This document shows positions 1 through 33,064 of a stretch of 33,064 nt of DNA, piece by piece; position 1 is the first letter of the stretch; every line of letters begins with the position of its first letter. The DNA is taken from contig JANYAX010000028.1 of NCBI GenBank assembly GCA_025361085.1, positions 1 to 33,064 of the forward strand, read 5' to 3'. The translations under genes were made by a program, and so were the position numbers. The notes beneath the pieces are model-generated. The model was not told the DNA's origin. It worked only from the letters and a program-made list of their open reading frames with translations, and made no database searches. The DNA comes from Candidatus Nomurabacteria bacterium. Lineage in GTDB: Bacteria; Patescibacteriota; Minisyncoccia; Phycocordibacterales; UBA9973.

Positions 1-1150
<1,150 letters not shown>

Positions 1151-1201
1151 ATAGAACGGAACAAAAGAAAAAATACTTTTGTGTCCTTAAACTGGATTAA
1201 T

Positions 1202-1223
1202 GTCTCACAGCGCTCTGTGAGAC
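1202..1223 (-). promoter_or_regulatory. Hairpin in 16S leader (possible processing stem or attenuator)
   Basis: GTCTCACAG-CGCT-CTGTGAGAC perfect 9-bp inverted repeat about 55 nt upstream of the 16S 5' end. Confidence 0.4.
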
Positions 1224-1398
1224 TTACTTATTTGCGTTGCATCATTAATTCGGGTTGAATTAATGTGCTTTTATTTGTGATACAAAACTATATAAATTTC
1301 AAAGAAAATAAATCAGCCAGGTATACACCAGACTGTAAGGACTATTATATAGATATAAATAAAGAAGTCAAGCATTTTACCGTCTATTCTACTCATAG

Positions 1399-1426
1399 AA
1401 AAACCCGTTAAAAATAAGGGGTTTTT
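1399..1426 (-). terminator. Rho-independent terminator-like hairpin
   Basis: AAAAACCC...GGGTTTTT just 3' of the 161-aa minus-strand ORF. Confidence 0.6.
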
Positions 1427-1435
1427 AGTAAAAAT

Positions 1436-1921
1436 TCACAAAGTTGGATCTAATGGGTCGATGTATCCAATATGGCTATCTCTTTCTGCTCTCTTTTTTA
1501 GAGCTTTTGCTATGGCTATTTTTTTTGCTAATTCTATTTGTGCTGGAGTTTTTGTACTTTTAGTTGGATGAGGAAATTCTTTCTTATCAAAACCTTTATG
1601 GTAACCAATATCCTCCCAAGGGTCTACTTTATCAAATTCTTCTGTTTTTATTACATCATTCTCATCTCTCTGTTCTTCCAATCCATCTAAAATACTATTT
1701 TCATAATTATTTTCAAATTGTTTTACAATCTTTTCAATTACCAATTGATATTCAAAATTTACATCTTCACCTTCTTCAATTCTTTTTTCTAATTCTTCTT
1801 TTTTTTCCAAAAGCTCTTCTAGACTTTCATTGTCTTCTATTTGTTTTTCGTCCAAAGTAGGCTCCGATGTAATAGGTGCCTTAGGTTCACTTGGTATATT
1901 AATTGATTCAAAATTCTCCAT
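1436..1921 (-). CDS. Hypothetical Glu/Lys-rich protein
   Basis: 161-aa ORF; charged coiled-coil-like composition. Confidence 0.6.
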   Translation of the reverse strand: MENFESINIPSEPKAPITSEPTLDEKQIEDNESLEELLEKKEELEKRIEEGEDVNFEYQLVIEKIVKQFENNYENSILDGLEEQRDENDVIKTEEFDKVDPWEDIGYHKGFDKKEFPHPTKSTKTPAQIELAKKIAIAKALKKRAERDSHIGYIDPLDPTL

Positions 1922-1927
1922 ATAGTT

Positions 1928-2146
1928 TTATTTTTTTAAATTTTGCAATCTTTCAAGTTCTTCTTTGTAATAATTAGCAGAATCATTATGCTCTGACTTA
2001 ACATAAGGATAATCCTCTTTATTAAAAAGTTCACCACTTTCTTCTGGTTGTATTATATTATTTTCATCATTTAAAGACCCTTCCGTAACTTTTTGATTCA
2101 TACTAAAAAACTCGTCATCTTTACCAAATTTTTCGAAATTTATCAT
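1928..2146 (-). CDS. Hypothetical small acidic protein (start trimmed to MINFEKFGKDD)
   Basis: The upstream part of the 118-aa ORF overlaps structured tRNA-linked repeat; a TATAAT box lies just before the trimmed start. Confidence 0.5.
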   Translation of the reverse strand: MINFEKFGKDDEFFSMNQKVTEGSLNDENNIIQPEESGELFNKEDYPYVKSEHNDSANYYKEELERLQNLKK

Positions 2147-2165
2147 ATACTTTATTATACTACTT

Positions 2166-2340
2166 TGTGCCCCGTGAGGGAATCTCGCCCTACGGTCGCT
2201 GGTATTTTTCATGTTGTAAACAACATTGAAAAATCTTTCGCTCCCCTCACGCAAGCAAAGCAGTTTGCTTGCTACGAGGCACACATATTAAAAAAGACGC
2301 CTTAGCCGCTTTTTTAATATGTGTGCCCCGTGAGGGAATC
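2166..2340 (-). mobile_element. Putative small tRNA-3'-end-associated structured element (Lys copy)
   Basis: 19-bp direct repeats TGTGCCCCGTGAGGGAATC at 2166-2184 and 2322-2340 flank hairpins and a core shared with the tRNA-Gln copy (8914-9066). Confidence 0.55.
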
Positions 2341-2396
2341 GAACCCCCGACCATCTCCTTAAGAGGGAGCTGCTCTACCAGCTGAGCTAACAGGGC
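2325..2396 (-). tRNA. tRNA-Lys(CTT)
   Basis: GCCCTGT/ACGGGGC acceptor, GCTC/GAGC D-stem, anticodon loop CTCTTAA, GGTTCGATTCC T-arm; no encoded CCA. Confidence 0.92.
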
Positions 2397-2501
2397 AAAC
2401 TATTTACTTTTTAAAATTAAACTTTATCTCACTATACTAGCTTTAGACCTACCAAAACAGCTAACAGGGCAAACTATTTACTTTTTAAAATTAAACTTTA
2501 T
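2385..2501. repeat. 42-bp direct repeat containing the tRNA-Lys 5' end plus upstream flank
   Basis: gctaacagggcaaactatttactttttaaaattaaactttat occurs twice (~2386-2427 and ~2460-2501). Confidence 0.85.
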
Positions 2502-2509
2502 ATACTATA

Positions 2510-3478
2510 TTATTTTCTTAATAATTTTACAAGTTCGTCTGTAAGTTTTTTTACAGAAGCATCATCATAAAGCGAAAGCGTGAAAACTGGTTTTTTTAAT
2601 TTCTTAAATTCACTCTTTATTTTTTCTATTTTTTTCTCATCACCGATGACATCAGTTTTTGTAAGAATTATGACTTCATTTTTCTCAATTAATGATTCAT
2701 CGTAATTTTCTAATTCTTTACGAATTTGTTTATACACTTTCATTGGGTTTTCATTTTCAAACGATACTAAATGCACTAGCATTCGAGTTCTTTTGATATG
2801 ACGGAGGAATTTGATACCTAATCCTTTCCCTTCACTTGCCCCTTCTATAAGACCTGGAATATCGGCAATAGTATAACCAAAGAAATCGCCCAAATTAGGA
2901 TCAAGTGTTGTGAACTGATAACTTCCTATTTTTGCTGAAGCATTGGTGACAGCATTCAAAAGTGATGATTTGCCAGCATTCGGTAAACCGATCAATCCTG
3001 CATCAGCAAAAAGCTCAAGCTCAATTTTGAAATTCCCTTCTTCTCCACTTTTACCCTTCGTTGCTTTTTCAGGAGTTGTGTTTATAGAACTTTTAAACTG
3101 TTCATTGCCATAGCCTCCGACTCCACCTTTTAGCAACAATTCTTTTTGGCCGACTTTATCAAGTGATACCTTCCCATTACTTTCTATGTTAGTAATAATA
3201 GAACCCACTGGTAATTCTATTATCAAATCTTTCCCATCTTTTCCATGACGACTTCCACCAGCACCTTCATCTCCATCTTCAGCTTCGAAAGTTTTCTTGT
3301 GTTTGTATTTTGAAAGCAAATGAATATCGTTAAGAGCGACAGCATAGACATCACCACCCTTACCACCATCACCTCCGTTGGGCCCACCTTTATCTATAAA
3401 CTTTTCCCGACGCCAGCGAACAACCCCGTTTCCACCGTGGCCAGCTTTTGCAAAAAATTTTATTTCATCGATAAACAT
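2510..3478 (-). CDS. obg: GTPase Obg/CgtA
   Basis: MFIDEIKFFAKAGHGGNGVVRWRREKF...GLPNAGKSSLLNAVT; start trimmed from ORF track because upstream residues lie in a hairpin. Confidence 0.95.
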   Translation of the reverse strand: MFIDEIKFFAKAGHGGNGVVRWRREKFIDKGGPNGGDGGKGGDVYAVALNDIHLLSKYKHKKTFEAEDGDEGAGGSRHGKDGKDLIIELPVGSIITNIESNGKVSLDKVGQKELLLKGGVGGYGNEQFKSSINTTPEKATKGKSGEEGNFKIELELFADAGLIGLPNAGKSSLLNAVTNASAKIGSYQFTTLDPNLGDFFGYTIADIPGLIEGASEGKGLGIKFLRHIKRTRMLVHLVSFENENPMKVYKQIRKELENYDESLIEKNEVIILTKTDVIGDEKKIEKIKSEFKKLKKPVFTLSLYDDASVKKLTDELVKLLRK

Positions 3479-3487
3479 ATGTTTTTT

Positions 3488-3578
3488 AAAGGAAGAATAA
3501 AATTGTTTAATTTTCTTGCGCTTTACCCTAAAGGGCTCCGGCACGACTGCGAAAATCAAACAATTTTATTCTTCCTTT
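3488..3578. repeat. Long inverted repeat (28-bp arms) between MYG1-family gene and obg
   Basis: AAAGGAAGAATAAAATTGTTTAATTTTC / GAAAATCAAACAATTTTATTCTTCCTTT, one mismatch. Confidence 0.85.
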
Positions 3579-3585
3579 TGCTACT

Positions 3586-4500
3586 TTACGTCAATAATGC
3601 CTTTTCAGCAAGCTTTATAGCACTTTCTTTTGATTTAACCGCTAAGTAAAACCCATTCTGATGACAGAATACAACATCCGAGATACCAGTAGCCTCTTTT
3701 AATCTTTCATCTCCGCCAGTGAATCCTCTCCAAGATTCAGGGAATAGTTTTCTGCTTTCCATTGTCTCTGGGCTTTTCTTTATGGCTTCTACTTTCCATA
3801 GATGACTTTTCGAGCTTGGATAAATCAGATATATCGGTTCGGGTAACTTTGATAAAGTATCTTGTAATAAATATCTGGGAAAATCTATTTCGGATGTTAT
3901 TATTCGTTTATCGTTCGATTTGTTGTAATCACCAATGAGAGCTTCTATCCCTTCTATATCATCTTTCGCAATTTTTATTTCTCTCTTTAATAATTCTACG
4001 ACTTTCTCGACTTGGTTTTCAAATATTTCATCAATGTCTTTATTTTCTTCTTTCCAAGTAGGAATCACAGAAAGAAATATTGCTTCTACATTGTACGGAA
4101 AAACATTTTTAATTTTGGGTATTAAAATATCGAAACCCTCATCTGTAGCATCGATAGATTGGACAATTTTATTATCAATTTTATCTGCAACTTCTTTACT
4201 TCCGCATATTTGTTCACCATACTTTTTCCAAACCAAACCAAAAGCAGCATAAGGTATACCATTCTCGCGAACTCCACCGCCACCTTTTTGATGATGATCG
4301 AATCGGTTTTTCTCCGGATCGTTTACTCCACCCACGTCGTATACATAATTTCCTGTTTCAAAAATTTTAGGGTCGCGAGTACGAATGATTTTTATATTTC
4401 CATTATTGAGTATTGAAAGAATTGCAGTCGCGAAAAGATCATCGGTATGAAAGGCACCATTGTGAGTAACGCATATTTTCTTTTTATTAAAAAATGACAT
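3586..4500 (-). CDS. MYG1-family (DHH-like) metal-dependent hydrolase
   Basis: VTHNGAFHTDDLFATAIL ... RFDHHQKGGG ... SWRGFTGGD... motifs. Confidence 0.85.
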   Translation of the reverse strand: MSFFNKKKICVTHNGAFHTDDLFATAILSILNNGNIKIIRTRDPKIFETGNYVYDVGGVNDPEKNRFDHHQKGGGGVRENGIPYAAFGLVWKKYGEQICGSKEVADKIDNKIVQSIDATDEGFDILIPKIKNVFPYNVEAIFLSVIPTWKEENKDIDEIFENQVEKVVELLKREIKIAKDDIEGIEALIGDYNKSNDKRIITSEIDFPRYLLQDTLSKLPEPIYLIYPSSKSHLWKVEAIKKSPETMESRKLFPESWRGFTGGDERLKEATGISDVVFCHQNGFYLAVKSKESAIKLAEKALLT

Positions 4501-4505
4501 TTTAT

Positions 4506-5111
4506 TTATTTATTTATTTCTTTAGTTTCAAATAATTCGATAGCAAAGGCGACGATCTTCTCAAGAACAAAGAACATTAAGAAGAATATAAGTATTATAC
4601 CAAGAAACTTGCGAATATCCTTACTTATAGACATGGCCGTTAAACTGAAGAAATAACCGATAGAAAGCATTGTAACTGACCACGCTATGAGTGAAGACAC
4701 TTCGGCCTTTATGAAAGTTCGTATTTTTATCTTTTTGAATCCAGCGAAAACGAGCGAGAACAAGTGCATACCAAGAATTAAAAACCGTGACAAGAAAATA
4801 GAAAGAAAAGGTTTTTGCAAATAATTTGGTAAAAAATAATTCACACGACTTTCTGCTTGAAGTAGAAAATTGTTTGTCGAGTGATACTTTTGTAAATAAT
4901 AACCAATTTTATAACCAATAAAAGATTTTATGCTACCACCAATAATAATCGAAAGAATTACTAAAAAAATATTTAGGGATCCGAGGTGAGTGAAAATCCC
5001 TGCCATTACTACGACGATCTCTCCTTCTATTATCATTCCAAGAATAATCAATAAATATCCGATTCCAGCATTATCAGCGGCAAAATGTTTAATATAACTT
5101 AAGGTCAGCAT
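4506..5111 (-). CDS. DedA-family membrane protein
   Basis: Multi-TM ORF with DedA-like layout (GxxxEGE... FLSRFLILGMHLFSLVFAG). Confidence 0.65.
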   Translation of the reverse strand: MLTLSYIKHFAADNAGIGYLLIILGMIIEGEIVVVMAGIFTHLGSLNIFLVILSIIIGGSIKSFIGYKIGYYLQKYHSTNNFLLQAESRVNYFLPNYLQKPFLSIFLSRFLILGMHLFSLVFAGFKKIKIRTFIKAEVSSLIAWSVTMLSIGYFFSLTAMSISKDIRKFLGIILIFFLMFFVLEKIVAFAIELFETKEINK

Positions 5112-5117
5112 ATTTGA

Positions 5118-5462
5118 TTAGTCGTCGAAGTGAAATATTTTGGTCAATATCCAATTTATTATTGATACCAGCAATGATCCGATGAAGGCTGCTTGGAATG
5201 TCGTAACTGAAAAACCTTTAATAAAGGTGCCGAGATACCAGAACACTGCCCCATTTATCACAAGCGAAAAAAGTCCTAATGTAATAAGGTTGATTGGTAA
5301 TGTTAATATCTTGACTATTGGCTTTATAAACATGTTAAACAAAGTGAGGCAAGCCCCTACGATTAGAGCTACCCAAATAGGATCGACAGTGATACCTGTA
5401 ACAATTTTTGTAGTTACAAAAACAGCAACCGAAAGAATAATAAAACGTAAAATAATTTTCAT
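5118..5462 (-). CDS. Phage-holin-superfamily-IV-like membrane protein
   Basis: NMFIKPIVKILTLPINLITLGLFSLVINGAVFWYLG signature. Confidence 0.8.
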   Translation of the reverse strand: MKIILRFIILSVAVFVTTKIVTGITVDPIWVALIVGACLTLFNMFIKPIVKILTLPINLITLGLFSLVINGAVFWYLGTFIKGFSVTTFQAAFIGSLLVSIINWILTKIFHFDD

Positions 5463-5475
5463 CTATTTTTTATAT

Positions 5476-5931
5476 TTATTTAAATAATGTATCGACTATT
5501 TCTTTTACTAAACTGCCATCGGCTTTACCTTTTAAATCTTTCATAAGTGATGCCATAAACATTCCTTTCTTCGTAACATCGACAGCGTCAAGTTCCGCAA
5601 TTTTATTTTTGACAATTTCTTCTACTTCACTTCTCTCCATCAGCTTGGGGAGGAATTCTTCTAGAATTGAGAGCTGAGCTTTTTCAACCTCGACTAAATC
5701 CGCACGATTCCCTTTTGTGAATTGTTCAATAGAGTCTTTCCTCTGTTTAGATGCGCGAGTAATAACTTTTATAACTTCTTCATCGGTTAGCATATCTTGT
5801 GGAGTTTTACCTGTAGCCACAAGCTCATTGGTAAATGCCGTGACAAGCCCACGCATAACCTCGAGACGAACCTTATCCCCTGCCTTCATTGATTCCTTTA
5901 TTTGATTTTTAATTTGTTCATGTAATGACAT
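5476..5931 (-). CDS. yqeY: GatB/YqeY domain protein
   Basis: SLHEQIKNQIKESMKAGDKVRLEVMRGLVTAF... and KGMFMASLMKDLKGKADGSLV. Confidence 0.85.
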   Translation of the reverse strand: MSLHEQIKNQIKESMKAGDKVRLEVMRGLVTAFTNELVATGKTPQDMLTDEEVIKVITRASKQRKDSIEQFTKGNRADLVEVEKAQLSILEEFLPKLMERSEVEEIVKNKIAELDAVDVTKKGMFMASLMKDLKGKADGSLVKEIVDTLFK

Positions 5932-5970
5932 GTGGTTTATTATACCAAAAATGATACAATAATGGAATGA

Positions 5971-6092
5971 ATCCCGTTAGAAGCCGCGATCACGGCAAGA
6001 GAACGAGATTAAGAAAATAAATTATTAAAATAAATTGAAAAAAGCAGAACAAAATCACCACAAGGTGACCGCGATCTGCTTCTAAACGGGAT
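5971..6092. repeat. Inverted repeat ending on the dnaQ-like start codon
   Basis: ATCCCGTTAGAAGC (5971) / GCTTCTAAACGGGAT (6078-6092), with an internal CACC-ACAA-GGTG hairpin. Confidence 0.7.
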
Positions 6093-6867
6093 GAAAAAAA
6101 TTATATTTTTAGACACAGAAACAACTGGGAATGAGCCCAAAAAAGATTTTCTTTGCCAGCTTGCATACAAGACGCGAGACCTGCCAGCGCAGGCAGGTGA
6201 AACTTTTTGTGAACTATACAAACCGCCGATTCATATTCCACCTGAAGCAAGTGCTGTGACTCATATAACAGACAAAACAGTTGTTGATAAAAAAGTATTT
6301 AGAGAAAGTCCTGAATATGTAAGAATAAAAACACTTCTCGAATCACCCGATTCAGTTCTCGTAGCCCACAATGCAAAATTTGATATTGCTATAATTGCAA
6401 ATGAAGATATCATCCCCGCACATTTTATTTGCACTCTGCGAGTAGCAAGATTTTTGGATAAGAACAATGTCATTCCACAATACCGTCTACAATATTTGAG
6501 ATATTATTTAGATATAGATATTGAGGCATCCGCACACGATGCTCTTGGCGATGTTTTAGTTCTCGAAAAATTATACGAGAGATTACTTGATAAAATAAAA
6601 GAAACCCCCTCTGCCTTTGGCATCTCCCCCTTATCAGGGGGCGAAGAAATACACGATCAAATTATAGAGAAAATGATAGAAATATCATCCAAACCATCAC
6701 TTATGAATATGTTTAATTTCGGGAAATATAATGGCAAGACCGTCCAAGAAGTCGCCAACATTGACCGCGGATACTTAGAATGGATGCTCGCGCAGAAAGA
6801 ACAAAATGAGGATAATGAAGAAGATTGGATATATACTCTTAGATATTATCTTGGCAAATTGCAGTAA
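6091..6867 (+). CDS. DnaQ-like 3'-5' exonuclease
   Basis: IFLDTETTGN..., VAHNAKFD, HDALGDV exonuclease motifs. Confidence 0.88.
   Translation: MKKIIFLDTETTGNEPKKDFLCQLAYKTRDLPAQAGETFCELYKPPIHIPPEASAVTHITDKTVVDKKVFRESPEYVRIKTLLESPDSVLVAHNAKFDIAIIANEDIIPAHFICTLRVARFLDKNNVIPQYRLQYLRYYLDIDIEASAHDALGDVLVLEKLYERLLDKIKETPSAFGISPLSGGEEIHDQIIEKMIEISSKPSLMNMFNFGKYNGKTVQEVANIDRGYLEWMLAQKEQNEDNEEDWIYTLRYYLGKLQ
6179..6198. repeat. Palindromic element copy (LPAQAG-encoding)
   Basis: ACCTGCCAGCGCAGGCAGGT, in frame in the dnaQ-like gene. Confidence 0.7.
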
Positions 6868-6887
6868 AAATATGATAGAATAAGAAT

Positions 6888-7934
6888 ATGAATTTACTTA
6901 TAATCATTTTCCTTGGAATACTTATTGTTTTAGTAATCGGGCTATTCTTCTTTATGAAAAAAGAACCCGCAAAAAATGATGACAACTCCGTTCAACTTTT
7001 ACTTACTCAAATAAACGAACTTTCTCGCACGATAGATAATAAGCTTGGAGAATCACAAAAAGAAATCAACCAGTCGATGCGTTTTCAATCGACTGAGACT
7101 TCGCGTATTATTGCCGATATTACCGAGAAGATTACTCGCCTCGATGAGACCAACAAACAAGTTGTTTCTTTTGCTGATCAACTTAAAAATTTGCAAGATA
7201 TACTAAAAAACCCAAAACAACGCGGAGTGCTCGGAGAATATTACCTAGAAACTTTGCTTAAGAATGTCATGCCTCCAGGCTCTTACCAAATGCAATATAC
7301 TTTTCCTGACGGAAATATTGTTGATGCTGTAGTTTTTGTTAAAGACAAAATAATACCAGTTGATTCTAAATTCTCTCTTGAGAATTACAACAGAATGTCA
7401 GAAGAGAAAGAACCAATGCGGAAAAAAGATTTAGCAAAGATTTTCGAAAATGATTTAAAAAATCGTATAGTCGAAACTTCAAAATATATACAGCAAGAAA
7501 ACAATACTATGGATTTTGCTTTTATGTTTATACCACATGAAGCTATTTATTATGACTTGCTAGTTGGAACAGTAGGTGCAAGTGGTGACGAAGCAGAAAA
7601 TCTAATACAAAGAGCTGCAAGTAAATACAAAGTCATTATCGTTTCTCCTACTTCATTCTTAGCATATCTGCAAACCGTCCTCCAAGGGTTGAAATCAATG
7701 CAAATAGAAGAAAGTGCAAAAGATATCGTCAAGAGAGTTGGCGAACTCGGAAAGCATTTAAAGAGTTATGAAGAGGTTCACCAAAAATTGGGTAACGCTA
7801 TCAGTACAGTCGTCAATCATTTCACAAAGTCTAATCATGAATTCAGAAAGATAGATAAAGACGTCATGCGTATCACTGGCGAAGCGATAGAGATAGAAAC
7901 TCTCGCTATCGAAAAACCACAAGAAGATGATTAA
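6888..7934 (+). CDS. rmuC: RmuC-family DNA recombination protein
   Basis: N-terminal TM, coiled coil, RGVLGEYYLETLLKNVMPPGSYQMQYTFPDGNIVDAVV...PVDSKFSLENY. Confidence 0.9.
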   Translation: MNLLIIIFLGILIVLVIGLFFFMKKEPAKNDDNSVQLLLTQINELSRTIDNKLGESQKEINQSMRFQSTETSRIIADITEKITRLDETNKQVVSFADQLKNLQDILKNPKQRGVLGEYYLETLLKNVMPPGSYQMQYTFPDGNIVDAVVFVKDKIIPVDSKFSLENYNRMSEEKEPMRKKDLAKIFENDLKNRIVETSKYIQQENNTMDFAFMFIPHEAIYYDLLVGTVGASGDEAENLIQRAASKYKVIIVSPTSFLAYLQTVLQGLKSMQIEESAKDIVKRVGELGKHLKSYEEVHQKLGNAISTVVNHFTKSNHEFRKIDKDVMRITGEAIEIETLAIEKPQEDD

Positions 7935-7939
7935 AGAAT

Positions 7940-7973
7940 AAAACAAAAAACGCCGTATGGCGTTTTTTGTTTT
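7940..7973. terminator. Bidirectional terminator between convergent genes
   Basis: AAAACAAAAAACGCC-GTAT-GGCGTTTTTTGTTTT, 15-bp perfect stem. Confidence 0.92.
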
Positions 7974-7976
7974 ATT

Positions 7977-8363
7977 TTAGCATCCAGGATAAGAGCAGTA
8001 ACCACTCCCTCTATTATAATTAGAACCACCTTGATAACCGAAATGATTATAATAACTACCATAAGAATATGCGGTTGGATTGTAATAAGAATTGTTATAA
8101 ACACCTTCGTTATAAGGATTATAACCTCTATACCCAACACTATAATTGTATGACGGATAAAAATATGAGTTTTGAAAACCATTATAATACAAACCCCCAC
8201 TGTAACCGTCAGTCACATAGTTGTAGTATGGGCTATAACTATTACCATAACCATAACCATAACCACTACTATAACCCCACGCAAAAGTAACACTTGGGGC
8301 CAATAAAAGCCCAAAACCCATTAATAATACAGATATTGAATACATAATTGTTGTTTTTTTCAT
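7977..8363 (-). CDS. Secreted Tyr/Gly/Asn-rich low-complexity protein
   Basis: Signal peptide MKKTTIMYSISVLLMGFGLLLAPSVTFA then YGYGYGNSYSPYYNY-type sequence. Confidence 0.7.
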   Translation of the reverse strand: MKKTTIMYSISVLLMGFGLLLAPSVTFAWGYSSGYGYGYGNSYSPYYNYVTDGYSGGLYYNGFQNSYFYPSYNYSVGYRGYNPYNEGVYNNSYYNPTAYSYGSYYNHFGYQGGSNYNRGSGYCSYPGC

Positions 8364-8444
8364 AGCAAATACATTATAGACTTGATTCATGAAATGTCAA
8401 TGGGGGAAACAAACATTGAAACTTTTTATTTTTTATTCAATTCT

Positions 8445-8733
8445 TCAGCTTTTTTCTAAATACGAAGTAGAAATACCAGCTGCTATTGAGATGAATAATT
8501 TATTATTATAATGTTTACTAATTTCACCAATTAGTTCTTCAAAATTTTGTGGCTTCACGGCGAGAACGATAACATCTAAAACAATTAAAAGATCAATTAG
8601 CGACTCTGCATTTTCAATACCATTTTTTGTTTCTATTTTATTTTTATCAAAAACCAACACCAAATAGTAATTGGAGATTCTCTCTCAAATAGCTTTGCCC
8701 AATATTCCCAAATCCTATAATTCCGATTTTCAT
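8445..8733 (-). pseudogene. Degraded pyrroline-5-carboxylate reductase (ProC-like)
   Basis: MKIGIIGFGNIGQSYL (8733 leftwards) then frameshift into ...LDVIVLAVKPQNFEELIGEIS...LFISIAAGISTSYLEKS; C-terminal half absent. Confidence 0.75.
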
Positions 8734-8856
8734 TTATTTTTTTAATTTTTTATACAGAGTTCCTGTAAATGACAAAATCACTAGGTTTATATTATAACAA
8801 ATTTAATATAGTTGAAAAATAACTGTTTTTAATGTATCCTATAAGTGTTTAAATAT

Positions 8857-8927
8857 TTGGGGATCGTCTAATGGTAGGACAGCGGCCTTTGAAGCCGTTA
8901 ATTGGGGTTCGAATCCCTGTCCCCAAG
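8857..8927 (+). tRNA. tRNA-Gln(TTG)
   Basis: TTGGGGA/TCCCCAA acceptor, GTCT/GGAC D-stem, anticodon loop CTTTGAA, GGTTCGAATCC T-arm, G73. Confidence 0.92.
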
Positions 8928-9066
8928 CAAAATTAAGCGAAGCGCAATTTTGCGTGGGAAGTGAATGAACTGCTTTATTCACGTCAGGGATTCGAGAGAC
9001 TTTTCCTTACCGAAGACGGGAAAGTACCCGCGACTGTAGGGCGAGAAATTCCCTGTCCCCAAGCAA
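8914..9066 (+). mobile_element. Putative small tRNA-3'-end-associated structured element (Gln copy)
   Basis: 17-bp direct repeats TCCCTGTCCCCAAGCAA at 8914-8930 and 9050-9066; internal hairpins and core match the tRNA-Lys copy. Confidence 0.55.
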
Positions 9067-9089
9067 TAAAACTGTGTTATACTACATAT

Positions 9090-10106
9090 ATGCAAATAAC
9101 ATCGATAGAAAAAAATTTCTTGTTCGTATTATTATTGATAACTGTTATTATTACCCTCTTGATTTTTTATCCTTTCCTCGCGATGTTCATACTTGCAGTG
9201 GCTTTTGCTGTAATGCTCAAACCTATTTATCACTGGATCAAAAAAAACATTACGAGAAATCTTTCTGGCCTCGCATCTTTCTTAACCATAATACTATTCC
9301 TTGCATGTTTGTGTGTTCCCCTTTTCTTTATAGGTAAAGCAGTTTTCAACCAGACACAAAGTCTATATTTTAGTATTGCCAGTTCGGGAAGTTCGAATCA
9401 TTTTATAGAAACAATCAATTCATCTATAAACAAAATACTCCCTGACGGTTTCAGTTTTGATATTCATTCTAAAATAACTCAAATAGTTTCTTCTCTCTCG
9501 GGCAATCTAGCAAAATTCTTTTCTTCGACAGTCAATTCGATTGTTATGTTTGTTCTTATGATATTTACTCTTTTCTATCTGTTGAAAGATGGAGAAAAAT
9601 GGGAAAGAGAATTTATAAATATCTTTCCACTTTCAGACAATAATATAAAAGAGATACTCTTCAATCTTAAAAAATCAATTAACAAAATTTTCAAGGGTTC
9701 ATTCATCATCGCGATTGCGCAAGCAATTTTGGCGTGGGTAGGATTCGTCTTCTTTGGTGTTCCAAACGCCATTATCTGGGCTATTTGTGCTGGTCTTGCA
9801 TCATTCATTCCTACAATCGGGACTTCAGTAGTTACTGTGCCAGCAATACTATTTTTGTTCTTTACTGGGATGCCACTACACGCACTCGGGCTTCTCATCT
9901 GGTCAATCATAATTGTCGGAACAGTTGATAATATCTTGAGCCCATACATTATTTCGAAAGATACGCCAATCCCTTCTCTCTTTATTCTTTTTGCAATCCT
10001 GGGTTCAGTGACATTGATGGGGCCACTTGGGATACTAATTGGCCCACTCGTCTTAAGTTTACTTTATAGTTTAGTTTCTATTTATAAAAAAGAAATTAGA
10101 GGTTAA
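9090..10106 (+). CDS. AI-2E-family transporter (UPF0118 permease)
   Basis: Multi-TM; FFGVPNAIIWAICAGLASFIPTIGTSVV... and DNILSPYIISKDTPIPSLFILFAILGS; start trimmed to MQITSIEKN. Confidence 0.88.
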   Translation: MQITSIEKNFLFVLLLITVIITLLIFYPFLAMFILAVAFAVMLKPIYHWIKKNITRNLSGLASFLTIILFLACLCVPLFFIGKAVFNQTQSLYFSIASSGSSNHFIETINSSINKILPDGFSFDIHSKITQIVSSLSGNLAKFFSSTVNSIVMFVLMIFTLFYLLKDGEKWEREFINIFPLSDNNIKEILFNLKKSINKIFKGSFIIAIAQAILAWVGFVFFGVPNAIIWAICAGLASFIPTIGTSVVTVPAILFLFFTGMPLHALGLLIWSIIIVGTVDNILSPYIISKDTPIPSLFILFAILGSVTLMGPLGILIGPLVLSLLYSLVSIYKKEIRG

Positions 10107-11386
10107 ACAGAAATTCCTGCTATATACCCCGTCGTCCAACAAATCTGAAGAGAGTATCCTCCAGAGTTACGATTGATATGTAATAAATCTCCAGTGATAT
10201 ATAAGTTCGAAATTTTTTTCGAACACATAGTTTTCATATTTATTTCTTTGAGTGTTACTCCCCCGTCGACAACAACCGCTCGATAAAGACCCATCAAACC
10301 GTCTACAGACATCGGCAACGCTTTCAACAAGTCAACAATCTTTCTTCTATCTTCTTTTGTTATGCTATGAACTTTTGTTTCTAAATCAATAAAATCTATT
10401 ATCTCGAGAAAAGCATTCGCCATACCATCTGGCACAATTTCTTTTATTATTGTTTTTAATATTTTATTTTTATTCTGATCAAAAACTTTTATAATTCTTT
10501 TTTCTAAATCACTTATCGTTGTATCTGGATAAAGATCAATATTTGCCGTAACTACACCCTTATCGAGAAGTGTTTTTATATTTTTTGCACTATTTAAGAT
10601 AAGGGGGCCGGAAATGCCAAAATGTGTAAAAAGTATTTTGCCAGTTTTAGAAAATTGTTTCTTGCCTACATGCGCAGGTAGGCCATCTAAAAAGAAAGTA
10701 ATTTTCATAAAAGATAAAGACACCCCGGCAAGATTTTTGACCCAATCCTCATGAATAGCGACTGGGACAATATCGGGAGTAGGGTCTTTGACCGTGTGGC
10801 CCAATTCTTTCAAGAATCGAAAACCGTCGCCAGTCGAGCCAGTTTCTGGGTGTGACATTCCACCAGTTGCAAGTACAAAAGATTTCGCTGAGAAATTACC
10901 TTGATTCGTTTCAACGCTCACAATTTTACCCGCATGGTAATTAATACCTGTTATCACGCAATTCTGCTTCAATACTGCTTTGTTTTTTATTAATTCTTTA
11001 TGAAGAACATTGAAAACATCTTCAGCTTTTTCAGTTACTGGAAATACGCGATTGCGAGCTTGCGTCACAAGAGGCAACCCTCGAGATTCAAAATATTGAA
11101 ATGTATCTTTAACTCCAAAAATCGAAAACGGCGAATATAAAAATGGCGCACCCTCACCATAAACTGCGAGCATTTTATGAATATCGGGTTCGTTGTTTGT
11201 AATGTTGCATCTTCCTCCACCAGTGATCTTCAATTTCTCTCCAGCATTTTTATTTTTATCTAAAATGAGTACTGACAATCCACGAGCCGAGGCAACTGCT
11301 CCAGCCATGAGACCCGAAGCACCTCCGCCCATTATTATTACATCCCAAATAGTATTTTGCTGTTTATTTATTTTTATTTTCGGCAT
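10103..11386 (-). CDS. HI0933-family NAD(P)/FAD-dependent flavoprotein
   Basis: WDVIIMGGGASGLMAGAVASARG, GGGRCNITN, LFTHFGISGPLIL motifs. Confidence 0.92.
   Translation of the reverse strand: MPKIKINKQQNTIWDVIIMGGGASGLMAGAVASARGLSVLILDKNKNAGEKLKITGGGRCNITNNEPDIHKMLAVYGEGAPFLYSPFSIFGVKDTFQYFESRGLPLVTQARNRVFPVTEKAEDVFNVLHKELIKNKAVLKQNCVITGINYHAGKIVSVETNQGNFSAKSFVLATGGMSHPETGSTGDGFRFLKELGHTVKDPTPDIVPVAIHEDWVKNLAGVSLSFMKITFFLDGLPAHVGKKQFSKTGKILFTHFGISGPLILNSAKNIKTLLDKGVVTANIDLYPDTTISDLEKRIIKVFDQNKNKILKTIIKEIVPDGMANAFLEIIDFIDLETKVHSITKEDRRKIVDLLKALPMSVDGLMGLYRAVVVDGGVTLKEINMKTMCSKKISNLYITGDLLHINRNSGGYSLQICWTTGYIAGISV
10664..10683. repeat. Palindromic element copy (LPAHVG-encoding)
   Basis: GCCTACATGCGCAGGTAGGC, in frame within the HI0933-family gene. 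Confidence 0.7.
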
Positions 11387-12431
11387 TAAGGATTTTGATT
11401 AACGCAAGCTCAAGCGGTAATTCACTGATTACTGTGTTTCGTAGGGATTGATATGCTTCGAGTAAAATAGAAAGTGTCGATGATGATATGTATTCTGGCT
11501 TTGTGGAAATTAATTTTATTAAATATTCTAAATCACGTTCATTGATAGCATTTTCAATTGACTTCTTCATGTTTGGTACATAGCGCAACATGAGTGCATA
11601 CCTAAGTTTGTAAAGAATCATTTTAATATAGACTCCCATATCGATATTTTGACTCACCGCTTTCTCGATCGATGAGAAACCTTTTTCAATATCATTTGTA
11701 GCAAGTGCATCCAAAAAATTATCTACGAGTTTAGTATTTGGCGCCCCTGTAATTTCTTCAATTTCAGCAATATAGATAACTTTGTCTTTTGAAAATGAAA
11801 TAACTTTCTGCAAAGTTCCAAGCGCATCACGGAAAGCTCCATCGGCAAGAAGGGCGATAAGTTCGGCTCCACCTTCTTCGAGTTTATAACCTTCTTTTTT
11901 TGCTACGTTTGTCACAACTTGTGAAAGAATCGCATCATTGGGCTTTTTGAAGGTAAAACTTTGGCAACGTGAAATTATTGTTTCTGGAATTTTTTCGAGT
12001 TCGGTTGTTGCTAGAATAAATATCACGTGTTCTGGCGGCTCTTCAATAGTTTTCAGAAGTGCATTCCATGCTTCTTTTGTGAACATGTGAACTTCATCGA
12101 GAATATATATTTTATATTTTGAATCAAAAGGCAAAGTGCGGATATTTTCATTTATTTCTCTGATATCATCAATACCACGATTACTTGCTGCATCCATTTC
12201 ATAAATGTCATTCACCGACGTTCCAAGCTCACGAGCAATTATCCGAGCAATGGTTGTTTTCCCTGTACCTCGAGGGCCACAAAGAAGATAAGCATGCGCT
12301 ACTTTACCGGCCTTTAAACTGCCAGATATAGCCCTGACAATATGATCCTGCCCAATAACCTCACCCCAAGTTTCTGGGCGATACTTACGATATAGTGCGA
12401 TATTTGAATCTTTTTCTTTCATGTTAGCCAT
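11364..12431 (-). CDS. dnaX: DNA polymerase III subunit gamma/tau (short form)
   Basis: RKYRPETWGEVIGQDHIVRAISGSLKAGKVAHAYLLCGPRGTGKTTIARI. Confidence 0.95.
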   Translation of the reverse strand: MANMKEKDSNIALYRKYRPETWGEVIGQDHIVRAISGSLKAGKVAHAYLLCGPRGTGKTTIARIIARELGTSVNDIYEMDAASNRGIDDIREINENIRTLPFDSKYKIYILDEVHMFTKEAWNALLKTIEEPPEHVIFILATTELEKIPETIISRCQSFTFKKPNDAILSQVVTNVAKKEGYKLEEGGAELIALLADGAFRDALGTLQKVISFSKDKVIYIAEIEEITGAPNTKLVDNFLDALATNDIEKGFSSIEKAVSQNIDMGVYIKMILYKLRYALMLRYVPNMKKSIENAINERDLEYLIKLISTKPEYISSSTLSILLEAYQSLRNTVISELPLELALIKILNAENKNK

Positions 12432-12446
12432 TATATCATTTCAATA

Positions 12447-13469
12447 TTATTTTGTCTTTTGTAAAAATTCTTTTACTATTTTTTCTACCTCTTTTGCATT
12501 TTTGGTTTCCATGAGCTTCATACGGAGTTCTTTGGCTCCATCCCTGCCTTCGCAGGCAGGAAAACCATTCACATACGCCTTGTAATGCTTTTTCATAACT
12601 GCAAAATTTCTATGTTTACCTAAAAGTTTCTCAAATAATTTCGTATGTTCGAGCATAACTTTAAGACGTTTAGTTAAAAAATCTCGCCCTTCGCTCTTAC
12701 TCAGGACATTTTTGTTTTTATGTAAAGATGCAAACAAAAATGGATTACCAAATATACCACGGCCGATCATGATTCCATCGCAACCAGTTTCTTTCCACTT
12801 CCTCCTACCATCGTCAATGTCTACGACATCACCGTTTCCAATTATTTTAGTTGTGACTTTCATTTCATTTCGAATCTCTACTACCCTCTTTACATAATCC
12901 CACTTAGCAGGAACTTTCGACATTTCTTTGCGAGTTCGAGCATGAATAGTAAGCGCATCAATTTTTTGAGAAAGTAAAAATGGAATCCATTCTTCGAGCT
13001 GGCTTTTATTGTAACCGACGCGAGTTTTTACAGATATAGATATTTGTTTCCCGGAATCTCTTATACCATCTTTAACAGCCTCTATTATCTCTCCAGCTTT
13101 TTCCATACTCTTCATCATAGCAGCGCCAGCACCTTGACCCTCTACTGAACGATCTGGGCAACCCATATTGATATCGATACCATCAAAACCAAGCGAGGCA
13201 ACATATTTTGCCGCTTGGCGCATTTTCGTCGGGTTCGAAGAAAAAAGTTGCGCGACAATTGGTTTTTCTTTTTTAGAATAAATTAAATTATCTTTTAAAA
13301 TTTCTCTTCCTTTACTTGTGAGCCCGTCTGCTGAAACAAACTCTGTCCATAAAACATCTGGTTTACCATACTTTGTAATAATACGACGAAAGGCGGCGTC
13401 CGTGACATCGGCCATCGGCGCTAAGCAAAAAAAGGGCTTCGGTAATTTTTCCCAGAAATTTTTCATCAC
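12447..13469 (-). CDS. dus: tRNA-dihydrouridine synthase
   Basis: CLAPMADVTDAAFRRI, GIDINMGCPDRSVEGQGAGAAMM, KTRVGYN, GRGIFGNPFLF. Confidence 0.95.
   Translation of the reverse strand: MMKNFWEKLPKPFFCLAPMADVTDAAFRRIITKYGKPDVLWTEFVSADGLTSKGREILKDNLIYSKKEKPIVAQLFSSNPTKMRQAAKYVASLGFDGIDINMGCPDRSVEGQGAGAAMMKSMEKAGEIIEAVKDGIRDSGKQISISVKTRVGYNKSQLEEWIPFLLSQKIDALTIHARTRKEMSKVPAKWDYVKRVVEIRNEMKVTTKIIGNGDVVDIDDGRRKWKETGCDGIMIGRGIFGNPFLFASLHKNKNVLSKSEGRDFLTKRLKVMLEHTKLFEKLLGKHRNFAVMKKHYKAYVNGFPACEGRDGAKELRMKLMETKNAKEVEKIVKEFLQKTK
12543..12560. repeat. Palindromic element copy (PACEGR-encoding)
   Basis: CCTGCCTTCGCAGGCAGG, in frame in dus. Confidence 0.75.
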
Positions 13470-14332
13470 TGAAACTTATATAAAACCTTATTTTTAAACC
13501 TTAAATCTATATATAAGAGAGTATTATACTTCCCATTTATTTCACCTGCAAATTCTGATTTCTTCATGGCGAGTGATAAATTATCAAATATCACGGCCAA
13601 ATCATTTTCACTCTTAAAAATAATTCTTGGGGCAGTATCATTTACTCCATGGTCTAAATACAATGAATGTGTGCCATCTTGTTCAACTATAAGATACGTT
13701 GGTTTGAAACCAAGCGAAGTCACTCCATCGACAAATCTCACAAGCTCGTGGAAATGCCCTATACTAGTCATTTGTTTACCTAGTGGGTTCTCGCTCCCAT
13801 CTACAATTGCCATATAATATTTGAAATAAACGTTACCCGAAAAGTATGGGGCTTTATCAAAAATGAGACCGTCATTATTTAAAAAATAACAATTCTCACC
13901 GACATTTTTTTTATCTTCTGGGATTTTCACCCCGCAGTAAAGATACGAACCAACCCGTTCAGTAATATTTATTTTGAGTGTCTTCAATCCATCCCGCGAA
14001 ACAGAAAGTGATTCGATTCTAGGAAAGTTTAAAATCAAATTATTATATATTTTCTTGTGTGGATATATGAAGCTATTTGATCTTGCAAATAGATGCAAAT
14101 ATCTCCCGCCGATATCTTGGTTAATTTCTTTTATCACTTTATCTTGATCGATAATATGTGTTCCTTCTACTACGATTTTATCTATAACAATATGTTTCTC
14201 ATTAGAAAAAAATGCAAGTGCCCCTACTATGGAAATAAAAAGTAAGAAAAAAAGAACACCCAACCTTATTCTACGAATACGACGGTTACGACGAATTTCT
14301 ATAATACGTGGAGATGTTGGTATATCTTTCAT
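13466..14332 (-). CDS. FtsQ/POTRA-like cell division protein
   Basis: N-terminal basic region plus single TM, then IDKIVVEGTHIIDQDKVIKEI POTRA-like segment. Confidence 0.65.
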   Translation of the reverse strand: MKDIPTSPRIIEIRRNRRIRRIRLGVLFFLLFISIVGALAFFSNEKHIVIDKIVVEGTHIIDQDKVIKEINQDIGGRYLHLFARSNSFIYPHKKIYNNLILNFPRIESLSVSRDGLKTLKINITERVGSYLYCGVKIPEDKKNVGENCYFLNNDGLIFDKAPYFSGNVYFKYYMAIVDGSENPLGKQMTSIGHFHELVRFVDGVTSLGFKPTYLIVEQDGTHSLYLDHGVNDTAPRIIFKSENDLAVIFDNLSLAMKKSEFAGEINGKYNTLLYIDLRFKNKVLYKFQ

Positions 14333-14341
14333 TATTTTATT

Positions 14342-15604
14342 TTATGAAATAATATTTTTCCCAAAATATTTCTGTAAAACTTCAGGTATTTTTATTGAGC
14401 CATCAGCTTGCTGAAAATTTTCTACAAGCGATACTAGAATTCTTGGAGTAGGAATGGCTGTACAATTGAGTGAGTGAGCATATCTTGATTTACCTTCCTC
14501 ATCCTTATAACGAATATTTAAACGTCGCGTCTGAAAATCATGAAAATATGACGCAGAAGAAATCTCACGATATTTGTCTTCCTTTGGAACCCAAAGTTCT
14601 ACATCATATTTTTTTACTTGCCCCATACCCAAGTCTCCCCCACAATTAACAACTGTTCGATAAGGAATACCAAGTGACTCGATAAATTCTTCAGTATTGC
14701 GATTTATCTCTTCATGAAAAGCGACGCTTTCTGAATGTGATGCTTTACATAAAATAACTTGCTCCATTTTATAAAATTCATGAACACGGATTAACCCTTT
14801 CACATCTTTACTATGGCTACCTACTTCACGCCTGTAACAAGGAGAAAAACCTAAATACTTTTTAGGCAACTCCTCGGCCTTTAAAATTTCATCTTGGTGA
14901 AATCCCATAATAGGAACCTCCGCTGTTCCAGAAAGAAAATCTCCATCTTGTGTTTTATATAAATCATCTTCACCCTGTGGCAGATAACCGGTTCCCATAA
15001 ATGTTTCTCTTCGAATTATTACCGGAGGAAGTATCGGAACAAATCCTTTTTGAGAAAAGAAATCTAGGGCATAATTCCAAATCGCCATCGAAAGTCGAGC
15101 TCCATCACCCAAGAGAAAGTACCCTCTGAAACCATGAACCTTGATACCACGTTCGAAATCAACCATCTTCAGATTGGTCATAATATCAAGATGGTCTTTT
15201 GCTTCAAAAGCAAATTTTGGCTTTTCTCCCCAAATTTTTATTTCTTGATTATCTTCATCACTATTTCCCTCTGGAACTGAAATATCGGGTATATTGGGGA
15301 TCTGAAGTATCAAAGATTGCCAAGTTACAATTGTGGAACGAAGTTCTTCTTCTTTTTCTTTCAATTCTTCTTTAATCAAACGCATTTCTTCAATCAATTG
15401 CTCTCGAGCCGCATCCGTCAGCGTGCCGCCCATAGAAACACTGGCTTTGTTCTGCTCACCACGTAGAGATTCAACACGAGAGAGTAATTCTAATCTTTTC
15501 TCGTCTGTGGAAAGAAGCCCGTCTATATCAACCTCAATGTGCTTTTTCTTAGCTCCTTCTTTAACAATATCTTTATTTTCACGTATGAATTTAATATCTA
15601 ACAT
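14342..15604 (-). CDS. serS: Seryl-tRNA synthetase
   Basis: MLDIKFIRENKDIVKEGAKKK...GTAEVPI...FSPCYRREVGSHSKDVKGLIRVHEFYKMEQ. Confidence 0.97.
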   Translation of the reverse strand: MLDIKFIRENKDIVKEGAKKKHIEVDIDGLLSTDEKRLELLSRVESLRGEQNKASVSMGGTLTDAAREQLIEEMRLIKEELKEKEEELRSTIVTWQSLILQIPNIPDISVPEGNSDEDNQEIKIWGEKPKFAFEAKDHLDIMTNLKMVDFERGIKVHGFRGYFLLGDGARLSMAIWNYALDFFSQKGFVPILPPVIIRRETFMGTGYLPQGEDDLYKTQDGDFLSGTAEVPIMGFHQDEILKAEELPKKYLGFSPCYRREVGSHSKDVKGLIRVHEFYKMEQVILCKASHSESVAFHEEINRNTEEFIESLGIPYRTVVNCGGDLGMGQVKKYDVELWVPKEDKYREISSASYFHDFQTRRLNIRYKDEEGKSRYAHSLNCTAIPTPRILVSLVENFQQADGSIKIPEVLQKYFGKNIIS

Positions 15605-15667
15605 AATGTATACAGTATAATAAAAAATGATATAATACACAAATACTAAAAATTTTAATCACACATC

Positions 15668-16531
15668 ATGGAAGATATCTATAAATTAAAACCTGAACAA
15701 TTCCCGGAAGCCTTATTTGAGATTCCCCAACCACCAAAGACACTATATATACGTGGCAAGCTTCCAGACCCAGATTTAATTTATTTAGCAGTTGTTGGCT
15801 CTCGTAAATTTACTTCTTATGGGAGAGATGTTTGTCAAAAATTAATTTCTGGTCTAAAGGGTTATCCAATTGTTATTGTTTCTGGTCTTGCAATGGGTAT
15901 AGACAGCATCGCACACAAAGCTGCCCTGGAAAATAATCTTATCACAATGTCTTTCCCTGGATCAGGTCTCGACAATAGCGTTCTTTACCCGAGAGCCAAT
16001 ATTAAACTTGCAGAAGAGATTGTGAATAGCGGGGGTTGTCTTATTTCCGAATTTTTACCAAATGCCATTTCACAACTTTATTCATTCCCCCAAAGGAATC
16101 GCCTGATGGCCGGAATTTCAAAAGCTGTCTTAATTATTGAAGCTGAAGAAAAATCAGGAACACTTATCACTGCTCGCATGGCACTCGACTACAATCGCGA
16201 CGTCCTCGCGGTGCCTGGCTCAGCATTTTCTTCAAACTCAAATGGTACCAACTGGCTCATCAAACAAGGCGCCACACCTGTTACATCGAGTGAAGATGTT
16301 TTGATAGCGCTCGGATTTAATATTGAAAAACCAAAACTTTCAGAAAAAGAAAAATATGCTGATTGTAGTAAAGAAGAATTGAAAATTATCGGACTTCTTC
16401 GCGAACCAATAGAACGCGATGAACTAGTAAGAATTTCGGGAATGAAAATCGCTGAAGCAAACGCATTACTTTCAATTATGGAAATCAAAGACTTGATCAA
16501 AGAAGAATTAGGAGAGATTAGAAAAAATTAA
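15668..16531 (+). CDS. dprA: DNA processing protein DprA
   Basis: AVVGSRKFTSYG...IVSGLAMGIDSIAHKAAL...FPQRNRLMAGISKAVLIIEAEEKSGTLITARMALDYNRDVLAVPG. Confidence 0.95.
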   Translation: MEDIYKLKPEQFPEALFEIPQPPKTLYIRGKLPDPDLIYLAVVGSRKFTSYGRDVCQKLISGLKGYPIVIVSGLAMGIDSIAHKAALENNLITMSFPGSGLDNSVLYPRANIKLAEEIVNSGGCLISEFLPNAISQLYSFPQRNRLMAGISKAVLIIEAEEKSGTLITARMALDYNRDVLAVPGSAFSSNSNGTNWLIKQGATPVTSSEDVLIALGFNIEKPKLSEKEKYADCSKEELKIIGLLREPIERDELVRISGMKIAEANALLSIMEIKDLIKEELGEIRKN

Positions 16532-16578
16532 AATAAAATTTGCATAAAAATATGTTTTCGTGTAATACTTAGCGGAGT

Positions 16579-18828
16579 ATGAAACTTTTAATTGTTGAAT
16601 CACCATCAAAAGCAAAAACTATCGAGAAATATTTGAACGGCGCATACACAGTGCGCGCGTCTGTCGGGCATATCAGAGATTTGCCAAAATCAAACAAAGA
16701 TGCGATTGATATACCTGCAGGATTTGTTCCTCGTTATGAAATATCAAAAGGAAAAGAAAAGGTTGTTCATGAGCTAAAATCACTTGGTGAAAAAGCGTCA
16801 GAGATAATGCTTGCGACCGACCCGGACCGTGAAGGTGAAGCAATCTCTTGGCACTTAAAAGAACTATTGGATGCTGATAAAAAAATAAAAGCCAAAATAA
16901 AAAGAGTAACTTTCCATGAAATTACGAAAGAGGCAGTCGAAGAAGCATTACAAAACCCACGCGATATTGACCAAGATTTAGTAAGGGCTCAAGAAGCACG
17001 TCGTGTGCTCGATAGACTTGTCGGATATGACCTATCGGGAATAATTTGGAAAAAGGTTCGTTACGGCTTATCGGCTGGGAGAGTTCAATCCCCTGCTCTC
17101 CGCATAATAATGGAACGTGAAAGAGAAATTCGCGCATTTGTTCCTGAAAAATATTTCACACTTGAAGGGATTTTTGATACGCAGAAAAAATCAAGAATAA
17201 CAATGTCTTGCGCAGAAGAACCACGAGATGAGAAACTGGTAGAAAAAATATTGGATTTAGGAAAAAAAGAAAAATGGTTTATTACAGATGTAAAAGCGAG
17301 CGAACAAAAACGCTCACCTCGTGCGCCTTTCACAACTTCGACACTTCAACAAACCGCCAGTTCAAGAATCGGTTTCTCCCCTTCACGAACAATGCAAACT
17401 GCTCAGAAACTTTATGAAGCAGGTTATATTACTTATATGCGTACAGATAGTACAAATTTATCTTTACAAGCCCAAAATCAAATATTGGGACTTGTCGAGA
17501 AAAAATATGGCAAAGAATATGCCGAGAAACATATTTATAAAACTAAATCAAAAAATGCCCAAGAAGCCCATGAAGCTATTCGCCCTACACACGTAGAACA
17601 AGAGCGCGCAGGCAGTACAGAAGACCAGAAAAAACTTTACAACCTCATTTGGGAGAGAGCTGTATCTTCTCAAATGTCAGATGCTAAATTATTAAAAACG
17701 AAAATCACTGCAAATATTGAAAGTAAGAAAATTCCAGATTTTTCTGCTAACGGTTCACGAGTATTGTTTTTGGGTTGGCTTACCTGTGACACAGGAGCCC
17801 GCGGAGAAGATGTTGAATTACCAAAAGTTGAAATCGGAGAAGAATTAAAACTTATTGATTTAACAAGTACCGAAAAATTCACTGAACCACCAAATCGCTA
17901 TAGCGAAGCTGGGTTGGTCAAAGAACTCGAATCTCGCGGTATTGGCCGACCTTCTACATACGCATCTATAATGAAAACAATCGAAGATCGTGGTTATGTC
18001 AGAAAAGAAGGGAGAACTCTATTACCCACAGATACTGGTGATGTGGTATCCTCGTTTCTTGAAGATAATTTCGCAAATTATATCAGTGACACATTCACAG
18101 CAGAAATGGAAGATGAACTCGACGAAATATCGAATGGTAAAAGAGAATATGTAAAAACATTAAAAGATTTCTACATCCCATTCCAAAAAGAAATAAAAGA
18201 AAAAGACAAATTGTCCAAAGCCACCAATATGGGCGAAGCACCTAGTGATATAAAATGCCCTAAATGTGAAAGCGATATGATTATAAAGCTCTCTCGTGGC
18301 GGTAAATTTTACTCATGCAATAAATATCCAGATTGTACTGGAGCTAGAACGATGGAAGGCAACGAACTCGAAGGACCAAAAGAAACAGGAGAAATGTGCC
18401 CACTTTGTGGCCTGCCTGCGCAGACAGGAGAAAGAAAGAAGAAAGTTCAAGGTGGTAAATTAGTTATTCGCGAGAGACGCGATGGCTCTGGAACTTTCAT
18501 ATCATGTTCTCGCTACCCAAAATGTAAATTCGTAAAACAAGACGAGGAAGAATTAAAAAGAAAAATGACCGATATCACCTGCCCTGTTTGTAATAAAGGC
18601 AAAATGATGGAACGCAAGGGACGATTTGGAATATTCTACTCATGTAGTAACTACCCTGATTGCAAAAATGCTATCAAAGCAAAACCAACCGGAAACACTT
18701 GTGACCTCTGTGGATCTCTCATGATGGAAGGCACAAAAACAATTCCAGAGCGATGCTCAAATAAAATGTGTAAGAATCATAATCCGCACAAATTAGGAAA
18801 CGACATCAAGAATAATAAGAAAAAATAA
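16579..18828 (+). CDS. topA: DNA topoisomerase I
   Basis: KLLIVESPSKAKTIEKYL..., YITYMRTDSTNLS, C-terminal CxxC zinc ribbons. Confidence 0.97.
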   Translation: MKLLIVESPSKAKTIEKYLNGAYTVRASVGHIRDLPKSNKDAIDIPAGFVPRYEISKGKEKVVHELKSLGEKASEIMLATDPDREGEAISWHLKELLDADKKIKAKIKRVTFHEITKEAVEEALQNPRDIDQDLVRAQEARRVLDRLVGYDLSGIIWKKVRYGLSAGRVQSPALRIIMEREREIRAFVPEKYFTLEGIFDTQKKSRITMSCAEEPRDEKLVEKILDLGKKEKWFITDVKASEQKRSPRAPFTTSTLQQTASSRIGFSPSRTMQTAQKLYEAGYITYMRTDSTNLSLQAQNQILGLVEKKYGKEYAEKHIYKTKSKNAQEAHEAIRPTHVEQERAGSTEDQKKLYNLIWERAVSSQMSDAKLLKTKITANIESKKIPDFSANGSRVLFLGWLTCDTGARGEDVELPKVEIGEELKLIDLTSTEKFTEPPNRYSEAGLVKELESRGIGRPSTYASIMKTIEDRGYVRKEGRTLLPTDTGDVVSSFLEDNFANYISDTFTAEMEDELDEISNGKREYVKTLKDFYIPFQKEIKEKDKLSKATNMGEAPSDIKCPKCESDMIIKLSRGGKFYSCNKYPDCTGARTMEGNELEGPKETGEMCPLCGLPAQTGERKKKVQGGKLVIRERRDGSGTFISCSRYPKCKFVKQDEEELKRKMTDITCPVCNKGKMMERKGRFGIFYSCSNYPDCKNAIKAKPTGNTCDLCGSLMMEGTKTIPERCSNKMCKNHNPHKLGNDIKNNKKK
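18411..18428. repeat. Palindromic element copy (LPAQTG-encoding)
   Basis: CCTGCCTGCGCAGACAGG, in frame in a topA zinc-ribbon region. Confidence 0.7.
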
Positions 18829-18868
18829 CCCACTTTCAAAAAAATATCAATAAGCTATAATATAGCTT

Positions 18869-20335
18869 ATGACTCCATCTGTTGAAAAAATAATCAGTCT
18901 TGTCTCAGATATTGATGAAAACGACAAAGCCCTTATAGAAAAGGCTTATAAATTTGCAGAAAAAGCGCACAAAGGTCAATTACGCAAAAGCGGTGACCCC
19001 TATTTCACTCATGTCGCAAATACCGCTCTCAATCTCGCTGATCTAGGGATGAAAGCAAAAACGATCTCCGCAGGACTACTTCACGATGTACTCGAAGATG
19101 CAGATATCACAGAAGAAGAATTGAAAAAAGAGTTCGGGGACGAAATAGTAGAACTTATCAAAGGGGTCACAAAATTAGGGAAAGTTAAATATCAAGGAGT
19201 TGAACGTAACGTCGAAAACCTAAGAAAATTTTTTATCTCTGTTGCAAAAGATTTGCGTGTTCTGGTTATTAAGCTTGCCGATCGTCTTCACAACATGGAG
19301 ACGCTCGAGCACGTCAGGCCTGATAAACAAAAAAGAATCGCGCTCGAGACTCTAGAGATCTACGCACCACTTGCTGATCGTTTATCAATGGGACGATTAA
19401 AAGGTAAGTTAGAAGATGCAGCCTTTAAATTCGCCTATCATAAAGAATATGAGGAGGTTAAAAAATTACTAACTGAAAAAAAGGGAGTTGAGGAAAAATA
19501 TTTGATTGAAGTAAAAGATACAATTACTAAAAAAATAAAGGAAGCAAAGATAAGAGGAACAAAGATAGATTCTAGACAAAAACATTTATACTCTCTTTGG
19601 AAAAAACTTCAAAAATATGAGATGGATATAAGTAAAGTCTACGATATCATCGCACTTCGAGTCATGGTAAATACAGTAGCAGATTGTTATCACGTACTCG
19701 GGTTAATTCACGGTGAGTGGACACCTGTTCCAAATCGATTCAAAGATTATATAGCCACCCCAAAAGCAAATGGGTATCAGAGTTTGCATACAACTATATT
19801 TACGGGAACAGGAGGAATCGCTGAAATACAAATAAGAACACATGAGATGCACGAAAAGGCCGAGAATGGTATCGCTGCTCACTATATATATAAAGAAGGT
19901 AAAATAGAAAAAGAAATACCTAAAGAATTCGAATGGGTGCAACAATTACATGATCTTAATCAACACGAAGATAGCCCTGAAAAATTCTTAGAAACTATAA
20001 AGATGGATTTTTTCAGTACAAGAGTGTTCGTCTTTACACCAAAAGGAGACATTGTCGATCTACCAGAAGATTCTAGCGTAGTCGATTTTGCTTATGCAAT
20101 TCACACTGACATAGGGAACCATATACAAGGAGCAAAAGTAAACGGTAAGAATGCACCACTAAACCATAAATTAAAAACAAATGACATCGTTGAAATACAA
20201 GTAAACAAAAACGCAAAACCATCCACTAAGTGGTTAAATTATGCGAAAACGACCCTAGCTCGTAAGCAGATAAACAACCATTTTAAAGAAGGTAATAGTC
20301 TTCTTTCCAAATTCTTATCTTTCGGGAAAAACTAA
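18869..20335 (+). CDS. RelA/SpoT-family (p)ppGpp synthetase/hydrolase (HD-synthetase-TGS, no ACT seen)
   Basis: HVANTALNLADLG...LLHDVLEDADIT, VIKLADRLHNMETLE, RFKDYIATPKANGYQSLHT. Confidence 0.95.
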   Translation: MTPSVEKIISLVSDIDENDKALIEKAYKFAEKAHKGQLRKSGDPYFTHVANTALNLADLGMKAKTISAGLLHDVLEDADITEEELKKEFGDEIVELIKGVTKLGKVKYQGVERNVENLRKFFISVAKDLRVLVIKLADRLHNMETLEHVRPDKQKRIALETLEIYAPLADRLSMGRLKGKLEDAAFKFAYHKEYEEVKKLLTEKKGVEEKYLIEVKDTITKKIKEAKIRGTKIDSRQKHLYSLWKKLQKYEMDISKVYDIIALRVMVNTVADCYHVLGLIHGEWTPVPNRFKDYIATPKANGYQSLHTTIFTGTGGIAEIQIRTHEMHEKAENGIAAHYIYKEGKIEKEIPKEFEWVQQLHDLNQHEDSPEKFLETIKMDFFSTRVFVFTPKGDIVDLPEDSSVVDFAYAIHTDIGNHIQGAKVNGKNAPLNHKLKTNDIVEIQVNKNAKPSTKWLNYAKTTLARKQINNHFKEGNSLLSKFLSFGKN

Positions 20336-20372
20336 AATTCCCCATAGGTCTTGCCTCTGGGGAATTTTAGTT
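20332..20372. terminator. Bidirectional terminator between rel and parB
   Basis: CTAAAATTCCCC...GGGGAATTTTAG long stem. Confidence 0.9.
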
Positions 20373-20376
20373 TTAT

Positions 20377-21405
20377 TTAGATTGAGAAATTTTTTATATT
20401 GTAAAGATCAACTTCTTCTTCTGACCTTTTTATTTCTTCTTTCGTACGATCTTCATTCATATCGATCCCTTCTTCTGTCCCCATGCCATCAACCTCACTA
20501 TTGCTTTCTATTGACGAAACAATTTCTTCTTGTGGTTGGCTTGCAATGAATTTATCCAGCATGCTGTTTGGATTCCCATTTTCGTTCTTCTTGATTGAAT
20601 TAAGGATTGTATAAAGATCATCACTTGTAAAGAAGTCGATCGTTATATACCCGCCATTTTCTTTCTTCTCAATGTGAACACGTGTCCCTAGAGACTCTTG
20701 TAATTTTTCTTCCATTTCTGCTATTTCAGGATCTATCAAATATTCTTTTTTACGAACACGATCAAAAGCAATCTTTCTTGCCGCTTTTTCTGCATCACGG
20801 ACAGTCATTTTTTTGAAAACTATTTCTTTAAATAAAACCATTTGTTCTGCTGGCCTATCGATAAGCATCAGAATTGGCCTTGTATGACCTTCGCTTATTT
20901 TCCCGGCAGAAAGTGCATCAAGCATTTCTTGCGGTAACGCAAGAAGACGTAATGTATTTGAAACATATTCGCGACTCTTTCCTACTTTTGCCCCTATCTG
21001 TGTATGTGTAAATTTAAATTCTTCAACAAGACGCATAAAGGCTCGAGCACGCTCGACAGCATTCAAATCTTCACGTTGCAAGTTCTCAATAATCGCAAGT
21101 TCAAGCTTGGCCATACTGTCATCTCCTGTACGTATGATTACTGGTATCTGTTCAAGCCCGGCAATTTTGGAAGCACGTAGTCTGCGCTCACCTGCGATGA
21201 GCTCGTATTCTACTGCAATACCTCCATCTTCTTTTTGAATTTCCTCACGGGAAACAACAAGAGGCTGGAGAACCCCATACTGACGGATCGAGTCAGCCAA
21301 ATCACGAAGCCTGTCTTCGTCGAATTCACGTCGTGGCTGAAATGGATTTGGTTTAATTTTTTCTATATCTACCCAAAAAATTGAATTACTATAAAGCTGT
21401 GCCAT
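20377..21405 (-). CDS. parB: ParB/Spo0J-family chromosome partitioning protein
   Basis: IKPNPFQPRREFDEDRLRDLADSIRQYGVLQPL...LIAGERRLRASKIAGLEQIPVI...IENLQREDLNAVERARAF. Confidence 0.96.
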   Translation of the reverse strand: MAQLYSNSIFWVDIEKIKPNPFQPRREFDEDRLRDLADSIRQYGVLQPLVVSREEIQKEDGGIAVEYELIAGERRLRASKIAGLEQIPVIIRTGDDSMAKLELAIIENLQREDLNAVERARAFMRLVEEFKFTHTQIGAKVGKSREYVSNTLRLLALPQEMLDALSAGKISEGHTRPILMLIDRPAEQMVLFKEIVFKKMTVRDAEKAARKIAFDRVRKKEYLIDPEIAEMEEKLQESLGTRVHIEKKENGGYITIDFFTSDDLYTILNSIKKNENGNPNSMLDKFIASQPQEEIVSSIESNSEVDGMGTEEGIDMNEDRTKEEIKRSEEEVDLYNIKNFSI

Positions 21406-21487
21406 GCGTATATTCTATCACAAATTCTAGTTAAATTAAAAGTTGAAAAATATATCAAAAACATGTATACTCCCTTTGTGCACAATT

Positions 21488-21571
21488 GCGTCGGTGGCAG
21501 AGTGGTCAATTGCATTTGACTGTAAATCAAACGCCCTTGCGGCTACGTAGGTTCGAATCCTACCCGGCGCA
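21488..21571 (+). tRNA. tRNA-Tyr(GTA)
   Basis: GCGTCGG/CCGGCGC acceptor, class II variable arm, anticodon stem-loop TTTGA-CTGTAAA-TCAAA. Confidence 0.95.
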
Positions 21572-23158
21572 CAACCTAGGACGAATTGGGTCAAAAGACT
21601 CAGTTCGTCCTTTTGATATAAGACTATCTTCTCGTTCCAACCGTTCTATTTCTGGCATAAGTTCTATTTCCCCTTCTTTGAGCTTTAAAAACCAAGAATG
21701 TAAGTCAATAAAGAGTTTTTTATCTTTTATTCTATGGTTCAAACCTAAGCTTGAAAAAATCTCTCTTTTTGTCTGAATATCACCATTTTCAAAAGCATCC
21801 CCCACACAGCACATAAAACTAACCACATCTTCTGTTAACTTTGTCCAATCTTTTATACGTCCCTCTGTTTCTAAAATTTTTATTTTATTTTTTTGTAACC
21901 CTTCCTCAATGTTTACTTTTTGTTTATTGTATTGATCTTTTGTTAATGTCCCATCAATTAAAAATTCCATAATGCGATCAAGCTTCTTTTGTAATTCAAG
22001 TATTTCTTTTTGCTGATTTTCGTAAATTTTTTGGTGAATAAGAGATTCATTTTTGTGCATTTCTGATAAAACTTCAAGGGCTAAATTATAAAACTTTTTA
22101 TTTATAGTTTTTTCCTTAAAAATTTTTAAAATTTTTTCTTCTAGATTCTCGGATGTTATTGGCTTCTCTTTGCAAGATATATACTTTTTTCTTTTTGTGC
22201 AATGATAATAGGTATGGTAATTGATAGTTCCATTTTTTAATATTTTGTGTTTTTTTGAGGCAGTAATTTGTGCTCCACAATTTTCACATGTCATAATACC
22301 AGTAAATGGAAATTCATGTTTTTGTGATCTTGGTCTACCTTTCTTACCCAAAAAAATCTGAGTTCTATCAAATTCATCCATTGTTATCATAGGAGTATGT
22401 TTACCTTGATATAATTGTCCTCCATACATGAAATTACCAGTGTAAAAAATATTAGTAAACATAATATACGCATAACTCTCAGAAATTGCTTTACCACCAA
22501 TTCTTTTTCTTTTTGGAGTATTTAAACCCCATTCATTAGTGGCCTTTCTTAACGTTTGTGGAATCGAATAATTTCCAGTGAGTAATAAGTCCCACATTTT
22601 ACGAACAATTAAAAATCTTTCTTCGTCTACAATAATTGTTTCGTTTCCTTTTTCATGAGTTTTTGAATTCAAATAGCCGATTGGTGGAATATTCGGAAAC
22701 CATCCCTTCTCGGCTTTTGATCTCATCCCTCTTTTTACATTTATAGATAAATCACGAATGTATTGACTAGACATTCCATTTTCAACAGACATAATTATTG
22801 CATTATCTTGTGGTAAATAATTCTTCTCTGGAGTTTTAATACAAAGTAATTTCTGTTTTTGTAAAAAATATTGAATGGCGCCACTATCAATTGCGTTACG
22901 AGATAATCTATCCATCTTCCAAACTAAAAGACCACTAATTTTACCTTGTTCAATTAGTTTTGAAAGTTTTATAAAGCCATCTCTCTTGTATGGCTCCTTA
23001 GCAGATTTTGCTTCAAATATAATTTCACTTATTTTTATACCTTCTCTTTTTGCTATAGCTTTCAGATTATTAATCTGATCATCAATAGACTGTATTTGCC
23101 TATCAGATGATTCCGTAGATTTCCTTGCATATATAGCCCATATTATATTTTTATCCAT
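21560..23158 (-). CDS. Large serine recombinase (site-specific integrase), LSR1
   Basis: IWAIYARKSTESSDRQIQSIDDQINNL, VWKMDRLSRNAIDSG, recombinase and zinc-ribbon (CENCGAQITASKKH) regions; stop codon lies inside tRNA-Tyr. Confidence 0.93.
   Translation of the reverse strand: MDKNIIWAIYARKSTESSDRQIQSIDDQINNLKAIAKREGIKISEIIFEAKSAKEPYKRDGFIKLSKLIEQGKISGLLVWKMDRLSRNAIDSGAIQYFLQKQKLLCIKTPEKNYLPQDNAIIMSVENGMSSQYIRDLSINVKRGMRSKAEKGWFPNIPPIGYLNSKTHEKGNETIIVDEERFLIVRKMWDLLLTGNYSIPQTLRKATNEWGLNTPKRKRIGGKAISESYAYIMFTNIFYTGNFMYGGQLYQGKHTPMITMDEFDRTQIFLGKKGRPRSQKHEFPFTGIMTCENCGAQITASKKHKILKNGTINYHTYYHCTKRKKYISCKEKPITSENLEEKILKIFKEKTINKKFYNLALEVLSEMHKNESLIHQKIYENQQKEILELQKKLDRIMEFLIDGTLTKDQYNKQKVNIEEGLQKNKIKILETEGRIKDWTKLTEDVVSFMCCVGDAFENGDIQTKREIFSSLGLNHRIKDKKLFIDLHSWFLKLKEGEIELMPEIERLEREDSLISKGRTESFDPIRPRLCAG
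21579..21610 (+). terminator. tRNA-Tyr terminator-like hairpin
   Basis: GGACGAATTGGGTC-AAAA-GACTCAGTTCGTCC then TTTT; overlaps the recombinase 3' end on the opposite strand. Confidence 0.6.
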
Positions 23159-23176
23159 ATATTTTTTGGTCCCAAA

Positions 23177-23281
23177 AAAGGGGCAACAGTTAAGACTTTA
23201 TAATCGCCAGACTACAAAATCACTATTACCCCTTTCTTGAATTCAAAAAAGATTAAAGTCTATTTTATTTTGTAGTCTGGC
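23177..23281. repeat. Crossing inverted repeats upstream of LSR1
   Basis: GCCAGACTACAAAAT/ATTTTGTAGTCTGGC (15 bp perfect), AGACTTTA/TAAAGTCT and AAAGGGG/CCCCTTT, interleaved. Confidence 0.8.
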
Positions 23282-23315
23282 TAGTTGATTATAACACAAA
23301 AAGTTAAATGAGTAA

Positions 23316-25493
23316 CTATTTATTAAAAACTATCTCAATATTATGAGTTTCTGAATTTACCCCACCACCTTCAACACTATTTATTTCTTCTAGTTCAAAC
23401 TCTGCTTCTATTGGTATAACTACCATCTCTCGTTTATCGTCAACGCTTCTTTCTTGAACCAAAAGTCCAGATTGTTCAAGTTGGGGAAGTATTTGAATTC
23501 TAAGGCTTTGCATACTTAATGGTCGTCCATACAACTTAAAGTGCCGATTAAGAATTTCCTTTCTTGTTACAAATGTTTTCTTATCATCTGGAGATGAAAA
23601 ACCTCCATAAGTAGAGGCCGGTTCTTTCCATAAAGGAATTATAATTCTTGTGTAAATCTCAAATATATAAGGAGATAAACCATAATCTTGCCCATAAGAT
23701 ATTTTCTCCCACAAATTAAAAGCACTAAAGATATCTTCTTCTGTTGCAAAAATACATGATCCTTCTCTTTTTCTAAACCAAAGATTAAGCAAAGAAAATC
23801 CTTTAATAATACTAATTATCTTTTTAATGTCTCTTTGTTGCCTTGGTTTTAAACTTTTATTATCTTTTAAAAATAATTCTTCTATAAGTTGTTTGTTTTC
23901 TATTTTTATATTATCTATTTTTTCTTGCCTTATTCCCAAGATTCTTTTTTTTAAAAGATTTCTATCGTAATCATTATTTACAATATCCATAAACTTTTCA
24001 TGATCTGTTTCTTTGAATATTGACTGCTGAATTCCTTGATAAAGCTTATCGTGTTCAATTGATGGACTAAGAACTATAAATCTAGTACTTTCTTGTTCAT
24101 CTATTTTGAAATTAGCACTACAAAAATAAACTGTTGGATAACCAATAATAGTTATATTTTTTGTTCTATTTCCACCAGATTGGTTTTTGTCAGTTATTTT
24201 AGCATGAGACTCTTTTGAGTCATGAGATAATAAAGATCTTAATCTAGAAAGTAAACTGGGGTCAGGCATATCAGTAAATATTAAAATCTTCCTTGAAAGA
24301 TCTACTGTCATCTCATTCTTATCTTTATTGTAACGTCCTTGCTCATGGAAAAATGCAGTTGGACTACAGTTTGCAAGTATAATAGAGTCTTCTTTTGGAA
24401 ATAAATCTACAACAGATAAAGGAATGTGACTCTTACCTGTCGAACTTGGTGCACTAAAAAATACATTAGTTTGAGATTCATAAGTATAAGTCGTGAGCAT
24501 TGTTAAAAATGTAATTGCTTTATTTTCATCATCTTTTTTTATTGTTAGATCAAGTATTTTACAAATGTCTTCTATTTTAATTTCTTCAAATATTGATGCG
24601 TCAATTTCTTCTGGGTATTTTTTTGCATATTTTGTAAAAAGATCATTTATTGGTAATCCAAGTCGAACTATATAATCTCCAAGATCTCCCTTATCACCAA
24701 CTTCATTTGGAAGTGTAATAATAAATAGATTAATACATCCATTTTTATATAGCATTGAAGCCATCTTTTGTTCTCCAATTCTCCCAGCTTCATCATTATC
24801 ATAACAAATATAATAAGTAACTTCTGGTTTAAAATATTCACCCCAGCTATCTTTTGCTGTATTAGCCCCGTGTGTATTAGTTATACATGGAATATTATTA
24901 GATCTCATAAGTAATGTATCCATTTCCCCTTCAGAGATTAATAAATTATTCTCAGCCATTAATAAAGTTTCCCAATCATAAATTTGAGCTGTTATTTTTT
25001 CTTTATCAGTACTTTTAGGCCAAGTCATTTTATTTTTCCCAACTTCTGGATCTTGACGAAGTTTAAACAATAAATAATTCCCATTAATATCTTTTATAGG
25101 AATTGTTATCCACCAATTATGATAAAAAAAACCATACCCGATTTTTTCTTTATCAATTATTTCATTTGTTATACCTCTTTTGTTTAAATATTCTCTAATT
25201 CTTTCAGGTAAATTTTTATTACAATTTTCAACCACTGAAGGTGTTAATGTTCTTATGTTTCTTTTATTTTCTTTTTCTACTAAATCTCCAAGATGTTTTC
25301 TGAGAGTAGTCATATTTCCTGTTGCATTACATTTTTTACAATGATACTGACCTGTATCCATACTAAAATACAAATGTGTCTCGTTTCCCTTACTGTTGTC
25401 ATCACAACCAGAAAACAAACATTTTGTAACCAATTCTCCATTAACAGTTCGAAAGACTATACCTTTCTCACTCAAATATTTTTCAATATTCAT
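23316..25493 (-). CDS. CHC2 zinc-finger/Toprim primase fused to a P-loop ATPase-like domain
   Basis: CLFSGCDDN...YHCKKCNATGN, LLISEGEMDTLLM, YYICYDNDEAGRIGEQKMA, FFSAPSSTGKSHIPLSVVDLF. Confidence 0.8.
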   Translation of the reverse strand: MNIEKYLSEKGIVFRTVNGELVTKCLFSGCDDNSKGNETHLYFSMDTGQYHCKKCNATGNMTTLRKHLGDLVEKENKRNIRTLTPSVVENCNKNLPERIREYLNKRGITNEIIDKEKIGYGFFYHNWWITIPIKDINGNYLLFKLRQDPEVGKNKMTWPKSTDKEKITAQIYDWETLLMAENNLLISEGEMDTLLMRSNNIPCITNTHGANTAKDSWGEYFKPEVTYYICYDNDEAGRIGEQKMASMLYKNGCINLFIITLPNEVGDKGDLGDYIVRLGLPINDLFTKYAKKYPEEIDASIFEEIKIEDICKILDLTIKKDDENKAITFLTMLTTYTYESQTNVFFSAPSSTGKSHIPLSVVDLFPKEDSIILANCSPTAFFHEQGRYNKDKNEMTVDLSRKILIFTDMPDPSLLSRLRSLLSHDSKESHAKITDKNQSGGNRTKNITIIGYPTVYFCSANFKIDEQESTRFIVLSPSIEHDKLYQGIQQSIFKETDHEKFMDIVNNDYDRNLLKKRILGIRQEKIDNIKIENKQLIEELFLKDNKSLKPRQQRDIKKIISIIKGFSLLNLWFRKREGSCIFATEEDIFSAFNLWEKISYGQDYGLSPYIFEIYTRIIIPLWKEPASTYGGFSSPDDKKTFVTRKEILNRHFKLYGRPLSMQSLRIQILPQLEQSGLLVQERSVDDKREMVVIPIEAEFELEEINSVEGGGVNSETHNIEIVFNK

Positions 25494-25515
25494 AATATAT
25501 ATTTAATAAAATACC

Positions 25516-25767
25516 TCAATTATCTTTATTAGCAGATGATTGATTTATTTTGTTATTTTGCTGTTGTACAGCGTTAATAAGGCAAACAAGTGCCGTAATT
25601 TCATCACGGGCTTTAGATTTATCAATTAACTCATTATACTCTTCGAGATATATTGATATATATTTTTCTAAATATTTTTCACTTATTTGCATAAATTTAA
25701 TAAATGGCACTTTTAGAGACTTGATCTGCGCCAACACATCAAGTCCCCGAAGGTGCCCATTTGGCAC
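25516..25767 (-). CDS. Hypothetical small protein
   Basis: 83-aa ORF upstream of the primase on the same strand. Confidence 0.45.
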   Translation of the reverse strand: MPNGHLRGLDVLAQIKSLKVPFIKFMQISEKYLEKYISIYLEEYNELIDKSKARDEITALVCLINAVQQQNNKINQSSANKDN

Positions 25768-25840
25768 AGAATCATAGAAAAAACTATGATTGTTTTAAAT
25801 ATATGCAATAAAAAATTCCACACACTAAAAAGCTATGGAA

Positions 25841-25880
25841 TCATACTATTTCATACTATTTCATACTATTTCAGACTATT
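25841..25880. repeat. 10-bp tandem repeat TCATACTATT x4 (iteron-like)
   Basis: tcatactatt tcatactatt tcatactatt tcagactatt; overlaps the stop codon of the 266-aa ORF. Confidence 0.9.
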
Positions 25881-26676
25881 TCGGTTTTTTAACAAAATGC
25901 TTTAATTGCTTTATTTCCTCCATTAATTTTTTGTAGTTTATTTCTTCGTTTTCTAATTGACTTGCAAGTACATTGTTTCTAAAAAAAAGAGCATTTTTTG
26001 AAATATTTGTAAAAAAAATCTTTCTTAACATTTTTTTAAAACCAAGATCTTCTATCATGCCCAAAATTCTACGTGTTAACTTGTAATTTAGTTCTTGGTT
26101 TGTTTTCATAATATCTTTTTCAATAAAAGATTTTGTTAATTTTGTTTCTGGATTTCTTAAAACAACTTCAAAAAAATTTAATGCCTGTCCGTCATAGCGT
26201 GGATTAGATAAAATATATTTATCATTTAAGATAATAACGTCTCTCATTTTGTATTTTTCTAAACTAACAAAATATTTTGGTGACACTGATAATTCTATTA
26301 AAAAATTCTTAATTTTGGAAGGAATAAATTCACATTTGTAATTTATAAAAAATACTTCAGTATTAGAATATGGAATCTCATATTTACCATCATTACTTAT
26401 GCCACCTTCTTCTATTACTTCTTTTAACCCATTACTTAAGAGATGATACTCCTTTAAATATTTCTCTTTTTTTAGAAATCTAAATACAAATTTTATAATT
26501 TCATTGTCGTTATTTTCAAAATCTTCTGTATAAAAGGTAATAGAAATTGTTGTTAATTTATTTTCCAAAACATTGTCTGGTATATTTTTATAGATTAACT
26601 TTAAAACTCTTATTATTGACTCCTCAGAAGGTAAGTTTTCCCCTTTTATTTTAATATTTTGTTTTATTTGGCGCAT
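25876..26676 (-). CDS. Hypothetical protein (possible replication/DNA-binding protein of the element)
   Basis: 266-aa ORF, Lys-rich; role suggested only by position next to the short tandem repeats. Confidence 0.55.
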   Translation of the reverse strand: MRQIKQNIKIKGENLPSEESIIRVLKLIYKNIPDNVLENKLTTISITFYTEDFENNDNEIIKFVFRFLKKEKYLKEYHLLSNGLKEVIEEGGISNDGKYEIPYSNTEVFFINYKCEFIPSKIKNFLIELSVSPKYFVSLEKYKMRDVIILNDKYILSNPRYDGQALNFFEVVLRNPETKLTKSFIEKDIMKTNQELNYKLTRRILGMIEDLGFKKMLRKIFFTNISKNALFFRNNVLASQLENEEINYKKLMEEIKQLKHFVKKPK

Positions 26677-26770
26677 ATTGCTAGCATACCTAAAAAGAGG
26701 TATTATTTCAATACAACTTAATAAGAGTAGCCTAAACCTTTATTTTATAAAGGTATGGTTAATAAACAGT

Positions 26771-26872
26771 CCTGACAGACATAAAGAACCCATCATATGG
26801 GGTTGTCTGTCAGGCCATGCAGGAAACTGCATGAGAGATCTCGGTCTCTACCTATGTGGTGGGCTTTTTGTT
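26771..26872 (+). ncRNA. Candidate structured RNA / leader with terminator
   Basis: CCTGACAGAC...GTCTGTCAGG (10 bp), CATGCAG-GAAA-CTGCATG (7 bp, GNRA loop), AGAGA/TCTCT, then CTACC-TATGT-GGTGG-GCTTTTTG. Confidence 0.55.
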
Positions 26873-26911
26873 TTTCTATTACATAGATAATTTATTAAAT
26901 AAATTATCTTT

Positions 26912-27967
26912 ATGAATAAAATAAAACTATTTGGAATAATTATTATAAGTTTGATTGTAATATTTCCATCAGTAATAAAAGCTACTTCTGGTGCTTGCTC
27001 TTCTCATGGTGGAGTTAATTGTTCAGCAGGAATGGGCAACTTGGGAGCAAATGCTATTTGTAATGATGGCTTCGAAAGTTCTACCAGCTACTACGATACA
27101 AAAGAGTGTACTGGTAATTTTTCTACATGTAGTGAACCAATAAAAGGATCTTGTTCTGATAATTCAGATATTGTGCGTCATTGTGGAACTCCTAGTCAAT
27201 ATACATATGAAATGTATGATATTTGCAGGAATGATTGTCAGAATCAAATAAATCAATATCAATCACAGTTACAAACATATAATAATTGTATTTCTAATAC
27301 AAACCAAAATTACACTTCAAATACCACAACAATAGATAAGGACACATATGTAAATCAAAAAATGCAAGAATACTGTGTTGGAAAATATGGCAATAGTGTG
27401 AAATATAATTCGACAAAAATTGTATGCGAATGTATCGATGGATATTTTATGAATTCAAATATGCAATGTATGCTCAAAGAACAAGTATATCAAGAGCGTT
27501 GTGTTGAGCGTGATGGTTTAAATTCTAAATACGACCCAACGACAAATAACTGTAAATGTAATGATGGCTATGTTATTGGAAATACCGAAGATAGTAAATG
27601 CGAAACATTAGATCAATTTTGCACAGATCATTACGGATTGAATGTGCATGTCGAGGATAATAAATGTACATGCAATAGTGGCTATACTTTAAATATAAGT
27701 AATTCTATATGTGAAATACAAAAAACCCCAATCAAACAAACAAAATCTGACAACAAAAAGACAGCAAAAGAAAAAGACACAGTTGATAGTCCAAAGTTAA
27801 ATGACATCTTAGTAAAAACTCCTACAACTACCATAACTAATTATCCATACGAATCGGTGTTTAACACTCCCACAACAACTACTCCAGTTTCCATAAATGT
27901 TTCACCCCAAAAACATAAAAATGTATTTCGCAAAATGTTTGATTTTATTAAAAATATATTTAATTAA
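26912..27967 (+). CDS. Secreted Cys-rich protein with three EGF-like/C-x-C repeats and N-terminal CSSHGGV motif
   Basis: Signal peptide; GACSSHGGVNC; three repeats of the form C-x3-G-..-C-x-C-x2-GY-..-C; Thr/Pro-rich linker. Confidence 0.75.
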   Translation: MNKIKLFGIIIISLIVIFPSVIKATSGACSSHGGVNCSAGMGNLGANAICNDGFESSTSYYDTKECTGNFSTCSEPIKGSCSDNSDIVRHCGTPSQYTYEMYDICRNDCQNQINQYQSQLQTYNNCISNTNQNYTSNTTTIDKDTYVNQKMQEYCVGKYGNSVKYNSTKIVCECIDGYFMNSNMQCMLKEQVYQERCVERDGLNSKYDPTTNNCKCNDGYVIGNTEDSKCETLDQFCTDHYGLNVHVEDNKCTCNSGYTLNISNSICEIQKTPIKQTKSDNKKTAKEKDTVDSPKLNDILVKTPTTTITNYPYESVFNTPTTTTPVSINVSPQKHKNVFRKMFDFIKNIFN

Positions 27968-27968
27968 T

Positions 27969-28220
27969 ATGAAAAAACTAATCATGGAGATATTAAAAAA
28001 ATTAAATGAATGGAAATTTATTTTACTAGTAATATTTATTGTCGTTGGATGTTTTTATTGGTATGAACTAAGACCATCTATTATTTATTCAAGATGTAAT
28101 AATGAAGCCATAAAAGAAACAGATGAAATATTGGGGTCATATGAATATTCTGGTGCGGGTAGAGATTTATATAATATAAAATATTCAGTGTGTTTAAGAT
28201 CTAAAGGAGTTAATAACTAA
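27969..28220 (+). CDS. Small single-TM protein
   Basis: MKKLIMEILKKLNEWKFILLVIFIVVGCFYWYELRPSIIYSRCNNEAIKE...; start trimmed to ATG after the preceding stop. Confidence 0.6.
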   Translation: MKKLIMEILKKLNEWKFILLVIFIVVGCFYWYELRPSIIYSRCNNEAIKETDEILGSYEYSGAGRDLYNIKYSVCLRSKGVNN

Positions 28221-28288
28221 ATTAAAGAAAGAATCTACATAATTAATTATGGTATATTATTAACAATGAACAAAAAATAATCAATATT

Positions 28289-28984
28289 ATGAACACATCA
28301 GAAAAAATACAAACTAGTTTGTCCGTACTACTTACTACCTTGGCTTTCCCCATAATGTTTTTAAATCTAGCTGGTGGAATTATTTCAGGTATTTGGTTAA
28401 TTATTATAGGTAAATTAAGTCTTGTTATTTTCTCCCTTCTTCTTACATTTATTGCTACGAAGGTTCTCGGCCTTATACTTGCACCCACATTACTTTTAAT
28501 GCACCCAGTTGCTAAGGCTCTAGAGAATAAAAAATATACAAAAGTTTATATATTATCAGCATTAGCTAATTTTTGGGATTATTTAGTAATGACAGTTTGG
28601 TGTGTAGGAAGTTTTATTTATATTGTTAATTATACAAATAGTGGTTCTATATGGCCCTATCTACTTTTAGGTTATTGTGTCGCTACAGTACCATGGACTT
28701 ATATAGCTTCCCATGAAGATTCAAATGAAGTTAACGCATCAACAATAGGGACTTTTTTTGTTTGTCTTGGAACCATAGCAATGATGATGATTGCGATTTT
28801 TTCTAAAACCCCAAATCTTGGTTCAATGTTAATAGTATTCATCATTGCAATGCTTGTTGCATGGATAATGCAAGTGATTTTATTAATATCAAATATAAAG
28901 TCTACTGAAGTACGAAACGATAATAACATAGAAGAAAGTGAGGGTGCACCAGAAGATAGTTATTCATTATTTTCTGATAATTAA
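28289..28984 (+). CDS. Hypothetical polytopic membrane protein
   Basis: 231-aa ORF with about six hydrophobic segments. Confidence 0.65.
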   Translation: MNTSEKIQTSLSVLLTTLAFPIMFLNLAGGIISGIWLIIIGKLSLVIFSLLLTFIATKVLGLILAPTLLLMHPVAKALENKKYTKVYILSALANFWDYLVMTVWCVGSFIYIVNYTNSGSIWPYLLLGYCVATVPWTYIASHEDSNEVNASTIGTFFVCLGTIAMMMIAIFSKTPNLGSMLIVFIIAMLVAWIMQVILLISNIKSTEVRNDNNIEESEGAPEDSYSLFSDN

Positions 28985-29069
28985 AATAAACTATGTACTG
29001 AACCTATTCTTTACATAGAAATCAAAATATTATCAGCACAACCAATTTATCAAAGAATAATAAACGATT

Positions 29070-29294
29070 ATGAAAATAAAATTCAATCAGCCAACGAAAA
29101 TAAAAGCGATACAGTTTCTAGGAAGTCTGTTTCAGGGGAAGAAAAAGGAAGTACAAAAGGAGGAAAAGAAAATAATCAACTTAATAGATATCAAGAAGTT
29201 TCTACAGGGCAGGAAATGGGAGGAACTAACAGAGAAGGAACAAATAGAAATCTCCCAGAAAATAGCCGACCTAATATCGAAGGAAAGTGACTAA
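29070..29294 (+). CDS. Hypothetical small Lys-rich protein
   Basis: 74-aa ORF in a same-strand gene cluster. Confidence 0.5.
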   Translation: MKIKFNQPTKIKAIQFLGSLFQGKKKEVQKEEKKIINLIDIKKFLQGRKWEELTEKEQIEISQKIADLISKESD

Positions 29295-29310
29295 ATTATT
29301 AATATAAACT

Positions 29311-29445
29311 ATGAAAATAATTATTTTTTTAATAATTTGGGTAGGGTTAATGCTTATCTTCTCAGATAAGGTTATTCCTAATATTACTAGTGATAATGAT
29401 AAATCTTGTTACCAAAATGGACACCCACTTTGGACAGATTGTTAA
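29311..29445 (+). CDS. 44-aa membrane-anchored small protein (not in ORF track)
   Basis: MKIIIFLIIWVGLMLIFSDKVIPNITSDNDKSCYQNGHPLWTDC*; precedes the next ORF by 4 nt. Confidence 0.5.
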   Translation: MKIIIFLIIWVGLMLIFSDKVIPNITSDNDKSCYQNGHPLWTDC

Positions 29446-29449
29446 ATAT

Positions 29450-30076
29450 ATGAGCGAAAATAAATCAGAAAAATTAATTTGTAAAGACTTTAAACCAATT
29501 ATAGAAAAAGCTATAAAAGAACTAAAAGATGGTGAAAATCGTTTTGTTATTTCTGATTCTTTAGTAAAGTATCCTTTTATTAGTGAATTTCCTAATCCAG
29601 ATTTTTCTGAAAGAGTATCTTCTGATTATGGAGTACCATCAAACAATAAAGAAATTGAAGCAGATTATTTTGAAGAAGTAAGATTGTTAAAACAATTAAT
29701 AAAAGAAGCAGATATTCAAATAAATCTTTCAAATTGGCAAATATCAGGAAATAAAAGTGGAGAAGATATGTGGAAAGAATTAAATATTCAAGCATACTCT
29801 ATTCAGTTGTGGGATTGGTATGCAATTCCATTACGATATAAAAATAATGCCATATATATTATATGGCCACCACAAGATGTATATCAAGGAACACCAATTA
29901 TACATAGCTATCCTATTGATTTTTTTCTAAAAATTCTTTCTGGAGTTTTAGAAAAACAGACAGAAGATCATATAAAAACATTAAAAATGTTAAATCTTTG
30001 GAAAAATTTTGGAATGATAGTTCTTACAATTTTTATAATTTTTGTTTTAACTAAATTATTAATAATAATGAATTAA
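29450..30076 (+). CDS. Hypothetical protein with C-terminal TM
   Basis: Trimmed start MSENKSEKLICKDF; C-terminal FGMIVLTIFIIFVLTKLLIIMN. Confidence 0.6.
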   Translation: MSENKSEKLICKDFKPIIEKAIKELKDGENRFVISDSLVKYPFISEFPNPDFSERVSSDYGVPSNNKEIEADYFEEVRLLKQLIKEADIQINLSNWQISGNKSGEDMWKELNIQAYSIQLWDWYAIPLRYKNNAIYIIWPPQDVYQGTPIIHSYPIDFFLKILSGVLEKQTEDHIKTLKMLNLWKNFGMIVLTIFIIFVLTKLLIIMN

Positions 30077-30093
30077 AGAAATAAAAGATATAT

Positions 30094-30252
30094 ATGAAAA
30101 AGAAAACTACAACAATGTCACAGGAAGAAGAGAAACTACGCTACCAAGAGGCGGTGAGAATGGTTCAATTTCTAGTGAAAATAGGTCAGATAAAGAAAAT
30201 GCCATCAGAAGCGGAAATGAAGGCGTATTGGGAGAAACTAAAGAAGTACTAA
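30094..30252 (+). CDS. Small protein, tandem copy 1 (52 aa)
   Basis: MKKKTTTMSQEEEKLRYQEAVRMVQFLVKIGQIKKMPSEAEMKAYWEKLKKY*; paralog of the next ORF. Confidence 0.65.
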   Translation: MKKKTTTMSQEEEKLRYQEAVRMVQFLVKIGQIKKMPSEAEMKAYWEKLKKY

Positions 30253-30261
30253 AAGATATAT

Positions 30262-30417
30262 ATGCAAAAGAAAACTACAACAAACAAACAGGTGCCAGAC
30301 ATAATGAATTACCAGTTCGCAGTGAATCTAGTAAAGCACTTAGTGAAAATAGGTCAGATAAAGAAAATGCCATCAGAGGAGGAAATGAAGGCGTATTGGG
30401 AGAAGATTAATAAATAA
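30262..30417 (+). CDS. Small protein, tandem copy 2 (51 aa)
   Basis: MQKKTTTNKQVPDIMNYQFAVNLVKHLVKIGQIKKMPSEEEMKAYWEKINK*; shares LVKIGQIKKMPSExEMKAYWEK with copy 1. Confidence 0.65.
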   Translation: MQKKTTTNKQVPDIMNYQFAVNLVKHLVKIGQIKKMPSEEEMKAYWEKINK

Positions 30418-30507
30418 AATTATCTATACTTTTATTTATTAAATTATCTTTTGATTAATTGATTTAATCAATCATTTTATGATGCAAATAAGTGATATAA
30501 TTTAAGT

Positions 30508-30861
30508 ATGAATAATAAACGTGGTGGTAAAAGAATAGGAGCAGGAAGAAAGAAAGGATTAGCCTCGATTAGTGCTGAAAAGGCTAGAGAATACACCGTA
30601 AAACGTATAGCTGAGGAACTAGAACCTCTTTTAACGGGTCAAATTGAGCTTGCAAAGGGTTTATATACGGAAATTGAAGATGAACAAGAAGGTATCAAGA
30701 AGGTATACCAGAAAGCGCCAGATTACCGTGTAGGGGCATTCCTTTTAAATCAACTAATAGGTAAGGCAAAAGAGACTTCTGATATCAATATTGAAGGTAG
30801 TTTTTCGTTGAGTAAATTAGCTCAAATGAGGGAAGAGTCAAGAAAACAAGAATCTACTTAA
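30508..30861 (+). CDS. Hypothetical protein with N-terminal GGKRIGAGRKKG motif (terminase-small-subunit-like or DNA-binding)
   Basis: MNNKRGGKRIGAGRKKG N-terminus, as often seen on phage/mobile-element proteins. Confidence 0.5.
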   Translation: MNNKRGGKRIGAGRKKGLASISAEKAREYTVKRIAEELEPLLTGQIELAKGLYTEIEDEQEGIKKVYQKAPDYRVGAFLLNQLIGKAKETSDINIEGSFSLSKLAQMREESRKQEST

Positions 30862-30965
30862 ACTAATATAGTATTTAAGGGTGTGGGGTTAAATCATTAA
30901 TTTTACAGATCCAATTTGATAAATTTGGTATGTAAATAGGTACTAAAGAATTTATAAGTTCCGTT

Positions 30966-32522
30966 CTAACATCTTCTAGTACGGCGCACCAAGATAGTAC
31001 AAATAGGTTTAGCGGGGGTTAATGTATGGGTGTGCCGTAGGCACGCCCACGCTGTTTGTGTTTGGTTTGCAACGGAATTTGAAAAATCGGGCGCGCTAGC
31101 GCGCACTAATCTTTCGCCGAGGAGGAGGTTCGAGCCAAAGACTTTTTTGGCAGCAACCTTTTTATTCAAAAGGTTGCAATCCAGTGCAATTTTTTCCATA
31201 TTTTGAGCCTCTTTTATCCATTCTCGCATCGGTTCGAGCCAATGTTTTTGTTTTTGTTGATTAAGAGATATTTCTTCCTCGAGCGACTTCTTTTCAGATA
31301 ATAAAATCGCTTTTTGAGTTCTGTAAGTTTCTTTATCAATATCTTGTTCTAAATATCCTTCTAGAAGTCGCTCAAGCTTTGCAGAAATATCTTTTATACT
31401 TTTTTGATTCTTTTCAACAAAAACAGAAACAGATTGGGCGGATTTATTTTCATCTTCATTGAGTCTCGTGTTTAAATAATCCGCCCAATCTTGTGGCATA
31501 GAAACTTTTTTGAGAAGTGATGAAATTTGCTCGTCCAAGACCTCTTGGCGAATGCAGGATTCGGGACATTTCATATCTCGTCTTTTCTTGGAACAATGAT
31601 AATAAGTATAGTAATGTTCTTTACCACTAATTTGTCTTTTAATCCTGTATTCGCCAGTTATCATCATTCCACAAGTAGCACAACTTAGGAGCCCGCAAAA
31701 TACTTGTGGTTCATTTTTATGAATCAGTCTTGGACGACCTCTCTCTTTCATCACTTCTTGAACTCGATCAAAAAGTTTCTTATCCACAATTGGTTCAAAC
31801 TTTCCTTCATATATTTCTCCAGCGTAGCGGAAATGTCCGTAATAGAATGGATTGGAGAGGATAAAAGTGGCTCGTGTTCTGTGTATTTTCTTTCCGTGTT
31901 TTGTCAAAAGATTATGTTTCGCCAAAAACATACCAATAGTATCAAGCGTTTGATTCCCTTGTGCATACATCTCAAACGCTTGGCGAACAACAGGCGCGGA
32001 CTTGGTATCTATTACAATCGTTTTCGTTCGACTATCATTTATATATCCTACAGGTGAAAGTCCTGGGTATTCTCCGCGCCTAACTTTTTGGCGTAAACCT
32101 CTTTTGGTATTTTCGGAAAGAGAATCCACATAATATTTACTTTGTCCGAAAGCCATATTGAGCATAAATTTACCCTGTGAAGTAGAATCACACCAAAATG
32201 TTGGGAATTTTAGGCTCGCAAGTTTCCCAATGTCGAGGAGATAAATAATCTTACCGCCATCAATACTATTTCTTGCAAGACGATCCGGATGCCAAGAGAG
32301 AACAGAATCTGCATCGCCATTTTCTATACACTTCATCATCTCATTGAAAATAGGTCTGCCTGGAATTTTTGCAGATTGTTTTTCAATGAACTCTTTGGCG
32401 ATGTAGAGATTTTCTCTCTTGGCATAGTCTCGTAATTCTTGCAATTGTGCCTCAATACTAAGCACCTGCTTATCCTCGACATCTGTGGACTTGCGAGCAT
32501 ACAAAAAGAATTTTTGTGACAT
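30966..32522 (-). CDS. Large serine recombinase, LSR2
   Basis: FFLYARKSTDVEDKQVLSIEAQLQEL, WHPDRLARNSIDGG, zinc ribbon CATCGMMITGEYRIKRQ. Confidence 0.93.
   Translation of the reverse strand: MSQKFFLYARKSTDVEDKQVLSIEAQLQELRDYAKRENLYIAKEFIEKQSAKIPGRPIFNEMMKCIENGDADSVLSWHPDRLARNSIDGGKIIYLLDIGKLASLKFPTFWCDSTSQGKFMLNMAFGQSKYYVDSLSENTKRGLRQKVRRGEYPGLSPVGYINDSRTKTIVIDTKSAPVVRQAFEMYAQGNQTLDTIGMFLAKHNLLTKHGKKIHRTRATFILSNPFYYGHFRYAGEIYEGKFEPIVDKKLFDRVQEVMKERGRPRLIHKNEPQVFCGLLSCATCGMMITGEYRIKRQISGKEHYYTYYHCSKKRRDMKCPESCIRQEVLDEQISSLLKKVSMPQDWADYLNTRLNEDENKSAQSVSVFVEKNQKSIKDISAKLERLLEGYLEQDIDKETYRTQKAILLSEKKSLEEEISLNQQKQKHWLEPMREWIKEAQNMEKIALDCNLLNKKVAAKKVFGSNLLLGERLVRASAPDFSNSVANQTQTAWACLRHTHTLTPAKPICTILVRRTRRC
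30987..31133 (+). repeat. Left arm of 147-bp inverted repeat flanking LSR2
   Basis: caccaagatagtacaaatagg...ggaggaggttcga; matches reverse complement of 32701-32847 with about 2 mismatches. Confidence 0.95.
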
Positions 32523-32532
32523 ATATTTTAAA

Positions 32533-32629
32533 AGCAGAAATGGATATTCTAGTGTTGAAACCTTAACGCAAAGTTAAGATAGCTAGAATATCCATTTCTG
32601 CTAACTTTGCTAATAATTTGGTTTCAACA
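32533..32629. repeat. Crossing inverted repeats upstream of LSR2
   Basis: AGCAGAAATGGATATTCTAG/CTAGAATATCCATTTCTGCT (20 bp perfect) interleaved with TGTTGAAACC/GGTTTCAACA and GCAAAGTTA/TAACTTTGC. Confidence 0.9.
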
Positions 32630-32700
32630 ATTCAAGTATATCACTTTTAAAATAATCACAAAATTCTTTTTGTATAAATTAGTAAAAATTGCATTGGATT

Positions 32701-32847
32701 TCGAACCTCCTCCTCGGCGAAAGATTAGTGCGCGCTAGCGCGCCGGATTTTTCAAATTCCGTTGCAAACCAAACACAAACAGCGTGGGCGTGCCTACGGC
32801 ACGCCCATACATTAACCCCCGCTAAACCTATTTGTACTATCTTGGTG
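32701..32847 (-). repeat. Right arm of 147-bp inverted repeat flanking LSR2
   Basis: tcgaacctcctcctcggcg...actatcttggtg. Confidence 0.95.
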
Positions 32848-33064
32848 TGGTTATATGACTCCGTTCGAACCTATTTCCAAAAGAATGAAAGCTAATCTTA
32901 CGCTCGGCTTCTGTCTTTTCTTTAATATTCCTACTACGCTCTACTAATGTATCAATTCTCTAAACTGCGGACTTCGGTTTTGCGAAACTAATTTGCGGGA
33001 AGGGATTCGCAAAACCTCGACTTATTTCCATTTTGCCTTGAATTCTCTTTTGCCGTGCAGGAAG

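Follow-up and report, generated by a model that had tools for sequence, protein, structure and literature searches.

Two Structured Elements Behind tRNA Genes

The window analyzed here, a stretch of 33,064 nucleotides from the Candidatus Nomurabacteria contig JANYAX010000028.1, carries a tRNA-Gln(ttg) gene on the plus strand and a tRNA-Lys(ctt) gene on the minus strand, and behind the 3′ end of each lies a strongly structured element (Table 1). The Gln element extends over 8961-9066 (+), and the Lys element, which is related to it, over 2272-2166 (-). Behind tRNA-Gln the 17-nt sequence TCCCTGTCCCCAAGCAA stands twice (8914-8930 and 9050-9066), at a spacing of 136 bp, and behind tRNA-Lys a 19-nt repeat, GATTCCCTCACGGGGCACA, occupies positions 2340-2322 and 2184-2166 of the minus strand. 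An earlier note on this DNA had described the recurring tRNA-Gln end, two hairpins (HP1 and HP2) and a core at the Gln locus, the same order of HP2 and core at the Lys locus, and an HP2 of 22 nt with a CTGC loop at both, and all of these are indeed present. Its inventory stopped short of the Lys HP1, the host-specific antisense arms, the terminator-containing form of HP1, the tmRNA host and the alternative cores. The arm that follows HP2 in the Gln element, GTCAGGGATTCGA, is exactly complementary over 11 nt to the 3′ end of tRNA-Gln, and HP1 at the Lys locus is a perfect hairpin of at least 20 bp.

Table 1. Features of the two tRNA-associated elements in the window.
Feature	Position	Strand	Description	Basis
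tRNA-Gln(ttg)	8857..8928	+	Host tRNA, intact first copy of the 3′ end	ARAGORN, Rfam
Direct repeat copy 1, Gln	8914..8930	+	T-arm 3′ strand, acceptor 3′ strand and 2 nt of trailer	Sequence
HP1, Gln	8922..8958	+	Acceptor 3′ strand and trailer (CCC..GCAAAATT) pairing with AATTTTGC..GGG; no U-tract	
HP2, Gln	8961..8982	+	GTGAATGAA-CTGC-TTTATTCAC, flanked by two antisense arms	
Antisense arm, Gln	8983..8995	+	Antisense of T-arm 3′ strand and T-loop, GTCAGGGATTCGA	
P2 helix, Gln	8998..9027	+	GACTTTTC / GGGAAAGT, bulged A9026, pair G8998-C9027	
P3 hairpin, Gln	9031..9043	+	GTA loop, followed by conserved AGA	
Direct repeat copy 2, Gln	9050..9066	+	Second copy of tRNA-Gln 3′ end, doubling as 3′ strand of P1	
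tRNA-Lys(ctt)	2323..2396	-	Host tRNA	ARAGORN, Rfam
HP1, Lys	2275..2330	-	Acceptor 3′ strand, trailer and terminator-like apex (..AAAAAAG..CTTTTTT..) pairing with antisense GTGTGCCTCG	
HP2, Lys	2251..2272	-	GCAAGCAAA-CTGC-TTTGCTTGC	
Antisense arm, Lys	2237..2250	-	Antisense of T-arm 3′ strand, GTGAGGGGAGCGAA	
Core, Lys	2187..2236	-	P2 (ATTTTTC/GAAAAAT) and P3 (CGACC-GTA-GGGCG)	
Direct repeat copy 2, Lys	2166..2184	-	Second copy of tRNA-Lys 3′ end; copy 1 is 2322-2340	

Mechanically called open reading frames begin within both elements, one (8961-10106, +) at a GTG in HP2 at 8961 and the other (1928-2284, -) at a GTG at 2284; for the transporter-like protein downstream of the Gln element, the real start is most likely the ATG at 9090. 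On the 5′ side of tRNA-Lys (2400-2480, -), a duplication takes in the promoter region together with the first 12 nt of the tRNA (GCCCTGTTAGCT), and GTTTTGGTAGG..CTAGTATAGTGAG comes after it. Comparable 5′ tRNA fragments with TGTTTTGGTTGG or CTATAGTGAG precede tRNA-Met/Asp in the related genomes G005 and G018, and such duplications possibly represent a second, 5′-side element. The window also contains a serine-recombinase-like ORF on the minus strand (21560-23158, in the region 21488-23158), overlapping tRNA-Tyr at its 3′ end, another recombinase-like ORF at 30966-32522, and, on the same contig, the orphan structured LOOT RNA (RF03000, 71.9 bits) at 26729-26849 (+).

Arms Follow the Host tRNA, Cores Do Not

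The general unit measures about 110-150 nt, lies 3′ of an intact tRNA and reads in the sense of that tRNA. It starts with HP1, the trailer or terminator hairpin of the tRNA with its stem lengthened by the antisense of the acceptor 3′ strand, and continues with HP2, a 22-nt hairpin positioned where the acceptor stem and the T-stem meet, whose loop is CTGC in 61 of 90 copies, CTAC in 12 and CTTC in 5. The antisense of the T-arm 3′ strand and T-loop comes next, finishing at T54, and is followed by a structured core that can be exchanged (P2/P3 or other modules) and by a direct copy of the T-arm 3′ strand, which closes stem P1 and often runs on through the acceptor strand and trailer.

The arms around HP2 are the reverse complement of the host tRNA, with the acceptor strand before the hairpin and the T-arm and T-loop after it. 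The longest match to the reverse complement of the tRNA 3′ end was determined for 70 elements of about 20 isotypes, with swapped tRNAs as controls. In the 14 nt before HP2 this match averages 7.5 nt for the element's own tRNA against 4.0±0.1 for swapped tRNAs, and in the 18 nt after HP2 it averages 9.6 nt against 5.4±0.18. Variants of the T-loop are mirrored as well, TTCAA being met by TTGAA and TCCGA by TCGGA. Cores do not follow the host in this manner: of 75 cores, only 8 have their nearest relative on the same tRNA of a different genome and 11 have it within their own genome, and for the remaining 56 neither applies. Arms are specific to the host tRNA, whereas cores are common to different tRNAs and species.

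Direct repeats of 13-26 nt are found at about 30 of 73 loci, and reach 22-45 nt or more where units stand in tandem; identical or near-identical tandem units occur at L145, L158, L163, L165, and L297. The acceptor part of the second copy is absent at about half of the loci. An intrinsic terminator alone does not explain the conserved sequence, since a T-run of at least five is present in only 40 of 70 HP1 hairpins and the co-varying HP2, P2, and P3 lie downstream. Variant cores exist in other species, for example behind tRNA-Lys of G023 (L253), where a single continuous antisense stands without HP2. Further core families occupy the tRNA-Lys site (L250, L251, L253, L255, L260, L263), reading GAAAGACGGAG..CGAGTCGGGGTCGC..GTGACCGA..GTACTCACG; in some of these alternative cores the antisense arm is uninterrupted and HP2 is lacking, and a AAGCGTGAATT variant linked to a terminator is also seen.

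Conserved Structure and the Folding Strand

In an alignment derived from the pattern, standard pairs fill 99.8% of 526 pair cells, and changes on both sides were recorded in 14 of 22 pairs, a value reached in none of 500 shuffles. Among 88 distinct model-aligned copies, 438 double-change cells were counted against 105±11 after shuffling, and the slid controls collapse. The helices keep 98-99.8% of their cells paired while accumulating compensatory changes, and the compensated stems first noticed at the two window loci are borne out strongly by the further copies. HP2 shows 7 GU against 1 AC, and all helices together 45 GU against 11 AC, the latter in a model-fitted alignment that favors GU. 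This excess of GU over AC points to the tRNA-sense strand as the folding strand, either as RNA or as single-stranded DNA, and the best reading is that the element folds in this strand, its transcription being inferred. A tRNA-like or T-box reading of the P2/P3 core was unsupported on inspection by eye.

In minimum-energy folds of the Gln and Lys transcripts, the antisense arms are predicted to engage the T-loop, T-strand and acceptor strand of the host tRNA, and the second copy to pair with the acceptor 5′ strand, completing the acceptor stem. Such computed folds would permit a maturation switch or an intron-like reading.

Distribution Across Genomes

A covariance model was built from 24 copies, both window copies included. 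The window copies score 93.6 bits (E 9e-23) and 101.6 bits (E 6e-25), values that alone would be circular because both belong to the 24; that the element is not due to chance follows from its detection by the model in 55 of 61 relatives, together with the pairing and compensatory changes of its helices. Several named Nomurabacteria/Paceibacteria are among the element-bearing relatives. Under strict filters and E<=0.001, 76 of 286 genomes of the class are positive, other classes of the phylum are matched as well (L306, L307, L309, and L310 show the order tRNA-arm-HP2-arm), and the number of copies per genome is patchy, from 0 to 32. The 771-kb genome to which the window belongs has 8 matches, hosted by tRNA-Lys(ctt), Gln(ttg), Gly(tcc, with two modules), Pro(tgg), Trp(cca), Lys(ttt), and the 3′ end of tmRNA.

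The earlier note would have been refuted by a lack of further copies next to tRNAs, by a lack of compensatory changes in them or by a match to an Rfam family, and all three tests turned out in its favor. Of 100 model matches, 88 lie within 450 nt 3′ of a tRNA on the same strand. Off-tRNA matches that were examined include two behind tmRNA (contig C26 of the same genome, and G018), one behind a tRNA-Lys 3′ end in G018 that a tyrosine-integrase element has apparently displaced, and one (L295) that follows a tRNA-Arg cut short in the D-arm. At the displaced site (G018 contig C1, 572512-587474), an intact tRNA-Lys(ttt) is separated from the element-bearing tRNA-Lys 3′ end by a stretch with two tyrosine integrase genes. 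By a model-independent antisense criterion, for which 12% is expected from swapped pairs, arms were found at 24 of 37 tRNA/tmRNA genes in G005; the same criterion gave 5 of 43 in G018.

A genome-wide search for the exact pattern returned 88 stretches, many of them outside the phylum, and rescoring these with the covariance model left strong matches only in Patescibacteria or unnamed bins, besides one 22-bit match in Mycobacterium. No element was found in viral contigs, where pattern matches look like chance, and two further exact-pattern scans were empty. Rfam 15, at gathering and relaxed thresholds, gave only tRNA and rRNA over these loci, along with weak sub-threshold matches to unrelated families; mir-9457 matches at the Lys HP1 merely reflect its long perfect hairpin. 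A literature search on tRNA-flank, palindromic and CPR RNA themes, restricted to open-licence papers, yielded nothing relevant. Neither Rfam nor this literature gave us a described family in which a structured element behind a tRNA contains an antisense copy of its host, in keeping with the earlier failure to name one; given the open-licence restriction, a description elsewhere is possible.

Variation Between Orthologous Loci

Orthologous tRNA loci without the insert, which had been proposed as a check, exist within the genus. At the obgE/tRNA-Lys(ctt) locus, G002, G003, G013, and G022 have a terminator only, G000, G004, G005, G009, G011, and G016 have a P2/P3-type element, and G001, G008, G010, G012, G018, and G023 have other cores; across this locus the arms co-vary with the variants of the tRNA. 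The closest pair, the sister species G005 and G023 (about 85% identical in the obgE region), differ in the core found at a given tRNA (Gly-ccc, His, Ile-tat, Lys, and tmRNA) and keep the arms despite this, and their HP1 hairpins are similar. Their comparison reveals decayed remnants where the element was lost; a clean, recent empty/filled site was not found, the pair offering no unambiguous empty site. No tRNA retains its element throughout the genus. In 48 cases the next gene shares the strand of the element and in 47 it does not, a random orientation that argues against regulation of the downstream gene, and this candidate was dismissed.

Search for a Mobilizing Enzyme

The element itself encodes no gene. 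In the genomes of the relatives, none of the Y1_Tnp, RVT_1, or Phage_integrase gene families tracks with element copy number. RVT_1 was not detected in G005 (31 copies), Phage_integrase not in G023 (32 copies, 92% complete), and Y1_Tnp not in G007, G009, G019, G021, and G022 (8-13 elements each), and G014 has six Y1_Tnp genes and zero elements; serine recombinases were outside this survey. Six Y1 genes of G018 carry palindromes unlike HP2, and HP2 hairpins are located at tRNA, tmRNA, or displaced tRNA ends. Several Y1_Tnp genes of this genome (e.g., 532118, 33453, 62078) have their own short palindromes on both sides (CTGTCCAGGC..GCCTGGACAG and others).

Comparison with Known Systems

Like REP/BIME palindromes and RAYT or IS200/IS605 hairpins, the elements are short palindromic non-autonomous repeats with many copies per genome, and Y1 genes are common in the genomes that carry them. 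Unlike these, they are confined to tRNA/tmRNA 3′ ends and have host-specific arms, and the Y1 genes possess unrelated palindromes of their own and do not follow the copy number. Genomic islands and integrative elements that use tRNA 3′ ends through tyrosine or serine recombinases likewise leave a direct copy; however, the present unit of about 110-150 nt has no genes, contains an inverted copy of the site, is found at all isotypes within one genome, and reaches 32 copies in a genome without detectable Phage_integrase. Integron attC sites share single-strand folded sites and exchangeable modules, but the arms here are tRNA-specific, and no integron integrase or cassette genes were noticed, attC itself not having been searched.

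With group I introns in tRNA genes the element has in common a guide complementary to an exon junction and a structured core; it differs in lying outside the anticodon loop, in having a complete first exon copy and in the lack of an Rfam match. It does not qualify as a group I or group II intron or as a retroelement by the features surveyed, as no Rfam intron family matches and RVT_1 is missing from G005 with its 31 elements. Retroviral and LTR primer-binding sites are also antisense to the tRNA 3′ end, acceptor first and T-arm second, but in our case HP2 interrupts, the trailer replaces CCA, the site is the tRNA gene itself, and no reverse transcriptase is detected in G005. T-box riboswitches also involve RNA pairing with tRNA; the present element, in contrast, stands behind a tRNA and not before a regulated gene, the strand of the next gene is random, and no Rfam T-box match was obtained.

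A Plausible Scenario for the Element

The elements may be interpreted as a new class of small, non-autonomous, structured elements of tRNA and tmRNA 3′ ends, probably mobile, whose arms are templated from the host tRNA; we would give this interpretation, in which mobility and transcription are inferred, an even chance of being correct. A non-autonomous mobile element is favored by the absence of the acceptor copy at about half of the loci together with the lack of any tRNA keeping its element genus-wide. Support also comes from the tRNA-matched arms, the spread over about 20 isotypes and tmRNA, the patchy copy number, the locus variation and the core exchange, as well as from repeats that reach into the trailer (up to 26 nt), tandem units, the random next-gene strand and the wobble bias. 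It is weakened by the want of a clean empty/filled pair, of an enzyme tracking copy number and of viral copies. The earlier note had left the choice between a mini-element and a regulatory RNA open, and the data now lean toward the element without settling it.

At the tRNA 3′ end, insertion or template-directed copying would generate new copies, either event duplicating this end in both orientations. Since the site lies behind an intact tRNA, insertion could be harmless, and T-loop, T-stem and acceptor might serve as a universal landing site; the mobilizing enzyme may be a host enzyme acting in trans. Hairpin-templated correction by template switching, along with selection for a folded single strand, could keep the arms matched. 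Template switching is reported to create perfect RNA hairpins and to maintain them (PMC8794818), and it is a candidate route for the copying and matching of arms.

The main rival is a host-selected RNA of tRNA maturation, possible in our estimation though rather unlikely, which would act as a device for tRNA supply: after read-through of the terminator, the arms would capture the T-loop, T-strand and acceptor strand and block folding, or re-route it via the second copy, leaving only transcripts that are correctly terminated or processed to give tRNA. The predicted Gln and Lys folds, in which the first 3′ end is sequestered and the acceptor 5′ strand pairs with the second copy, agree with such a device, as do the co-variation of the arms at the orthologous Lys locus, the strong compensatory change and the T-runs of HP1, and the strong conservation of the core structure makes a host function equally possible. 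However, the acceptor part of the second copy is missing too often, no tRNA needs the element, given sister species without it or with a changed one, and tandem arrays and core swapping are unexpected for a fixed regulator.

An RNA-guided mobile element of a new kind is a further, unlikely version of mobility, in which a split antisense guide (acceptor part, HP2, T-arm/T-loop part) in the transcript would dock on the tRNA/tmRNA 3′ end and the element would spread between tRNA genes via RNA-level or target-templated insertion, with the guide rewritten from each new host tRNA. We find it improbable that the element is a ribozyme or intron-like RNA, with the split antisense as internal guide on the ligated tRNA-3′-end junction, inserting by reverse splicing or excised from the T-arm, its catalysis being only inferred. 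The guide does span both sides of the T-loop/T-stem boundary, the unit is flanked by direct repeats, and the Gln transcript fold resembles a T-arm-interrupted tRNA completed by the second copy; but the first copy already yields an intact tRNA, the 3′ acceptor copy is missing from many elements, which argues against the T-arm intron suggested by the minimum-energy fold, and none of the group I, group II, or self-cleaving ribozyme families of Rfam is matched. Very doubtful, too, is a mere mutational by-product without any element, in which template switching during replication enlarges tRNA terminator hairpins until they form perfect palindromes with the 3′ end of the tRNA. The exceptionally perfect palindrome of HP1 and the hairpin-making and hairpin-keeping activity reported in PMC8794818 speak for it, but it cannot yield the same HP2 loop, P2/P3 core and part order behind about 20 different tRNAs across many genomes. 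Nor can it produce the compensatory changes of HP2, P2, and P3, for which no tRNA offers a template; as a full explanation it is largely refuted, and it remains plausible only for keeping arms matched.

Implications

For annotation, the element matters because gene callers open false ORFs inside it (here 8961-10106 and 1928-2284), and its sense and antisense tRNA fragments will confuse tRNA-fragment RNA-seq. Genomes of Patescibacteria are tiny, yet about two thirds of the tRNA and tmRNA genes in one species bear this appendage. The element is either mobile and of a new type, its target arm rewriting itself, or a device that serves tRNA maturation in general within a very large bacterial lineage, and the covariance model and the core differences between G005 and G023 make both principal readings testable.

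Follow-up and report, generated by a model that had tools for sequence, protein, structure and literature searches.

Antisense arms matched to the host gene in a family of short palindromic elements at tRNA and tmRNA 3' ends in Patescibacteria

The stretch of DNA analysed here (the window, 33,064 nucleotides) comes from a Candidatus Nomurabacteria genome of 38 contigs and 771 kb, and contains three tRNA genes. Two of the three, tRNA-Gln and tRNA-Lys, are directly followed at their 3' side by a short palindromic element, while no element lies directly behind the third, tRNA-Tyr at 21488. Both copies are laid out in Table 1. They belong to a family of elements of around 110–180 bp that sit directly 3' of tRNA genes, and also of tmRNA, and that share one order of parts: the tRNA 3' end itself (S1), often a terminator-like hairpin (hairpin 1), an arm antisense to the acceptor (arm A), a 9-bp hairpin with a CTNC loop (hairpin 2), an arm antisense to the T arm (arm B), the core hairpins and finally S2. 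Each element contains the reverse complement of its own host gene's 3' strand (positions 54–73), and the constant 9-bp hairpin interrupts this antisense stretch at the junction of acceptor and T stem. S2 repeats the T-stem 3' strand in sense orientation, often together with the rest of the 3' end, and in the Gln copy it also takes in two flanking bases past the annotated end of the tRNA. The DNA fold calculated over the whole Gln copy has a z-score of −6.3.

Table 1. Coordinates in the window of the two host tRNA genes and of the parts of their elements
Feature	Position	Strand	Basis
Host tRNA-Gln(ttg)	8857-8928	+	ARAGORN and Rfam
tRNA-Gln S1 (3' strand), tRNA positions 54-65	8908-8919	+	ARAGORN and Rfam
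tRNA-Gln S1, acceptor positions 66-72	8920-8926	+	ARAGORN and Rfam
Gln copy, hairpin 1, GCAAAATT..AATTTTGC	8927-8953	+	sequence
Gln copy, arm A, partial antisense to acceptor 3' strand (GTGGGAA against TCCCCAA)	8954-8960	+	sequence and family-wide statistics
Gln copy, hairpin 2, 9 bp, CTGC loop	8961-8982	+	
Gln copy, arm B (arm of the first-pass annotation), antisense to T-stem 3' strand and T loop	8985-8996	+	
Gln copy, core: hairpin 3 (ACTTTTCC..GGGAAAGT) and GTA-loop hairpin in GCGACTGTAGGGCGAGA	8997-9046	+	
Gln copy, S2, second copy of tRNA 3' end, 17 nt	9050-9066	+	direct repeat of 8914-8930
Host tRNA-Lys(ctt)	2323-2396	-	ARAGORN and Rfam
tRNA-Lys S1, tRNA positions 54-65	2343-2332	-	
tRNA-Lys S1, acceptor	2331-2325	-	
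Lys copy, hairpin 1, terminator-like, T6 run	2281-2323	-	sequence
Lys copy, arm A GCCTCGT, antisense to acceptor ACGGGGC, one G-T pair	2274-2280	-	
Lys copy, hairpin 2, 9 bp, CTGC loop	2251-2272	-	
Lys copy, arm B GAGGGGAGCGAA, antisense to T arm	2237-2248	-	
Lys copy, core: GTA-loop hairpin in GCGACCGTAGGGCGAGA and hairpin 3	2183-2236	-	
Lys copy, S2, tRNA 3' end again, TTCCCTCACGGGGCACA	2166-2182	-	

A first-pass annotation of this DNA had described the Lys arm GTGAGGG as a perfect complement of CCCTCAC in tRNA-Lys. The complement is exact, and the arm (2250-2244) matches both the tRNA (2336-2330) and its second copy (2180-2174). The corresponding claim for the Gln arm, CAGGGA (8985-8990) against TCCCTG (8914-8919 and 9050-9055), is likewise correct and understates the match, which is 11 nt long (CAGGGATTCGA, 8985-8995, against TCGAATCCCTG, 8909-8919) and extends into the T loop. 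That arms differ between copies and track their tRNA was also borne out, by strong covariation across 90 elements. Arm B covaries with the 12 tRNA positions 54–65, and all four Watson-Crick combinations were seen at positions 59, 63, 64 and 65, with the proviso that the cells of this table are non-independent through shared ancestry. Even variants of the T loop are followed, C55 standing opposite G in 4/4 cases and A57 opposite T in 15/15, and complementarity then ends sharply at position 54. When the arms of 93 elements were compared with the adjacent tRNAs, 90 matched; the other three needed a gap for alignment or carry a unit of another type. The proposed covariation also proved to be above chance, for in 28 copies found by the core motif alone, complementarity to the T arm of the own tRNA exceeded all 20,000 permutations (z=10.5), with z=9.2 for acceptor complementarity and z=14.8 for identity of the second copy. 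These results confirm that the match of the arm to its own host tRNA is real and widespread.

Where the two strands of the T stem offer different options, the arm agrees with Watson-Crick pairing to the 3' strand in 20 cases, with identity to the 5' strand in 4 and with neither in 6. The earlier remark that the Lys arm is not copied from the T-stem 5' strand therefore holds generally, and a copy of that strand is ruled out as the origin of the arm. The acceptor part of the tRNA is missing from S2 in 23 of 42 copies, and in these 23 copies arm A still forms Watson-Crick pairs with the acceptor 3' strand in 149 of 161 cases, so the partner of the arm is the tRNA itself. A plain structural stem with S2, the alternative raised in the first-pass annotation, is accordingly insufficient, as the arm tracks T-loop position 55 and the acceptor where S2 lacks them. 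S2 does retain 4–5 of the 5 T-stem bases in 38 of 42 copies, and two alternative pairings are thus possible on sequence grounds: a folded tRNA with the arm paired to S2, or the arm paired to S1 with S2 re-pairing to the 5' part of the tRNA. Within the arm, G.T pairs outnumber A.C mismatches by 32 to 10 (p=0.001), an excess that points to selection for pairing. In hairpin 2, G-U pairs occupy 4 of 589 paired cells versus 115 of 2193 in the stems of these genomes' own tRNAs (Fisher p=3e-8), and such near absence of G-U in element stems is as expected if these were made or mended as DNA (PMC8794818).

We mined genomes, mostly metagenome assemblies, for further members of the family. A search with the pattern GCGACYGTAGGGCGAGA, a core sequence outside the arms, turned up copies in 17 of 147 family genomes, their hosts being tRNA-Gly, Leu, Ala, Ile, Asp, Gln, Tyr, Cys, Glu, Lys, Pro and Val. 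A covariance model (R1), built on an alignment of 24 copies, including no tRNA and representing the first core type only, contains 22 proposed pairs with both-sided changes in 76 cells versus 17 in shuffles. It had matches in 108 of 146 family genomes and in 26 of 379 sampled across the phylum, and these matches, including weak ones in other classes, lie nearly always immediately 3' of a tRNA. For eight genomes of the genus the count was 57 of 71, and several matches not behind an intact tRNA lie behind tRNA remnants. A tmRNA serves as host at three loci (L287, L251 and L245), including one in the genome that the window comes from, and at L019 and L219 copies have promoter-like sequence ahead of them and no tRNA. 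A second core type (AGACGGAGGC..GCCGAG..GGGGTCG..GTGACC) is present in yet other copies, again with an antisense arm of this kind. Cores are recognisable in many families of the phylum, and the CTNC and GTA loops and one A.G mismatch are conserved. A terminator-like T run separates tRNA and arms in 35 of 46 copies. Only a minority of tRNAs bears an element, and which ones do so differs by species. Outside Patescibacteria, exact core-motif matches adjoined no tRNA among the matches listed, apart from the tRNA-Val locus L097. Rfam models, including those of group I and group II introns and ribozymes, gave no match over the elements, and a full-text literature search with partial coverage returned no description of the family. 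At one locus (L223, 1161-1406) a group I intron match immediately precedes the 3' half of a tRNA with an element behind it; the interrupted gene is probably a tRNA-Asn split by the intron.

The nearest core was on the same tRNA type in 3 of 54 cases and in the same genome in 13 of 54 (6.8 expected); cores and arms therefore have different histories, and cores have been exchanged between different tRNA types while the arms match the host. Behind tRNA-Ser(tga) of two species, hairpin 1 is near-identical and the cores are different. Orthologous sites differ in occupancy. Behind Arg(cct), G048 has an element, G057 a decayed footprint, and the sites of G000 and G047 are empty; behind Gly(gcc), G064 and G066 have an element and the site of G044 is empty; and behind Phe, G044 and G048 have one, with a terminator hairpin after S2, while G000 and G047 have none. 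Tandem units are common, as are decayed remnants. Since recombination of S1 with S2 would remove an element cleanly, with an empty site as the result, the filled and empty sites document turnover without giving its direction. Fragments of tRNA 5' ends occur upstream of 24 of 207 tRNA loci. Their frequency is not raised at loci with elements (5/72, against 19/135 at loci without), and we dropped the idea that an element carries a replacement tRNA that splits the host gene. Intron splicing at C56/R57, prompted by a fold where S2 completes the cloverleaf, was dropped as well, since S2 often has no acceptor part or starts near position 60. At one tRNA-Arg(cct) locus (G044:C1, L165, about 2014-2260), the 5' and 3' ends of the ancestral tRNA-Arg bracket a different, complete tRNA-Arg(cct), which has element-like sequence behind it and a short inverted repeat on both flanks.

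The closest known system is the rtT RNA of the tyrT-tyrV repeats in E. coli (RF00391, gene rttR). It also lies 3' of a tRNA, its unit has the tRNA 3' end repeated in sense orientation as its last part (19 nt in E. coli), the arm and this copy form a closing stem, and units occur in tandem. Its arm GGGGAAGGATGAGAAG is antisense to the tRNA T arm at 10 of 12 positions, with a 57–58 variant that also occurs in some Patescibacteria copies. This match is weak alone (8 of 500 shuffles were as good), but the arm is present in three units, and Rfam's model itself has it as the closing stem. Unlike the Patescibacteria elements, the E. coli units are found behind tRNA-Tyr only, have a different core and show no 9-bp CTNC hairpin. 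RF00391 itself had no match at E<=1 in 20 Patescibacteria genomes, the window's included, and none over the Gln copy at E<=10. The elements are thus rtT-like in layout, with the same position, sense copy and closing stem, and fall short of the RF00391 gathering cut-off. We know of no settled function for rtT.

Elements that integrate into tRNA genes, such as tyrosine-recombinase islands and prophages, likewise leave an intact tRNA and a duplicated tRNA 3' end around the insert, and S1 and S2 form just such an attL/attR-like direct repeat, sometimes with flanking bases. The inserts described here differ in being about 110–180 bp long, without genes or an integrase of their own, in occupying many tRNA types per genome and in having internal antisense arms matched to the tRNA. 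REP sequences and their RAYT (TnpA-REP) genes are comparable as short dispersed palindromes, and Y1 genes occur in this genus too. These genus genes have palindromes of their own (AGGTCTTGCCT, RAYT/REP-like, flanking the genes at L254 and L255), however, whereas the elements sit at tRNA ends and have neither a GTAG foot nor a linked TnpA-REP gene. With IS608 of the IS200/IS605 family the elements share pairing with an adjacent target and hairpins of the ssDNA type. IS608 has constant 4-nt guides and its own Y1 gene, in contrast to the host-specific pairing of ~12–20 nt and the lack of a linked gene here, and IS200/IS605 insertions make no target-site duplication, whereas the tRNA 3' end is present twice around our elements.

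A search for HUH/Y1 transposases, as the first-pass annotation had suggested, recovered Y1 genes in 19 of 24 genomes of the genus, and the two with readable flanks are bordered by unrelated hairpins of their own with no R1 match. Y1 genes were not found in G049, G052, G057, G059 and G060, all of which bear elements, a result that depends on assembly completeness, and none was found in an element-bearing genome rated 100% complete. Reverse transcriptase genes are absent from half of the genomes checked, the element-rich G055 included, again depending on completeness. With element-bearing genomes lacking a detected gene in either case, both enzymes appear dispensable as movers. Tyrosine recombinase genes (PF00589) number one or two in most genomes of this genus, and none was detected in G048, which has 26–29 element matches (subject to its completeness). 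No dedicated gene was seen for a tyrosine recombinase as mover, and action of such an enzyme in trans is possible. The elements are too short for a gene and contain none, and among Y1 transposases, reverse transcriptases and tyrosine recombinases no mobility enzyme was linked to the family.

How, then, does the arm come to follow its host? It could be a guide that chooses the target, a copy of the adjacent strand, or the product of slow coevolution under selection for pairing; we consider copying together with coevolution most likely, with moderate confidence. The guide-like role proposed in the first-pass annotation survives as far as the arm's covariation with the tRNA, and is unsupported as regards target choice: there is no sign of the arm predating insertion, and Y1 appears dispensable. 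In its strict form, a transposon with IS200/IS605-like logic whose arm pairs with the tRNA T arm and so selects it, this explanation seems to us very improbable. The succession of cleavage site, guide and hairpin, then guide, hairpin and cleavage site does resemble IS608 ends, and longer engineered pairing redirects IS608 (PMC5934647); the frequency of Y1 genes in the genus would also suit it. It is opposed by the element-bearing genomes in which Y1 was not found, by the unrelated hairpins around the inspected Y1 genes, and by the fact that a fixed guide cannot fit a new host unchanged. The 4-nt guides of IS608 belong to the element, whereas here about 20 nt change with the host, and copying from the target fits these nucleotides at least as well as target choice. 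The elements form a large family of short, non-coding, palindromic DNA at tRNA and tmRNA 3' ends in Patescibacteria. Our preferred reading, held tentatively and at somewhat less than an even chance, is that they have spread or been swapped as recombining or mobile DNA. The arm would be matched to its host by copying of the adjacent tRNA strand, at insertion or later, through template switching between inverted repeats, a process that creates and mends such repeats (PMC8794818, PMC8604942), and selection would then maintain the pairing; the arm would not act as a guide that picks the tRNA. A bolder, rather unlikely version is a self-retargeting element that, on reaching a new tRNA or tmRNA gene, takes in a reverse-complement copy of its 3' strand, the arm then serving excision, the next insertion or control of the host tRNA.

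Several findings weigh against the preferred reading. The conserved loops and A.G mismatch, the promoter-preceded copies and the rtT parallel fit an RNA equally well, the data leave gain versus loss undecided, and no mobility enzyme is linked. A cis-acting RNA, transcribed with the tRNA, whose arm pairs with S2 (tRNA free) or with S1 (tRNA trapped, S2 re-pairing with the 5' part) and which would govern maturation of the tRNA or give rise to a free RNA like rtT, is a possibility to be taken seriously, if a doubtful one. Consistent with it, elements are always on the tRNA's strand, tmRNA, having only the acceptor/T-arm domain in common with tRNA, is also a host, the hairpins are RNA-like with double-sided changes, the fold has a z-score of −9.3, the arm favours wobble over A.C, and rtT, with the same layout, is annotated as a small RNA. 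The minimum-energy fold also speaks for it, trapping the tRNA 3' strand in 47 of 48 cases; since a tRNA is already folded when its trailer is transcribed, this preference does not show the state in cells. The terminator-like hairpin ahead of 35 of the 46 copies, the rarity of G-U relative to tRNA stems and the restriction of elements to a minority of tRNAs that varies by species also count against an RNA. Low G-U, together with the frequent tandem units and decayed remnants, would equally suit template switching alone, by which replication errors would produce the inverted and direct repeats at tRNA ends and keep them matched, with neither function nor mobility. We regard this as improbable: the process is established, but by itself it leaves unexplained the sharp stop at position 54 and the constant architecture, with a hairpin 2 of exactly 9 bp at one and the same junction, and the cores are recognisable across many families of the phylum.

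The rtT RNA of E. coli, until now an isolated curiosity, becomes one case of a widespread arrangement with rich covariation. The family offers a natural system in which the sequence of a short element is adapted to each host gene, and whether arms are copies of the tRNA, select it or regulate it is now testable. Being common behind the tRNAs of reduced genomes, it bears on tRNA annotation and on tRNA gene change in these bacteria.

Other features of the window include a 53-bp direct repeat (92%; 2375-2427 and 2449-2501, 74 bp apart), comprising the first 12 nt of tRNA-Lys and its upstream region and so placing a piece of the tRNA 5' end ahead of its own gene. A REP-like palindrome, CCTGCC..GCAGGCAGG, is present in three copies (6180-6206, 12543-12569 and 18411-18437), a LOOT RNA (RF03000) lies at 26729-26849 (71.9 bits), and two 168-bp direct repeats of coding-like sequence occupy 30076-30416. 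A 518-codon open reading frame (30966-32522, minus strand) is flanked by a 147-nt inverted repeat (30987-31133 and 32701-32847, 99% complementary) and looks like an insertion element.
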